Assembly (NCBI GenBank): GCA_002898255.1
Contig: BEIE01000006.1
Location: 1 to 49,250, forward strand
DNA from: a bacterium HR28
GTDB taxonomy: Bacteria; Chloroflexota; Chloroflexia; Thermomicrobiales; Thermomicrobiaceae
Direction of reading: 5' to 3'
DNA length: 49,250 bases
Shown: piece by piece, positions 1 through 49,250 of the stretch
Layout of the letters: each line of letters starts with the position of its first letter
Position numbering within the stretch: position 1 is the first letter of the stretch
Program-made: the position numbers and the translations under genes
Notes under the pieces: model-generated
What the model was told of the DNA's origin: nothing
The model's input: only the letters and a program-made list of their open reading frames with translations
Databases searched by the model: none

Positions 1-1
1 G

Positions 2-1654
2 ATGACGGTGACGCCGGCGCTGGCGTTGTTGTTGCTGCGTGGGGCGCCGCTGGAGAAGCGGGATCCGCCGGTAGTGCGGTGGCTGCAACGGGGCTACGGC
101 TGGATCCTCGAGCGGATCATCCGGCGTCCCGTGTGGGCCTACGTGACAGTCGCCATCATCGCTACAGTCGGTCTGTACTCCGCTTCACATCTTGGGCAGT
201 CTCTTCTGCCGGAATTTAAAGAGCACGATTTTCTCATGCACTGGCTCACCAAGCCTGGTACATCGCAGCCGGAAATGGTGCGGATCACCACCCGCTCGAG
301 TCGAGAACTCCGCGCTATCCCTGGCGTACGGAACTTCGGAGCGCATATCGGACAAGCGTTACAGGGTGATGAGGTAGTTGGTATCGACTTCGGTGAGAAT
401 TGGATCAGCGTCGACCCGAACGCCGATTACGATAAGACCCGTGCAGCCATTCAGGAGGTGGTTGACGGTTATCCTGGCCTCTATCGGGATGTGCAGACCT
501 ATCTGAAAGAGCGCATTCGGGAGGTGCTGACAGGATCCGGTGAGGCGGTAGTCGTGCGCATCTATGGGCAAGATCTCGAGGTCTTGCGCGAGAAGGCGCA
601 CGAGATCGAGCAGCGGATGGCCAATATCGACGGAATTGTTGAAGAGCACGTTGAGCATCAAACCGAAATTCCACAGATCGAGGTGCAGGTCGACCTGACG
701 GCCGCGGAACGTTACGGCCTCAAGCCAGGTGATGTACGGCGCGCTGCCGCGACGTTCATGGCTGGTGAAGAGGTAGGTGATATTTTCTGGGAAGGCAAGA
801 CCTACGACGTCTGGGTGTGGTCGGCACCAGACAGACGGGCGAGCATCACTGATCTGGAAGAACTTCTTATCGACACTCCCTCCGGTGACCGAGTGCGCCT
901 CGGCGACGTGGCGACGGTTCGGCTCGCGCCCACTCCAAATGTCATCAAGCACGAGAACGTGCGGCGGTACATCGACGTGACGGCGAATGTACGTGGACGC
1001 GATCTTGGATCCGTAGTCCACGATGTCCAGGAGCAGCTGGAGCAGGTGTCGTTTCCGCTGGAGTATCACGCGGTGGTGCTTGGGGAGTTTGCGGAGCGGC
1101 AGGCGGCGGAGCGGACGCTACTCAGCTTTGCGCTGGCGGCGCTGGTACTGATCTTCTTGCTGCTGCAGGCGTCGTTTGGGAGTTGGCGGTTAGCGGCGCT
1201 GATTTTTCTGACGTTACCGTCGGCGCTGGTGGGAGGGGTGCTGGCGGTGGTGGTGAGTGACCGGACGCTGTCGCTGGGGTCGCTGGTGGGGTTTTTGACG
1301 GTGCTGGGGATTGCGGGGCGGAACGGGATCATGCTGTTGAGTCACTATCAGCATCTGGAGCGGGAGGAGGGGGAGCGGTTTGGGCCGGGGCTTGTTCTGC
1401 GTGGAGCGAAGGAACGTCTCTCCCCTATCCTGATGACGGCCTCAACGACTGCGCTCGCCCTGGTTCCGCTGGTTGTGGCGGGGAGTATTCCCGGGCACGA
1501 AATCGAGTACCCGATGGCGGTGGTGATTTTGGGTGGGTTAGTGACCTCAACGCTCCTCAACCTCTTCGTGGTTCCCTCCCTGTACCTGCACTTCGCGCGG
1601 CGATGGAAGCGAACGGGGTCCGCGGATCCCGCGGTCGCCGGCAGTGCGGGTTGA
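2..1654 (+). CDS. RND family heavy-metal-type efflux pump, inner membrane permease (C-terminal part)
   Basis: C-terminal 550 residues of a CzcA/CusA-type resistance-nodulation-division permease; the gene begins before the window. These pumps use the proton gradient to export metal ions or other solutes through a trimeric membrane protein. Visible here: a transmembrane segment near residues 45-63, a large extracytoplasmic loop with the porter subdomains (about 65-370), then a block of about five transmembrane helices (about 372-535) containing the typical [11 protein letters not shown] motif, where related pumps have GRNGILLV-like sequence. A small lipoprotein gene and an ABC exporter follow on the same strand. 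Base composition is mosaic: the stretches about 1-115 and 1050-1400 use almost only G-ending codons (GCG, CTG, GTG, GGG), unlike the intervening DNA. The substrate cannot be told from this half. Confidence 0.9.
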
Positions 1655-1688
1655 GGCATTGATGCAAAGAAAGAGGAGAAGTGAACCC

Positions 1689-2612
1689 ATGCGTGCTGGA
1701 AGGCGAATGAGGCGGTCTTTTCACCCTCTCTTCGGACTACTGCTGGTTGTGTTACTCACTGCGTGCACGTTGGCTGGATCTGCCGGTCCCAGACCAGCGG
1801 AGGCGACGCCAACCGAGGGTCCCGCTGTGATCGATGAGCCCCCTCGGCTAGAGAACTTTGATCGGGCACTCTTCGATGCGAATTCGATCAAGATCGACAA
1901 CCAATGGTGGCCCTTGACACCAGGAACGCAATTCATCTACGAAGGGCATTCGATTGAGAACGATGAGAAGGTAGCGCATCGAATCGTCTTCACGGTAACT
2001 GACCTGACGAAGGAGATCGCTGGCGTGCGCACGCTCGTGATCTTTGACCGGGATTACCAGAATGGGCAGCTAGTCGAAGCGGAGCTGACCTTCTTCGCTC
2101 AAGATCGAGTAGGCAATATCTGGCATTTTGGTCAGTACCGCGAGACCTACGATGCGACCGAATTTGTGGGGGGCCGAGTCTGGCTCCAGGATTACAGCGA
2201 GGGAGCGCGGGCTGGCATCATGGTACAGGGTGATCCTCGCCCAGGTACCGCTGACTACTCGCAGGGCTACGCGCCGGCTCCCTTCAACTGGACCGACCGG
2301 GCACGCGTTTCGGAGCTGGGTGCGAAGGTCTCTGTCCCCTACGGCGATTTCGATGGTGTACTGGTGATAGAGGAATTCAATGCAGAAGAGCCTGGAGCTT
2401 CCCAGTTGAAGTACTACGCGCCTGGTGTGGGGCTGGTGCAAGTTGGGTGGCGAGGCAACGATCCGAACCAGGAAGAATTGCAACTCGTGGAGATCACGAA
2501 GCTGGAAGGCGATGCGCTGGCTGAGGTGCGAGCCCAGGCGCTTGAGCTAGAGGCGCGGGCCTACGTGTATGGCCGCACTCCACCGGCCGAAGTTCTTGCG
2601 AGCAGCGAGTGA
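1689..2612 (+). CDS. Secreted lipoprotein of unknown function
   Basis: A 307-residue predicted lipoprotein. The N-terminus has several arginines, a hydrophobic stretch and a lipobox ending LLTAC, so it should be cut and lipidated at that Cys and held on the outer face of the membrane. The start at 1689 is preferred because AGGAG lies 10 bases upstream; an in-frame ATG at 1662 is the alternative. The mature part (from about residue 60) begins with an IDNQWWPLTPGTQF segment and looks like one beta-rich globular domain with many Trp, Tyr and Phe residues and no recognised catalytic motif. It follows the RND pump by 34 bases and precedes the ABC exporter, so it may be an accessory of either. Function unknown. 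Confidence 0.75.
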   Translation: MRAGRRMRRSFHPLFGLLLVVLLTACTLAGSAGPRPAEATPTEGPAVIDEPPRLENFDRALFDANSIKIDNQWWPLTPGTQFIYEGHSIENDEKVAHRIVFTVTDLTKEIAGVRTLVIFDRDYQNGQLVEAELTFFAQDRVGNIWHFGQYRETYDATEFVGGRVWLQDYSEGARAGIMVQGDPRPGTADYSQGYAPAPFNWTDRARVSELGAKVSVPYGDFDGVLVIEEFNAEEPGASQLKYYAPGVGLVQVGWRGNDPNQEELQLVEITKLEGDALAEVRAQALELEARAYVYGRTPPAEVLASSE

Positions 2613-2698
2613 GATCCCTCAGAGTTGACGGCCCAGCGAAGCCGCTCGAGGTTTCGTGCGCGGAAATCACATGCAGGCAGCGCAATGAGAGGTGTCAC

Positions 2699-3706
2699 AT
2701 GAACTCTGAGGATACTGCAGCCACTGGACGCACCTCTGGTGCCGGTGTGCAAGCCCCCATCCTAGAAGCGGAGCATCTTAAGAAGGCCTACAACGGCAGA
2801 CCAGCGCTCCGAGACTTGTCATTTAGTTTGGCTCCCGGACGCATCCTTGGCTTTCTCGGCCCCAACGGGGCCGGCAAAACGACCGCAATTCGGATCCTGA
2901 CAACGATTCTGGAGCCCGATGCCGGCCGCTTTACCATCGCAGGGATTGATTCGCGCTGTCCCGAACAGATCCGTGCCAGGATTGGCGTCTTACCAGAAAG
3001 CCAAGGGTATCCGAAGGAGATGACGGGGGTTGGTTACCTCACCTATTTCGCTCGGCACTATGGGTGGTCAGCAAAGGATGCTCAGCGTCTCAGCTGGGCG
3101 CTGCTGGAAGTGGTTGGACTCCAACACCGGGCGAGGTCATTGATCGGAAGCTATAGCCGGGGGATGCGCCAACGGCTGGGTATCGCGCGTGCGCTTGTCA
3201 ATGATCCTGCCGTCGTGTTCCTCGATGAACCAACGCTCGGCCTGGATCCGCGTGGCCAACAAGAACTACTAGCACTGATCCGGAGGCTCGCTCGGGAACA
3301 CGGGGCTGCGGTGATCCTCTGTAGCCACCTCCTTTCCGAGATCGAGAGTGTATGCGACGACGTCGTGATTCTGAGCCAGGGCCAGGTAGTCGCCAAAGGT
3401 TCAGTGCTGGACGTGATTGGGCGTGCTCGTGGGAGCGGTGTGCGCGTTCAGGTACCGCTCTCCGCCATGGCTGATGCCGAACAGGTGCTGGAAGCGTTGC
3501 CCTTCGTCGTTCGCGTCGTTCCGAAAGGGCAGGGATCTGGCTGGTTGCTGGTCGAGGTTCTCGGCGGATCCGCCGAGAGCAACATTGCGCACAACGCTGT
3601 TCTGGAGGCGCTCATTCTGGCGAAGATTCCTATCTTGACCTTCGAGGCAGAGGGTAGCCGGCTGCAGGAGGTATTCCTCCAGCTCACTGAGGAGACGATC
3701 CGATGA
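2699..3706 (+). CDS. ABC transporter ATP-binding protein
   Basis: ATPase subunit (335 residues) of an ABC-2 type exporter. Walker A GPNGAGKTT is at about residues 54-62, followed by a Q-loop (LPESQG), the signature YSRGMRQR, Walker B VVFLDEPTLGLDP and the switch histidine in CSHLL. The C-terminal 100 residues are the variable regulatory part usual for CcmA/NatA-like exporters. The start at 2699 is chosen for the GAGAGGTG ribosome site and because homology begins only about 20 residues later; the reading frame is open further upstream. Its stop overlaps the start of the permease gene in an ATGA arrangement, showing translational coupling. Confidence 0.93.
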   Translation: MNSEDTAATGRTSGAGVQAPILEAEHLKKAYNGRPALRDLSFSLAPGRILGFLGPNGAGKTTAIRILTTILEPDAGRFTIAGIDSRCPEQIRARIGVLPESQGYPKEMTGVGYLTYFARHYGWSAKDAQRLSWALLEVVGLQHRARSLIGSYSRGMRQRLGIARALVNDPAVVFLDEPTLGLDPRGQQELLALIRRLAREHGAAVILCSHLLSEIESVCDDVVILSQGQVVAKGSVLDVIGRARGSGVRVQVPLSAMADAEQVLEALPFVVRVVPKGQGSGWLLVEVLGGSAESNIAHNAVLEALILAKIPILTFEAEGSRLQEVFLQLTEETIR

Positions 3707-5100
3707 GCGAGACAGCGTTCGTTCATCGCGAGGGCGTCACGCGCGGAGGTTCTTGGCGACTGGTATTGGAGCGTGAACTCGTCGATCTCTGGCTTGGGGG
3801 AAAGGCGCTCGTGCTTTTGACGCTCTTCAGCATCTTGTTGGGGATCACCGCGTATCTTATGGCAACCAATAACGAGCTCCGACTCCTTCCTATCAAGGAG
3901 ATCGCCTATCTCATGCTGAAGCTTGTCGTTGCCTTCGGGCTCTTTATGAGCCTGATCATCGGGGCGGACAGCATCAGCGGTGAACGGGAACGAGGCACTC
4001 TGGAGGGGCTGCTCCTCACACCGACGAGCCGCAGGCAGATCATGCTCGGCAAGTTTTTCGCTGCCTTGTCCGCGTGGCCTCCGGCTTTCCTCCTGGCTAG
4101 CCCCCTTATTGCCGTACTCTGCCGGGACAGCCAAGTGGTGAGCTGGTCCCTCCTCTGGGGCGGAATCCTTGGCACGGTCCTCGTGCTCGGTGTCACCGGC
4201 TTGGCTATGCTTGTGAGCTTCTGGTCAGGTTCAAACCGGACCAGCATCGCAGTCAGCCTGATTATCTACCTTGTCTTCCTGCTCCCCACGCAATTCCCGG
4301 GTCAAGCTCAGACAGGAGCGTTTGGAGATCTGCTCCAAAAGTGGAATCCCCTGGAAGCGTCGAACGTATTTCTCGCCAAGGTCATTGTGAACAATCGGAC
4401 TGTTGGTGAAATGTCCTCTTGGTTGGTGGCACCGATCCTCTTTGCCGTTCTCATGCTTAGCGTACTGTTCCTGTATGCCAGCCCCGGGTTGGGCCTGGAA
4501 CCGGGAAGGGCGCGAGGCAGAGCGAGCTGGGGCCGGATAGCCGGTCTGCTCGCTGTGGCCTGGGTAGTCGCCACAATGCTCGTCGGCGCCTATCCAACTG
4601 CAGCAGCGAGCTCCGATTCACCAGTCCAGGTCGTCGTCGATCGCGAGTGGGTGACGGCCCGGACTGGCGATCGGGTCGAGTTCACAACGCTTGTGAAGAA
4701 TACGAGTTCCGCGGCGACGCCACCGCTTATCGTTGCGATGAACATCATCAACTTACAAGGCGAGGTAGTCGATCCTGAGGATTGGTCGCCCCAGCGGACC
4801 CAGTCCATGGACCCGCTTGTTCCGGGAGCCTCGGTCGAGCATACCTGGATCATCGATGCGATCCTGAAAGGTGATTATCTGGTATACATGGTCGTCATTC
4901 CCCAGCCAGCGGGCCAGGAGTCGACCAGTTCGCCAGTCGCCAGTTCCGGCATTCACCTTACGGTGACGCCGTTTACCCGCATCAATCCTCGTGGCGTGTT
5001 ACCACTAGCGGTCGGGATCCCGCTCAGTCTGACGGCGACCACGTTTCTCTTGCGCTGGCGTCGACGGCGGGCGATCACTGTAGGGGAACGGGAAGGGTAA
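3703..5100 (+). CDS. ABC-2 type transporter permease with extracytoplasmic C-terminal domain
   Basis: Membrane subunit (465 residues) partnering the upstream ATPase. The first 265 residues carry about six transmembrane helices in the ABC-2 pattern, including the conserved stretch DSISGERERGTLEGLLLTP typical of NosY/NatB-like permeases. A further helix at about 278-298 leads into an external beta-sandwich-like region (about 305-430) with alternating hydrophobic residues and an NTSS-type Asn, resembling NEW3/CARDB-like domains. A final helix near 430-450 is followed by an Arg-rich cytoplasmic tail. The substrate is unknown. The extra external domain is longer than in a minimal ABC-2 permease and may contact the lipoprotein encoded upstream, which is only a guess from position. 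Confidence 0.88.
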   Translation: MSETAFVHREGVTRGGSWRLVLERELVDLWLGGKALVLLTLFSILLGITAYLMATNNELRLLPIKEIAYLMLKLVVAFGLFMSLIIGADSISGERERGTLEGLLLTPTSRRQIMLGKFFAALSAWPPAFLLASPLIAVLCRDSQVVSWSLLWGGILGTVLVLGVTGLAMLVSFWSGSNRTSIAVSLIIYLVFLLPTQFPGQAQTGAFGDLLQKWNPLEASNVFLAKVIVNNRTVGEMSSWLVAPILFAVLMLSVLFLYASPGLGLEPGRARGRASWGRIAGLLAVAWVVATMLVGAYPTAAASSDSPVQVVVDREWVTARTGDRVEFTTLVKNTSSAATPPLIVAMNIINLQGEVVDPEDWSPQRTQSMDPLVPGASVEHTWIIDAILKGDYLVYMVVIPQPAGQESTSSPVASSGIHLTVTPFTRINPRGVLPLAVGIPLSLTATTFLLRWRRRRAITVGEREG

Positions 5101-5481
5101 GGGAGGAGACCGAGGAAATTGTCTCTGGGGCGAAGACGCGATTAGCCGTTCCAATAGCAAGGAGCTCCTCTCTCGGCTCGTGCGTGGTAGGAAAGGGAAA
5201 CGACAGTAGTGAAGTGTGCGCACGGTCAGGAGGAGTTCCCTCTGCGCACTGTGCGCTGACGGTTAGGCAAGGGGGAGCTGCAAGGGAGCAGCCTGGTCGG
5301 GTGACTGTGGATAGCTCTATCAAGCCATTCTCAGGGAGATCACTGTCAGCGCCAGTCGTATACTGTGCTCCGGCCGTCGATCTTCTCAGTCATGTGGTAA
5401 GGCTGAGAGAGGTGTCGCGGATAACCTTGTACCGAGTCCTGTTGCTCGGTATGGCCTCTGTGTTCTCGGAGAGGAAAGCGC
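5101..5481. other. Intergenic region upstream of the fixX-like gene
   Basis: 381 bases without a convincing gene. A good -10 sequence, TATACT, lies at 5359-5364, about 118 bases before the next start codon, but no clear -35 hexamer is at the right distance. A CTGAGAGAG string near 5402 recalls a thi-box fragment, but the rest of a TPP aptamer is absent. Nothing else is recognised. Confidence 0.4.
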
Positions 5482-5796
5482 ATGGTACGAGTGATCGATC
5501 CGATTCAGGATCGCGCTGGACTCGAGCGCAAGCTCGCGACGACACCCTACCACGTCGACCGTGAACGCGCCCACATCTGGATCATCGACCCCGATCTCTG
5601 TCTCCAGTGCGAGCGCCAGCAATGCATCGTGTGCTGCCCGGCTGCTTGCTATACGCCGCTTCCAGATGGTCGGGTCAAGTTCTCCTATGAGGGATGCGTC
5701 GAATGCGGTACTTGCCGCATCGTCTGTTCTGAGTTCCGGAATATCGCCTGGACCTATCCGCGGGGCGGCTTTGGAGTTCATTACCGGTATGGCTGA
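5482..5796 (+). CDS. FixX-like ferredoxin protein
   Basis: A 104-residue protein matching the FixX family, small ferredoxin-like proteins that accompany the electron-transfer flavoprotein-type complex FixABC and pass electrons to quinone or nitrogenase-type acceptors. Two cysteine clusters are seen: C40-x2-C43-x4-C48-x3-C52-PAACY and C72-x2-C75-x2-C78-x3-C82. The C-terminus WTYPRGGFGVHYRYG is the characteristic FixX ending. The first cluster departs from the classic CxxCxxCxxxC spacing, as is usual in FixX. The start has an AGAGGAAA site 6 bases upstream. No fixA, fixB or fixC gene is near, so partners must lie elsewhere. Confidence 0.88.
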   Translation: MVRVIDPIQDRAGLERKLATTPYHVDRERAHIWIIDPDLCLQCERQQCIVCCPAACYTPLPDGRVKFSYEGCVECGTCRIVCSEFRNIAWTYPRGGFGVHYRYG

Positions 5797-6365
5797 CCGC
5801 GCCGGCCATGGTGACGACAAACCGGTGGAGCGTGCTGATTGCTGATGAGGTTCGGCTGGCGCGATCAGCGAGGGGGTCAAGCTGGCTGGATCCCTTCCGT
5901 TCTTTTCGTGGGACGCTGAGGAGAAGGTCGGATTGGCGCGGTCGCGATCGGTTTGCAGACCTGCCACGCTGATCGATACCTCGTGGTTGTGAACGAAGCA
6001 ACGTCTGATCGCTGATGCCGAGCGGGATGTCCCGTGGTCCTGAGGTGCGCTCGCGCACAGTCATGCAGCTCGCTGCCTGGCTCTCGGGCCGGAGTTGAGG
6101 AGTCGGAAGGCACGGCGTCTCTGCGCCGCTGTAGAGAGCCGGCCTGGTGTGCGTCGCCACTTCATCGGCGGGGGTGGAGCGCGGCGTGGAGCGGCAGAGT
6201 CGCGCTGGATCAAATGGAGCGGGGCCTTCAGTAGAGGGGAAAGACAGGGGGCTGAAGGAGATCAACCGGGCGCGGCAGATTTACACTTTCCGGAGGCGCA
6301 GAGGGTACTCCGTCTCGCTCAGGAGCACGGATCTTTGGAGTGTCGCAGCTTGAGAGGACACGCAC
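5797..6365. other. Long intergenic region between two iron-sulfur protein genes
   Basis: 569 bases with reading frames on both strands but none with a credible start site, protein-like composition or recognisable family. Several short repeated GC-rich words (gctgat, gatcgctgat) occur. No riboswitch, tRNA or terminator could be identified. It may hold a long leader for the downstream gene or a decayed gene. Confidence 0.4.
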
Positions 6366-6884
6366 ATGTACTGGTGCCGAGCGCACGTGCTGGTCTGCAC
6401 AGCCAACCACTGCACACAGAAGGGGGCGCAACAGGTTGCAGCACGGCTCCGGCTCGAACTGAAACGAGCGGGGCTGGATGCCGAGATCATGGTGAATACC
6501 TGCGATTCGATCGATCTCTGTGATCTGGGACCGAACATCGTCGTGTATCCGTACGGCTGGATTTACCGGAACGTTCAAGTCAGTGACCTGCCAGAGGTGA
6601 TCGCCTCGTTACGATCGGGTGGTCATCCGGTTGAGCGCCTGCTCCTGCGACCGGACTCCGAGGATGAGGTGCGCCGGCGCGAGCTGTATCGAGAGGCAGT
6701 GGAAGCGGGGTCGCTCTCGGTTGAGGCGTTCGCGGCGTTGGCAGAGCGGTACGGTTTTGACGAAGTCTGGGTTGCCGAGCAGGCGCGTCGAGGGTTCATC
6801 GCGCGGAAGCCTGGCGAATCCGGAGACCGGATCACGGTGACGAGCAAGGCGCGGCACCGCTATGGGTTGCCGGCTGAGGAGTAG
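6366..6884 (+). CDS. Thioredoxin-fold [2Fe-2S] ferredoxin-like protein
   Basis: A 172-residue cytoplasmic protein. Residues 1-80 follow the thioredoxin-like [2Fe-2S] ferredoxin pattern (NuoE C-terminal/Clostridium pasteurianum-type): VCTANHCTQKGA supplies two cysteines, then NTCDSIDLCDLGPNIVVYPYG supplies the distal pair and the conserved G-P-N-x3-YP-G turn. The C-terminal half is charged and helical with no recognised motif, longer than in the minimal ferredoxin. A GAGAGGA ribosome site precedes the ATG. Related proteins serve as electron carriers or as domains of hydrogenase and NADH dehydrogenase subunits; the partner here is unknown. The shared iron-sulfur theme with the FixX-like gene 570 bases upstream is suggestive only. 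Confidence 0.8.
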   Translation: MYWCRAHVLVCTANHCTQKGAQQVAARLRLELKRAGLDAEIMVNTCDSIDLCDLGPNIVVYPYGWIYRNVQVSDLPEVIASLRSGGHPVERLLLRPDSEDEVRRRELYREAVEAGSLSVEAFAALAERYGFDEVWVAEQARRGFIARKPGESGDRITVTSKARHRYGLPAEE

Positions 6885-7109
6885 GTTTCCGTCCGGAGCG
6901 CTGTGAGTGAGGTCAGGCTGGGCGGCGACGCGAGCGAGGGTTCGTGTCCTTTGGGCACTGGTGTGGCCTTGAACAGCTTATGGTGTAGCCATCACGGTAC
7001 TGACGGTGGGATCCCAGACCACAGAGGATGAGGATTAGGTTCGTGGCGTCCGTACGAGAATTGTGACGAAATGGCACTGCACTGTGAATGCTCTTTGTAG
7101 CCTGCGTTG

Positions 7110-7118
7110 TGCTATACT
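7110..7118 (+). promoter_or_regulatory. Extended -10 promoter for hpt fusion gene
   Basis: TGCTATACT is an extended -10 element (TGn plus TATACT), about 60 bases before the start codon at 7176. No good -35 hexamer is seen, which extended -10 promoters tolerate. Confidence 0.5.
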
Positions 7119-7175
7119 GATAGCAGGGAGGAGTAGGAGAAGTGGAAGTGGGAAAGTCGGCGGTGAGGAGGGCTG

Positions 7176-8126
7176 ATGACAGCAGAGGTGCAGCGCCCGC
7201 TGGCGGTCCCGGAAGAGCGGGCGCAGCGGGTACGCTTTGCGCATCCGGCTGAAGCAGAGTTTGCAGCATTCCTCGATTTCTACCGTATCGCTTGGGAATA
7301 CGAGCCGCGCTCGTTTCCCCTTCGCTGGCAGGATGGGCGTATTGTCGAGCAGTTCACCCCTGACTTCTATCTCCCCGAGCAAGATCTCTACGTCGAACTC
7401 ACCACGATGAAGCAGAGCCTCGTGACGCGCAAGCACCGCAAGGTGCGACGTCTCAAAGAGCTCTATCCACATGTGAATATTGTCCTTCTCTATCGTAAGG
7501 ACTATCATGAGATCTTGTCGCGCTTCGGGTACGGTTCCGTCGACATCACTTCACTCCGGCCAGATCAGATCGAGCGGGTGCTCTTGAGCCCGGCCGAGAT
7601 CCAGCGCCGGGTCGCCGAGCTCGGCCGCCAAATCTCCGAGGACTATGCAGGGGAATCGCTTGTGCTCGTTGGCGTGCTGAAGGGGATCACATTCTTCCTT
7701 GCCGACCTTGCACGTGCGATCACGCGGCCGCTCGCGATCGATTACCTGCAGCTCTCGCGCGATCTTCGGGAAGGGGTTGCGATTCGCAAGGATCTCGATC
7801 TCGATATCAGCGGCAAGCATGTGCTCTTGGTCGAGGACATTGTCAACACGGGGCTTACGCTCGACTTCATCCTCCGCACGCTGCGCGAACGGAATCCGGC
7901 GAGCATTGAGGTCTGTGCCCTGCTGGACAAGGCGGAGCGGCGACTCGTACCAGTCCCGGTGAAATACGTGGGATTCACGATTCCGAATGAGTTCGTTGTC
8001 GGCTACGGTCTGGACTATCGAGAGCTATACCGTAATCTCCCGTTCATCTGCGTACTCAAGCGCGAGGTCTACGAGGCGAATGGGCACGGGCAGCCTGTCG
8101 GAGCTGCTCGGCACGAGAGTACTTGA
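7176..8126 (+). CDS. Hypoxanthine phosphoribosyltransferase with N-terminal nuclease-like domain
   Basis: A 316-residue protein of two parts. From about residue 130 it is a hypoxanthine(-guanine) phosphoribosyltransferase: VLKGITFFLADL, the PRPP-binding loop VEDIVNTGLTLDF (about 219-231) and the C-terminal FTIPNEFVVGYGLDYRELYR are family hallmarks; the enzyme salvages hypoxanthine and guanine with PRPP. Residues 20-115 resemble a PD-(D/E)xK nuclease-fold domain: D63 in TPDFYLP, E74 in YVELT, then a basic helix TRKHRKVRRL and a strand NIVLLY. The usual ExK lysine is Thr76, so nuclease activity is doubtful. Normal Hpt is about 180 residues. A strong GAGGAGGG site precedes the ATG. The gene ends 7 bases from convergent mutM. 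Confidence 0.9.
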   Translation: MTAEVQRPLAVPEERAQRVRFAHPAEAEFAAFLDFYRIAWEYEPRSFPLRWQDGRIVEQFTPDFYLPEQDLYVELTTMKQSLVTRKHRKVRRLKELYPHVNIVLLYRKDYHEILSRFGYGSVDITSLRPDQIERVLLSPAEIQRRVAELGRQISEDYAGESLVLVGVLKGITFFLADLARAITRPLAIDYLQLSRDLREGVAIRKDLDLDISGKHVLLVEDIVNTGLTLDFILRTLRERNPASIEVCALLDKAERRLVPVPVKYVGFTIPNEFVVGYGLDYRELYRNLPFICVLKREVYEANGHGQPVGAARHEST

Positions 8127-8133
8127 AAGAGTG

Positions 8134-9042
8134 TCACGACGCTGCTCGTACGGAGAATTCAGGACTTGGTTCCGCCGTCGGCTTACTCGCTGCCTGACAG
8201 CGCGGACAGAAGTAGGTTCCGCGTCCGGCGACGGTGCGTTTCAGGATGATGGTGCCACAGCGGACGCAGGGTTGCCCGGCGCGACCATGGACGTAGGGAA
8301 ACTCGCCGACCGGGGGAACCGCTCGCCCGTTCAGGATCTTTGCTCCTCCGAGTGGAACTGCGATCTTCAGCACCTCATGGATCGCCCAGTAGAGCTGCGT
8401 GATTTCCTCGTCGGTCAGCGTCATGACTGGCCGCTCGGGGTGAAGCTGGGCGACCCACAAGCTCTCATCGACATAAATGTTGCCTAGCCCGGCGACCGTG
8501 CGCTGATCGAGAAGTGCTGCCTTCAGGCGTATCCCACGCCGGCGGGCGAGCGTGGCGCGGAAGGTGTCGAGAGTGAAGTCTGGACTGAGGGCGTCGGGGC
8601 CAAGGCGTAGTGCACGTAACGTCGCTGGGAGTTCGGTCGGTGGAAGAAGCTGGACACGGGCGAAGTGCCGCACGTCAGTGAGATACAGGTGTGCATCCGG
8701 CGCAAAGTCGATGCGGAGAGCGGTCGACTTGTGTGGGAGTGGTGCGTCATAGGGGGGAACTGGGTGCCCGGCTGCAAAGCCGGGGATACTACTTCCGCGC
8801 GCGACGAGCTGGCCGGTGAGCTTAAGGTGCACGAGGAGTGCACAGGGCGGGAAGACAAGCCAGAGGTACTTCCCCCAGCGACCAACGGCTTCCAGTGGGT
8901 GGCCAACGATCGCGTCGAGTGTCAGACCCGGTGGTGCGACAATGAGTCGTGGGCGATAGAGCTCGTATCCGGTACATGTCCGACCGACAAGCTGCTCAGC
9001 GATGCCGCGCCGGGCTGCCTCGACCTCTGGGAGCTCAGGCAT
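8134..9042 (-). CDS. mutM: Formamidopyrimidine-DNA glycosylase (MutM/Fpg)
   Basis: Base-excision repair enzyme that removes 8-oxoguanine and formamidopyrimidines and cleaves the strand by beta,delta elimination. The 302 residues start MPELPEVE, giving the catalytic Pro2 and Glu3. KLTGQL carries the conserved Lys, RHFARVQL lies in the central region, the H2TH segment includes LLDQRTVAGLGNIYVDE, and the C-terminal zinc finger is CVRCG...CPRCQ. It is about 25 residues longer than the E. coli enzyme, mainly from a short insertion around residues 80-100 and a C-terminal tail. Its start overlaps the end of the upstream zinc-ribbon gene by 8 bases, so the two are probably co-transcribed. Confidence 0.95.
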   Translation of the reverse strand: MPELPEVEAARRGIAEQLVGRTCTGYELYRPRLIVAPPGLTLDAIVGHPLEAVGRWGKYLWLVFPPCALLVHLKLTGQLVARGSSIPGFAAGHPVPPYDAPLPHKSTALRIDFAPDAHLYLTDVRHFARVQLLPPTELPATLRALRLGPDALSPDFTLDTFRATLARRRGIRLKAALLDQRTVAGLGNIYVDESLWVAQLHPERPVMTLTDEEITQLYWAIHEVLKIAVPLGGAKILNGRAVPPVGEFPYVHGRAGQPCVRCGTIILKRTVAGRGTYFCPRCQAASKPTAEPSPEFSVRAAS

Positions 9043-9451
9043 GGCGCTCGCTCCGCCCGACCGTCTCGACGGCTTCGGCGGCAGGTGTCAAGGTTGGGGG
9101 ACGGACGCCTAATCGCTCCCAGTCGATTTCCCAAAACCGGGCATCGAAGGGGTCGACCTCCTGCCGCGTGTCGAGTCGGTTCCAAATGGTCGGGAACGCG
9201 TAGAACTCCTTGCCGTCAAGCACGATGCGGCGGGCGATCCCGCCCGGTCGGGTGACTGGGAAGATCTTGCGGGGCGGACGACTGATCACTTCTGCCTGGA
9301 ACCAGCCATGCTCAGGACAGCGTCCAGCGTGGAGCTGCCAAGGTAGCCGGGCCGTGACCCGACCGAGCTGGCGAACGATGACGTCCTGGAGTTCCCGACG
9401 GCAGAGCGGACAGCGCAACGGTGTCGACCTATTCGGCCTCGTCGAAGCCAT
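9035..9451 (-). CDS. Small zinc-ribbon-like protein of unknown function
   Basis: A 138-residue protein beginning MASTRPNRS; the frame is open 10 codons further upstream, but the ATG at 9451 has a purine-rich GGTAGG upstream. Near the N-terminus CPLCRRE and CPEHGWF form a four-ligand (three Cys, one His or Cys) zinc-ribbon-like pair. The rest has many Arg and aromatic residues (RFWEIDWERLGVR) and no catalytic motif that I recognise. It overlaps mutM by 8 bases and is upstream in the same operon, so a role linked to nucleic acids is possible but unproven. Confidence 0.65.
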   Translation of the reverse strand: MASTRPNRSTPLRCPLCRRELQDVIVRQLGRVTARLPWQLHAGRCPEHGWFQAEVISRPPRKIFPVTRPGGIARRIVLDGKEFYAFPTIWNRLDTRQEVDPFDARFWEIDWERLGVRPPTLTPAAEAVETVGRSERHA

Positions 9452-9487
9452 CGTCTGCCTACCTGTCGAACAGTGCCTCACTCAGGT

Positions 9488-9505
9488 GGCACTCAGAAGA
9501 GTGCC
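9488..9505 (-). other. Hairpin in the leader of the zinc-ribbon/mutM operon
   Basis: GGCACTC and GAGTGCC form a perfect 7-base-pair stem around a four-base AGAA loop. It lies between the probable -10 site (9520-9525) and the start codon at 9451 on the minus strand, so it would be in the 5' untranslated RNA. Confidence 0.4.
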
Positions 9506-9519
9506 GGTTACTCGAAGCG

Positions 9520-9528
9520 ATCTTAGCA
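9520..9528 (-). promoter_or_regulatory. Extended -10 promoter for the zinc-ribbon/mutM operon
   Basis: Read on the minus strand, TGCTAAGAT is an extended -10 element about 70 bases before the start at 9451. The -35 region is poor. Confidence 0.4.
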
Positions 9529-9570
9529 TGAGGGTGACCGTCCTGTCCGATGCGTCCCGCAACACAGTAT

Positions 9571-9603
9571 TCCCTGGGCAGCAAATCTGCCGCTGCCCAG
9601 GGA
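9571..9603 (-). terminator. Hairpin terminator downstream of the alcohol dehydrogenase gene
   Basis: A perfect 12-base-pair inverted repeat (TCCCTGGGCAGC / GCTGCCCAGGGA) with a 9-base loop, starting 27 bases after the stop codon at 9630 on the minus strand. It lacks a long T-run, so it may act with Rho or simply protect the 3' end. Confidence 0.6.
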
Positions 9604-9629
9604 CGAGGCCATTCGAGACGGATTCTCTC

Positions 9630-10748
9630 TCAGTCGAAGACCAACACGCCGCGGATGACGCGCCCCTGTTCGACGTCATGGTAGGCCTGGTTAATCTCGT
9701 CGAGCCGATAACGTCGCGTCACGAGTTCGTCGAGCTTGAGCTTGCCGTCACGGTACAGCGCGAGAAGGCGAGGAATGTCGATGCGTGGCACATTATGGCC
9801 GAAGATTGTCCCGAAGACTTCCTTCGCCATAAGCATGAACATAAGGTCGAGTGGGTGAGTTTCCGGTTCGTTCGGATCTCGGCCGATTGCCCCCACGATG
9901 ACTGTCCGACCGGCCTTGCGTGTCGCACGCGTGGCAGTGGCTAAAAGCGCGGGCGTCACTAAGCTCGGAGTCAAGATTGTGGCGTCGGCGCCGACGCCGT
10001 GGGTAATGTCCATGATCCGCTGGACCGGATCCTCCCGCGTGGGGTTGATGGTGTGTGTGGCCCCAAACTCCTTGGCCTTCTCCAACTTCCAGTCGACCAG
10101 ATCGATCGCGATCACCTTCTCCGCCCCGGCCATGGCGGCACCCTGCACCGCGTTCATCCCGACTCCACCAGTGCCGAAGATCGCCACCGTCTCTCCAGGG
10201 CGGACACGGGCGCGGTTGACGGCTGCACCCCAGCCGGTGGGGACAGCGCAGCCGACAAGACACGCCCGATCCAACGGGAGATCCGGATCGATCTTAATGA
10301 CCGAGTCCACCGGGCAGACTGTGTACTCACTGAACGCCGAAACGAGCGCAAACTGGGCGATATCCTGCCCGTCCTTGTGCAAGCGGAAGGTACCGTCGAG
10401 TTGGGCACCTTGTGTGAGGAGGATACCGCGATCGCAGAGGGCAGCGAGCCCGCTCAAGCACCAGCGGCACTTGCCACAAGCTGGGATGTAGCAGAGGACG
10501 ACATGGTCGCCAGGCTTGAGGTCGGTGACACCGGGTCCGACCTTCTCGATGATCCCCGCACCTTCATGGCCCACGACCATTGGGAAGCGCACCGGTGCAG
10601 CTCCCGTGGCGAAGTGCCAGTCGGAGTGACAGAGCCCGGTCGCCACCAGTTTGACCAGGACCTCGCCCTCCTTCGGCTCATCAACCTCGATCTCCTCGAT
10701 ACTGAAGGAGCGTGTCGGGCCGTACAGAACTGCTGCTCGGGACTTCAT
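9630..10748 (-). CDS. Zinc-dependent alcohol dehydrogenase, NDMA-dependent type
   Basis: A 372-residue medium-chain dehydrogenase. GLCHSDWH and GHEGAG carry catalytic zinc ligands, CGKCRWCLSGLAALC carries the four structural-zinc cysteines, and GTGGVGMNAVQ is the nucleotide-binding glycine loop. The stretches IPACGKCRWC, QLDGTFR, FSEYTV and VPTGWGAAVN match my recollection of the NDMA-dependent alcohol dehydrogenase family, whose members hold NAD(H) tightly and are linked to mycofactocin as electron carrier. The start at 10748 has a perfect AGGAGGT site; the upstream open frame to 10961 is non-coding. It stands alone between its own promoter and a terminator hairpin. Substrate: an alcohol or aldehyde, not predictable further. 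Confidence 0.85.
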   Translation of the reverse strand: MKSRAAVLYGPTRSFSIEEIEVDEPKEGEVLVKLVATGLCHSDWHFATGAAPVRFPMVVGHEGAGIIEKVGPGVTDLKPGDHVVLCYIPACGKCRWCLSGLAALCDRGILLTQGAQLDGTFRLHKDGQDIAQFALVSAFSEYTVCPVDSVIKIDPDLPLDRACLVGCAVPTGWGAAVNRARVRPGETVAIFGTGGVGMNAVQGAAMAGAEKVIAIDLVDWKLEKAKEFGATHTINPTREDPVQRIMDITHGVGADATILTPSLVTPALLATATRATRKAGRTVIVGAIGRDPNEPETHPLDLMFMLMAKEVFGTIFGHNVPRIDIPRLLALYRDGKLKLDELVTRRYRLDEINQAYHDVEQGRVIRGVLVFD

Positions 10749-10801
10749 CGAGTACCTCCTCGCGTTTTTGTTTAGCGGTGAACCTCTTGCTGACCGAACG
10801 G

Positions 10802-10830
10802 ATCGTAGCACGATGCTGCTCCAAGAGCAA
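10802..10830 (-). promoter_or_regulatory. Sigma-70-type promoter for the alcohol dehydrogenase gene
   Basis: On the minus strand, TTGCTC (10825-10830), a 17-base spacer and TACGAT (10802-10807), with TG one base before the -10. Transcription would begin about 47 bases before the start codon at 10748. Confidence 0.6.
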
Positions 10831-11057
10831 CTTGCTCGTGCAGGATAGGAGAACAGCAGCGACATGATACTGAAACCGAGGACAGCGGGTGCGAACGCCG
10901 TCCCGCCTGGAGACTCGATAGAGGCTGGACAGAAGCAATGATCGGGATGCGGGTGCATCACGTGAGTCCCCGGTCAAGCGCTTGGGTGTTGGACAAAATC
11001 TTCGGGAACATCGCAAGTTCGAGGTGCTATCTCGACCTCTGTCGTGATGCGGACAAC

Positions 11058-11087
11058 TTGCGCGTCGGCTCCACTTTCCGCTATCGT
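11058..11087 (+). promoter_or_regulatory. Candidate promoter for the DinB-like gene and possibly the respiratory cluster
   Basis: TTGCGC (11058-11063), an 18-base spacer and TATCGT (11082-11087), placing the transcript start about 37 bases before the ATG at 11131. Confidence 0.4.
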
Positions 11088-11130
11088 AGACAGCGATCGT
11101 CGGAATCCGGGCGGTGGTGGAGGGGCGTCG

Positions 11131-11607
11131 ATGGCCGATCGAGACGTGATTGAAGCGCTGATCGCGACATACCGGGAGCTCAACCAACGCTTCCGGCCCG
11201 TGCTCGCGGCAATGAACGCGGGATCGGGTTCGATCGACGACCCGTCGAGTCCGCTCGGGATCCTCTACCGGCTTCGCAACCGAGAGTTGAATGCTTCGCA
11301 GGCGATCAAGGAGATGCTGCGGGGTGGTGAGCGAACGATCCTCGATGACGAGGGGGAACCGCTCCTGACTGTTCATCAAACAGCCTTGGGATTGACTCCG
11401 ACGGTGCTGCTGAGCCAGTTTGGGACGGCGCGCGAGGCGACCCTCGCCATGGTGCGTGATCTTCCTGATCAGGTGTGGCAGGAGGAGTTCGAGACGCCCC
11501 GCGGGCGGATGACACTGCGGGCCTATCTGGAGACGCTGATCGCGCGGGACCGCGAAGCGATTCGGGCGCTCGAAGAGCGATTGGGACAACCTGTCCCGAA
11601 GAGCTAG
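11131..11607 (+). CDS. DinB-like four-helix protein (hypothetical)
   Basis: A 158-residue, soluble, mostly helical protein. The second half (LSQFGTAREATLAMVRDLP, then an Arg-Asp-Arg-Glu-rich last helix) resembles the DinB/maleylpyruvate isomerase-like helical bundle. The metal-binding histidine triad of true DinB-fold enzymes is not evident: His occurs once, in LTVHQTALG. The start at 11131 has GGAGGGG upstream; an open frame from 11044 is not credible. It ends 42 bases before the CtaG fusion gene and may be in the same transcript. Function unknown. Confidence 0.6.
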   Translation: MADRDVIEALIATYRELNQRFRPVLAAMNAGSGSIDDPSSPLGILYRLRNRELNASQAIKEMLRGGERTILDDEGEPLLTVHQTALGLTPTVLLSQFGTAREATLAMVRDLPDQVWQEEFETPRGRMTLRAYLETLIARDREAIRALEERLGQPVPKS

Positions 11608-11649
11608 CGTGTGGCTCCCGCGGGCGGCGCCTTCTCTGAGGAGCGAAGA

Positions 11650-13005
11650 ATGCTGGCGCCGCTCCTTCCGCTCTTACACGCCACCGTCACATCGACCGAC
11701 CTTGTCCGAGCCTGGCACCTCGATCCGTCGGTTACGGTTTTTCTCCTGAGTCTGGCAGTTGCGTATGCGGCTGCTCGTAGGGGAGCACAGCGTGCAGGGC
11801 GCCCCGTCCCCTCACGCTGGCGTGCAATCGCCTTCCTGGCCAGTCTGGAAGTGGTCGCGGTTGCTCTCATGGGTCCCCCCGAGCACGGGAATACGGTGCG
11901 GTTTAGCGTGCACATGGTGCAGCATACGCTCCTGATGTTGGTCGCGGCACCGCTACTCGCCCTGGGGCAACCAGTCCGCACATTCCTGCGTGGCTTGCCC
12001 GCTGGGACACTACGTTGGCTCGCCCAGCAACGGGGTCTTGTGGCACTGTTCGATGTGCTCACACATCCTGTGACTGTCTTCCTCGCAGCGACTGGGCCCT
12101 TTGCACTCTGGCACTACCCTCCGCTCTACGATGCAGCTGTGCGCGTCCCCTTCCTTCATGAGGTCGAGCACGTGAGCTTTCTGGGAGGCGCGTTGCTCTT
12201 CTGGTCGGTGCTGCTGGATCCGTTCCCACGGCATCGCCGGTTTTCTCCGATGACCGCAATGCTTCTTGTGTTCGCGACGTGGATGGCGACGGATCTGGTG
12301 TGTGCGACCGTGACCCTCGCGCCACGCCCCCTCTACGGTGTGTACGCCGAGGCGGCCGCATTGTGGGGGATCGACCCGCTGGCTGACCAGCGGCTTGGTG
12401 GCGCAATTATGTGGGTGGGTGGTGGAGGACTCTATGCGGTAGTACTGCTCGCGCTCCTTCTTCGGGCAGCGCGACCCAACGCGCTGCGCCGTGTCTCGGG
12501 AGCTCCGAACCTCAGGCGGGTGTCCCTTTCGGTCGCGACTATGGCCCTGTTTTTGGTCCCGCTTGCCTTCATAGGCTTCGGAGTTATTGCACCAGTTATG
12601 GCACGGAGCGCAGATAGCATCCGCTGGCAACAAGAGGATCCGCAACGCTTCGAGCAGCGGGTCGCGACGTTCGTGGCGGCGTATCGGGTTGGGGAGCGCA
12701 ACGGACTCCCGATCGTCGCTCCATCAGGTGGGGAGGCGTATCTTGTCGGGCGAGCTGATGGCTGGTACCCGATACTGAAGCTCCGACGTGGCGCCGAGTA
12801 TCGACTGTATATCTCGGCCAGTGATGTGACGCACGGGCTTCTCGTCGATTTCGGCGAACGACGGCTGGCCGTTCGGGTGGTTCCGGGAACAGTCGCGATC
12901 ATCACTATTCGACCCGAACGAACGGGGGAATACCGGCTCCTCTGCACGGAACTCTGTGGCCCGGCGTTCCGAGAGATGACTGGTCTCTTGATTGTGAGCG
13001 AGTAA
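11650..13005 (+). CDS. CtaG-like oxidase assembly protein fused to a subunit II (CuA) domain lacking one ligand
   Basis: A 451-residue fusion. Residues about 1-290 are a seven-helix CtaG (caa3-type oxidase assembly factor) domain with the HMVQHTLLMLVAAPLLALG signature and later histidine motifs LWHYPP and LHEVEHV. A further helix (about 305-325) anchors an external cupredoxin domain (about 330-451) clearly paralogous to the subunit II encoded next (shared pattern from DPxxF to the C-terminus). CuA ligands H395, C432, E434, C436 and M443 are present, but the second histidine is Phe440. The start at 11650 has GAGGAG seven bases upstream; a GTG at 11611 is the alternative. CtaG proteins deliver copper to the CuB site; the fused domain may be a copper-transfer module. 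It leads the heme-copper cluster. Confidence 0.85.
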   Translation: MLAPLLPLLHATVTSTDLVRAWHLDPSVTVFLLSLAVAYAAARRGAQRAGRPVPSRWRAIAFLASLEVVAVALMGPPEHGNTVRFSVHMVQHTLLMLVAAPLLALGQPVRTFLRGLPAGTLRWLAQQRGLVALFDVLTHPVTVFLAATGPFALWHYPPLYDAAVRVPFLHEVEHVSFLGGALLFWSVLLDPFPRHRRFSPMTAMLLVFATWMATDLVCATVTLAPRPLYGVYAEAAALWGIDPLADQRLGGAIMWVGGGGLYAVVLLALLLRAARPNALRRVSGAPNLRRVSLSVATMALFLVPLAFIGFGVIAPVMARSADSIRWQQEDPQRFEQRVATFVAAYRVGERNGLPIVAPSGGEAYLVGRADGWYPILKLRRGAEYRLYISASDVTHGLLVDFGERRLAVRVVPGTVAIITIRPERTGEYRLLCTELCGPAFREMTGLLIVSE

Positions 13006-13578
13006 TTGTTGTGTCGATCACCACGGGAGCCACACTTCACCTTCGACTTGCGAGGTATCACCGCCCAGGCGCTGTTGAGCGGTTGAATTGACCGAGGCGA
13101 GCGTATTCGACAAGGCGCGACAGCGGGTCTTGGGGCCATTGATGACCGAGTCGAGCGAGACGCCTGTCACGCGAGCTTCAATGCATGGGCCTGCCTGTTG
13201 CTGGTGATAGGGTGGCGTTGAGCGACTTGGTCTACCTCAGTCCCTCGTCTTGGTAGCCGTGCGTATCTCCTCTCCCCGCAACTCGTTCCCAGCAGTGTCG
13301 ATTCTTCCGGTCTGGGATGAGGTTCGCGACTCCTAGTGGGCTCAGGAGTCAGTGCTCGTTGCTAAGGGATATTTTTGCCTTTGGGTACCGTATCCAAGAC
13401 CAACCGCAGATTGCGGGAGCGAGAGGAGCCATATTGGGCCCCAAGAAGAAACGTATGGTGAACGGGTAGCGAGAAAGAATAGTTCCGATGGGCATTTCTC
13501 TGTTTCGCTGGTTATAGTACATGAATGTTTCCTAAAGTAATTGTCACATTTTTGTAACGCTCCGAGCGATACTCCCCC
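13006..13578. other. Intergenic region upstream of the heme-copper enzyme genes
   Basis: 573 bases without a supported gene. It contains a 7-base-pair hairpin (GACTCCT/AGGAGTC, 13328-13350, 9-base loop), about 325 bases after the preceding stop. The last 90 bases (about 13490-13560) are clearly richer in A and T, with a tgtcacatttttgtaac stretch just upstream of the promoter, a plausible place for a regulator to bind. No clean palindrome such as an FNR or CRP box was found. Confidence 0.45.
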
Positions 13579-13606
13579 TTGACGGATCGAGTTGTATTCC
13601 TACAGT
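13579..13606 (+). promoter_or_regulatory. Sigma-70-type promoter for the heme-copper enzyme operon
   Basis: TTGACG (13579-13584), a 16-base spacer and TACAGT (13601-13606), about 36 bases before the first start codon at 13642. The AT-rich DNA just upstream fits an activator or UP-element region. Confidence 0.65.
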
Positions 13607-13641
13607 ATGCGTAGAGGCATGAGACATGGAAGGAGGCACCG

Positions 13642-13800
13642 ATGGAAGGGCGCGAGGAACGGTCGGAGCGCGTTCCGTGGCCACAGGTGCTGTTGGATGA
13701 CATTTTCCTGATCTTGATGGCGGGGCTGGTCGTCCCGACGCTCTTCTACCTGATCTGGGGCTTGATCGATCTGGGGTTCATCCCGCTCTTTGGTCGGTAA
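13642..13800 (+). CDS. Small single-helix membrane peptide of the heme-copper enzyme (subunit IIa-like)
   Basis: A 52-residue peptide with a charged N-terminus (MEGREERSERVPWP) and one hydrophobic helix (about residues 17-47). AAGGAGG is seven bases before the ATG, a near-perfect ribosome site, and the gene is the first of a tight group: its stop is 25 bases before the subunit II start. In Thermus ba3 oxidase a 34-residue single-helix subunit IIa is likewise encoded just before subunits II and I, so the same role is inferred from order and topology. There is no obvious sequence match to claim. It is below the size cut-off of many gene finders. Confidence 0.7.
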   Translation: MEGREERSERVPWPQVLLDDIFLILMAGLVVPTLFYLIWGLIDLGFIPLFGR

Positions 13801-13825
13801 TGGGCGCTCGGCGGGAGGTGTGGAA

Positions 13826-14377
13826 ATGGCGAGCCGAGTCAGCGCGCTGGCCAAACCGCGCGGTGTCTGGTGGGAGGGGTTAGGCCGTGACGAGCGGCTC
13901 TGGGTGTGGTTGACGGTCATCTGGGGCATTGCGATGTTCCTGATGATCGCGTTCGTCTGGCCGCTTATCGGGGAAGAACAAAACCGCCTTCACGCGTATC
14001 GGGTCGATCCGGCGACGTTTGCCTCACAGGCGGAGGCGTTCATCCAGCAATACCAGATTGGTCAGCGTGACGGGGTGCCAGTGGTCGCACCGCCGCCGGG
14101 TGGTGATGTGTATCTGGATGCGCGCGCGTTTGCGTGGCAACCGGTGATCCAACTGAAGCGCGGCGAGACCTACCGGTTCTTGATCAGTTCGCGCGATGTA
14201 CAACATGGCTTCTCGCTGGTGATGCCGCCACACAGCATCAACGTGCAGGTTTTGCCGGGGTATGTCACGGTGCTGGAACTGACGCCCGAAAAGACGGGAG
14301 AGTTTCCGCTGATCTGCAATGAGTACTGCGGTCTGGGCCACCATCTCATGATCGGCCGGATCATCGTGACGGAGTGA
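13826..14377 (+). CDS. Heme-copper enzyme subunit II with intact CuA site (ba3-type)
   Basis: A 183-residue membrane-anchored cupredoxin. One N-terminal helix (about 25-48) is followed by the external domain that accepts electrons from cytochrome c or a blue copper protein. All CuA ligands are present: H127 (DVQHGF), C164, E166, C168, H172 and M175 in CNEYCGLGHHLM. The short length and single helix are typical of B-family (ba3) subunit II. The start at 13826 has GGGAGGTG directly upstream; an earlier ATG at 13790 would overlap the small peptide gene. It is followed nine bases later by subunit I. Confidence 0.93.
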   Translation: MASRVSALAKPRGVWWEGLGRDERLWVWLTVIWGIAMFLMIAFVWPLIGEEQNRLHAYRVDPATFASQAEAFIQQYQIGQRDGVPVVAPPPGGDVYLDARAFAWQPVIQLKRGETYRFLISSRDVQHGFSLVMPPHSINVQVLPGYVTVLELTPEKTGEFPLICNEYCGLGHHLMIGRIIVTE

Positions 14378-14386
14378 GGTGGGACG

Positions 14387-16120
14387 ATGGCGACAGCAGC
14401 AACGATGCGACGGTGCGAGATAACGGGTCTCTCGGTTGATCGCTCGGCCGAGCGGCTCATCATGCTGAACGCAGTGACGGCGGTGGTCTATCTCACGATT
14501 GGGGGTGTACTGGCCTTGCTTATCGCCTTGACGCGGTGGCAGGCTGTGCATCTCCTCGCCCCGCAACGGTTCTACGAGTTCGTGTCAACTCATGGAATGG
14601 TGATGTTAATCTTCTGGATCCTCTTCTTCGAGGTTGCGGGATTGATCTTTGCGAGTACCGTTCTCCTAAGTACACGAATGGTCATTCCGTGGCTGAGCTG
14701 GATTGCCTACCTGATGATGCTCGGGGGCTCGGTCATCGCCACCGTGCTGATGCTGAGCGGCCAGGCGACGGTGATGTTCACCTCTTACCCGCCACTCCGG
14801 GCTGAGACGCCATGGTATTACGCGGCGGTGCTCGTTTTCGCGGTGGGAGCTATCCTGGCGGTCGTGCACTTCTTTGTCAACATCGTTGCGGCACGCTTGC
14901 GCGGCGATGTTGGGAGCTTGCCGCTCTTTACGTTCGCGTTGATGGGGGCGGCGATCATCGCACTCTGGTCGTTGCTCTCCGGAGCGCTCGCCTTGTTCCC
15001 GGTGTTCCTCTGGGCGCTTGGAGTCATTCCGGAAGTCGATCCAGGGATCTACCGATTGCTGTACTGGGGGCTCGGCCATGGCGCGCAGCAGGTGAATCTT
15101 GCCGCTATGGTCGGCGTGTGGTACGGGCTGGCGAGCCTGACGACCGGTGCGCGGCCATTGAACGAGGGGTTGAGCCGGATCGCTATTGTGCTTTACGTGC
15201 TCTTCATCAACATGGGAGCGATGCACCACCTGCTGGTCGATCCGGGTTTGGGAACCTGGGTGAAGAACGTAAATGCGAGCTACTTCATGTACGCGGCGGT
15301 AATGGGCAGTCTCATTCATGCTTTCAGTATTCCAGCCTCGATGGAGCTGGCCCTGCGCGAACGAGGGTATCGCCGTGGGCTTTTCGAGTGGCTACGCCGA
15401 GCGCCGTGGGGTGAGCCGGGGTTTGCGGCGCTTGTCGTGAGCATGATTCTCTTTGGGCTCTTAGGCGGGATCAGCGGAGTGATCATTGGCGGGCCGCAAG
15501 TGAACATGATTTCGCATAATACGTTACTTGTTCCAGCTCACTTCCATATGACGGTCGTCGCGGGGACAACGTTGGCGTTCATGGGGATTGCGTACTACCT
15601 TGTTCCACTCATCTTCCAGCGTCAGCTCCTGTTCCGGCGGCTGGCGCAGTGGCAGCCATACGTCTATGGCCTCGGCATGCTGATCTTTGGCATCGGGATG
15701 GGATTGGCCGGGCATTGGGGCGTTCCGCGGCGGCACTGGGACATCACCTTCTCGACTGCACCGGTGCTTGGTGTGAACTTGCAAGAACTGCGGCCCGAGA
15801 TTGCGGTGTTCCTCGCGATGATGGGTATCGGGGGGATCATTGCGGTTATCGGCGGGGCGATGTTCGTCGCGGTCGCAGTGGCGACCGTCTTTGTGGGACA
15901 GCGTACAGCGCGGCCAGCGGTGGGCCGAATCGTGCCTGAGGCGTTCAGCCCCTATCCAGCCATTGCCGGTGGGAGTGGAGAACCGGCCGCTGCGGCTGCA
16001 CACCGAACCTTCGAGGTGCCTGGCACGTTGGTCATCTCGGTCGTGTTCTTGATCCTCTTTATCTTCTTGTATGGTTTCTCGTGGTTTGAGTTGAGCCGCG
16101 TGCCGTGGAAGATCGGGTGA
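14387..16120 (+). CDS. B-family heme-copper oxidoreductase subunit I lacking the active-site tyrosine
   Basis: A 577-residue, about 13-helix catalytic subunit, similar along its length to the Thermus ba3 type (MHHLLVDPG, NTLLVPAHFHMTV, LAGHWGVPRR). Metal ligands: H69 and H387 for the low-spin heme, H385 for the high-spin heme, H231, H280 and H281 for CuB. Oxidases have H-x3-Y in helix VI with a cross-linked Tyr; here the motif is GHGAQQ, so the Tyr position is Gln235. The cbb3 alternative position, six residues before the HH pair, is Ile274. In cNOR the H+4 residue is Glu. The enzyme may therefore reduce NO rather than O2, an inference. CuA-bearing subunit II lies upstream, heme A genes downstream. 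Confidence 0.88.
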   Translation: MATAATMRRCEITGLSVDRSAERLIMLNAVTAVVYLTIGGVLALLIALTRWQAVHLLAPQRFYEFVSTHGMVMLIFWILFFEVAGLIFASTVLLSTRMVIPWLSWIAYLMMLGGSVIATVLMLSGQATVMFTSYPPLRAETPWYYAAVLVFAVGAILAVVHFFVNIVAARLRGDVGSLPLFTFALMGAAIIALWSLLSGALALFPVFLWALGVIPEVDPGIYRLLYWGLGHGAQQVNLAAMVGVWYGLASLTTGARPLNEGLSRIAIVLYVLFINMGAMHHLLVDPGLGTWVKNVNASYFMYAAVMGSLIHAFSIPASMELALRERGYRRGLFEWLRRAPWGEPGFAALVVSMILFGLLGGISGVIIGGPQVNMISHNTLLVPAHFHMTVVAGTTLAFMGIAYYLVPLIFQRQLLFRRLAQWQPYVYGLGMLIFGIGMGLAGHWGVPRRHWDITFSTAPVLGVNLQELRPEIAVFLAMMGIGGIIAVIGGAMFVAVAVATVFVGQRTARPAVGRIVPEAFSPYPAIAGGSGEPAAAAAHRTFEVPGTLVISVVFLILFIFLYGFSWFELSRVPWKIG

Positions 16121-16218
16121 TCCCTGACACCACTCGGCGTCTTCATCGGTTACGCTGGTTGTAGTAGATTAGCGGCGAGCGGCGTGTGTCGGGTGGCAAC
16201 GCATTCTCGGGGGCAGCG

Positions 16219-18039
16219 ATGCACAGCGCAGTGGGAGAGGGGAGCCAGCGAATACGTTGGCTCACGCTGGCGGTGGTGATCGCGGGGTATCTCTTGATCG
16301 TCGTGGGTGGGACGGTACGAGTTACCGGGGCCGGGCTCGGTTGTGGGCCAGAGTGGCCACTGTGCAATGGGCAAGTGATCCCCGGATGGGATCTCCTCGC
16401 GTGGATTGAGTATGTGCACCGGCTGATTGCACTCGGAGTAATCCTCCTCACCGGAGCAGTCGCGGTAGCCGGCTGGCGCCTCCGAACCGCAGACCCATGG
16501 CTACGGCGGTTGCCGCTCGTCGCGGCGGGGCTGGTGGTCATCCAGGCGCTGCTAGGCGCGGTGACTGTCTGGACGCATCTGGAAGCGGCGATTGTCGCAC
16601 TGCATCTGGGCGTGGCGTTGAGCTACCTCGCGGTCGCGGTCATTTTGGCTTTCCGAGCGTGGTGGCCGGAGCTCGCTCGCCGCGCGGTGCGTTCGCCAGT
16701 CCGATCGTGGATCTTCACCTCGATCGGTGCTGTCTTCGTGCTGATGCTTAGCGGAGCCTATACCGCCAAGCGGGGTGCTGGCTTCGCGTGCCCGGAATGG
16801 CCTTTCTGTGGTGGCTTTTGGTTTCCGACCGGTTGGACCAACGTGGATGTGCATCTGACACATCGTCTGATCGCACTGGTCGCTGTCTTGCTGGTCCTGG
16901 TACTGGCGTGGCAAGTGCGCCGTCTGCGCAGTGATGCGCCGTGGGTGGTCGGTCTCTCGCTGGCTGCTGCCGCACTGATGGTGGCGCAAGTCTTTGTGGG
17001 GGCAGCAAACATCTGGTTCCGGCTGCATCCGGCGGTGAGTGTGGCGCACCTGGCAGTAGCGACGGTCATCTGGGTGTTCTTAGTGTTGACAGCGCTGGTC
17101 GATCGAGCGACACCACTGGCGGAAGTGGTACCTGCCACGACGCGAACAGCACGTGGCGTACAGTCGGGTCGCCCCCTTAGTGAAGTCCTGCGTGACTACC
17201 TAGTCCTCACCAAGCCAGGTGTCATGGTCTTACTCTTGCTCACCACGCTCTGCGCCATGCTGGTCGCGGCACAGGGGGTGCCAGCCCTCGGCACACTGTT
17301 CTGGGCGCTCATCGGCGGAGCGCTTGCCTCGGGCGGAGCTGGGGCGATCAATCACTATGTCGATCGAGACATCGATGCGATCATGACGCGGACGCGGGGG
17401 CGACCGTTGCCAAGTGGTCGGCTGGCCCCGGAGTTCGCGCTGATCTTTGGTGTGACCCTGAGCGTCCTGGCTGTCTATGTCCTCACCGCTTTCGTGAATC
17501 CGCTGGCGGCGCTCCTCTCACTGGCAGGTAATCTGTTCTATGTCTTTGTCTACTCCGTCTGGCTCAAGCGGAGCACACCGCAGAACATTGTGATTGGCGG
17601 AGCAGCCGGAGCCGTACCGCCGCTGGTCGGCTGGGCAGCGGTGACGGGTCAGGTAGCGCTACCGGCCATCTTGATGTTTCTGCTGGTGTTTGCCTGGACA
17701 CCGCCGCACTTCTGGGCGCTGGCGCTCTACAAGCGCGGTGACTATGCCGCAGCGGGGGTGCCGATGTTGCCAGCAGTTCGTGGCGAAGAAGAGACGCGGC
17801 GGCAGATTCTCTTCTACACAATTGCCATGGTGCTCACAAGCCTGCTCTTCTATCCGCTTGGCGCCCTCGGGCTTCCCTATCTCATCGCTGCAACGGTACT
17901 GGGAGCGCGTTTCCTCTGGCTCGTCGCGCGACTCTACCGCGAACGGAGTGATGCGCTTGCAAAGCGAGTCTTCCTCTACTCGATGCAGTATCTTGGGTTG
18001 CTCTTCGCAGCGATGGTTGTGGATGCTGTCCTGTTCTAA
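16219..18039 (+). CDS. Fused heme A synthase (CtaA) - protoheme IX farnesyltransferase (CtaB)
   Basis: A 606-residue integral membrane fusion covering both heme A steps: farnesylation of heme B to heme O, then oxidation to heme A. Residues about 1-300 are CtaA, an eight-helix duplicated bundle with EYVHR, LHLGVAL, THRLIAL and VAHLAVA heme histidines and two loop Cys pairs (CGPEWPLC and CPEWPFC). Residues about 325-606 are the UbiA-type prenyltransferase CtaB: N378-x3-D382-x3-D386 (NHYVDRDID), RGRPLPSG and VYSVWLKRSTPQNIVIGG. The usual genes are separate. The start at 16219 is preferred over a GTG at 16186. It lies 98 bases after subunit I, supporting heme A or its derivative in that enzyme. 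Confidence 0.93.
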   Translation: MHSAVGEGSQRIRWLTLAVVIAGYLLIVVGGTVRVTGAGLGCGPEWPLCNGQVIPGWDLLAWIEYVHRLIALGVILLTGAVAVAGWRLRTADPWLRRLPLVAAGLVVIQALLGAVTVWTHLEAAIVALHLGVALSYLAVAVILAFRAWWPELARRAVRSPVRSWIFTSIGAVFVLMLSGAYTAKRGAGFACPEWPFCGGFWFPTGWTNVDVHLTHRLIALVAVLLVLVLAWQVRRLRSDAPWVVGLSLAAAALMVAQVFVGAANIWFRLHPAVSVAHLAVATVIWVFLVLTALVDRATPLAEVVPATTRTARGVQSGRPLSEVLRDYLVLTKPGVMVLLLLTTLCAMLVAAQGVPALGTLFWALIGGALASGGAGAINHYVDRDIDAIMTRTRGRPLPSGRLAPEFALIFGVTLSVLAVYVLTAFVNPLAALLSLAGNLFYVFVYSVWLKRSTPQNIVIGGAAGAVPPLVGWAAVTGQVALPAILMFLLVFAWTPPHFWALALYKRGDYAAAGVPMLPAVRGEEETRRQILFYTIAMVLTSLLFYPLGALGLPYLIAATVLGARFLWLVARLYRERSDALAKRVFLYSMQYLGLLFAAMVVDAVLF

Positions 18040-18058
18040 GGGGTGAAGGGCCTTGCGG

Positions 18059-19144
18059 ATGGAGCGGCGCTGGCAGTTTGCTGAACGCCCACTCCTGGTC
18101 TACTGGGAGCTGACACGGGCGTGCCAGTTGGCGTGTCGTCATTGCCGAGCGGAAGCCGTTCCCTGGCGCCACCCGCGCGAGCTCTCAACTGACGAAGGCT
18201 TGCAGCTTCTCGATGCGCTGCGTGGTTTTGGTTCTCCGTTGCCGCATTTGGTGCTGACAGGCGGTGATCCGTTGGCTCGTCCGGATCTCTTCGAGCTGAT
18301 CGCCGCAGCTCGCGAGCGTGGCTTTGCAGTCTCGATCACGCCGAGCGGGACATATGCACTGACACCTGATGTGCTCAGGCGTCTCCGTGAGGCAGGGATC
18401 ACAACGTTGGCATTGAGCCTGGATGGATCGACAGCAGAGCGACATGATTCGCTGCGTGGTGTGGAGGGCAGTTTCGTCTGGACACTCACTGCCGCGCGCA
18501 CAGCACGTGAGCTCGGCCTCCCCCTTCAGGTGAACACGCTCGTCTGTGCCGAGACCCGTGATGATCTGCCCGCCATGCTCGAGTTTGTTTGGGAGCTCGG
18601 AGTCGAGCGTTGGAGTCTCTTCTTCCTTGTGCCAGTAGGCCGCGGGCGTCTGCTGTCGCCGCTCACGCCGGACGAAGCGGAAGCTGTGCTCACCTGGCTC
18701 GCTGAGGTCACTGAGCAGGTTCCGTTCGCCATCAAGACAACCGAGGCGCCATTTTACCGGCGGGTGGTGGCGCAGCGACGGGCGCGGCTGGGTGTATCGT
18801 CGTCGCCGATCTCGGTGCGGCGTGGCTATGGCGTCCGGGACGGGAATGGGATTCTGTTTATCTCGCACACCGGCGAAGTGTATCCGGCGGGCTTTCTTCC
18901 GTTGCCGGTCGGCGATGTGCGTACGAATGATGTGGTTCACCTCTACCGGAGTCATCCCCTCTTCATCGCATTGCGTGACCCGGATCAGTTCCGCGGGAAG
19001 TGTGGACGCTGTGAGTTCCGCTTCGTGTGCGGTGGCTCACGAGCCCGTGCATGGGCGGCGACAGGAGACCCCTTAGAGAGTGATCCACTTTGCCCGTACC
19101 AACCTGGCGCACGGACGCGTGAAGCGACCGTCTTCGTCGACTGA
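18059..19144 (+). CDS. Radical SAM/SPASM protein (heme-pathway or peptide-maturation type)
   Basis: A 361-residue radical SAM enzyme. The CxxxCxxC cluster motif is CQLACRHC near residue 25, followed by TGGDPL and a typical partial barrel. The C-terminus has a SPASM-like auxiliary cluster region, CGRCEFRFVCGGSRARAW with a further CPY. The pattern is closest to AhbC/AhbD/NirJ-like proteins, which act on heme side chains, and to the related family I know as BA_1875-type; I cannot separate these by eye. The ATG at 18059 has AAGGG upstream and lies 20 bases after the CtaA-CtaB gene, so it is likely co-transcribed and possibly concerned with heme modification. Confidence 0.82.
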   Translation: MERRWQFAERPLLVYWELTRACQLACRHCRAEAVPWRHPRELSTDEGLQLLDALRGFGSPLPHLVLTGGDPLARPDLFELIAAARERGFAVSITPSGTYALTPDVLRRLREAGITTLALSLDGSTAERHDSLRGVEGSFVWTLTAARTARELGLPLQVNTLVCAETRDDLPAMLEFVWELGVERWSLFFLVPVGRGRLLSPLTPDEAEAVLTWLAEVTEQVPFAIKTTEAPFYRRVVAQRRARLGVSSSPISVRRGYGVRDGNGILFISHTGEVYPAGFLPLPVGDVRTNDVVHLYRSHPLFIALRDPDQFRGKCGRCEFRFVCGGSRARAWAATGDPLESDPLCPYQPGARTREATVFVD

Positions 19145-19196
19145 AGGAACGGAACCAAGCACGTGACACCTAGCCACCGTTGATACGCTCGATTCC

Positions 19197-19213
19197 CTCT
19201 GCGTGCAGCAGAG
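19197..19213. terminator. Small hairpin between convergent genes
   Basis: CTCTGC and GCAGAG form a 6-base-pair stem with a 5-base loop between the stops of two convergent genes (19144 and 19218). It may serve both directions, but it is short and has no T-run. Confidence 0.25.
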
Positions 19214-19217
19214 CGCC

Positions 19218-20261
19218 TCACGGGTCGCGGATAAGGGGGAGCGTCGAGCAGTGGATGCCACCACCGTTCTTCAAGATCTCGTCGTAGGGAACTTCAATCG
19301 TCTCGATACCGGCAGCGGTTAACCGCTCGCGTGTGCGTGGGCAGCCAGCCGGCATGATGACGCGCCCGGGCCGCACGGCGAGGCAGTTGACGGCCTGCGG
19401 CTCGGTGGGCCAGACGTGGATTGGATAGATGCCGAACTCACGGAATGTGTCGAGGAACCAGTAGGGGAGCCGCGTCACGTTGATGAGCGCCTTATCGTAG
19501 TCGACCATGACGCAGGCACCGTCGAGATGAAGAGCGTAGCCGGGCAATGGGACGCGGATCACACGGACTCCTTGCTCAGCAAGCACCGCTTCCAGCTGCC
19601 GGACGCCTGCCTCGTTCTGCCGATAGGACATGCCGACCGCGACGGTAGAGCTATTCAACCAACAGACCGAGCCACCTTCCAGAAGTCCGCTACCGTGGAT
19701 CGTGTGGAGGATCGGCATACCGAGCTCGACAAGGAGCCGCGTGATGTATCGCTCCTCCCCCCGCCGGCCGGAGTCAGGATGGCGACCGACCAGGCCGAGT
19801 CGACAGACGACAGCGCCGCCTTTGACAGCGACTGCCATATCACGCGTGAAAACGGCATGCGGATCACGCGGTGGACAGTCGACATAGACGACGTCAACAC
19901 CCTCGGCACGCAGTGCAGTGGCCAAGGCGTCGTGCTCGGCCTGCATACGGATGAGGTCGGGTGGCATGCTATCGCGCCAATACCACTGCTCGTCCTCATC
20001 GATGTATGCACCGATCGTCGGGTCGTAGCGACCAGTCGGGTCGATCGCGCGCATCTCATCGCCGGGTCGGTGCAGAACGCAGAGTCGAAGACGCCCGACG
20101 TCGTTCTCAACACCCCAGCGGCGTCCCCAGACGCGCTCCTGCATCTCGACAGACTCGAAAGGCGGGGTCGCCCGGGGAGTCACACGCTCGAGGACGAGAT
20201 GGTAATACGCTTCGGTGTGGCGAAGAGACGATTCATCATGCTGACTGTTCACTGTGCCCAT
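19218..20261 (-). CDS. Arginine deiminase/amidinotransferase-family protein
   Basis: A 347-residue enzyme of the guanidino-group-modifying superfamily (arginine deiminase, dimethylargininase, amidinotransferase). FTRDMAV supplies the substrate-binding Asp, LHLDGACVMVD the catalytic His, and NGGGIHCSTLP near the C-terminus the nucleophilic Cys. The usual EGGD motif reads EGGS, which could change substrate binding. These enzymes hydrolyse or transfer from arginine-like substrates through a thiouronium intermediate. The start is uncertain: ATG at 20261 is used, with ATG at 20291 and 20318 also open; none has a strong ribosome site. The gene is convergent with the radical SAM gene. Exact substrate unknown. 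Confidence 0.85.
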   Translation of the reverse strand: MGTVNSQHDESSLRHTEAYYHLVLERVTPRATPPFESVEMQERVWGRRWGVENDVGRLRLCVLHRPGDEMRAIDPTGRYDPTIGAYIDEDEQWYWRDSMPPDLIRMQAEHDALATALRAEGVDVVYVDCPPRDPHAVFTRDMAVAVKGGAVVCRLGLVGRHPDSGRRGEERYITRLLVELGMPILHTIHGSGLLEGGSVCWLNSSTVAVGMSYRQNEAGVRQLEAVLAEQGVRVIRVPLPGYALHLDGACVMVDYDKALINVTRLPYWFLDTFREFGIYPIHVWPTEPQAVNCLAVRPGRVIMPAGCPRTRERLTAAGIETIEVPYDEILKNGGGIHCSTLPLIRDP

Positions 20262-20751
20262 CCCCCATGGATTGTTCCCTGCCTGTGGCATTGTGACCGG
20301 CGGCCCGACCCGGCGCAAGATGTCCGTGTGCCCGTATAGTGTGGAGTGGTGGCATGGAGCTCCCTCTCATACCCGCGGGCTCTCACGTGGTGGGTGAACC
20401 GTTTGGACTCCTCGGCGGACTGAGGACGAGCGGAGATGCCATAAGGAGGTAGTGATTCCTTGGAACCAGGCGTGTTCTGGCACGCTTCGCCGATGAGACT
20501 GTTCCAGGGGGTATGAACTTTCAGACACTTCTTCCTTGTGGCGGTGCAGGCCACGGTGTGTAGCCGGGGCCAGTCGAGGCCGCGCCGGAGGATCGAGCGT
20601 GGACTATGGGAGGTACGGATTACAGTTGTGCTGGAGAATGTTGGTGCATCGGAGTGTGGCCTGGGGATCCTCCGCGTGCGCGTGAAGTAATGCTGCGTGC
20701 AGAGGCTACGGTACTCGTTCCGCGAGTATGAGTTCGGGAAATGGAGGAGCG
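20262..20751. other. Intergenic region between divergent genes
   Basis: About 490 bases separate the divergent arginine deiminase-family gene and the HisK-like gene. An AAGGAGG near 20443 is followed by a GTG that opens only a 14-codon frame. No convincing promoter, RNA or gene was recognised. Confidence 0.35.
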
Positions 20752-21618
20752 ATGCGTGGAAGTTACCATAACCACCCTGGGTACTGTGATGGATCGGGGA
20801 CGGTAGAGGAATTTGTGGCGGCGGCCCAAGCGGCGGGGCTGGCGGCGGTCGGCGTCTCCTCACACGCGCCGGTCCCCTTCACATGCAGCTGGACCATGAC
20901 ACTCGAACGATTCCGGGAGTACGTCGCTGACGCGCGTGTGGTCCAGGAGCGCTGGCGCGGCAGTTACCCAGTATGGGTCGGTGTGGAACTCGACTACTTG
21001 GATGCTGAACTGGTACCAGATGGGGCCGCGTTCCAGCGAGCACACGTCCTGTCAGTCCAGCTGGACTATGCGGTCGTGAGCCTACACTTCGTCGGTCGTG
21101 ACTCGGAGGGGCAACCGTGGGCGGTTGATGAATCGGCTGAGTCGTTCGCGCAACAAGTGGATGTCGTCTATGGGGGCAACGTGCGGCGGCTGGTCGAGGA
21201 CTACTACCGGTTGATGGAACACCTTGCTGCGTGGGCCCAGGGACTCAGGATACCGGTGGTGGTGGGGCATCTGGACAAAGTAAAGCAGTGGAACGTCGGG
21301 GAGCGGTATTTCCGTGAGGCGGAGTCCTGGTACCAGGAGGCTGTGGAGCGCGCGCTCCTCGCGATTAGGAGGGCCGAAATCCCCATCGAAGTCAATACAG
21401 CTGGCCTGCGACGGCCGATTGGCGCACCATATCCTGGTGAGTGGATCCTTCGTCGGTGCTGGGAACTCGGGATTCCCGTAACAATCGGGGCAGATGCGCA
21501 CCAACCCGCGGACGTGGCGGCGGGGTTTGAGGAGGCGTCGCAACTCCTGCGTTCGGTTGGCTACGAGAAGTTCCTCGTGCTGGAACAGGGAAGATGGCAG
21601 ACGGTGCCGCTACGGTAA
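20752..21618 (+). CDS. PHP-family histidinol-phosphatase-like enzyme (HisK type)
   Basis: A 288-residue polymerase-and-histidinol-phosphatase (PHP) domain protein, predicted to use a tri-metal centre to remove phosphate, probably from histidinol phosphate. Metal-ligand motifs occur in the family order: YHNHPGYCDG at residues 5-14, SSHAPVP, GVELDYLD, SLHFVG, VVGHLD, EVNTAG and GADAHQP near the C-terminus. The start at 20752 is chosen because GGAGGAG precedes it and the HxH motif begins directly after; an ATG at 20728 is also in frame. No other histidine genes are nearby, so a different phosphoester substrate is possible. Confidence 0.85.
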   Translation: MRGSYHNHPGYCDGSGTVEEFVAAAQAAGLAAVGVSSHAPVPFTCSWTMTLERFREYVADARVVQERWRGSYPVWVGVELDYLDAELVPDGAAFQRAHVLSVQLDYAVVSLHFVGRDSEGQPWAVDESAESFAQQVDVVYGGNVRRLVEDYYRLMEHLAAWAQGLRIPVVVGHLDKVKQWNVGERYFREAESWYQEAVERALLAIRRAEIPIEVNTAGLRRPIGAPYPGEWILRRCWELGIPVTIGADAHQPADVAAGFEEASQLLRSVGYEKFLVLEQGRWQTVPLR

Positions 21619-21842
21619 GTGACGCGGCTGTGGCGCATGGCTGGTCTCCCGCGCTGGTTGACATGGCAGAAGGGACAGCGTCTGTGCTCGCGATGAGAAG
21701 CTTGTTGGTACGACATGCTCCGTAGCCCCGAAGAAGCTGGTGCCTTGAGCGCCAGCTGTCTAAACGCGCGATGCAACAAGCCTCGCTCTTTGTGGGACGA
21801 TCCGTAGCTCCCTTCGAGCCTCCCGCGAGGGACTGCGACGAT

Positions 21843-24116
21843 TCATGGTTGCTCCAGACCGGTAAGCGCCGCGCGTACCCGCTCTGCAAGGATCGGGAGT
21901 TCGGTGAAGCGCAAGCCGGTGGCGTCGGCGATGGCGTTGGCAATTGCCGCAGCGGTCGGGGTAACTGGAGGTTCACCGACTCCCTTTGCACCGAAGGGGC
22001 CGATAGGCGAGGGTACTTCGACAAGTTCGACTTGCAGGGGCGGGAGCTGGCTTGCCTTTGGCACATCGTAGTCCAGGAATGTCGGATTCAGCGGTTGGCC
22101 GCTCTCGTCCCAGCGCATCGCCTCGTGCAATGCCCAACCGACGCCTTGTGCTGCGCCACCGTGGACTTGTGCTTCGACAAGTGCCGGATGGAGCGCACGC
22201 CCAACGTCCTGAATAGCGACGAGGTCGAGGAGTTCGACCTGCCCTGTCTCGGGGTCGACTCGCACGTGCGCGATCTGGGCGTTGAATCCTGGCGACTGCT
22301 GAGTGACTGCTACCCGGCCTGTTCCGTACACCGGTGCGTAACGACCGCCGAAAGCCATACTGAGGGCCGCGATCTGCTGGAGTGTAATTTGGCGATCGGG
22401 AACGCCTCGCACACGAACAGCGCCCTCAACGACTTCCAGGTCTTCCGGTGCTACCTCAAGCTCGTTCGCAGCGATCTCCAAGAGCTGGCGACGTGCCTCC
22501 TCGGCGGCTGCCTTGACAGCTAGCCCAACGGTGTACGTGATCTTGCTGCCACCACTCATCCCCGCATACGGGGCAGCGTCGCTCGGCAGCAGTGCGATGC
22601 GCACGCGCTCAAGTGGTTGGCCCAAGACTTCTGCGGCGATCATCGCGAGGACGGTATGAGTACCAGTGATATCGATGGCACCGAGTGTGACAGTAAATGT
22701 CCCGTCGTGGTTGAGACGGACGTTCGCTGCACAGGGCTCGATGCCGCCTGGCCAGCCACCGACGGCGATACCCCAGCCCTCGTTGGGTATACGCTGCCGG
22801 TTTTTCCAAAGTGGGTGGTCGCGGACTCGCTCCAGAACCTCGACAAGACCGATCGGCGGCCAAGGGACACCATTCGGTTGGGGATCACCAGTCCGTGCGG
22901 CGTTGCGCAACCGCAATTCAAGTGGATCCATCCCGATGGCCTGGGCGAGCTCATCGACCAGCTGCTCGACGGCGAAAGTTGCCTGTGGCACGCCGGGAGC
23001 CCGATAGGCGCCGGTGCCCGGTTTGTTGGTCAACACTTCATATCCGACGAGATCGAGGTGCTCCCAGCGATAGGTCCCACCGAGGAGAAGAAGCGCGATG
23101 TTGACCGGTGCACCAGGATAGGCACCAGAGTCGAAGACAAAGCGTGCCTGGAGAGCGGTGAGCGTCCCGTCTTGCCGCACACCACCGCGCAATTCGAAGA
23201 GTGCCGCCGGTGCCGGCGTGGTCAGCAAGAACTCCTCAGTCCGTGTCAGCGTGAGTTTGACGGGCCGCCCCAAACGCAGGGCAACAGCGGCGACGAGCGG
23301 TTCGAGAAGCACCGTCTTGCCACCGAAGCCACCGCCAACCTCCATCGGAACAATCGTGACCAACTCATGCGGCAGCCCGAGCGTCGTCGCGGTGACGTTC
23401 CGGCAATAGAACATGCCTTGTGTCGTGGTGTGGATCGTCACACCGCCGTCTGGTCGGGGAATGGCGACCGAGGCATGCGGCTCGATGTAGGCCTGGTGGA
23501 CAAACGGTGTCCGATAGGTGCGCTCGATGACTACATCGGACTGAGCGAATCCCTGTTCGACGGCGCCGCGCTGGAAACGGACGGCATTGGTGACGTTGGC
23601 GGGCAGGCGACGGACGTCGAGTTCTTGGCCTCCCGCGACCGTCGCGTGCATTCCGGCTTCAGCCCACTCACCCTCGAGTTCCTTCGGACGGATCGCTGGT
23701 GCGTCTGGTTGCATGGCTCGGAGTGGATCGGTAACGGCAGGTAGCACCTCGTACTCGACCGTAACAAGGCTGGCGGCGTCAGCAGCGGCGTAGGGCGAAT
23801 CGGCAATGACAACCGCCACGGGCTGGCCTGCGTAGATAGCCTTGTCGCGTGCGAGGAGGTGACGCGCTCGCTCGGCTGGCTCGGGGCCGACCGGGAGCAA
23901 GTCATGGCCCGTGAACACGGCAACGACGCCAGGGATCGCACGGGCTGCGCTCGTGTCGATGCGGATGATGCGAGCGTGGGCGTAAGGACTTGTCACCAGA
24001 CGAGCGTGCAGAAGGCCAGGGAGGTGGAGGTCATCGGTGTACCGAGCGATCCCCCGTACCTTGGCTTCTCCATCGAGTCTTCGGACTGGTCGCGCGAGCA
24101 GTGTCGTTGCCTGCAC
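21843..24116 (-). CDS. Xanthine dehydrogenase-family molybdopterin-binding subunit (orphan)
   Basis: A 757-residue large subunit of the molybdenum hydroxylase family, which holds molybdopterin cytosine dinucleotide and oxidises purines, aldehydes or CO. GGGFGGK, GTGAYRAPGVPQ and GAKGVGEPP are visible; E715 in the last motif is the catalytic base position. The CoxL signature AYRCSFR is absent (AYRAPG instead), so this is not form I CO dehydrogenase. The start is GTG at 24114-24116 with GGGAGGGAAG upstream. Neither the FAD subunit, the [2Fe-2S] subunit nor maturation genes are adjacent, so it must borrow partners from elsewhere or act with an unusual electron donor. Substrate unknown. Confidence 0.92.
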   Translation of the reverse strand: MQATTLLARPVRRLDGEAKVRGIARYTDDLHLPGLLHARLVTSPYAHARIIRIDTSAARAIPGVVAVFTGHDLLPVGPEPAERARHLLARDKAIYAGQPVAVVIADSPYAAADAASLVTVEYEVLPAVTDPLRAMQPDAPAIRPKELEGEWAEAGMHATVAGGQELDVRRLPANVTNAVRFQRGAVEQGFAQSDVVIERTYRTPFVHQAYIEPHASVAIPRPDGGVTIHTTTQGMFYCRNVTATTLGLPHELVTIVPMEVGGGFGGKTVLLEPLVAAVALRLGRPVKLTLTRTEEFLLTTPAPAALFELRGGVRQDGTLTALQARFVFDSGAYPGAPVNIALLLLGGTYRWEHLDLVGYEVLTNKPGTGAYRAPGVPQATFAVEQLVDELAQAIGMDPLELRLRNAARTGDPQPNGVPWPPIGLVEVLERVRDHPLWKNRQRIPNEGWGIAVGGWPGGIEPCAANVRLNHDGTFTVTLGAIDITGTHTVLAMIAAEVLGQPLERVRIALLPSDAAPYAGMSGGSKITYTVGLAVKAAAEEARRQLLEIAANELEVAPEDLEVVEGAVRVRGVPDRQITLQQIAALSMAFGGRYAPVYGTGRVAVTQQSPGFNAQIAHVRVDPETGQVELLDLVAIQDVGRALHPALVEAQVHGGAAQGVGWALHEAMRWDESGQPLNPTFLDYDVPKASQLPPLQVELVEVPSPIGPFGAKGVGEPPVTPTAAAIANAIADATGLRFTELPILAERVRAALTGLEQP

Positions 24117-24611
24117 CGCTTCCCTCCCCTCGACACTGCGGACAGCTGCGTTAGTATAGCGGATCGCACTGTGGTAAGCGCGCTTATTAAGGGCGTGTTC
24201 AAGGTGCCCGAGGCGGAACTGAATTGCTTTGGGCTTCCTTCCCGGGCGGCAGTGTGACTCTCAGAGTTTTGGGCATCCATACCGTGATGGCGGTTACGAG
24301 GCCACCAGCTTTCGATCCGTGGCCTGGGGAGGGAGCGGCGCAGGCTCGCCTCAGCGGGATGATTTGACTGCCGGTCGCCTCTCGCCACGCCGAGTGCAGA
24401 GGAAGACTCGACCGTGCTCGAGTCGCGCGTTACCGTAGGCGGCTGCGACTATTCTCGCGCTGGGCTTGGAACGTCACCGGTGGCTGTTCGAATGCTGGTG
24501 AGAAGCGAGCGGGAATGGGGGACTCCGACGCACGCACAGTGGGTGCTGAGGAGTGGTACCCCCTCAGTGCGTGGGCTGGTCTTCTCGATGTAATGGCGAG
24601 GAGCGACGCGG
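24117..24611. other. Intergenic region between divergent genes
   Basis: 495 bases between the molybdopterin subunit (minus) and the PfkB kinase (plus). Open frames here look like shadows without start sites. TTAGTATAG near 24153 could be part of a promoter, but no full pair of hexamers is clear. Confidence 0.35.
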
Positions 24612-25589
24612 ATGGCGAAGATCGTGGTGTTTGCGCCGAACTTTGGACTTGATCGAATCGGACTCCTTGGCGAACTTGAACCGGGTGCCGTCATGCGATT
24701 CCGTACAGTGGAACGTTCGGCGGGTGGGAAGGGGCTGAACCTGGCGCGGGCGGCGACGGCGCTTGGGGAGCGAGTGGTCGTTGTGGGGATCCTCGGTGGC
24801 TGGATCGGCCGGCTGGTTGCGGAACTCGCGCAGCGGGAGGGGTTGGAGCTTCGACCGCTGTGGGTCGAGCAGGAGACACGCGTTAATACCATTGTGATTG
24901 AAGACTCAGGGCGAGTCACGGTGTTCAATGAGCCAGGGCCAGATCTTGAGATAGACCTCGTAGATCCGCTACTGCAACTGCTCGTTGCTGAGCTGACAGA
25001 TAGTGCCCTCGTTGTCGCCACTGGCTCATTGCCACCGGGTCTACCACCCGCGGTGTATGCCAAGTGCGTGCGCTTGGCCCATGAACACCATCTTCCGATC
25101 ATCGTGGATGCAACAGGGGAAGCACTCGCAGCCGCGCTCGACGCACGGCCGGATATCGTGACGCCGAATGTCTTTGAGGCAGAAACAGTGCTCGGTAGAG
25201 CCGGTGAGGAGCTGGTGACAGCGAGACGGGAGGAGCTCAAGGCGCGGGCGCTGGCGGCTGCGCGGGCACTGGCTGGAAGAACTCGGCGTGCGACGGTTGT
25301 GAAAGCAGGAGTAGCCGGGGCCGCAGTGGCGTCGGCAGATGGGCTCTGGTTCGCGTCAGCTCCTCAGGTAGAGGTAAGGAACCCAATTGGAGCCGGGGAC
25401 GCCTTTGTGGCCGGATTCGCGGTCGGGCTCCGACGAGGATGGCCGCTGGAGGAGGCGTTACGGTTGGCGGTTGCAGCAGGCTCGGCCAGTGTGGAAACGC
25501 TGCAGCCGGGAGCGTTGAAACCTGAACGTGTGGAAGAACTTCGGTACCAGACTAGGCTTCAGCCGGTACCCTGGCACACGGAAGGTTAA
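24612..25589 (+). CDS. PfkB-family sugar kinase (1-phosphofructokinase/tagatose-6-phosphate kinase-like)
   Basis: A 325-residue ribokinase-fold kinase. The first PfkB signature is GGKGLNLARAATALG near residue 39 and the second is NPIGAGDAFVAGFAVG near residue 260, with the catalytic Asp in GAGD. GSLPPGLP and ATPN-like TPNVFEAE lie between. This order and the N-terminal APNFGLDRI (for the usual TxNPALD) place it with FruK/LacC-type kinases that phosphorylate sugar monophosphates. No phosphotransferase system or aldolase is nearby, so the substrate is open. The gene stands alone with a GAGGAGCGACGCGG leader. Confidence 0.85.
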   Translation: MAKIVVFAPNFGLDRIGLLGELEPGAVMRFRTVERSAGGKGLNLARAATALGERVVVVGILGGWIGRLVAELAQREGLELRPLWVEQETRVNTIVIEDSGRVTVFNEPGPDLEIDLVDPLLQLLVAELTDSALVVATGSLPPGLPPAVYAKCVRLAHEHHLPIIVDATGEALAAALDARPDIVTPNVFEAETVLGRAGEELVTARREELKARALAAARALAGRTRRATVVKAGVAGAAVASADGLWFASAPQVEVRNPIGAGDAFVAGFAVGLRRGWPLEEALRLAVAAGSASVETLQPGALKPERVEELRYQTRLQPVPWHTEG

Positions 25590-25861
25590 CTCGACACGGT
25601 TTCCGGAGTAACGGTGGTCAGGTGCTTATGCTGCATGCACTGACTGTTGAGGACAGTAATCGGGGCTCTGGGCGTCGAGGACGAGATTGCGCTCGTGTCC
25701 GACCCCGGGACTGCTAGGCAGCGCCAAACGCGATCGCCGGCCGGTTCGTGACTTTTCACGGGTAAGTGCTGTCGACCGCCTCTGTCGGGGACTCTTGACA
25801 TCTCTCTCTGCTAACCTCTCAGTCAAGATGGACACGCGGGACCAGGATCAGGGGGCGAGTG

Positions 25862-26380
25862 ATGTCACGGCTTACTCGAGGGGTGGTGATCCTCCTCAGT
25901 CTTCTCTCGGTGTTTGCGCTTTCCATCGCAGTGTCACGCGGTGCCTCTGGGCGCCTCTTCTATGAGTGGTCAGCGAGCGGTGTCGAGCCTGGTGGTGGCA
26001 TTTGATACTATTCTGGCAACTATTCTGGGAGAACAGAGTGGAGCCCCACGCGCCAGGCGAATGTACTGACACTGTACGAGAGCACGGTCTGGATGCGGAA
26101 TCCGACCGGCGATATCCGCTCGCCTGGTACTGTCCTGTACTTTATCCACGATGGACAGGTACGGCGCACAGTGCCGGCGTACGCCTGGAGCCTGATCGGT
26201 TGTGGAGCGGTCGCTCCGGGTGGAGCTGCCTTTGGTGGCTGCACGACTTCATCCCAATATCTTGGAGCATTTGATCCGCTCCGTCGAGCGCAGGACCGCG
26301 GTACCTGGGCGTTCCTGCTTTGCGATGCGGCAGGGTGTTACGGCGGTGTGTCTGGTGACCGAACATGGAATCTTTGGTAA
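25862..26380 (+). pseudogene. Secreted protein gene interrupted by an in-frame TGA
   Basis: Translation from ATG 25862 gives a signal-peptide-like start (MSRLTRGVVILLSLLSVFAL) and 47 codons, then TGA at 26003-26005. The same frame continues open for 124 more codons to TAA at 26378-26380, with protein-like content (YYSGNYSGRTEWSP, VLYFIHDGQVRRTVPAYAW, two Gly-Gly-Cys-rich stretches and the end TWNLW). Both halves share one frame, so a single substitution such as TGG to TGA explains it. No restart codon with a ribosome site follows the stop. The product would be an exported protein of about 170 residues with four cysteines, family unknown. A TTGACA at 25795-25800 may be its -35 element. It precedes a second exported protein gene by 21 bases. 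Confidence 0.6.
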
Positions 26381-26401
26381 TCTCAGATAGGGAGGCTTCT
26401 G

Positions 26402-27142
26402 ATGCGATGGCAGTTCGCCCTTCTCCTTACGCTCGCTGGAGTGCTCGGGTTTGGCCTGGTGTCTGTCGTTGCGGCGTTGCCGGGCACGGTGCCCGGACTT
26501 GATTTCGTCCGCCGGGCTGCGGACGAGCGACGCAACGGGAACACTGAGACAGTGGTGCTGGTGAACGGTCGAGCGATCACGGCTGCCGAACTGGCCGAGA
26601 TGGAGCAGTGGGTGAACGCGAATGTGAGCTGGATGCGAGAAGCCGAGAAGGAGACAACGGACACGACCCAGGTGGCATTACTCCGCCGCACCCGTGAGCT
26701 GATCGAGCGGAGCGGACCGCGTACTGTGGCACTGGCGAGGTTAATCCGTGACCGTGCCCTGGAGTCGGCGGCAATTGAGCACGGTGTCTGGCCGGATGAG
26801 GCGACAATCGCGGAACGTGTGGCGCGCGACCGCGAACTTGCAGAACAGATGAAGGATCCTCGCTTGGATACCTTTGTGACGACACTGGGCCCAGCGGTGT
26901 ACTGGGAGCGCTTCTACCCCGGCGTCGTAGCCCGCGAATTGGCCCAGGAGCGTCTTTTCGAAGTCGTGACGGGTGATGAGCTGGATCTTGCGGCTCGGCA
27001 GAAGAGGTGGCTGACATTCGAACGTGAACTGGTTAGGGCAGCGTCGATCGAAGTGACAGATTCCGAGGCTCTTGGATCGGCCTCGCTGGAAGAGGCATTC
27101 GCTTATCTCGAGGAATACTGGTCATTGCATAGCACCCAGTGA
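26402..27142 (+). CDS. Exported SurA N-terminal-like protein
   Basis: A 246-residue protein with one N-terminal hydrophobic helix (signal peptide or anchor, residues 4-25). The mature part begins with VVLVNGRAITAAELAEMEQWVN, which is the start of the SurA/PrsA chaperone N-terminal domain, and continues as a helical, highly charged region. There is no parvulin (rotamase) domain, so it would be a chaperone-like domain alone. GGGAGG lies six bases before the ATG. It follows the interrupted secreted gene closely and may have served as its folding partner, an inference from position only. Confidence 0.7.
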   Translation: MRWQFALLLTLAGVLGFGLVSVVAALPGTVPGLDFVRRAADERRNGNTETVVLVNGRAITAAELAEMEQWVNANVSWMREAEKETTDTTQVALLRRTRELIERSGPRTVALARLIRDRALESAAIEHGVWPDEATIAERVARDRELAEQMKDPRLDTFVTTLGPAVYWERFYPGVVARELAQERLFEVVTGDELDLAARQKRWLTFERELVRAASIEVTDSEALGSASLEEAFAYLEEYWSLHSTQ

Positions 27143-27598
27143 CGATCCGTCGTCGAGTGGCCGTTCGGTTCCTGACAGTGGTCAGGGATGCGTGTAGGTC
27201 GCATCGCCTCGATGGGCGGGTGAATCGTTCGAAAACCTTTTCGACCCGGCAGGAACTCCTGCTTACACCATGCGCTCGCACTGTACAGCGGGAAGTCCTG
27301 TGAGGAATGTTGTCCTGGCCAGAGACGAGAGTGGCGCCCTCGACTGCTCGCTGCGAGCCGGTCTCCGCAGCGCGTCTCGAGCCAGCTGCCCGTCCGGACA
27401 AGCGGTGGCTCCGCTCGTCGGAATGGATGCGATATTCGGTGCCGAGGTATCGCCACTGGCGCACCGTTACGGCATGCTCGTTATCATGGTGAGAGCATTC
27501 TTCCGGGCGTTCCTGATTCAGAGGAAGTCGTGTTTTGGGAAGTGACTTCCTCTGCCGGCCACAGCTCGATGGGTAGTGGGCGAAGGTGTGAGATCACG
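27143..27598. other. Intergenic region
   Basis: About 450 bases between two + strand genes. Small open frames on both strands lack ribosome sites and protein-like composition. No promoter or RNA element was recognised. Confidence 0.35.
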
Positions 27599-28384
27599 AT
27601 GCGTTGGTCGAACGGCACGGTCACCGTGCGCGTCTATGCGGAACTCAACGATCATCTTCCTCTGCCGCTTCGTTACACCTCCTTTGATCGACCATTACCG
27701 CTCGGTTGTACGGTGAAGGATCTTGTCGAGGCGCTTGGGATCCCGCGTGCGGAGGTTGATCTGGTGCTGGTGAACGGTGAGCCGGCTGACTGGACGCAGC
27801 ATTTGGTCAGCGGCGACCGTGTGAGTATCTATCCTGTATTCGAGTCGATCGACATCAGCCCAGTGCAGCGGTTGCGGCCCCGCCCGCTCCGGGAGCCGCG
27901 ATTCATCTGCGACGTGCACCTCGGCCGTTTGGCGCGATACCTGCGGCTGCTTGGATTTGATACGCGCTATGATCGCCGGTTGGACGATGCGACGCTCGCA
28001 GCATGTGCAGCGACCGAACGGCGGATCCTCTTGACGCGGGACCGCGAGCTCCTCAAGCGACGAGCGGTGACGCATGGATATTGGATTCGTGCTGTCCTCC
28101 CACGCGAGCAGCTGCTTGAGGTGGTGCGTCGGTTTGATCTGGCTCGACACCTGCAGCCATTCACACGGTGTCCGCGGTGCAATGGGATCTTGGAGCAGGT
28201 GGAGCGCGAGGCGGTACGTGGGAAAGTGCCGCCTCGGAGCTGGGCGCGTGCGGAGGCCTTCTGGCACTGCTCCGGCTGTGGGCAAGTCTACTGGTATGGT
28301 ACCCACTGCGAACAGGTCGAGGAGCTCGTAGAGTGGGTACGGCAAGCAAGTTCCATGACCGGATCCCCCGCTGCTGAGACTTGA
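27599..28384 (+). CDS. Ubiquitin-like plus Mut7-C (PIN-type) RNase domain protein
   Basis: A 261-residue two-domain protein. Residues about 5-85 form a beta-grasp domain of the Mut7-C-associated ubiquitin type (VRVYAELNDHLP ... VNGEPADW ... GDRVSIYPVFES). Residues about 100-250 are a Mut7-C domain: FICDVHLGRLARYLRLLGFDT, LLTRDRELLKR and then a zinc ribbon with CPRC and CSGCG pairs and the typical YWxGTH-like ending (VYWYGTHCEQV). The Mut7-C domain is a PIN-like nuclease fold, with acidic residues D (CDVHLG) and RDRE as likely metal ligands. The start at 27599 is chosen from homology and AAGGTG upstream. The target RNA is unknown. Confidence 0.85.
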   Translation: MRWSNGTVTVRVYAELNDHLPLPLRYTSFDRPLPLGCTVKDLVEALGIPRAEVDLVLVNGEPADWTQHLVSGDRVSIYPVFESIDISPVQRLRPRPLREPRFICDVHLGRLARYLRLLGFDTRYDRRLDDATLAACAATERRILLTRDRELLKRRAVTHGYWIRAVLPREQLLEVVRRFDLARHLQPFTRCPRCNGILEQVEREAVRGKVPPRSWARAEAFWHCSGCGQVYWYGTHCEQVEELVEWVRQASSMTGSPAAET

Positions 28385-28446
28385 GTGAGCAGCCGAGTTG
28401 CCAGACCGGACGAGGAACCCATCCTCTTACAAGCGGATCCACATCC

Positions 28447-29877
28447 TCAGCGCCCGCGTCGAGCCGCTGCCAGGTGAGCCCGGGCATACTCGCTGAGTGG
28501 GACCGGCGCGACGGTCGCGCGGATCTCCACCTGGCGGTGCGGCTCAAGCCAAGGACGACTCCGAGCTCCCCCGTCCGGCTCACCCCACAGCACAGTGACA
28601 CGCGTTCCCGGTACGGCGTATTCGGGGTCAAGGACAGCGAGAGAAACCATTGCCCGTTCGTTCCAGCTGAAGCCGACGTAGGTAGAGATGCCGATAATGC
28701 GCTTCTGGTCGTCGAGAACGGCGTCATATTGCCAAGTGGCATAGGTTGAGAGCGGAAACTCGATGTACTTCGCTGGTAGTTGGTCTGTATCCATGTAAGA
28801 GCGGACTACGTGAGCAACATCGTCGGGATCCCAGACCAGGGAGACTTTCACGCGGTGGCGCTGGTTCGCCATCCGCTCCAAGGCGGCACGTCCAATGAAG
28901 TCGTGATCAAACTGGACAAGGTGTCCGTAGCCGAGTTCCCAGGGCGTGAGGTAATAGTCCTCGACATTTGGTGAAGCAAAGCTGCCGCCGAGGGCCCAGG
29001 TCGCTTCGTTTGCGGTTGCTGGGAGCCACTCGCGGAACGGTCGAAGCTCTTCCCCGGTGTAGATAGCGGGGAGCGGGCGCGGGATCCAGCCAAGTTCGAA
29101 AGCGGTGGTAAAGTAAGCGAGCGAACCGACCTGCCGGAGACCGAAACGATGGCCGGCCTCGATGATCGCCTGCTTCACTGCTGGTCCCTCATCCCACGGA
29201 CCGAACAGTTCGAAGCCAGGGCCACCAGCCATGGTGTGGCGGAGAGCCCAGACCTCGTGGCCGGCGATGCGCAGGGTAACGATGTGGAAAAAGCGAGTCT
29301 CCGGTACCGGTGCGCCGGTGAGATGTTCGAGAAGCGCGAACGCATTAGGCCCTTCGACCTGGAAACGGTAGACTGTCCGACGGCCGGTCGGATTTTGTGT
29401 GAAGATCTCGTCACGTTCGTAGGTAACGTCCCAGCCGCCGGTCTCAGCGTGGAACTGGACCCAGTTATGGCCTGCTGCACGACCGACGAGGAACAGCTCG
29501 TCCGGCGTGAGGCAATACAGGATGCCGTCTCCGATGTAATAGCCCTGTGGACTCACGGCGAGAAAATGGCGAGCCCGACCCGGGCCAAAGGTGCGGAAGC
29601 TATTGACGGCCAGGTACGAGACAAGCCGCAACGCATCCGGGCCACGCAGGATGCTCGTCGTCATATGAAATGACTGATCATAGAGTGCGACTGTCTCCCG
29701 CCACGCGCGCTGCTCGTCGCGCCAGTTTGTGTACTCGGGCAACACGTGTGGTGGTGGTTGTCGCTGGACAGCATCCCGGACTACAGAACCTTTGCGATTG
29801 GCGTACAGATAGTCAACGATGTTGGGCACACTGTCGAGAAGTTCTTGCAACGTCCGGGGCTTTCGCTCTTCAACCAT
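28447..29877 (-). CDS. LigM/DesA-like tetrahydrofolate-dependent aryl O-demethylase
   Basis: A 476-residue GcvT-fold protein. Many blocks match my memory of Sphingobium LigM (vanillate/3-O-methylgallate O-demethylase), also about 470 residues: PEYTNWRDEQRAWRETVALYDQ, IGDGILYCL, MAGGPGFELFGPWDE, ELGWIPRPLPAIYTGEELRPF, REWLPA, GGSFASPNVEDYYLTPWELGYG and VLWGEPDGG. LigM moves a methyl group from an aromatic methoxy group to tetrahydrofolate. It is the last of three minus-strand genes, 41 bases after the HAD gene, and ends convergently 62 bases from the Mut7-C gene. The substrate (vanillate, syringate or other methyl ether) cannot be fixed by reading. Confidence 0.87.
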   Translation of the reverse strand: MVEERKPRTLQELLDSVPNIVDYLYANRKGSVVRDAVQRQPPPHVLPEYTNWRDEQRAWRETVALYDQSFHMTTSILRGPDALRLVSYLAVNSFRTFGPGRARHFLAVSPQGYYIGDGILYCLTPDELFLVGRAAGHNWVQFHAETGGWDVTYERDEIFTQNPTGRRTVYRFQVEGPNAFALLEHLTGAPVPETRFFHIVTLRIAGHEVWALRHTMAGGPGFELFGPWDEGPAVKQAIIEAGHRFGLRQVGSLAYFTTAFELGWIPRPLPAIYTGEELRPFREWLPATANEATWALGGSFASPNVEDYYLTPWELGYGHLVQFDHDFIGRAALERMANQRHRVKVSLVWDPDDVAHVVRSYMDTDQLPAKYIEFPLSTYATWQYDAVLDDQKRIIGISTYVGFSWNERAMVSLAVLDPEYAVPGTRVTVLWGEPDGGARSRPWLEPHRQVEIRATVAPVPLSEYARAHLAAARRGR

Positions 29878-29918
29878 CGTGCCGATCCTCTCTTCGCCTT
29901 CTTGCCTGCCTCGAAGTC

Positions 29919-30791
29919 TCAGCTGTAGTGACGTCGATTCCCTTTGATGAGCGACAGGAGTTCCGACAGGTTCTCTACGCTCAAGTCAGCGGCGTCGGCT
30001 GGCGCATCACGGTCCGTGCCGGTGCGCACGAGGATCGCTGAGCAGCCGGCGCGCCGAGCCATGGAGACGTCAATCTCGAGGTCGTCGCCAATCATCACGA
30101 GTTCGTGGAGCGGGGTACGCAAGGAACGAGCGGCGACCTCGAGCGCCTCTGGGGCCGGTTTACCGATAAGCCGGGGTTGCGTCGCTGTGACGTGGGCGAC
30201 TGCTGCCATGATGGCCCCGCCCATAGCTGGTGCACGTCCACCCTGTGCGGCCAGCGCACGCGCTGTGACTGCCGTCCAGAATTCGGCCCCTTGCCAAATC
30301 GCTCGGGCGGCGGCTGTCAAGTCCTCGTAGGTTAATGCCGGTGCCCAACCGACGAAAACGATGCGAGCAGCCGTTGCTTCACTGCGATCGAGTAGCCGGA
30401 TGCCGCGCGCAGCCAGTGGCTGACGAGTGCCGTTGTCACCGAGGACGAAGACCGGCTCTCCTGGGTAGTGGTGGACAAGCAGTTCAGCGGCGACCACTGC
30501 TGGCGTGAGCAGCTCACCGGGCCTTACATCGAGGCCAGCAGCTTGCAGGCGTTCGACGTAGTCATCCGGTGTGCGGGCTGTTCCGTTCGTCAGCAGGAGA
30601 AACGGCCGACCCATTTCCCGGAGCGCGGTGAGAAATTCGGCTGCGCCAAGGAGAGGGCGCGGTTCGTTCCACTGTTCGGAGTCGGCCAGGATCAGCGTGC
30701 CATCGACGTCGAGGACGAGCGGTCGTTCATGCAGGGCGATCGCTCCTGGATGGTTGTCAGCGTTGCCAGGCAAACGTCGTTCTTGCGACAT
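29919..30791 (-). CDS. HAD-superfamily (IIA, NagD-like) phosphatase
   Basis: A 290-residue hydrolase with motif I LVLDVDGTLI, motif II in LLTNGTAR, a large alpha/beta C2 cap, and motifs III/IV in GKPAPEAL and IGDDLEIDVSMA. Subclass IIA members remove phosphate from small molecules such as nucleotide, sugar or aryl phosphates. The ATG at 30791 with GAAGG upstream is preferred over an open frame to 30854. It lies between the phosphohistidine-domain gene and the LigM-like gene, so its substrate may be an intermediate of that pathway. Confidence 0.85.
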   Translation of the reverse strand: MSQERRLPGNADNHPGAIALHERPLVLDVDGTLILADSEQWNEPRPLLGAAEFLTALREMGRPFLLLTNGTARTPDDYVERLQAAGLDVRPGELLTPAVVAAELLVHHYPGEPVFVLGDNGTRQPLAARGIRLLDRSEATAARIVFVGWAPALTYEDLTAAARAIWQGAEFWTAVTARALAAQGGRAPAMGGAIMAAVAHVTATQPRLIGKPAPEALEVAARSLRTPLHELVMIGDDLEIDVSMARRAGCSAILVRTGTDRDAPADAADLSVENLSELLSLIKGNRRHYS

Positions 30792-30905
30792 CAGGCGCCT
30801 TCGTCCTTTCGCGTCGCGCAGCGGCACAATTTCTCCCCGTCGTGCCGGTGGCAACGAACGGCCCTACCTGGTACCCGTGAGTTCCAAGTCGCCGCACTCC
30901 GATGG

Positions 30906-32729
30906 TCACGCGTCAAGCACTTCGACGACGCCGCGGTTGCCGTCGACCCGGATCCGTTGCCCGGTGCGGATGGTCGTTGTTGCGTAAGCCGTGCCGACGA
31001 CTGCCGGGACACCGTACTCGCGGCAAATGATCGCCGCGTGACTCATCATCCCGCCGATGTCCGTCACAACACCCTTGACTTTCGCGAGTGTTGGTCCCCA
31101 GGATGGTGCAGTGATCGGACAGACAAGGATTTCACCAATTTCCACCGTCGGTAACTCACTCTCATCACGGACGACCCGGGCAGGTCCCTCGATAATGCCT
31201 GGTGCAGCAGCAACACCGGTGAGAACAGCTCCGCCGCCGACTTCTCCGCGAAGCCACTCCCGTACCCGATCGGTTGTGACTCCCCAGAGCATGATCGCAA
31301 AGGGATCGCTCACGGTCTCAGGAGCATCACCGAGACAGGGAACAGGTGTCCACTCACGTAGGACAGCGATGATCTCTTTGCGGCGTGCGATGCGATCTTT
31401 CCATTCTTGCCGACCGCGCACGGGAATGCCGGTCGCCCAGGCCGAGGTGAAATCGAAGAGGAAGCGCTCGAGTTCGTATGGGTTGAAGTAGAAGACATCA
31501 CCCGGCTGGTCGATTGCCCCAGCATCGGCCAGGATCCGGCCCAGCTGCCGCATATGGCGCCAAAAGATTGTTCCGGACCAGTGCTCGACATAGAAGTTGT
31601 GCTCCTCGACGAAGGGGAAGACGGTGCGTGCGAGTTGGAGAAGCTGATCGAACTGCTGGCGCTCCGCATCGGAGGGAAGAAGTTGCCGATACTCGTCTGC
31701 AATCCGCTCGCGTTCCTCGCGGAGTTGCTCCAAGGGACGCTCGACTGATTGGCCAGTGGTGAGTTGTTTGATGTAGTCGCGGATCGTCGCGAGCGGAAGG
31801 CGCAGGTCATCAATCCAGGAGATGTGGTCATGGTAAAGACCGCTGCCGGACGAGTAGTAGAACCAGGGATTTTTGGCTGCCTCGAAGGCAGCAAGCCATT
31901 CTCGCCCTTCTGGGGTATCGCCGAGCGTGGTGAGCAGCTGGTCGAGTTGGTCGATGGGGGTGGCCAAGAAGCGTTGGCTGAGGCCGAGCTGATGGGCCTT
32001 GGTTGCCAACTTGCGGAGCTCGTCGTCGGGACGGAAGAGGATAACGTCGATGCCGGCGACCATCCGAGCGATTGTCTGGTCAGAGATCTCGGGGAACGCT
32101 TGCTTGCAGAACGAGAAGAAGGTCAGGTAGGCCGCATAGCCGATGTTTAGGAACTCAAAGTGACGCTGGTAGAGTTGGAAGACGCGGTCAATTAGGGCTC
32201 GATAGGTGTGGTAGAAGTGGTGCGAGCGCCCGAGCTTGCGGGCGAACACGTCCTCTTCTGGTTCAAACTCCGGGAGCGGCTGGAAACTCAGCTGCTCCAT
32301 CTCGTGGATAATGCCCTCGAGCTCGCGCTTCCACTGCTCGTAGAGCTGATTCCAATGCTCATAGTAGTACCCAGCACGGCGTTGGAAATAGGCAACACGC
32401 TGTTCGATCTCCTGCGGATCCTCAACTGGGACGAAGCCCAGGTAGAGATAGCCATTGATGAGTCGGCGTTCGATCCCCCGAGCGCCGGGAATGACGAACG
32501 TACGGTTGGTATATTGTGAGATGGCAACACCCCAGGCCTCATGGGGCAGGATATCGAACGGGACACAGACGTACGGATTGTGGATCTTATCGGCGATCCA
32601 AAAGAGTTTTCGCTCGACCTCGTGTGTCTCGGGTCGGGAGATCAGGTAGTAGGGGTACATCTCCTCCCAGCCCTCGGCACCACGGGGTGTCGGCACTTCC
32701 CAGGGGTACGGAAACCGCTCGCGCGACAT
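30906..32729 (-). CDS. PEP-utilising/phosphohistidine-domain protein without an ATP-grasp domain
   Basis: A 607-residue soluble protein. The last 90 residues are the swivelling phosphohistidine domain of PEP synthase, pyruvate phosphate dikinase and rifampicin phosphotransferase: GVAAAPGIIEGPARV, then GGMMSHAAIICREYGVPAVVGT with His564. The first 500 residues are helical and rich in Trp, Tyr and Phe, resembling the middle substrate-binding region of such multidomain enzymes. No ATP-grasp domain is present. The PpsA subunit of phenylphosphate synthase has a similar build and size and works with a separate ATP-binding subunit. It is the first gene of the operon, 114 bases upstream of the HAD gene, with AAGGGA before the ATG at 32729. 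Substrate unknown. Confidence 0.82.
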   Translation of the reverse strand: MSRERFPYPWEVPTPRGAEGWEEMYPYYLISRPETHEVERKLFWIADKIHNPYVCVPFDILPHEAWGVAISQYTNRTFVIPGARGIERRLINGYLYLGFVPVEDPQEIEQRVAYFQRRAGYYYEHWNQLYEQWKRELEGIIHEMEQLSFQPLPEFEPEEDVFARKLGRSHHFYHTYRALIDRVFQLYQRHFEFLNIGYAAYLTFFSFCKQAFPEISDQTIARMVAGIDVILFRPDDELRKLATKAHQLGLSQRFLATPIDQLDQLLTTLGDTPEGREWLAAFEAAKNPWFYYSSGSGLYHDHISWIDDLRLPLATIRDYIKQLTTGQSVERPLEQLREERERIADEYRQLLPSDAERQQFDQLLQLARTVFPFVEEHNFYVEHWSGTIFWRHMRQLGRILADAGAIDQPGDVFYFNPYELERFLFDFTSAWATGIPVRGRQEWKDRIARRKEIIAVLREWTPVPCLGDAPETVSDPFAIMLWGVTTDRVREWLRGEVGGGAVLTGVAAAPGIIEGPARVVRDESELPTVEIGEILVCPITAPSWGPTLAKVKGVVTDIGGMMSHAAIICREYGVPAVVGTAYATTTIRTGQRIRVDGNRGVVEVLDA

Positions 32730-32778
32730 GGGTGACCGTCCCTTCTCGCTTGTCGCTTTAGCCGTGAGCTTTCTCAGC

Positions 32779-32808
32779 AATATAGTTGCCGAAGTATGCG
32801 GGTGTCAA
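32779..32808 (-). promoter_or_regulatory. Strong sigma-70-type promoter for the phosphohistidine/HAD/LigM operon
   Basis: On the minus strand, a consensus TTGACA (32803-32808), an 18-base spacer and TATATT (32779-32784), 50 bases before the start codon at 32729. This is the best promoter match seen in the window. Confidence 0.75.
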
Positions 32809-33044
32809 GAGGGTGACGGGGGCCTTGGCGGCGTGACTTCATGGTTTGTGTCGTCGCGGGGGGCAGTGCGAGGACTCCTGCGGACGGAATGCTGTGGCCG
32901 GAGATGCTAGCCTCCTCATTGACGGTCGGTGCCCGGATGGGCGAGCATTGCCACAGGGGTAGGGAGCTAGGCTTGCTCCTTGCTGGTCTCAGGGGGCCCA
33001 AGACGGGTCAGGAGCGTTAAGCTGGCAAAGCGAGGAATGCCGTC

Positions 33045-34304
33045 ATGCCGGAAGAGCAACCAGAACACTTCGACACGCTGATCCTCGGCGGGGAACTCGT
33101 CGATCCGGGGACGGGGCGCTTTGGCCGCTTCGACATCGGGATTCGCCAGGGGCGCATTGCCCGCGTCGCTCCGTCACTCGCCGGCTATCCAGCCGAGCAA
33201 GTGGTGGACGCGCGTGGACAGCTGGTGACTCCGGGGTTGATCGATTTGCACACACATGTCTACTGGGGAGCGACCTACTGGGGAATCGAGGCCGATCCGG
33301 TGGCTGCCCGGACCGGCGTCACGACATGGCTCGACGTCGGGAGCGCCGGTGCATACACCTTCCCGGGGCTGCGCCGCTACGTGATTGAGCCGAGTCGGGT
33401 ACGGATCTTTGCGTTCTTGAATCTGTCCTCGATTGGGCTGGTCGCACCGACATGGGAGTTTGCAAATCTGGACTACTGTGACGTAGAGTTGGCAGCGCGG
33501 GTGATCGAGACCAACCGAGATGTCATTCTTGGCGTCAAAGCGCGCATCGACGCAAACACCACACGGGGCGTCGGCATCCGGCCGCTCGAGCTGGCGCGTA
33601 AACTCGCCGACGAGCTCGGTGTGCCGCTGATGGTGCACATCAACAATGGCCCACCGTCGATCGACGAGGTAGCGGCACTCTTGCGCCCGGGCGATATCCT
33701 GACTCACTGCTTCACTGGTGGTACCATGCGCATCCTCACGCCAGAGGGGAAGCTTCATCCCACCATTCGCACGCTGCGCGAGCGTGGGTTGGTACTCGAT
33801 GTTGGACACGGCGCTGGATCGTTCAACTTTACGGTAGCCGAGGCACTTTTGGCCGAAGGAATCTTGCCGGACACAATCTCGAGCGATATTCATCAACTGG
33901 CGATCCAGGGGCCGATGTTCGACTTACCGACCACGCTCTCCAAGTTCCTGGCGCTCGGCTTGAGCTTGCCTGAAGTCATTGAGCGGGTGACGGTGCGGCC
34001 GGCCCATCTTCTCGGCCGACCCGAGTTGGGGAGTCTGGCCGAAGGAACACCGGCGGACATCGCGCTCTTCCGCCTCATCGAAGGGAACTTCACCTTCTAT
34101 GATGTTGCTCTACAGGCGCGCCAGGGCCGTCAACTTCTCGTCAACACCTTAACGATGGTCGATGGCCGCATTCTGCCAAGGACGGAACCGAGCCCTCTAC
34201 ATCTTTGGGCGGAACTCCCAGAGCACCAGCGAACGATCCGCAAGATCGGTCATCCCTTCCGTGCTCAGCCGATGGTTTTGGAGGTTCGCGATGCCGGAGC
34301 GTGA
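33045..34304 (+). CDS. Amidohydrolase-family metalloenzyme (dihydroorotase/deacetylase-like)
   Basis: A 419-residue TIM-barrel amidohydrolase. The metal site is shown by LIDLHTHVYWG, the bridging-lysine region GVKARID, LMVHINNGPP, ILTHCFTGG and SSDIHQL. The small beta domain is formed by the N- and C-terminal strands (DTLILGGELVDPG; NTLTMVDGRIL). The closest type I know is the EF_0837/AHA_3915 family of amidohydrolase/deacetylases, which act on small amides or acylated amino acids. The ATG has AGCGAGG upstream. It heads a + strand group and overlaps the next gene by 14 bases. Confidence 0.85.
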   Translation: MPEEQPEHFDTLILGGELVDPGTGRFGRFDIGIRQGRIARVAPSLAGYPAEQVVDARGQLVTPGLIDLHTHVYWGATYWGIEADPVAARTGVTTWLDVGSAGAYTFPGLRRYVIEPSRVRIFAFLNLSSIGLVAPTWEFANLDYCDVELAARVIETNRDVILGVKARIDANTTRGVGIRPLELARKLADELGVPLMVHINNGPPSIDEVAALLRPGDILTHCFTGGTMRILTPEGKLHPTIRTLRERGLVLDVGHGAGSFNFTVAEALLAEGILPDTISSDIHQLAIQGPMFDLPTTLSKFLALGLSLPEVIERVTVRPAHLLGRPELGSLAEGTPADIALFRLIEGNFTFYDVALQARQGRQLLVNTLTMVDGRILPRTEPSPLHLWAELPEHQRTIRKIGHPFRAQPMVLEVRDAGA

Positions 34305-34815
34305 CGGAGTGCTGAGCCGGGAGCAGCTGGCCGCGCTGCTCGCGAGCGATCCGCCACTGGTGCGAGATCTCCCGGCGCTGGAAGAGCAGCTCCAACCGCA
34401 TGGGATCGACCTCACAGTCGCAGCTGTCGCGCGTTTCACCGGGATCGGCCAGATAGGGGCGCACGATGCGGAACGACGCCTGCCGATGTTCGAGCCGTTG
34501 GAGCCAGATGCCGAGGGATGGTGGGAGCTCCCGCCAGGGCCATATCTTTTGCGCTTCAGTGAGACAGTCTCCCTGCCGCGTGACTGCATGGCGTATGCGC
34601 GACCGCGGTCAAGCCTGCTCCGTTGTGGAGTGGCATTGCACACTGCCGTGTGGGATGCTGGATACAGCGGGCAGGGCGTTGCCCTGCTGGTCGTGTACAA
34701 CCCAGCGGGGTTCCGACTGCAGCGCCGGGCACGGGTGGCGCAGCTCGTGTTTCACCGGCTCGAGCAGCCGGTCACCGAAGGGTACCGTGGCATCTACCAC
34801 GGTGAGCGCGGCTGA
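34291..34815 (+). CDS. dUTPase/dCTP deaminase-family protein
   Basis: A 174-residue trimeric-fold nucleotide hydrolase. The central motif RPRSSLLRCGVALH and the following DAGYSGQG match the dCTP deaminase/dUTPase family. In E. coli dCTP deaminase the catalytic Glu sits just before the YNSG-like turn (EFYN); here the segment reads LLVVYNP, without Glu, which favours a dUTPase-type or inactive protein over a deaminase. The ATG at 34291 lies inside the end of the amidohydrolase gene with GGAGG seven bases upstream. Role inferred: removal of dUTP to keep uracil out of DNA. Confidence 0.8.
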   Translation: MPERDGVLSREQLAALLASDPPLVRDLPALEEQLQPHGIDLTVAAVARFTGIGQIGAHDAERRLPMFEPLEPDAEGWWELPPGPYLLRFSETVSLPRDCMAYARPRSSLLRCGVALHTAVWDAGYSGQGVALLVVYNPAGFRLQRRARVAQLVFHRLEQPVTEGYRGIYHGERG

Positions 34816-34850
34816 ACGGTTGGTTTGCATCCGATGAAACGAGTCGGACG

Positions 34851-35255
34851 ATGAGCGGCGAGACAGCAGCGCTCTTCCTCTCGGCCCGCGTGCCGAGCGA
34901 TCCCAAAGAAGCAAAGCGGCGGCCGGCGCCAGAAGACGAGCTCGCGGAGCAGGAGCGGCGACTCCGGGGCTACGCGCAACAGGCGAGTTACACGGTCGCA
35001 CGCGTCTTTAGCGAGATTCTCCCGGAGTTTCCGGAAGAGCGGCCAGCGCTGAAGGGGCTGCGGACAGCAATGTGGCTCCGCGAGATTGAGGTCGTTCTCG
35101 CCGACTCGCCAGAACGGCTCTACCGTGATCCGGAGCGCCTGAAGTCGTTCCTTATTGAGGCGCGGACACTTGGCCTCCGGGTTGAGTTCCTCGATGTACC
35201 CCCGCTCTATGCCTGGATCGTGAAGGAATACGGCTGGCCGCGTGAGCGGCGCTAG
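34851..35255 (+). CDS. Degenerate serine-recombinase (resolvase N-terminal-like) domain protein
   Basis: A 134-residue protein following the resolvase catalytic-domain pattern: LFLSARVPSD (for YARVSTD), an L-E-Q/LRGYAQQ helix, VARVFSEI, a RPALKGL stretch, then VVLADSPERLYRDPERL (for KLDRLSRD) and GLRVEFLD. The catalytic serine position (RVS in active enzymes) is Pro, with a Ser one place later, and no DNA-binding domain follows, so recombinase activity is unlikely. It sits in a run of ordinary + strand genes with no element ends around it. The start at 34851 lacks a strong ribosome site. It may have a recruited, non-recombination role. Confidence 0.6.
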   Translation: MSGETAALFLSARVPSDPKEAKRRPAPEDELAEQERRLRGYAQQASYTVARVFSEILPEFPEERPALKGLRTAMWLREIEVVLADSPERLYRDPERLKSFLIEARTLGLRVEFLDVPPLYAWIVKEYGWPRERR

Positions 35256-35270
35256 TGGACGAGGGGATGG

Positions 35271-35780
35271 ATGCTCAGGCGGATTATTGGTGCAGTGCGC
35301 CTTGACCCTGCAATCTACCGGGAGTTGAAGGCTGATCCAACAGCCACGATACCGGCGTTGTTGGTTGTCGCGCTCTGTGCCCTGGCGGCGGGAGTTGCTG
35401 GTCTCCCTGCTGGAGGGCTCCCTGCTTTTGGGACCGTTGCGGTGTCGGCCTTCGTTTCCTGGACCATTTTCGTCGTTGCTTCCTACATTTTTGGTACAAA
35501 GGCGTTGCCCGGGCCGGAGACGCAGGCGACACTTGGTGAGTTGGTACGCACGTTAGGTTTCGCGCTCGCACCGTCGCTCCTGCTCATCTTGGGAATTGTC
35601 CCTGCCGTGCAGATCGTGGTTGCTCCACTCACAGTAGTCTGGGTGTTCTTTGCCACACTTATGGCTTTGCGTGAGACACTTGGTGTGGGGATCTTGCGAG
35701 CTCTGCTGGTGGCAGTGCTTTCGTATACGGCGGCGATGGTGGTGAGTAGCGTGCTGTTATCGCCGGCCACGAGTGCATGA
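35271..35780 (+). CDS. Yip1-domain membrane protein
   Basis: A 169-residue membrane protein with about five hydrophobic helices (about 27-45, 50-72, 95-112, 115-132 and 140-162). The N-terminal LDPAIYRELKADPTATIPALLVV and the overall layout are those of bacterial Yip1-family proteins, whose function in bacteria is unclear. It begins 16 bases after the recombinase-like gene and ends 43 bases before the Lon-like gene. Confidence 0.75.
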   Translation: MLRRIIGAVRLDPAIYRELKADPTATIPALLVVALCALAAGVAGLPAGGLPAFGTVAVSAFVSWTIFVVASYIFGTKALPGPETQATLGELVRTLGFALAPSLLLILGIVPAVQIVVAPLTVVWVFFATLMALRETLGVGILRALLVAVLSYTAAMVVSSVLLSPATSA

Positions 35781-35823
35781 GAACATCTTGGGGGCAAGCG
35801 GCCAAGAGGACGGGAGGGGTGCT

Positions 35824-38319
35824 ATGGACGGGTCCGGGCTTGATCTCGCCACACAGCTGCGGGTACCGGTCGAGCGACTACGCCGGCGGCTTGATCCAGC
35901 CACGCTACCGTTCGAGACGACGGCCGACGTTGAGCCGATCGTGGGAACAGTGGGGCAGCCACGAGCGCTGGAGGCACTCGAGTTTGGACTCGAGGTCCCA
36001 ACCTATGGATACAACGTTTACGTGGCGGGACGGCCCGGATCGGGACGCGAAAGCACTGTGCTGCGCCTCGTGGAGCAGATTGCGGCCACGCGTCCGACGC
36101 CACCCGACTGGGTGTATGTGCACAACTTCCAGGATCCGGAGCGGCCGATCGCGATCTCCTTGCCTGCCGGACGCGGGGCGCAGCTTGCACGCGACATGGA
36201 CGAGTTCCTCCGCGCAGCGCAGCAAGCGATCCCACGGGCATTCGAGAGCGAGGAGTATGACCGACGGCGTCGGGCTATAGTGGAACGACTCAACCAGGAG
36301 CGGGAACGTCTGTGGGAAGGGGTACAGCAGTTCGCGCAGCGGCTCGGCTTTGCGGTCGAGCTGACGCCGGCTGGTGTCATCAGCGTCCCCGTGGTCCAGG
36401 GGCGGCCACTGTCTCCAGAGGAATACGAACAGCTTCCTGAACCGGTACGTGAGGAACTCGAACGCCGTAACCAGCTGATCCAAGATCGTGTTGCCGATGC
36501 ATTGCGCGAAGTGCGGCGCCTGGAGCGGGAGACCGCAGAACGTTTGCGTCAGCTTGACCGCGAGGTCGCACTCTTTGCAGTAGGTGGGCTCTTCGAGGAG
36601 CTCCGCGAGCGCTATCACGATTTGCCGCAGGTGCTTCAGTTTCTTGAACAAGTGCGGGAGGACATCCCGGAACATCTCCACGACTTTTTCCCGCCGCAGC
36701 TTCCGGGCGTTCCGACCCCGATTGCCCAGCTCCAGGCCCTCCAGCAGCAGGAGCATCTGGCGCGCTACCGCGTGAACGTCTTTGTGGACAATAGCCAGAC
36801 GCGCGGCGCGCCGGTTATCTTTGAGCGCAATCCGTCGTACTACAACCTGGTTGGGCGGATCGACTATCGCGCGACCTTCGGCGCGATGGTGACGGACTTC
36901 AGCCAGATCCGTGCTGGAGCGCTACACCGAGCGAACGGCGGCTTCTTGGTTGTGCATGCCATCGAGGTGCTCTCGAACCCGTTTGCGTGGGACGCATTGA
37001 AGCGTGCCCTGATTACGCGTCAGATTGTCATCGAGAATCTGGGTCAACAGTATGCCGTGCTCCCGACCGCCACATTGCGTCCTGACCCGATCCCACTTGA
37101 CGTGAAGGTCGTGCTCCTTGGCTCGCCGCTGTTGTACTTCCTGTTGTCAGCGTACGACGATGACTTCCGCGAACTCTTCCGTGTGCGAGCCGACTTTGCG
37201 CCTGATATGGACTGGAGCGACGAGCATGTCATGGGCTATGCGGCATTCATCAGCCGCGTGGTGCGGGAGCAGGGACTCCGGCACTTCGACCGGAGTGCAG
37301 TTGCTCGGGTCATCGAGTATGGTGCGCGACAAGTAGAGCACCAGCGCAAGCTCTCATCGCAGCTGCTCGAAATCGGCAATCTGGTCGCCGAAGCCAGCTA
37401 TTGGGCGGGGAAGGCCGGCCGGGACATCGTGACGGCCGAAGACGTGGAGACCGCGATCCGCAAGAAGCGGTATCGCTCCGATCTCATCGCCGAGCGGGTG
37501 CGTGAACTGATTGCCGAAGGCACGCTGAAGATTTTGACCCGCGGCGAGCGAGTCGGTCAGATCAATGGGCTGGCGGTGATTGAGCTTGGTGACTTTGCCT
37601 TTGGCAAACCCTCACGGGTGACGGCGCGTGTCTCGCTTGGACGTGGGAATCTGATCAGTATTGAGCGGGAGATCGCGCTCTCCGGGCCCATCCACTCCAA
37701 GGGTTTCTTGATCCTCTCGAACTATCTCGCTGGTGCCTATGCGCAGGACTTCCCGCTAGCTATCAGCGCCTCGATCACCTTTGAGCAGGCCTACGAGGAG
37801 ATTGAAGGTGACTCAGCCTCTTCGACCGAGCTCTATGCACTCCTCTCTGCGCTCTCTGGATTGCCGATCAAGCAGGGGATCGCGGTGACCGGCTCGGTGA
37901 ACCAATATGGGGAGGTCCAGGCGATCGGTGGGGTCAATGAGAAGATCGAGGGGTTCTTTGCCGTTTGTAAAGAGCAAGGACTGACCGGGGAGCAAGGGGT
38001 CATCATCCCGGCAGCGAATGTCCAGCACCTGATGCTGGACGAGGAAGTGATTCAGGCAGTGGCAGAGGGACGCTTCCACATTTGGGCGGTGGAGACGGTT
38101 GACCAAGGGATCGAAATCCTCACAGGGGTGCCCGCCGGAGAGCGCCAGCCAGATGGAACCTACCCTGAGGGTACGGTACATCGGCGAGTCATGGATCGGC
38201 TCCGTGAATATGCCGAGCGTATGCGCGACTTTGGACGGCGCGAGGAGCGCGAGGAGCCGCGTGGACAAGCTCAGGCGGCCGATCCCGAACCAGAGGGAGA
38301 CGAAGACCAGGACGGCTAG
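35824..38319 (+). CDS. Lon-like ATP-dependent protease (AAA_32/LonC-type)
   Basis: An 831-residue single-chain protease. The AAA+ part has an unusual Walker A, GRPGSGREST (about 69-78), with Arg in place of the usual Lys. Within it lies a long coiled-coil insertion (about 115-290). The second half of the ATPase includes FIERN-like and HRANGGFLVVHAIEVL segments. The C-terminal Lon peptidase domain has catalytic S664 in EGDSASST and K707 in GVNEKIEGFF. An acidic tail ends the protein. It probably degrades damaged or regulatory proteins. The start at 35824 has GGGAGGGG just upstream; the frame is open to 35773. Classic Lon has a separate N-terminal domain, absent here. Confidence 0.9.
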   Translation: MDGSGLDLATQLRVPVERLRRRLDPATLPFETTADVEPIVGTVGQPRALEALEFGLEVPTYGYNVYVAGRPGSGRESTVLRLVEQIAATRPTPPDWVYVHNFQDPERPIAISLPAGRGAQLARDMDEFLRAAQQAIPRAFESEEYDRRRRAIVERLNQERERLWEGVQQFAQRLGFAVELTPAGVISVPVVQGRPLSPEEYEQLPEPVREELERRNQLIQDRVADALREVRRLERETAERLRQLDREVALFAVGGLFEELRERYHDLPQVLQFLEQVREDIPEHLHDFFPPQLPGVPTPIAQLQALQQQEHLARYRVNVFVDNSQTRGAPVIFERNPSYYNLVGRIDYRATFGAMVTDFSQIRAGALHRANGGFLVVHAIEVLSNPFAWDALKRALITRQIVIENLGQQYAVLPTATLRPDPIPLDVKVVLLGSPLLYFLLSAYDDDFRELFRVRADFAPDMDWSDEHVMGYAAFISRVVREQGLRHFDRSAVARVIEYGARQVEHQRKLSSQLLEIGNLVAEASYWAGKAGRDIVTAEDVETAIRKKRYRSDLIAERVRELIAEGTLKILTRGERVGQINGLAVIELGDFAFGKPSRVTARVSLGRGNLISIEREIALSGPIHSKGFLILSNYLAGAYAQDFPLAISASITFEQAYEEIEGDSASSTELYALLSALSGLPIKQGIAVTGSVNQYGEVQAIGGVNEKIEGFFAVCKEQGLTGEQGVIIPAANVQHLMLDEEVIQAVAEGRFHIWAVETVDQGIEILTGVPAGERQPDGTYPEGTVHRRVMDRLREYAERMRDFGRREEREEPRGQAQAADPEPEGDEDQDG

Positions 38320-38492
38320 TAGCGTTTCTGGAAGTGCTCACGGAGCCGCTCGACCAGAAGCTCGATCCCTCGGGCGCGCTCCTCAGGGCGGGCTGGAACC
38401 ACACCAAACTCGCGGAGGAGCAAGCTGACAAGTCCGGTCAGCAGCCCGGCGGCTAGGAGAGCAAGGGCGAGCAGCGCGAGCGTGTCCATCAT
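38316..38492 (-). CDS. Small single-helix membrane protein
   Basis: A 58-residue peptide, MMDTLALLALALLAAGLLTGL and onward, with one transmembrane helix and a charged cytoplasmic C-terminus (LVERLREHFQKRY). AGGGGGG precedes the double ATG, either of which could start it. Its stop overlaps the stop of the Lon-like gene by four bases in convergent orientation. Function unknown; the protein-like composition and ribosome site support it. Confidence 0.5.
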   Translation of the reverse strand: MMDTLALLALALLAAGLLTGLVSLLLREFGVVPARPEERARGIELLVERLREHFQKRY

Positions 38493-39325
38493 CCCCCCTG
38501 GGTGAGCAGCCCGTTTCACAACAATCGTACCCTGGTTGGGAGTTCCACTCTTGAGGCGGGGTGTTTCGATTCAGGTGTTTGAATTGGGCGTCGAATCTCC
38601 AGTTCTTCGCTCAGGCTACTCTGTGTAGGACTTGTATTCCTATCGATGACTTCTTGACTTAATCACCCGTTTCCTGTCTCTATTCTGAGCAAGACTCTTG
38701 GCTTAGACAGTGGTCCGAACACCCCGTGCTCTTGGCTGGTGGCTCGTCTCCCGATCCGCCTCACAAGTTGTCGCAGCGTTGGATGCCGTCAACCGCCCGT
38801 TGAGTTGAGATCAGCCGAGGGCGTCCAGCGTTGGGTGGCTCTGTCGTCTCGCACACAACGTTAGCCTCCTGGTAAGGACGTGACGCTGCACAAAATGAAA
38901 GGCGCCGTTGCCCTTTGGGGAGCTGCGTGCCGGATGGGGCTTACCGTGAAAACAAGCGAACGGCGGAGGAAAGCACGCCTCTGTCAGAAGAGAATGCCGT
39001 CTCGAAAGAGAGGGATGCTGTAGAAACAGACAGTCGTGAGGCAGTTGAAGCGTATGCGTGTGTGCTTGAGCGGCTGAACTTCCTGTTCACGACCTTCTCA
39101 GGAGGGCGTGTTGTGTGCAGGCGGGAACCGACCGATGACGCAGGGAGGCATTGCATCGGGCCACGTGTATGGGCTCAGTCGTGTCGACTAAGGCAAAAGT
39201 ACGGATCGTCAACAATGCGAGGTGCACCGGAGCCGAGCAGAGCGACGAGGCTGAAGCTATCCTGGAAAGACCTGGCTCGCTGGCAGCAGCCAGGCAACGT
39301 AAGACGAGGAGTTTTGTAAGGAGCG
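38493..39325. other. Long intergenic region
   Basis: About 830 bases without a supported gene. The first 240 bases are AT-richer than the surroundings and contain TTGACT near 38655. An open frame at 38915-39319 has no ribosome site and composition unlike a folded protein. No RNA gene or repeat was recognised. Confidence 0.35.
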
Positions 39326-39499
39326 GTGACGATCGACTGGACGAGCCCCGGTACGCTGGTCTTTATGTTGGGATTTGTTGTCCTCCCGGCTCTGCTCATC
39401 GGTTGGGCATTGTGGTCGTGGCGACGCGAGCAGCGCGAAAAGACGGTCAGAGACCAGGATCAGTCAGCCGGTGAGCCACCGAGGCCGAATGCATCGTGA
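39326..39499 (+). CDS. Small single-helix membrane peptide overlapping lysC
   Basis: A 57-residue peptide from GTG at 39326 with AAGGAG four bases upstream. Residues about 9-32 form a hydrophobic helix (LVFMLGFVVLPALLIGWALW) followed by a highly charged tail (RREQREKTVRDQDQ). The last 40 bases overlap the 3' end of aspartokinase on the other strand. It is too short for many gene finders. Its topology, one helix followed by a basic and acidic tail, resembles the 58-residue peptide encoded at 38316-38492. Function unknown. Confidence 0.5.
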   Translation: MTIDWTSPGTLVFMLGFVVLPALLIGWALWSWRREQREKTVRDQDQSAGEPPRPNAS

Positions 39500-40878
39500 A
39501 TGGCTGGCACGGCGCGTGCGACCTCATCCTCCCGGATAACGAACGAGATATTCAGCTCTGAGGAGCCCTGGGCGATCGCGACGATATTAATCCGGTGCTG
39601 GCCGAGTGTTCCGAAAACGCGGCCGGCCACACCTGGGGTGCCACGCATCCCAGCACCAACGACCGCGACGATTGCCATTCCGGGTTCTTCCCAGATGCGA
39701 GCGACGCGCCCCTTGAGAAGGTCAAGTTCGAACTCTCGTTCCAGCGCGCGCAGAACCTTGCTCGCATCGGTGCGCCGCACAACGAAGCCCAGGCTGTGCT
39801 GCGAGGAGGCCTGGAACACCATAAAGACGTTGACTCCGGTGCGTCCGATAGTCTCGAACACGCGCGCAGTGACGTCGGCGACGCTGAGGAAGCCGGAGCC
39901 TTCGACAGTCACGACACTTACGCCAGGAATGGCAGTGATCGCCTTGACCACCGAGCCGTTCATGCTTGTGTCTGGGCCGATACGTGTGCCAGGATGCTCG
40001 GGGTTGAACGTATTCTTGATCCAGATTGGGATGCCACGCTCAGCGGCCGGCTGCATCGTCCGTGGGTGGATAACCTTGGCACCGAAATAGGCGAGCTCCG
40101 TGGCTTCGGCGAAAGAGATCGCAGGGAGGGTGCGGGCGCTCGGGACAAGCCGCGGATCGGCCGTCATTACACCGTCGACGTCGGTCCAAATCCAGACCTC
40201 GTCGGCGTCTAGGGCGTGCGCGAGGATTGAGGCGGAGAAATCGGAGCCACCGCGACCGAGCGTGGTAACGGCGCCCTTCGGCGTCGCGCCGAAGAAGCCG
40301 GTGACGACCGGGAGTTTGCCGGATTCCAGAAGGGGAAGGAGTACCGCCTCGGCGCGGGCGCGTGTTTCCTCGAGGAGCGGATTGGCGCTCCCGAAGTGAT
40401 CGTCAGTGACGATGACCTTGTCGCTGTCAACCGGGACAGCCGGTATGCCGCGTTCTTCCAGAACGGCGGCGACAAGCACGGCACTCATGCGTTCACCAAA
40501 GGAGACGATCCAGTCCTGGGCACGTGGCGAGAGATCTCGCAGGACGTGCACCGACTCGACGAGGCGGGCACAGCGGGCTGCAAGGTCGGCCAAGCGGGCG
40601 ACCGTGGCCTCACGGCGTGCGGGGGTCGGGATGAGTTCGGCGGCGACGGCTTCGTGCCGCTCCAGGAGCTCGCGTTGCAGCTGCGCTGCAGCGCGCTCGT
40701 CGCCCTCGGCGGCCGTTTGGGCGGCGGCGATAAGCTGATTTGTCACGCCGCTCATAGCGGAAACGACTGCGACGAGTCGTCCGTCGGTATGGTAGGCCTC
40801 GCGAAGAATCTGGACCACCCGCTCAATTGCTGGGGCGTTCCCGACCGACGTACCGCCGAACTTCATGATGCGCATCAT
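39460..40878 (-). CDS. lysC: Aspartate kinase
   Basis: Catalyses ATP-dependent phosphorylation of aspartate, the first step towards lysine, threonine and methionine. The 472-residue protein begins MMRIMKFGGTSVG, the family nucleotide-binding signature. SFGERMSA, TLGRGGSDFSA and WTDVDGVMTADPR follow in the kinase domain, then two ACT domains from about residue 315 (VSVVTVEGSGF; MAIVAVVGAGMRG) that would sense end-product amino acids. GGGAGGAGT lies just before the double ATG at 40878/40875; the upstream open frame is rejected. Single-function, with no homoserine dehydrogenase domain. It is monocistronic as seen here. Confidence 0.95.
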   Translation of the reverse strand: MMRIMKFGGTSVGNAPAIERVVQILREAYHTDGRLVAVVSAMSGVTNQLIAAAQTAAEGDERAAAQLQRELLERHEAVAAELIPTPARREATVARLADLAARCARLVESVHVLRDLSPRAQDWIVSFGERMSAVLVAAVLEERGIPAVPVDSDKVIVTDDHFGSANPLLEETRARAEAVLLPLLESGKLPVVTGFFGATPKGAVTTLGRGGSDFSASILAHALDADEVWIWTDVDGVMTADPRLVPSARTLPAISFAEATELAYFGAKVIHPRTMQPAAERGIPIWIKNTFNPEHPGTRIGPDTSMNGSVVKAITAIPGVSVVTVEGSGFLSVADVTARVFETIGRTGVNVFMVFQASSQHSLGFVVRRTDASKVLRALEREFELDLLKGRVARIWEEPGMAIVAVVGAGMRGTPGVAGRVFGTLGQHRINIVAIAQGSSELNISFVIREDEVARAVPAIHDAFGLGGSPAD

Positions 40879-41205
40879 TACTCCTCCCGCCGCCGGGCAC
40901 TGACGCTCTCTTCCCAAGCGGGGAAGGATACCGCGCTCAGCGAGGGATGGCGAGCCGTTTGCGCTTCTGCGGTGATGTTGAGGCGCGTCAGTCTTGGCCA
41001 GGAGACGCATCCGCATGGTGTGTGATCCGTGGCAAACCGAAAAGGGGATGTATCCCAGCCTTTGTGGCATGTAATACAGTGCCAGTTGTGTGCGTTGGTC
41101 TCACAAGCAACGCGGTGAAACGACAAACTTCCTCATCCGGGGTAGTAGGATTGTCGCGATCAGGGAGAGGGAGAGCAACCAAGAAGGGAACTGAGAGAAC
41201 ACGCA
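40879..41205. other. Intergenic region between divergent lysC and sigma factor genes
   Basis: 327 bases. TAGGAT at about 41144-41149 could be a -10 for the sigma factor gene, but the -35 is poor. No ECF-type (GGAAC-like) promoter with proper spacing, T-box or lysine riboswitch was recognised. Confidence 0.35.
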
Positions 41206-42513
41206 ATGGCCGTGCCCAAGTTTGATCTCCGTACAGCCACTGATGATCAGCTGGTTGAGGCGTACCTGGCTGGAAGTTCGGAAGCGTTCGCCATCCTCTA
41301 TGAACGCTACGTCAATCGGGTATACGACTTCGTGGCGCGGCTCGTCGGTGACCGTGAGGTAGCAGCCGATGTCACTCAGGAGACGTTCGTCAAGGCGCTC
41401 ACCAGCCTGCGGGCACGCCGCTTCCACGGTTCACTCCGCGCCTGGCTCTTCACTATTGCCCGAAATACGGCAGTCGACCATCTGCGTCGTCAACGGACGA
41501 CGACCTTCTCACGCCTTACCACACCTGAGGGTGAGGAATGGGAGCCAGAACTCCCAGCTACTGGTCCCGAGGCGGAGCCGGAAGAGACCGCTCAGCGGGC
41601 CGAGCTCGCGGAACTGGTGTGGCAGGCGGCGCGTGGACTGAATCCGAATGACTACGCACTGCTCGATCTCTCACTGCGACAGGATCTGACGCCCGCGGAG
41701 GTGGCCCAGGCGGTGGGGGCGCGGCGTGGGGCCATCAATACGCGGCTGAGCCGACTGCGTGATGCCCTCGAGGAGAGTTTCACGGTCCTTCTCTTGGCGC
41801 GGCATGGTCGGCAGGAGTGTTCTGAACTTGACCATCTGCTGGGCGATGTGAAGTTGCCTGCCGGATTGACACCGGAGCTGCGTCGGACGGTGGCTCGTCA
41901 TGTACAGCAGTGTGAAATCTGTCAGCGAAACCGTCGCCGAGTGGTGACTGCAGCAGAACTCCTTCCGGCCTTGGCTCCGATCATGCCGTCCCCCGAGCTG
42001 CGTGCTGCGATGGATGCCACGGTGCAGCAGGCGTTGGGCGCGGTTCCGACGAGTGGTGTTCCGACGGCAGTCCAGCAGTTTCGACACTGGCTCATTGGTA
42101 CCGGGACTGGCAAAGCGCTTATGGGAACCATTGCAGCCATCGTGGTGGTTGTCGGTGCCGTTGGTGGTTGGCTTGCAATGGGCACGGCACCCGTAACGGC
42201 AGTGACCCGCGGATGTCCACCACTCGCACTGGAGTTGAACGGTCCAGCTGCCTTGGTGGCTGGGCTTTTGGGAGTTCCAGCTGAGTTCAGACAGGAGCAA
42301 CCGACCCACTTCCGGCTCCCTGTGGGAAGCTTCCCGGTGACTGTCACCCGTGAGGGGGCGACGTTTGAGCTTGCTGGCGTGCCCGTGCAAATTCAGTTCG
42401 TCGCACCCCTCTCGGCAGTAACTTGGGACGGTACTCCGCTCCTCGACCAGGGCACGCGACGTCTGGAGGTTGCACGTGGTCAGGAGCACACGCTCGAGCT
42501 CCGATGCGACTGA
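41206..42513 (+). CDS. ECF-type RNA polymerase sigma factor fused to zinc-finger anti-sigma-like membrane domain
   Basis: A 435-residue protein. Residues about 15-85 are sigma region 2 (FAILYERYVNRVYDFVARLVGD, DVTQETFVKAL, RAWLFTIARNTAVDHLRRQR) and about 135-200 are region 4 with a helix-turn-helix (LTPAEVAQAVGARRGAINTRLSRLRDAL). Then comes an anti-sigma zinc finger, H232-x3-C236-x2-C239, a transmembrane helix at about 304-326 and an external 110-residue beta-rich domain. This puts a sigma factor and an anti-sigma-like sensor in one chain, so the sigma would be held at the membrane until released, probably by proteolysis or a redox/zinc change. Next downstream are surface lipoprotein genes, possible targets. 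Confidence 0.88.
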   Translation: MAVPKFDLRTATDDQLVEAYLAGSSEAFAILYERYVNRVYDFVARLVGDREVAADVTQETFVKALTSLRARRFHGSLRAWLFTIARNTAVDHLRRQRTTTFSRLTTPEGEEWEPELPATGPEAEPEETAQRAELAELVWQAARGLNPNDYALLDLSLRQDLTPAEVAQAVGARRGAINTRLSRLRDALEESFTVLLLARHGRQECSELDHLLGDVKLPAGLTPELRRTVARHVQQCEICQRNRRRVVTAAELLPALAPIMPSPELRAAMDATVQQALGAVPTSGVPTAVQQFRHWLIGTGTGKALMGTIAAIVVVVGAVGGWLAMGTAPVTAVTRGCPPLALELNGPAALVAGLLGVPAEFRQEQPTHFRLPVGSFPVTVTREGATFELAGVPVQIQFVAPLSAVTWDGTPLLDQGTRRLEVARGQEHTLELRCD

Positions 42514-43103
42514 ACCCGCTTTCCGATAAAACCCCCAAACGGATTTGCCTTTGTGCGACGTTGCCCAAGAGCAGCAGCGCCCGGTACCGAGGCGGTCCCT
42601 GTCCACCGTGGTCACTCCGTCATCATCGGCGTCCAGGCGGACTCATGGCCCTTCCTGCGCGGTGGCAGGCGAGATATCGCCTGGTGGGACCTCCTCTTTG
42701 CAATCTGCACAGACCCAGGAGCAGGTCGCTGCGACGGCTCTATTGCCGGGGGCAAGGAAGCTGCCGTGAGGAAATGCAACTCATGAGCGGTGGTTTTCCC
42801 GGCGGGGGATAAAGCAGCGTGTCGCTGCGAGAGCGTGCCCCTCAAGAGGAATGGAATGCACTCCTCGAGAGGCGCGGCAGGTTGCCAACTCCTCAGCTCG
42901 TGCGTGCTTGTAAGCGTTGGGCCCCCTCCAACGTTGAAAGGGGTGAAAAGCGCAGCAGTGGTTCTGTCGGGATCCGCTCGCAGGCGCGCCAAAGGTGACG
43001 GACCTGATCCGAAGAGAAAGTGAGGGGCGGACAGCCGGTGCGGGCGGCTTGTCACAGAGCCACGGTTGTGCAGACAAATGGTGGAGATATTGGAGGTGTG
43101 CCC
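42514..43103. other. Intergenic region upstream of the 42-residue peptide gene
   Basis: 590 bases without a supported gene. It contains a hairpin, CGTTGG/CCAACG with a 7-base loop, at 42915-42933. TTGTGC near 43064 could be a -35 for the peptide gene, with a weak -10. Open frames on both strands lack start signals. Confidence 0.35.
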
Positions 43104-43232
43104 ATGGTTCAGGTGGTGAAGGGTATGCTGGTACAGATGCACAATTGGCTACCGATGGCAATGACACTTGGCTTGATTGGTGTCGAAGTACTTCGTCGTT
43201 CGTACTATACAGGCGGATTCTTTCTCTACTAG
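43104..43232 (+). CDS. 42-residue hydrophobic peptide with its own terminator
   Basis: ATG at 43104 is preceded by GGAGGTG at good spacing, and the gene ends at 43232, 20 bases before a GC-rich hairpin. The peptide is hydrophobic in the middle (LPMAMTLGLIGVEVL) with four basic residues (one early Lys, one His and the Arg pair after the hydrophobic core) and a tail of aromatic residues (SYYTGGFFLY). It resembles neither a signal peptide with a cleavage site nor a known family. It could be a small membrane protein, a toxin-like peptide or a leader. Position: after the sigma factor gene and before three lipoprotein genes. Confidence 0.5.
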   Translation: MVQVVKGMLVQMHNWLPMAMTLGLIGVEVLRRSYYTGGFFLY

Positions 43233-43252
43233 AGTAGACGGTCTCGTCCATG

Positions 43253-43274
43253 CGGGGGCAATATCCTGCCCCCG
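43253..43274 (+). terminator. Rho-independent-like terminator hairpin
   Basis: CGGGGGCA and TGCCCCCG form a perfect 8-base-pair stem with a 6-base loop. The following sequence (tctccgtgttcg) has scattered T but no run. It lies 21 bases after the peptide stop codon. Confidence 0.65.
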
Positions 43275-43432
43275 TCTCCGTGTTCGTGGAACATGGCGGA
43301 GCTGCAAGCGGTTCTCTTTATGACAACTGGATCATGTTCTGAGGGATAGTCCGGGAGAGCAAGACGGTTTTGGCGCATAGCGCAGCGCGACCGCGATGCG
43401 AAGGGCGCCGAAAGGCAAGGAGGTTTTGCAAG

Positions 43433-44236
43433 ATGTACTTGTCGGTTGCTCGGTCGCTTGCGGTCGCGTTCCTTCGTCTTGTTTTTGCAGCGTGTGGCGG
43501 TTCACCGTTATCAACGCTGTCTGGGCCTGCGGAGGATTGGAAGCGAGTATCACCGACGGCAGCGAGCTCCAGTGAAGACTGCACGGTGGTGCTGACGGCT
43601 GTCTCGTCCTCACTGGTCGCTCCCAGTGTGAGTCCACCAACTTCGACTAGGTCGACTGCGTCCAGTGCCATATTCAGCGTGACCACGACTGTTCCTGCGG
43701 CGTTAACCGCACCCGTGGCACCTGTGCCGGTGCCTTGGCCGGTGGTCACGTCCATGACCGCGACGGTGACCCCGATGCCAATGCTGTCGCCGACTCTCTC
43801 GCCAACGGCTACCTTTGCACCAAGCAACGACACGCATCTGGCTCCGACAACTGCTGCAGGTGCTCTCGCTGTGAACATCGGGCTGTTGGAGACTGTTCCG
43901 GGAACCGATGCGATCACGGTAGGGCCTGGGAATGTTGGTGGCGGCTCCTACCCAGCGGGGACCACGGTGACAGTTGCCAGGAACCTTGCCGGATCAATTG
44001 CACCGGGCGTGTTGGGTGTGGCCTACGAGTACAACGGCACTGAAGGCTGGTTTTGCGCAAGTACGAGCTGCGCGGCGGTAAATGGCTTGCCAGGAAATCC
44101 CGTGGTTTCCCACTATCAGGTGGCCTTGCAGACAAGGAGAACTTTAATAAGTGGTACAACCACACTTTGCACTATAGTGGCAAACACGGGTGACGCCAAT
44201 TCAGTGAACGACACCTGGTGCGAGACGTTGCCGTGA
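43433..44236 (+). CDS. Thr/Pro/Ser-rich surface lipoprotein
   Basis: A 267-residue predicted lipoprotein. Start at 43433, with AAGGAGG nine bases upstream. A short signal peptide ends in the lipobox FAAC. A long low-complexity linker of Ser, Thr, Pro and Ala (about residues 25-145) holds the C-terminal domain away from the membrane. That domain (about 150-267) ends NTGDANSVNDTWC, like the closing motif of the DUF11 domains in the two genes downstream, so it is probably a diverged relative with paired cysteines. First of three lipoprotein genes in a row. Function probably structural or adhesive at the cell surface, inferred. Confidence 0.7.
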   Translation: MYLSVARSLAVAFLRLVFAACGGSPLSTLSGPAEDWKRVSPTAASSSEDCTVVLTAVSSSLVAPSVSPPTSTRSTASSAIFSVTTTVPAALTAPVAPVPVPWPVVTSMTATVTPMPMLSPTLSPTATFAPSNDTHLAPTTAAGALAVNIGLLETVPGTDAITVGPGNVGGGSYPAGTTVTVARNLAGSIAPGVLGVAYEYNGTEGWFCASTSCAAVNGLPGNPVVSHYQVALQTRRTLISGTTTLCTIVANTGDANSVNDTWCETLP

Positions 44237-44554
44237 GGTGCTGGTGATTCTCGCGGTTTACGCAGGCATGATGGAAAGGGGGATGAACGCGGAGCGCTCG
44301 ACGCCTGCTGCGATGACGCGATTTGAGCTTGTGAACCGAAATTGTTTCTGCCTTGGCTAGTACGAGTGGGTTCATTTCTCGGGGGTGAGAGACGCCAACA
44401 CTGGGGAAAGTCGGCAGGAAAGCCATTCGTCTCTGCACATGCGGGAGATCAAGGCACATCGCTCCATGACCGAGCCTCCTAGCCGAAGTGCTGCGATTTT
44501 CGCTGAGCAGGGCAGGAATGGACGATGACAGCAGGGAGCCTGGGAGGGGATGAC
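44237..44554. other. Intergenic region between two lipoprotein genes
   Basis: 318 bases. No gene on either strand is supported. No clear promoter or terminator was recognised. Confidence 0.3.
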
Positions 44555-45970
44555 ATGAAACAACCATGGTCATGGGGCATCGCCTTGGGAGGGTTGGCCA
44601 TCGCGTTCATCCTCGGTGCCTGTAGCTGGTTTGGCGGTGGTTCATTCGGAACACCGACCCCAACAGTGCCTATCATTGGGCCGCTCGCAAGCTGCCCGGC
44701 CGGTGCAACCCCACTGTCAATGACCGTTGGGCCGGGGCCGTTACAACCACGGCCGCAGTTGGTCAGCGCCCTGAACAATCCACCGCACTATACCCAGCTT
44801 CCGACCAGTCCAGCGGTGCCGGGCACGCTGGTGCTGCATACGTTCACCAATATTCCGAGCGCTGGCTCGGTGGTCTACTACTGGGTAACCGTTGTTGCTC
44901 GTCCCCTTGCTGCTTGGCAAGCTTCGGATGACGGCATCCGTATTCGCCACCATCTCTATCCCTTTCTCGCGACTGACGGTTGGCAGTTCTCTTCCATTGT
45001 CGGATTTCCCTGGACAGCGAGCAATGTTCCGAACTTCGTGCAAGTGACCATGGGGGGTTACAGCACCATCACAGCGAATGGCTGGAGCCCGGTAGGCCCA
45101 TCCGGTATGCCACTGGTTGATCTGAATACGTATGGTGAACTTGATGTCGAAGTTCATGACAGTACCGAGGTCTTATCGCTGACCCTCGTCGTGTGTGTTC
45201 CTGCACCGACCCCGACACCAACGAAAGTGCCGGTGCCAACTGCTGGTTTGGCTACACCACAGGGCCCGGCGACGGCGATCGATGGTGACGCCGGGGGTAC
45301 TCCTACACCGACGACCGTAATCCCACCCACTGTCGTCCTCCAGTGGACTCCAAAACCGCTACCCACTCCAACACCGACACCAAAGAAGAGTCCTGGTGGA
45401 TCAGCGGTGACAGTGGTTCCGCTGCCAACTCCAACGCCTACTCCGTTGCCAACGGCAACAGCAACGCCGGCTCCGAGCCCAACACCGACCGCGACACCAA
45501 CGACCGTACCGACGCCAACCCCGCTACCAACTGCAACCGCGACACCACTACCAACTCCCACACCGACACCGCAGTCGACGCCCACACCGAGCAGTGTTTG
45601 CGATCTTGTAGTCGATAAGGTGATGCAGCCGACGAACCAGCCTGGTGTCTATACCGTCATCCTCTTCGTCTCCAATCAGGGCAGCGGTCCATGTCCTGCG
45701 GGGGTGCAGGTCACGGACAACGTCATTCAGGGTGCAATGACGTTCAGTGGACCGCTCACCATCACTCCGTCCGGCGGCTGGAGCTGCACCATCTCTGGTT
45801 CAGGAGGAACCTGTACGTCAACGAGTACACTGGCGCCGGGCTCGGTTGTGCAGTTCAGCTTTACGGCAACAGTCACGCAGAAGCCAGCGACCAACTGCGT
45901 GCGGGCGTTTCTCCCCGGCGTGCAAGATCCGACGCCGGGTAACAATCAGCATTGTGTGACCGTGCAGTGA
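44555..45970 (+). CDS. DUF11-domain surface lipoprotein with TPTP linker
   Basis: A 471-residue lipoprotein. The signal peptide ends at LGAC (lipobox), with GGGAGGGGATGAC before the ATG. Residues about 45-230 form a beta-rich domain with Trp- and Tyr-rich strands (VVYYWVTVVARPLAAW). A linker of about 120 residues is built from TPTP, PTAT and PLPT units. The last 120 residues are a DUF11-type immunoglobulin-like repeat (CDLVVDKVMQP ... YTVILFVSNQG ... VQVTDNV ... PGNNQHCVTV) with conserved cysteines likely to form disulfides. It is expected on the outer surface, possibly binding wall or other surface proteins. Confidence 0.82.
   Translation: MKQPWSWGIALGGLAIAFILGACSWFGGGSFGTPTPTVPIIGPLASCPAGATPLSMTVGPGPLQPRPQLVSALNNPPHYTQLPTSPAVPGTLVLHTFTNIPSAGSVVYYWVTVVARPLAAWQASDDGIRIRHHLYPFLATDGWQFSSIVGFPWTASNVPNFVQVTMGGYSTITANGWSPVGPSGMPLVDLNTYGELDVEVHDSTEVLSLTLVVCVPAPTPTPTKVPVPTAGLATPQGPATAIDGDAGGTPTPTTVIPPTVVLQWTPKPLPTPTPTPKKSPGGSAVTVVPLPTPTPTPLPTATATPAPSPTPTATPTTVPTPTPLPTATATPLPTPTPTPQSTPTPSSVCDLVVDKVMQPTNQPGVYTVILFVSNQGSGPCPAGVQVTDNVIQGAMTFSGPLTITPSGGWSCTISGSGGTCTSTSTLAPGSVVQFSFTATVTQKPATNCVRAFLPGVQDPTPGNNQHCVTVQ
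45360..45597 (+). repeat. Degenerate tandem repeat encoding the TPTP/PTAT linker
   Basis: About 240 bases of imperfect 6- to 12-base units (variants of ccaactccaacg and accgacaccaac) coding Thr-Pro and Ala-Thr-Pro motifs. Such tracts expand and contract easily. The opposite strand reads as a long Gly-Val repeat, which is a shadow and not a gene. Confidence 0.75.
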
Positions 45971-46120
45971 GACTGGACGTCTGTCTTATGAGGAATCGTT
46001 GGAATGTGGGCATGCGTGGGTACCACGGTGTTGAGCTCACCGCTTCTGCCGCTGGTCGGCACACTATCATTGTCAAGATGACGCTGGCGGAGGAGTGCGT
46101 CACGCGAGCAATCTGAGCAC

Positions 46121-47302
46121 ATGGATCGAGTGAAGAGCAGTATTCGGATGAGTACGACAGCGCGTCTCACGACTGTCGTGGTGCTTGCCCTCCTGCTGGC
46201 GGCGTGCCAAGGGAGACTGGTCGCCCGCGGGACACTGCCCGCAGCGACCGAACGGGTGTCGACGCCGGTTGGCACGGCGGAATTCCAGAGCCCAGCGCAA
46301 CCTTCAAGTCGTCCAACACAACTCCCTAGTCCGACGGCTGTGCCGACGTCCACACCGGAGCTCACTCTCATGGTGCCGACGGTGACGCCGGCCATCACTC
46401 CGATCGCGACTGCCGAACAGCCACCGACTCCGACCCCATCCCCTGGAATCCCACCGCGAGGACAGCCCTCTCCCACGGCGACACCAACTGAGCCGCCAAC
46501 TCCGACAGCGACGCCCGCAGGGTACTGTGACCTTGCCTTGGAAAAGACGTTGTTCCAACAAGTTGGCACGACGAGTGTCGCGGTGACGCTCACGGTGCAG
46601 AATCGGGGGACGGTGAGCTGTTCTCCTGGCGCAGTCGTCAGCGATCCTTTGCCTGCTGGCATGCGGCAGCTGACCGAAGTACAGGTGGCGGAAGCGGGTG
46701 GGCAGGGCCGGTGGCAATGCGTGAGTACAACGTGCACCGCCGGGGAGAGTCTAGCACCTGGTTATGCGGCTAATCTCGTTTTCACGGCAGCGGTCGAACC
46801 GGGCGTGACGCTTGAGAATTGTGCCCGCGTTACTGTCAACGGAGATGCTGACCCCGCGAACGATGCGCGGTGCGTGTCATTGAGTGCTCTGCTGCCGACT
46901 CCTACAGCCACGCCAACGCCAGTCACGTGTCTCCTTGGGTTCGAGAAGGCGATTCAGCTTGGTGAGGAATTGAGCATCACGCCAGGATGGAGGGCGACAC
47001 TCCGCATCCGAGTGCAGAATGCCGGCCCCGAAGGCTGTGTGTCGCGCTGGTCGGCCGTGGTGGTGAGTGACCTCTTGCCAGCGGGGATGCGATTGCAGGC
47101 ACCGCCGGTGGCGAACGATCCGCGGTGGGAGTGTGGATGGAGCTCAGATGCGCTGCAGTGCGAAGGTCCACCCCCAGAAGTCGGTAGGGTGGTGACAATT
47201 CAAGCCGAGCTCGCTGTGGTGCGGGAAGCAGCGACTGCGCAGAACTGTGCCACGCTTGAACCGGCTGGCGCGACAGCCTGTGCTGTGCCGTCAGCACAGT
47301 GA
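46121..47302 (+). CDS. Lipoprotein with two DUF11-like domains
   Basis: A 393-residue lipoprotein with lipobox LLAAC, then a Pro/Thr linker (to about residue 135). Two DUF11-type repeats follow: YCDLALEKTLFQQ ... VTLTVQNRG ... VVSDPLPAGM ... GDADPANDARC, and CLLGFEKAIQLGE ... RIRVQNAGPEGC ... VVVSDLLPAGM. They are separated by a short TPTATPTP spacer, and each has a set of cysteines. It starts at 46121 or at an in-frame ATG at 46148; neither has a strong ribosome site. It is third in the lipoprotein row and clearly related to its neighbour by duplication and repeat gain. Confidence 0.82.
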   Translation: MDRVKSSIRMSTTARLTTVVVLALLLAACQGRLVARGTLPAATERVSTPVGTAEFQSPAQPSSRPTQLPSPTAVPTSTPELTLMVPTVTPAITPIATAEQPPTPTPSPGIPPRGQPSPTATPTEPPTPTATPAGYCDLALEKTLFQQVGTTSVAVTLTVQNRGTVSCSPGAVVSDPLPAGMRQLTEVQVAEAGGQGRWQCVSTTCTAGESLAPGYAANLVFTAAVEPGVTLENCARVTVNGDADPANDARCVSLSALLPTPTATPTPVTCLLGFEKAIQLGEELSITPGWRATLRIRVQNAGPEGCVSRWSAVVVSDLLPAGMRLQAPPVANDPRWECGWSSDALQCEGPPPEVGRVVTIQAELAVVREAATAQNCATLEPAGATACAVPSAQ

Positions 47303-47349
47303 AGCAGGCGGTGCTCCATCCGAGGGAGGATCCCCTTCCCGGTGAAGGG

Positions 47350-47355
47350 TATAAT
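47350..47355 (+). promoter_or_regulatory. Consensus -10 element for the selW-like gene
   Basis: A perfect TATAAT 37 bases before the GTG start at 47387, giving a short leader of about 25 bases. The -35 region is not consensus. Confidence 0.45.
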
Positions 47356-47386
47356 GGCTCACTTGGAGACTTCGAAGGGGGGTACA

Positions 47387-47635
47387 GTGGGACATCAGGT
47401 TCGCATCGAGTACTGCACGAGTTGAGGGTATCGTGGACGTGCCACCCGTGCGGTGGAACTCCTGCTGGATCGATACGAACTCCAGCTCGCCGAGATTACG
47501 CTGGTCCCCTCGTCGGGCGGCCGGTTTGAGATCTGGGTGGATGGCGAGTTGGTCTTTTCCAAACTGGCGGAGAAGCGCTTCCCGGAAGACGCTGAACTCC
47601 TCGACCTCGTCGGAGCGCGGCTCGGCACCGAGTGA
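47387..47635 (+). CDS. SelW/Rdx-family selenoprotein (in-frame TGA read as selenocysteine)
   Basis: Read through one TGA, this frame gives an 82-residue SelW-like protein: VRIEYCTSU at the start, with Cys10 and Sec13 (TGA 47423-47425) in the CxxU redox motif, then GYRGRA, LVPSSGGRFEIWVDGELVFSK and KRFPE, all hallmark SelW/SelT/Rdx features. The start is GTG 47387 with GAAGGGGGG upstream. A hairpin just after the TGA fits a bacterial SECIS. The thioredoxin-fold product would be a small cytoplasmic thiol/selenol redox protein. A caller that treats TGA as stop would report only a headless fragment from about 47453. ThiI follows 69 bases later. Sec decoding genes are not in the window. Confidence 0.85.
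47442..47456 (+). promoter_or_regulatory. bSECIS-like hairpin for selenocysteine insertion
   Basis: CCACC and GGTGG form a 5-base-pair stem around the loop CGTGC. The loop begins 21 bases after the TGA and has G as its second base. As I recall the bacterial SECIS model, it needs a short stem, a 3-14 base loop with a G in the first two positions, and 16-37 bases from UGA to the loop; this hairpin fits. Confidence 0.6.
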
Positions 47636-47704
47636 GTTCCAACGGCTCGGGGCGGCCGCACGGCGCTGGGAAGAGAGGCGCGGCGGGGGCGCGGGAGGTG
47701 AGCG

Positions 47705-48928
47705 ATGAGCCGACAGATGACGTCGCTCGTCATCGCGCGTGTGCATGAATTGGCGCTTAAGGGGCAGAACCGTCCCTTCTTTAAGCGTGCACTGTACGAG
47801 AATCTTCGCTATGCGCTGCGCGATCTTCCCGTCTCGCGCCTCCAAGAGCGCGCACTGCGCTACATCATTCGACTTGAGGACTCCTCGGTTTGGCCGGAGG
47901 TTGCAGAACGGCTACGCTGGGTCTTTGGTGTGGCTAACTTCTCGCTTGGCCTCGAGACGGCGCTGACCGTTGAGGCAATGCAGCAAGGGTTGGCCGAGCT
48001 CTTGGAGCGTCAGGGGCCACTGCAGGGAAGCTTCCGCATCCGGGTCAAGCGAACAAACAAGGCATTCCCCCTCACCTCGCCAGAGTTGGAGCGGGAACTC
48101 GGGCGCTTTGTCCAGAAGCGGACGGGTGCCCCGGTCGACCTCTCGCACCCCGACGTCACCTACCAGGTCGAAGTGCTCTACGACCGAGCACTGGTGAGCG
48201 GCGAATCGTTGCCGGGGCCCGGCGGGCTTCCGGTCGGGGTGAGTGGGCGCGTAGTTGCGCTCCTCTCTGGTGGTTACGACTCGCCAGTCGCTGCCTACCG
48301 GCTGATGAAGCGCGGGTGCTTTGTGACCTTCGTCCACTTCCATGCCTATCCGTATGTACGACCGATCTCGATTGAGAAGGCCGTCGAGCTCGCGCGACAC
48401 CTCTCGCGCTATCAGCCACCCCACAACCGCCTGGTGATCGTGCCGATCGGCGACGCGCAGCGAGAGATCGCGTTGGCTGCTGAGGCGCCGTTGCGAGTCG
48501 TCCTTTACCGGCGACTTATGCTGCGCATCGCGACGGAGATTGCCCGAGAGGAAGGCGCGGGGGCGATCGTGACTGGCGAGAGTCTAGGCCAGGTCGCCTC
48601 GCAGACGTTGGAGAACATGCGGGCGATTGGTGCCGTCACCGATCTTCCGTTACTTCGACCTCTTGTTGGAAACAATAAAGACGAGATCATCGCCGAGGCA
48701 GTGCGGATCGGCACCGAGCCTATCTCGCGTATCCCGGACGACGACTGCTGCACGGTCTTCGTCCCGCTCCATCCGGCGACCCGTGTGACGGTCGAGCAGG
48801 CGGAAGCGGCTGAACGTGCCTACGACGTCGCCGCACTCGTCGAGCAGTGCCTGGCACGGCGGACCGTCTACGAAGGCGATCCGTTCCGCTGGGACCCGTT
48901 GGCGGCGCTGGCAGCGGCTACGGCCTGA
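47705..48928 (+). CDS. thiI: tRNA 4-thiouridine sulfurtransferase ThiI
   Basis: A 407-residue enzyme that adenylates uridine 8 of tRNA and transfers sulfur to make 4-thiouridine; it can also feed thiazole synthesis. Residues about 5-165 are the ferredoxin-like plus THUMP RNA-binding region (ELALKGQNRPFFKRALYENL; RIRVKRTNKAFPLTS). The PP-loop ATP motif LLSGGYDSPVAAYR is near residue 188, followed by TGESLGQVASQTLENM and PDDDCCTVFVP, which carries the conserved Cys pair. No rhodanese domain is present, so sulfur must come from another carrier. GGGAGGTGAGCG precedes the ATG. Confidence 0.94.
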   Translation: MSRQMTSLVIARVHELALKGQNRPFFKRALYENLRYALRDLPVSRLQERALRYIIRLEDSSVWPEVAERLRWVFGVANFSLGLETALTVEAMQQGLAELLERQGPLQGSFRIRVKRTNKAFPLTSPELERELGRFVQKRTGAPVDLSHPDVTYQVEVLYDRALVSGESLPGPGGLPVGVSGRVVALLSGGYDSPVAAYRLMKRGCFVTFVHFHAYPYVRPISIEKAVELARHLSRYQPPHNRLVIVPIGDAQREIALAAEAPLRVVLYRRLMLRIATEIAREEGAGAIVTGESLGQVASQTLENMRAIGAVTDLPLLRPLVGNNKDEIIAEAVRIGTEPISRIPDDDCCTVFVPLHPATRVTVEQAEAAERAYDVAALVEQCLARRTVYEGDPFRWDPLAALAAATA

Positions 48929-49250
48929 CGGCGCGCCTCACGGTAGCGCTGGACAAGTAATGCAACGCTGAGCAAGGCGATGCTCGCGCTCAGGAGCTCG
49001 AGCCCCAGCCAGTCAATAAAGGTCACCTTGCTCATGATCTGAAAGGTGTCCCACAGCGTGTGCAGGGCGACAGCGAGGAGGAAGGCGCTGAGCGCTGCCC
49101 GGGTGAGCCCGGCATGACCGCGGCGAGCACGCTCGCGCCAGAGGGTGGCGGTCACGAGAGCCGTCCAAGCAGCATGACCGGCAGGTGAAAGGAACCCACG
49201 TACCAGGAGCACGAATTCGGCGAATCCCACATTTCCGCGTGAGGCGATCA
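48868..49250 (-). CDS. PrsW-family intramembrane protease-like protein (C-terminal part)
   Basis: Partial gene; the frame stays open to the window edge. The visible 127 residues include GFAEF, SPAGHAAWTALVTATLW and LHTLWD, which match the later motifs of PrsW/CAAX-type membrane proteases, with the histidines as likely metal ligands. There are about four hydrophobic helices and a basic tail. The 3' end overlaps the thiI 3' end by 61 bases in convergent orientation. PrsW relatives cut anti-sigma factors; whether it acts on the tethered sigma factor encoded at 41206 is speculation. Confidence 0.65.
   Translation of the reverse strand, partial: IASRGNVGFAEFVLLVRGFLSPAGHAAWTALVTATLWRERARRGHAGLTRAALSAFLLAVALHTLWDTFQIMSKVTFIDWLGLELLSASIALLSVALLVQRYREARRQAVAAASAANGSQRNGSPS

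Follow-up and report, generated by a model that had tools for sequence, protein, structure and literature searches.

A CtaG-type protein fused to a subunit II-like CuA domain that has lost one histidine, encoded beside an eNOR-type enzyme

The DNA analysed here is a 49,250-nucleotide stretch (the window) of bacterium HR28, a member of the Thermomicrobiaceae (assembly GCA_002898255.1, contig BEIE01000006.1), and it encodes a single chain in which a CtaG domain continues into a CuA-like copy of subunit II that has Phe440 at the position of the second CuA histidine. The copy, a transmembrane anchor together with its CuA domain, derives from an eNOR-type subunit II and was attached to the end of the neighbouring ctaG gene in the ancestor of the genus; strong divergence and the loss of the second CuA histidine followed, and the copy has since been under purifying selection. 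The joining and the ligand loss probably converted an electron relay to an arm that serves the eNOR-type enzyme by handling copper or by docking. The fusion is tentatively read, with slightly less than even confidence, as an assembly factor for that enzyme, equipped with an extra arm that would dock like subunit II and hold at most one copper. The features concerned are collected in Table 1; no RNA families were found within the window.

Table 1. Features of the fusion gene and of the gene cluster that follows it (window coordinates)
Feature	Position	Strand	Basis
CtaG-subunit II-like fusion gene, 451 aa	11650..13005	+	uninterrupted frame, Pfam, orthologues
Caa3_CtaG half, 7 predicted TM helices	11650..12504	+	Pfam, AlphaFold2, conservation, positive-inside loops
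Eighth TM helix, residues 288-317, matching the TM anchor of subunit II	12511..12600	+	AlphaFold2, structural alignment
CuA-like cupredoxin domain, residues 324-451	12619..13002	+	VIA-align, phmmer to CuA entries, alignment
Small one-TM subunit IIa, 52 aa	13642..13800	+	homologous to T. roseum TRD_RS14910
Subunit II, complete CuA ligand set	13826..14377	+	
Subunit I, eNOR-type, Gln at catalytic Tyr (GHGAQQ)	14387..16120	+	alignment; PMC8756737 Table A4
CtaA-CtaB fusion (heme A synthase-like + heme O synthase), single chain	16186..18039	+	

The fusion gene starts at the ATG at 11650, with a purine-rich GAGGAG shortly before it, and the start, frame and residue numbers given in an earlier sequence-only reading of this DNA, including H395, C432, E434, C436, F440 and M443, are correct. 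That reading had also seen a full CtaG domain in the N-terminal part, which is borne out by a Pfam match to Caa3_CtaG (PF09678) over residues 37-275, covering profile positions 1-236 of 237 (E 5e-58) with 196.7 bits against a gathering cutoff of 27.7. Within this half H88, H92, H155, H170, H174 and D246, the putative metal ligands, are conserved in all 22 CtaG rows compared. The name CtaG, however, covers two unrelated proteins, the CuB chaperone Cox11_CtaG and Caa3_CtaG; the latter is needed for an active caa3 oxidase, with a role at CuB that is tentative and a role at CuA that is also possible (PMC9145763, PMC13344008, PMC8239418). Cox11_CtaG, which has one transmembrane helix and a soluble domain, is absent from the Pfam matches of the fusion, whose architecture is multi-helical, and the term 'CuB chaperone' used in the sequence-only reading is not supported in that wording, as the N-terminal half belongs to Caa3_CtaG and the CuB role of that family is itself tentative (PMC9145763, PMC13344008). 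The score against the NCBIfam model for the Bacillus CtaG equivalog (TIGR02737) is 76.8 bits with a cutoff of 279, placing the protein in the same family but not as the Bacillus equivalog. As with the Bacillus subtilis type of CtaG, it has seven transmembrane helices, the same His and Asp residues on the outer face and a gene near those of a heme-copper enzyme, although the partner in that case is caa3 and here is eNOR-type. The members of the family that have been surveyed possess 6-9 transmembrane helices, typically 7 (PMC8239418), whereas the window protein continues into a whole subunit II module.

Over residues 307-451 the fusion shares 37% identity with the neighbouring subunit II (E 9.5e-31). 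The paralogy claimed earlier from sequence is thus upheld, but its extent, put at 120 residues, was too short, since the last ~160 residues align with the complete neighbouring subunit II including its transmembrane helix. An AlphaFold2 model, for which the input was an alignment of the window and locus proteins, shows seven transmembrane helices, then an eighth (288-317) and, spanning about 324-451, a cupredoxin. Its mean pLDDT is 83, falling below 50 in the loop 437-440 around Phe440. The top matches of the modelled cupredoxin (Foldseek, VIA-align 2) are the subunit II of the Thermus ba3 oxidase and isolated CuA domains, with VIA-align Z values of 15 to 1ehk_B and 14.8 to 2cua, and the structural alignment to 1ehk chain B begins at residue 285. 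With the Thermus subunit II (1ehk chain B, 2cua) the module therefore has in common the fold (Z ~15), the membrane anchor and five of the six ligand residues, and differs from it in the Phe at the second histidine, the N-terminal CtaG and the changed residues around the site. Lys and Arg are most abundant in the longer odd-numbered loops of the fusion (3, 5 and 7), from which the N terminus and the cupredoxin are both predicted to lie outside the membrane, on the side where CuA works.

The module retains H395, C432, E434, C436 and M443, so that a CuA cupredoxin fold is present with five of the six CuA ligand positions filled. In CuA, the histidine after the second cysteine and a backbone carbonyl complete one copper, and the other histidine and the methionine complete the second (PMC11573801, PMC6696091). 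Phe440 stands in place of the histidine on the carbonyl side, hence one copper loses its nitrogen ligand whilst the other keeps a full Cys2-His-Met set, and the normal two-copper relay should not form. The sequence-only reading had named homologues that keep the histidine, or a sequencing error, as findings that would overturn it; Phe occupies the 440-equivalent position in all five fusions found, as against His in every neighbouring subunit II, so neither chance nor a sequencing or assembly error accounts for it, and the loss of one CuA ligand is fixed across the genus. Could the site nevertheless remain a near-normal two-copper CuA, with water or another ligand in place of the lost histidine, and act as a two-copper donor? 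One-histidine CuA states do exist, given that the PDB holds variants of nitrous oxide reductase in which the other CuA histidine (H583) is replaced, and native structures have H583 rotated off the metal (PMC11573801). Such variants concern the other histidine, though, whilst the fusion has lost the one belonging to the carbonyl-bound copper, and Phe is incapable of coordination, which leaves this possibility very improbable.

The retention of the ligands has to be read against the overall conservation of the domain. Thirty-four columns are invariant in 15 subunit IIs, and the fusions retain 20 of these 34; measured against that background, the retention of five of the six ligand columns has P = 0.19, which on its own proves nothing and leaves selection for copper unproven. 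Six of the columns that are invariant in the subunit IIs are fixed differently in all fusions (S390A, Q409R, T421R, N433T, H440F and H441R), and half of these changes fall in the copper loop. The main rival to a copper-holding mimic of subunit II is a docking arm free of copper, a look-alike that positions CtaG on subunit I until the real subunit II arrives and in which the ligands are remnants. The unremarkable P value, the retained fold and membrane anchor, and the new fixed arginines at 409, 421 and 441, suggestive of a reworked contact surface, are all consistent with this idea. Against it, H395, both cysteines, E434 and Met443 are invariant in the five fusions in spite of a divergence of up to 37% between species in this domain, and a purely docking role is considered unlikely, if not negligibly so. 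The two invariant cysteines also bring to mind a thiol-redox arm that, in the manner proposed for Sco/TlpA-type proteins, would maintain the subunit II cysteines in the reduced state that CuA assembly requires (PMC6696091). Yet the fold is that of a CuA cupredoxin and not of a thioredoxin, the keeping of His395 and Met443 would be needless, and Sco is already encoded in the genome, so that this role appears improbable.

The dN/dS of the CuA-like part of the fusion is about 0.1-0.26, compared with 0.14-0.30 for the CtaG part and mostly 0.02-0.05 for the neighbouring subunit II (0.15 for the closest pair). The domain is therefore under purifying selection, weaker than that on the real subunit II, and with the intact frames these values rule out a recent decay or a pseudogene. 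In a phylogenetic tree the fused domains cluster as a single clade with full support and a long stem, nested among Gln-type subunit IIs in a group with support of 97/96. The tree singles out no nearest Gln-type subunit II, and a constraint that joins the fusion domain with the genus's own subunit II is neither favoured nor rejected (AU p 0.35).

The full fusion is found in four genomes of the genus examined (69-100% identity), in which the orthologues of the window gene are 92, 83 and 69% identical to it, and a fifth copy (59%) lies on the megaplasmid of Thermomicrobium roseum DSM 5159, where it is labelled merely as a 'cytochrome c oxidase assembly protein' (RefSeq WP_012642898.1). The upstream gene order is shared with T. 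roseum (hpt, mutM, an alcohol dehydrogenase and a hypothetical), which suggests that the window comes from Thermomicrobium or a very near relative. No further full-length match turned up in 158 genomes of the class or in a sample of 400 from the phylum, nor is there a fusion outside the genus among the best 80 loci in a collection of named genomes. A widespread fusion is thus ruled out for the Chloroflexota genomes searched, in which it is seen in one genus only. The sequence-only reading had proposed a search for the same fusion beside other subunit I genes with Gln in helix VI; outside the genus, ctaG is unfused at such loci and the subunit II is an ordinary one. This holds for other genera of the family, in which ctaG is a separate gene near a Gln-type subunit I and a subunit II whose ligand set is complete, and for more distant Chloroflexota loci (G123, G216 and G271). 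Within the genus, the fusion and the Gln-type subunit I co-occur in the four genomes examined as well as in T. roseum, and a congener that is 90% complete (G018) has neither, the other two congeners being too incomplete to count. Its confinement to one genus means that the fusion is not required for eNOR assembly generally.

The partner enzyme is not a canonical oxidase, although its subunit I gene is annotated as cytochrome oxidase subunit I. In the alignment its motif is GHGAQQ, as opposed to GHPIVY in the ba3-type subunit I that the same genome encodes on a different contig, and the replacement of the catalytic Tyr by Gln recurs in T. roseum and sister genera. A Gln at the position of the crosslinked Tyr in helix VI is the signature of eNOR (PMC8756737 Table A4), a putative nitric oxide reductase that is frequently misannotated as an oxidase and whose subunit II, a cupredoxin, is encoded directly upstream (PMC8756737). 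Judged by these sequence features, both matched here, the enzyme is of the eNOR type and a putative NO reductase; the likeness belongs to the putative client enzyme and not to the fusion. The subunit IIa of T. roseum is listed in PMC3128077. Throughout the family and beyond, ctaG genes adjoin eNOR-type subunits II and I, and in all five genomes a full-ligand subunit II is present in the cluster of the fusion. This last point, the changed histidine in the copper loop and the joining of the domain to an assembly factor in one chain speak against the fused domain being an alternative subunit II that feeds electrons to the enzyme through a mononuclear copper. The model is matched by one-copper cupredoxins too, rusticyanin and nitrosocyanin among them, but an electron-transfer role is assigned only a low probability.

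The preference for an assembly factor rests on several observations taken together. Within the genus, genomes have either both the fusion and the eNOR-type subunit I or neither; the CtaG half is intact with all its putative metal ligands; the cupredoxin fold is kept, with Thermus CuA as its best match; the Phe is fixed in five species at a dN/dS of 0.11-0.26; the six refixed columns lie half in the copper loop; ctaG keeps company with eNOR-type subunits across the family and beyond; and the lost histidine serves, with the carbonyl, one copper, leaving the His and Met of the other. There is also a precedent for a cupredoxin chaperone in CupA of Streptococcus pneumoniae, likewise a membrane-anchored cupredoxin, which serves the cupredoxin-type domain of CopA (PMC7558416); unlike the fusion, CupA has another ligand set, a binuclear Cu(I) site, a copper ATPase as target and no CtaG. 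In the proposed mechanism, the CtaG half would work on the eNOR-type enzyme at the outer face, and the tethered look-alike would dock at the future site of subunit II or meet the copper donors of subunit II. One copper may be held by the ligands that are left, a His, two Cys and a Met, and could then be handed on to either subunit I or subunit II. The most specific form of this proposal, a one-histidine CuA domain that as a CtaG-tethered mimic docks on the eNOR-type subunit I and hands over a single copper, is possible but rather doubtful. Genes for Sco and PCuAC are present in the fusion genomes and in most of those without a fusion, which rules out a replacement of lost copper chaperones; the arm would add to both and replace neither.

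Fusions of CtaG as such are already known. CtiP of Corynebacterium glutamicum, a CopD-Caa3_CtaG protein that is required for an active oxidase (PMC9145763), also combines Caa3_CtaG with a copper-related module, although its extra part consists of N-terminal CopD-like membrane segments and that of the window protein is a C-terminal cupredoxin derived from subunit II. In the literature searched, subscription papers aside, no description was found of a fusion of CtaG with a subunit II module or of a natural CuA without this second histidine, and nothing was found on the biogenesis of eNOR-type enzymes. The fusion ties Caa3_CtaG to the assembly of such an enzyme, and its attachment to a crippled subunit II copy is a small hint that Caa3_CtaG acts toward subunit II, suggesting a place of action near that subunit or its docking face. 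It also offers, as a soluble domain from a thermophile source, a natural one-histidine CuA variant that is genus-wide. If the mimic reading is true, the working site of Caa3_CtaG is directly revealed and a copper chaperone can evolve from its target's own subunit.

Several further genes deserve mention. Just 5' of the fusion lies a conserved gene (11044-11607) with a weak, below-cutoff match to DinB_2/MDMPI_N; it may be co-transcribed with the fusion, and its counterpart is directly upstream of the fusion in G017 and T. roseum too. Between the fusion and subunit IIa, T. roseum (L178 8647-12697) carries two genes that the window lacks at this place, one for a DEAD/DEAH helicase and one hypothetical and coiled-coil-like, so strict co-transcription of fusion and subunit IIa is not conserved. 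A radical SAM gene (TIGR04053) at 18053 follows CtaA-CtaB, with a below-cutoff score to the heme b synthase AhbD. Elsewhere in the same genome a copper nitrite reductase scores above the NCBIfam cutoff (G000:C1:703928-704803), with none in the congeners searched. Finally, the hypoxanthine phosphoribosyltransferase-like gene at 7176-8126 matches a phosphoribosyltransferase family (Pfam) at residues 142-282, whilst its first ~125 residues fall in no Pfam family and, judged by eye, resemble a small domain of nuclease type (TPDFYLP..YVELT); the equivalent place in T. roseum is occupied by a gene of about this length.

Follow-up and report, generated by a model that had tools for sequence, protein, structure and literature searches.

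A heme–copper enzyme with glutamine at the active-site tyrosine position in Thermomicrobium, a probable eNOR-type nitric oxide reductase

The window analysed here, a 49 250-nucleotide stretch of DNA, encodes a heme–copper catalytic subunit (subunit I) with glutamine at the position of the cross-linked tyrosine, which raises the question of whether the enzyme reduces oxygen or nitric oxide and, in the latter case, whether it is a new type of nitric oxide reductase (NOR), as the preliminary description proposed. The gene (14387–16120, + strand) is an ORF of 577 amino acids plus stop that matches COX1 with 205.4 bits, and its residues, its clade and its ba3-like predicted fold argue for the eNOR type. 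The six metal ligands are all histidine by position (H69, H231, H280, H281, H385 and H387). The helix VI active-site stretch (WGLGHGAQQVNL; 15065–15100, + strand) contains the CuB ligand H231 and reads GHGAQQVN, so that the residue at H+4 is Gln235 (codon 15089–15091) and the Tyr that is the hallmark of B-family (ba3) enzymes is absent. C-family (cbb3-type) enzymes carry their Tyr in helix VII instead, at the sixth residue ahead of the HH pair; subunit I also lacks this residue and has Ile274 in its place. These positions agree with the preliminary description, in which the six histidines, the GHGAQQ motif with Gln235 and Ile274 had all been noted.

The eNOR family was reportedly described by Hemp and Gennis in 2008 and by Murali et al. 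in 2024. Members are reported from Ardenticatena, Anaerolineales and Halobacteria, and the characterized enzyme is that of Rhodothermus marinus. The residue at the position in question is Tyr in O2 reductases, Glu in cNOR and qNOR, Asn in sNOR and CuANOR, Asp in gNOR and Gln in eNOR (PMC8756737, Table A4), and it is by this Gln that eNOR is diagnosed in the literature (PMC8756737). The active-site position of subunit I holds neither the Glu of cNOR and qNOR, nor the Asn of sNOR and CuANOR/bNOR, nor the Asp of gNOR. Because a Gln at this site is diagnostic of eNOR, the enzyme of this locus belongs to a kind of NOR already described and is not a new type; the proposal of a 'new-type' NO reductase thus fails in its first part, and what the evidence supports best is a NOR that has a CuA subunit. 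eNOR ranks among the NORs characterized biochemically (PMC11388526), is known already from Chloroflexi (PMC4653789) and is represented by sequences or models in current reference sets (PMC12569097, PMC10359470). It has one predicted proton channel (PMC8756737, Table A4) and a gene order in which the cupredoxin subunit II lies directly upstream of subunit I (PMC8756737).

The source genome (3.12 Mb) is that of a heat-loving bacterium which, judging from its nearest relatives, belongs to the genus Thermomicrobium. The closest relative of subunit I is found in Thermomicrobium sp. CFH 73360 (97% identity), and the copy in T. roseum DSM 5159, which is carried on a megaplasmid, is about 90% identical. 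Gln is present at H+4, within the motif GHxxQQ[VI]N, in all of the approximately 50 relatives of at least 43% identity (from Chloroflexota, Thermus and one alphaproteobacterium), so that Gln235 is not the product of chance or of a sequencing error. The B-family relatives inspected, which are about 30% identical, have Tyr at H+4; in the aligned set Gln occurs in 28/28 clade members versus Tyr in 16/16 B-family sequences. Gln is fixed in a clade that spans Chloroflexota, Thermus plasmids and a Defluviimonas plasmid. The haloarchaeal plasmid matches inspected carry Tyr and were rejected as eNOR. Two T. thermophilus plasmid copies (L044:9983–11665 and L079:7983–9662) read HFK rather than HFH in helix X, with Lys at the expected low-spin heme His. 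An Azospirillum plasmid protein resembling heme–copper enzymes (L077:2851–4539; 25% identity) keeps Tyr at H+4 and has YH for HH and GYFH for GHFH, so that one CuB ligand and one heme ligand differ.

A tree was built from Gln, A-family, B-family (including T. thermophilus ba3), Asn-type and Glu-type sequences, with R. marinus eNOR not included. In it all Gln sequences come together (bootstrap/SH-aLRT 100/100) next to the Tyr-containing B-family group (99/99), apart from the Tyr-type B-family, A-family and Asn-type sequences, with subunit I grouped with Anaerolineales and Thermus relatives; the deeper branching order is unsure because some outer branches are long. Alignment and tree, the check suggested in the preliminary description, thus separate the Gln clade from Tyr-type B-family enzymes, and the eNOR membership considered there as a possibility is backed by alignment, tree, operon and genome context. 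On these grounds the enzyme is very probably an eNOR, either descended from the B-family or its sister. The absence of the R. marinus enzyme from the tree favours the idea of a heme–copper NOR outside the eNOR family that gained Gln independently; this is scarcely credible, however, given that the diagnostic Gln and the gene order described for eNOR are both present and that subunit I groups with Anaerolineales and Thermus, lineages named in the eNOR literature (PMC8756737, PMC4653789).

The clade is marked off from the B-family by E82, Q234, Q235 and Y299, and in most members also by Y270 and Y302. Asn237 corresponds to Trp in the B-family, Val242 to Tyr and His311 to Thr, and in the alignment His311 falls on the Lys of the K-channel motif of A-family enzymes. 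Y246 and S308, which we take to be the counterparts of ba3 proton-channel residues, are kept; together with H311 they are invariant across the 28-member alignment, suggesting all three as candidate channel residues. An AlphaFold2 model of subunit I (mean pLDDT 85, pTM 0.87), computed from an alignment with eight rows from plasmid records left out, matches the ba3 fold with a Z score of about 37 over about 490 residues. A search for a solved eNOR in the PDB returned ba3 oxidases as the best matches.

Subunit I is the third gene of an operon that encodes, in order, a 52-residue protein, a CuA subunit II, subunit I, a CtaA–CtaB fusion and a TIGR04053 radical SAM protein. The first gene (13642–13800, + strand) translates into a membrane protein with one helix, a candidate small third subunit. 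In Thermomicrobiaceae and at several other loci, clear matches to it lie immediately in front of subunit II; those in Thermus and Anaerolineales are weak, and the gene in the same place is annotated as hypothetical in T. roseum, Thermus and Defluviimonas. Subunit II (13826–14377, + strand; COX2 domain), directly upstream of subunit I, consists of one membrane helix and a CuA cupredoxin with a full set of ligands (the His in DVQHGFS, followed by CNEYCGLGHHLM), as had been described from the first reading, and the motif is also intact at the other Gln-clade loci inspected. Downstream (16186–18039, + strand) lies a protein of 617 residues in which Pfam recognizes heme A synthase (CtaA/COX15) fused to heme O synthase (CtaB/COX10), the NCBIfam heme o synthase match being above the cut-off. 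A heme-synthase gene, fused or single, adjoins the enzyme at many other loci; since a second, separate CtaA exists elsewhere in the source genome, the fusion may serve the eNOR-type enzyme. The last gene (18053–19144, + strand) encodes a radical SAM/SPASM protein (NCBIfam TIGR04053, 478.6 bits, above the cut-off) that resembles heme-modifying radical SAM enzymes and has an uncertain link to the heme–copper enzyme; in Thermus, too, plasmid-borne copies of the enzyme have a TIGR04053 gene nearby. In Thermomicrobium sp. CFH 73360 (L003:11654–12660) this gene is split over several frames, whereas it is intact at 18053–19144.

Upstream of the operon (11611–13005, + strand) a CtaG protein, a caa3-type assembly factor (Pfam Caa3_CtaG, 196.6 bits), is fused to a cupredoxin domain (COX2) that resembles subunit II but carries Phe in place of one CuA His (CTELCGPAFREM). 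Among the loci compared, the fusion is confined to Thermomicrobium, T. roseum included, while other Thermomicrobiaceae have CtaG without the cupredoxin domain. It is probably a copper-assembly helper. In two distant Chloroflexota genomes (L113:7438–8931 and L114:978–2420) the neighbour of the enzyme is a heme–copper-like protein without the CuB HH pair.

The source genome encodes narG (1512 bits, cut-off 1084), nirK (352.8 bits, cut-off 296.3) with its copper-ligand motifs, and a clade II nosZ (928 bits, cut-off 625). The narG gene is an intact ORF of 1230 residues, a reported TGA being its natural stop rather than a break, and NirS was rejected as a source of NO, the genome yielding no match to it. 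Across 400 Chloroflexota genomes, nir or nos occurs in 25/28 genomes with the Gln enzyme versus 53/372 without it (p about 1e-16); counted by genus, nirK or nirS is present in 11 of the 15 with the enzyme and in 29 of the 209 without it (p about 1e-6). These p-values are guides, because the best few candidates per genome were scored and the genomes are related. As a control, 7/32 genomes in which a Tyr-type B oxidase and no eNOR was detected have nir or nos.

Within this association the enzyme could still be an eNOR-kind NOR that mainly detoxifies NO in (micro)oxic cells instead of serving denitrifying respiration. Three other Thermomicrobium genomes carry the enzyme and NosZ without NirK above the cut-off, a pattern compatible with NO scavenging or detoxification; in genome G390 NirK is present and the enzyme is absent, and both patterns count against the eNOR reading as well. 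The Thermus plasmid copies lie near a nitrite reductase and beside genes for an Rrf2 regulator and DUF542, two kinds of gene often tied to NO stress. However, the source genome has narG, nirK and nosZ, 11 of the 28 carriers also have NosZ, and NirK adjoins the enzyme in genome G088, is on the same contig in G047 and lies beside eNOR in Ardenticatena (PMC4653789). A mainly detoxifying role is thus possible but rather doubtful.

The gene associations also bear on whether the enzyme could instead reduce oxygen with high affinity, either with no cross-linked Tyr or by means of another Tyr, for example Y270 in helix VII. Its fold and nearest solved relatives are those of ba3 oxidase, standard annotation names it cytochrome c oxidase, and Y270, which by sequence lies four residues (one helical turn) ahead of the C-family Tyr position, is Tyr in 26/28 clade members. 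Nevertheless, Y270 is missing from two members, the source genome already encodes Tyr-type A- and B-family oxidases, the association with nir and nos is far stronger than that of Tyr-type B oxidases, and eNOR is reported to reduce NO (PMC11388526), so that oxygen reduction as its function appears most unlikely.

For the preferred eNOR reading, electrons would be received by CuA in subunit II, move on to the low-spin heme (ligands H69 and H387) and from there reach the high-spin heme (ligand H385) and CuB (H231, H280 and H281), where two NO molecules would be converted to N2O and water. Gln235 occupies the place of the cross-linked Tyr, which helps to split O2 in oxygen reductases, and its presence there disfavours O2 reduction by the usual route. 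The enzyme probably receives its heme and copper with the help of the fused heme O/heme A synthase and CtaG. With narG, nirK and clade II nosZ also encoded in the genome, conversion of NO to N2O is plausible, and the enzyme probably bridges NirK (nitrite to NO) and NosZ (N2O to N2) in the cell. We infer NO turnover, the electron donor, the heme type and any proton coupling from these features, and energy conservation by the enzyme is a prediction. More tentatively, the enzyme might be an electrogenic NOR with a proton path through H311 and a heme-synthase fusion of its own, served in Thermomicrobium by CtaG as a private CuA chaperone; this view draws on the location of H311 at the A-family K-channel Lys and on the degenerate copy of subunit II borne by CtaG.

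Thermomicrobium genomes contain other unusual heme–copper proteins. A further subunit I of 489 residues in the source genome (L100:2558–4024; C1:1056057–1057523, minus strand) reads AHNLMEAMG, with Glu at H+4, and TAHTMTI, apparently with Met for the second low-spin heme His, and adjoins an intact CuA subunit II. It was found in only two of 201 Chloroflexota genomes searched, both Thermomicrobium, and forms a very long branch; it possibly represents an undescribed heme–copper family. This protein could also be able to reduce NO, which counts against the eNOR reading. T. roseum and a second Thermomicrobium genome encode an Asn-type (sNOR-like) enzyme (L125:3968–5452 and L103:2398–3879), which in T. 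roseum has a formate/nitrite transporter gene as its neighbour; Asn-type and Gln sequences form separate clades in the tree.

Because standard annotation names eNORs 'cytochrome c oxidase', NO-reducing, N2O-forming microbes are undercounted. If only cNOR and qNOR are counted, the source genome is scored as having no NO reductase, yet it encodes narG, nirK, eNOR and clade II nosZ. The clade-wide pattern of Q234, Q235, N237, H311 and E82 offers targets for comparing NO chemistry and proton uptake with those of O2 reductases.

Compared with known heme–copper enzymes, the present one shares with cNOR and qNOR the proposed reduction of NO to N2O; it differs in having Gln rather than Glu at H+4 and in pairing with a CuA subunit where those have one with heme c. 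The sNOR of Ruegeria pomeroyi, also present in T. roseum, is likewise a candidate heme–copper NO reductase with a cupredoxin subunit, but has Asn at H+4 and falls in a distant clade. T. thermophilus ba3 resembles the enzyme in fold, metal ligands, the CuA subunit II, Y246 and S308, whereas subunit I has Gln for Tyr at H+4, Asn237 for Trp, Val242 for Tyr and His311 for Thr, and belongs to a separate clade. The likeness to eNOR extends to Gln in place of the active-site Tyr, the six metal-binding histidines, the subunit II gene directly upstream and the company of nirK and nosZ, and no feature was found in residues, gene order or gene company that sets the enzyme apart from eNOR; the Thermomicrobium additions are the CtaA–CtaB fusion and, beside the operon, CtaG fused to a degenerate CuA domain.

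Follow-up and report, generated by a model that had tools for sequence, protein, structure and literature searches.

Does the TGA at positions 47423-47425 of the window (the whole 49,250-nucleotide stretch that was analysed) terminate a gene or does it lie within one? The first-pass annotation had proposed that a SelW-like frame continues on both sides of this codon, that the codon occupies the second redox position of a CxxU motif, and that the host decodes UGA as selenocysteine (Sec). We examined the frame, its homologues, the RNA downstream of the TGA and the Sec genes of the host genome.

The SelW-like frame and its TGA codon

The features of the frame are as follows.

47377-47382, forward strand: GGGGGG, Shine-Dalgarno-like, 4 nt 5' of the GTG start; a purine-rich stretch is also present in relatives
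47387-47635, forward strand: selW-like selenoprotein gene (Rdx family), predicted to encode 82 aa with one Sec, with a GTG start and a terminal stop that is also TGA
47423-47425, forward strand: in-frame TGA, predicted from the TGA/Cys codon pattern in homologues to be read as Sec (U13 of CTSU)

The coding part extended from the GTG at 47387 to 47632 and was followed by the stop TGA at 47633-47635. Read-through of the first TGA gave the product VGHQVRIEYCTSUGYRGRATRAVELLLDRYELQLAEITLVPSSGGRFEIWVDGELVFSKLAEKRFPEDAELLDLVGARLGTE, in which the CxxU motif was found near the N-terminus (C10-T-S-U13) with the TGA exactly at the second redox position, as had been proposed. The SelW-like character of the frame on both sides of the TGA was likewise borne out by matches to Pfam Rdx (PF10262; 88.3 bits vs a gathering cut-off of 22.6, E 3.9e-25, residues 4-75 of 83), to NCBIfam TIGR02174 (CXXU_selWTH; 71.4 bits vs a cut-off of 34.2) and to solved SelW-like structures (3dex, E 6.8e-12). 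The score for the SelTWH_Campy equivalog NF041051 was 81.4 bits, below its cut-off of 88, and the protein was not filed in that subgroup. Since the first in-frame start 3' of the TGA is the GTG at 47453, a table-11 gene finder would yield 60 residues without the CxxU motif. An Rfam scan of the whole window returned zero matches at gathering thresholds, and no tRNA was found within the window.

Homologues were collected by a class search of 158 genomes, which gave a match in 81 (88 rows). We read 91 loci: the class search supplied 87 of them, and the rest were three named duplicates (L054-L056) and a locus from an actinobacterial metagenome-assembled genome (MAG; L057). By tblastn on these loci, 90 of 91 rows were scorable at the codon (TGA in 69, TGC in 20 and TGT in one); L112 was left unscored, as a contig end cuts the row, and L105 was without a match. 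De-duplication removed the three duplicates and left 87 scored genes, 86 from the class and one from the actinobacterial MAG. At the second redox position, 66 of these carried TGA and 21 carried TGC or TGT, with nothing else observed; the expectation that a Cys codon should replace the TGA was borne out in every non-TGA gene. That 66 of the 87 scored homologues share this TGA across independent genomes, and that the others have a Cys codon, rules out a sequencing error. When the Sec/Cys label was placed on a tree of the 87 rows, three changes were needed compared to a shuffled mean of 19.0, on a tree whose deep support was weak.

A UAG reported inside the match of genome G034 was rejected as a recoded codon, as the motif there is CAAC and the TAG is the normal end of the gene. 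In another genome (G149, locus L068, minus strand), two SelW-like genes were found in tandem, with Sec codons at about 1680 and 1977, and both had TGA at the CxxU position together with the hairpin described below.

Substitutions among six members of the genus provided a test of the frame. Pairwise substitutions at codon positions 1, 2 and 3 of the SelW frame numbered 162, 132 and 530, with variable sites at 22, 17 and 66 of 82 each. Were the TGA a true stop, the locus would hold either a degraded selW or a protein of 60 aa that starts at GTG 47453 and lacks the CxxU motif, a reading in keeping with a frame that is broken under table 11. We consider it very unlikely, because the sequence is conserved on both sides of the TGA, the third-position excess holds over all 82 codons with TGA present in all six members, and the 87 scored genes have a TGA or Cys codon only.

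The substitution pattern also bears on whether the real gene is a different open frame, either the 91-aa ORF at 47433-47708 on the forward strand or one of the antisense ORFs at 47291-47845 and 47395-47733. All three are open under table 11, and the first overlaps the start of the downstream thiI gene by four bases; the pattern fits the SelW frame, however, and translations from the five other genus members show ORF 47433-47708 interrupted by two mid-frame stops (L026), without its GTG start (L027 and L028) or ended early near its 3' end (L025, L028 and L029). We put the probability of such an alternative gene close to nil, and selW is retained as the gene at this locus.

A hairpin downstream of the TGA

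The first-pass annotation had also described a CCACC/GGTGG hairpin with a G-bearing loop that starts 16 bases after the TGA, and its position and sequence were found to be as described.

47442-47456, forward strand: bSECIS apical hairpin CCACC-CGTGC-GGTGG, with pairing in 66 of 66 TGA genes and covariation

The stem arms were CCACC (47442-47446) and GGTGG (47452-47456), and the loop, CGTGC, started 21 nt after the UGA. The five pairs, at +19 to +23 and +29 to +33 from the T of the TGA, formed in all 66 TGA genes in identical register, compared to 12.7 genes expected to have 5/5 pairs under synonymous codon draws for the same amino acids. Stem variants across the TGA genes included CCACC/GGTGG, CCGCC/GGCGG, CCGTC/GACGG, CCATC/GATGG and CTGTC/GGCAG; before de-duplication, all 69 TGA rows had G as loop base 2, and loop base 3 was T or G. 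Cys-type SelW/Rdx proteins such as SAV_2001 (3dex) and Atu0228 (2fa8) share the fold family and the motif position with the selW product. By contrast, they carry CxxC where selW has CxxU, and the full 5-bp stem was kept in none of the 21 Cys genes of the class, with only one to three pairs formed. The synonymous-draw expectation for the full stem in the Cys genes was also 0, and the loss of the hairpin from these genes is therefore due in part to their different amino acids.

Covariation was examined in an alignment of the TGA genes (A1; 66 rows, 61 distinct), in which 305 of 305 cells were paired, three of the five pairs changed on both sides, and 26 cells had changed on both sides compared to a shuffled mean of 6.0 (0 of 500 shuffles as high), counts which are neither independent nor probabilities since the rows are related. 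The covariation score of the hairpin was 0.314 vs 0.175 when shuffled (0 of 500 as high). When the stem was slid by one to three columns, pairing fell to 22-59%, and RNAalifold selected the same stem unprompted. Two of the five covariation measures stayed within the shuffles: neither the number of pairs with a double change (3 vs a shuffled 2.1; 74 of 500 as high) nor that of further pair types (4 vs a shuffled 5.1; as high in 500 of 500 shuffles) showed an excess. Compensatory stem changes, used here as a test of bSECIS membership, were found. The single-sequence folding energy was ordinary compared to shuffles (z = 0.00 for 51 nt and z = -1.22 for the 21-nt hairpin); support for the hairpin comes from comparative evidence and not from this energy. 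The residues encoded over the stem varied jointly among the genes (A-T..A-V, A-A..L-A, A-V..L-T or L-A, and A-I..V-M), and by this pattern the RNA hairpin seems to limit the choice of residues just downstream of the predicted Sec.

The hairpin resembles the bSECIS of E. coli formate dehydrogenase in its position just after the UGA, its 5-bp upper stem, its 5-nt loop with G then U and its UGA-to-loop distance of 21 nt. The E. coli fdhF element has a bulged-U feature; unlike fdhF, no bulged U was seen in the selW hairpin. The bSECIS rules in the portion of PMC13188914 available to us call for a loop of 3-9 nt, an upper stem of 4-16 bp and 16-37 nt between UGA and loop, and the selW hairpin falls within each range (5 nt, 5 bp and 21 nt). 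The same portion asks for a G as loop base 1 or 2, with G or U usually next to it on the 3' side, as is found in CGTGC, and for a minimum free energy of -7.5 kcal/mol or lower, with which the -15.3 kcal/mol (51 nt) and -7.6 kcal/mol (21-nt hairpin) of selW agree, though these values are no better than shuffles. It further describes loop bases N1 and N2 as pairing in most elements; unlike most bSECIS loops so described, the selW loop has no N1-N2 pair (C and C in CGTGC), which given that 'most' is no defining failure, and relatives with an AGTTT loop could form an A-U pair there.

Selenocysteine genes in the host and its relatives

The host genome (3.12 Mb in eight contigs, 99.6% complete, with the window on contig 6) is a Thermomicrobium. 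The closest named relatives with a SelW gene were Thermomicrobium sp. CFH 73360 (91% identity) and two Thermomicrobium MAGs (85% and 80%). The genes for tRNA-Sec, SelA, SelB and SelD were all present in the genome that carries selW; a lack of selB and tRNA-Sec would have refuted the Sec reading. The tRNA-Sec gene (C4:3053-3145) scored 73.1 bits with the Rfam model, for which the cut-off is 47, and was typed by ARAGORN as SeC with anticodon tca (UCA). The selB gene on contig 3 scored 365.3 bits together with its neighbours in the frame (cut-off 242), selA (C5:3876-5228) scored 548.6 bits, and selD (C1:1068420-1069352) scored 359.5 bits.

The host selD itself contained one in-frame TGA (in ...SCAGUAGK...), and the fold of this region prefers pairings other than a SECIS. 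Two FdhA-like stretches (L116, C2:344601; L117, C1:441682), both of which score under the TIGR01591 cut-off, had one in-frame TGA each (...ENQARIUHSSTVPG...) and a hairpin with a GGTCT loop after the UGA. The sequence thus indicates that the host has at least four predicted selenoprotein genes, namely selW, selD and the two fdhA-like genes. When the host genome was scanned with a covariance model of the SelW SECIS, the selW gene (53.1 bits) and one weak site were all that was recovered. The latter (C1:1306297-1306356; 20.2 bits, E 0.04) was rejected, as it lies in no gene: the flanking stops leave 10 residues before the site and 7 after it.

A different amino acid might be inserted at the UGA, either Trp by reassignment or Cys or Trp by near-cognate read-through, and the identity of the inserted residue cannot be read from the frame alone. 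We regard this as highly improbable, as all 21 non-TGA genes have Cys and never Trp at the aligned position, TGA also terminates the same selW gene, the genome has complete Sec machinery and other genes with an in-frame TGA, and the covarying hairpin would be left without a role. Taken together, the frame, its homology, the conservation of UGA at the exact residue, the covarying hairpin and the complete Sec gene set make it almost certain that selW is a bona fide selenoprotein gene with a bSECIS, in which UGA 47423 is decoded as Sec in a SelW/Rdx-type oxidoreductase. The proposal that the host decodes UGA as Sec is supported on the same grounds, and from them we infer SelB binding, the actual insertion of selenium and the redox function of SelW.

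By the mechanism we propose, selW would encode a small thioredoxin-fold SelW/Rdx-type oxidoreductase in which the CxxU motif acts as redox centre. As the mRNA is translated, SelB loaded with Sec-tRNA(UCA) would be bound through its C-terminal part by the hairpin that starts 16 nt after the UGA, and selenocysteine would be inserted at UGA 47423. The second UGA (47633), presumably without a recoding role, would terminate the protein.

This kind of gene is already familiar, and selW is a further SelW-family selenoprotein. In the parts of these papers available to us, PMC1794560 reports 10 SelW-like selenoproteins in bacteria and counts three selenoproteins in Chloroflexi, PMC1088965 reports 48 SelW-like selenoproteins in the Sargasso Sea, and PMC13188914 lists SelW-like selenoproteins (PF10262, CxxU). 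The predicted protein is like these bacterial SelW-like selenoproteins (PF10262/TIGR02174) in fold family, length, CxxU motif and in-frame UGA with a downstream bSECIS. It differs in its host lineage (Thermomicrobium and related genomes), which is not named for SelW in those parts of the papers, and, within the genus Thermomicrobium, in its own loop CGUGC and its position adjacent to thiI. No report of SelW or selenoproteins in Thermomicrobium or Sphaerobacter was found in the open-access PMC literature as far as its text was available, and such genes may well be in print or in database annotation. The selW gene provides a clean, checkable example of a gene cut short by table-11 gene finders, and its relatives provide a large aligned bSECIS set of 66 genes.

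Sec genes were also surveyed across the genomes with SelW-like genes. Of the 64 genomes that carry a Sec-type gene, 60 had selB (G153 only as a partial hit), compared to 7 of the 15 whose SelW-like genes are all Cys forms. A first scan, which scored 25 candidates per genome, detected a clear tRNA-Sec (best E below 1e-9) in 44 of the 64 and in 6 of the 15. The 20 Sec-type genomes with no clear tRNA-Sec were mostly drafts, and three of the 64, assemblies 72-77% complete, lacked both selB and tRNA-Sec. When the Rfam search was repeated under laxer settings on these 20 and on five genomes with Cys forms only (25 in all; 111 candidates), it revealed no clear tRNA-Sec in the 20, the best score being 48.6 bits. 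When the host tRNA-Sec was used in blastn against the 20 and two positive controls, both controls and two of the 20 matched, the latter in part (G123, 72 nt at 100%; G127, at a contig end). By these two matches, assembly gaps may explain some of the absences. Seven genomes listed as 93-100% complete (G050, G138, G095, G102, G060, G092 and G126) had selB and a Sec-type SelW, and no clear tRNA-Sec was found in them by the Rfam model or blastn. These may reflect draft gaps or an unusual tRNA-Sec; our guess is that tRNA genes lost from draft bins are the simplest account. In G120, a partial tRNA-Sec copy (62 nt, 100% identical; contig C33, 208215-208276) was found about 9 kb from the full gene (217410-217503) on the same strand, an arrangement that resembles an attachment-site duplication flanking an inserted element.

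The selW-thiI neighbourhood

Two further features flank selW.

47350-47355, forward strand: TATAAT, possible -10 box, 37 nt 5' of the start codon
47705-48928, forward strand: thiI (tRNA 4-thiouridine / thiamine sulfur-transfer enzyme), 407 aa, 69 nt downstream of selW, probable operon partner

The ThiI protein matched the Pfam families ThiI (218.8 bits), ThiI_fer and THUMP, with the matches ending at residue 372 of 407, and no Pfam rhodanese match was found. In every one of the 18 host-family loci (L024-L041), selW was followed on its own strand by thiI. Spacing, for some loci measured to the first matched residue, was 58-69 nt in six loci of the same genus and within 170 nt in 12 of the 18; in six loci of two other genera it was 724-872 nt, with other sequence between. 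Among all 91 loci, 21 had thiI, including the three named duplicates, and it was absent from the fetched flanks (mostly 1.5 kb) of the other 70. A consensus promoter and terminator scan found no full promoter and no terminator, and in 11 of the 18 family loci a TATA[AC]T box lay 35-48 nt 5' of codon 1. The same-strand conservation of thiI, together with this box, suggests that selW and thiI form an operon.

No paper linking ThiI with SelW was found in the open-access PMC literature. A functional link is put forward here as a hypothesis to which we give a low probability: in the host family, Sec-type SelW might work with the adjacent ThiI as a selenol redox partner, regenerating or delivering (per)sulfide or selenide chemistry to the rhodanese-less enzyme. 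If true, such a partnership would tie the orphan SelW family to a defined partner in the modification of tRNA with sulfur (or selenium). The conserved selW-thiI pair could help assign a function to bacterial SelW. On the other side of selW, two DUF11-domain proteins adjoin the gene upstream (window positions 44525-45970 and 46121-47302).
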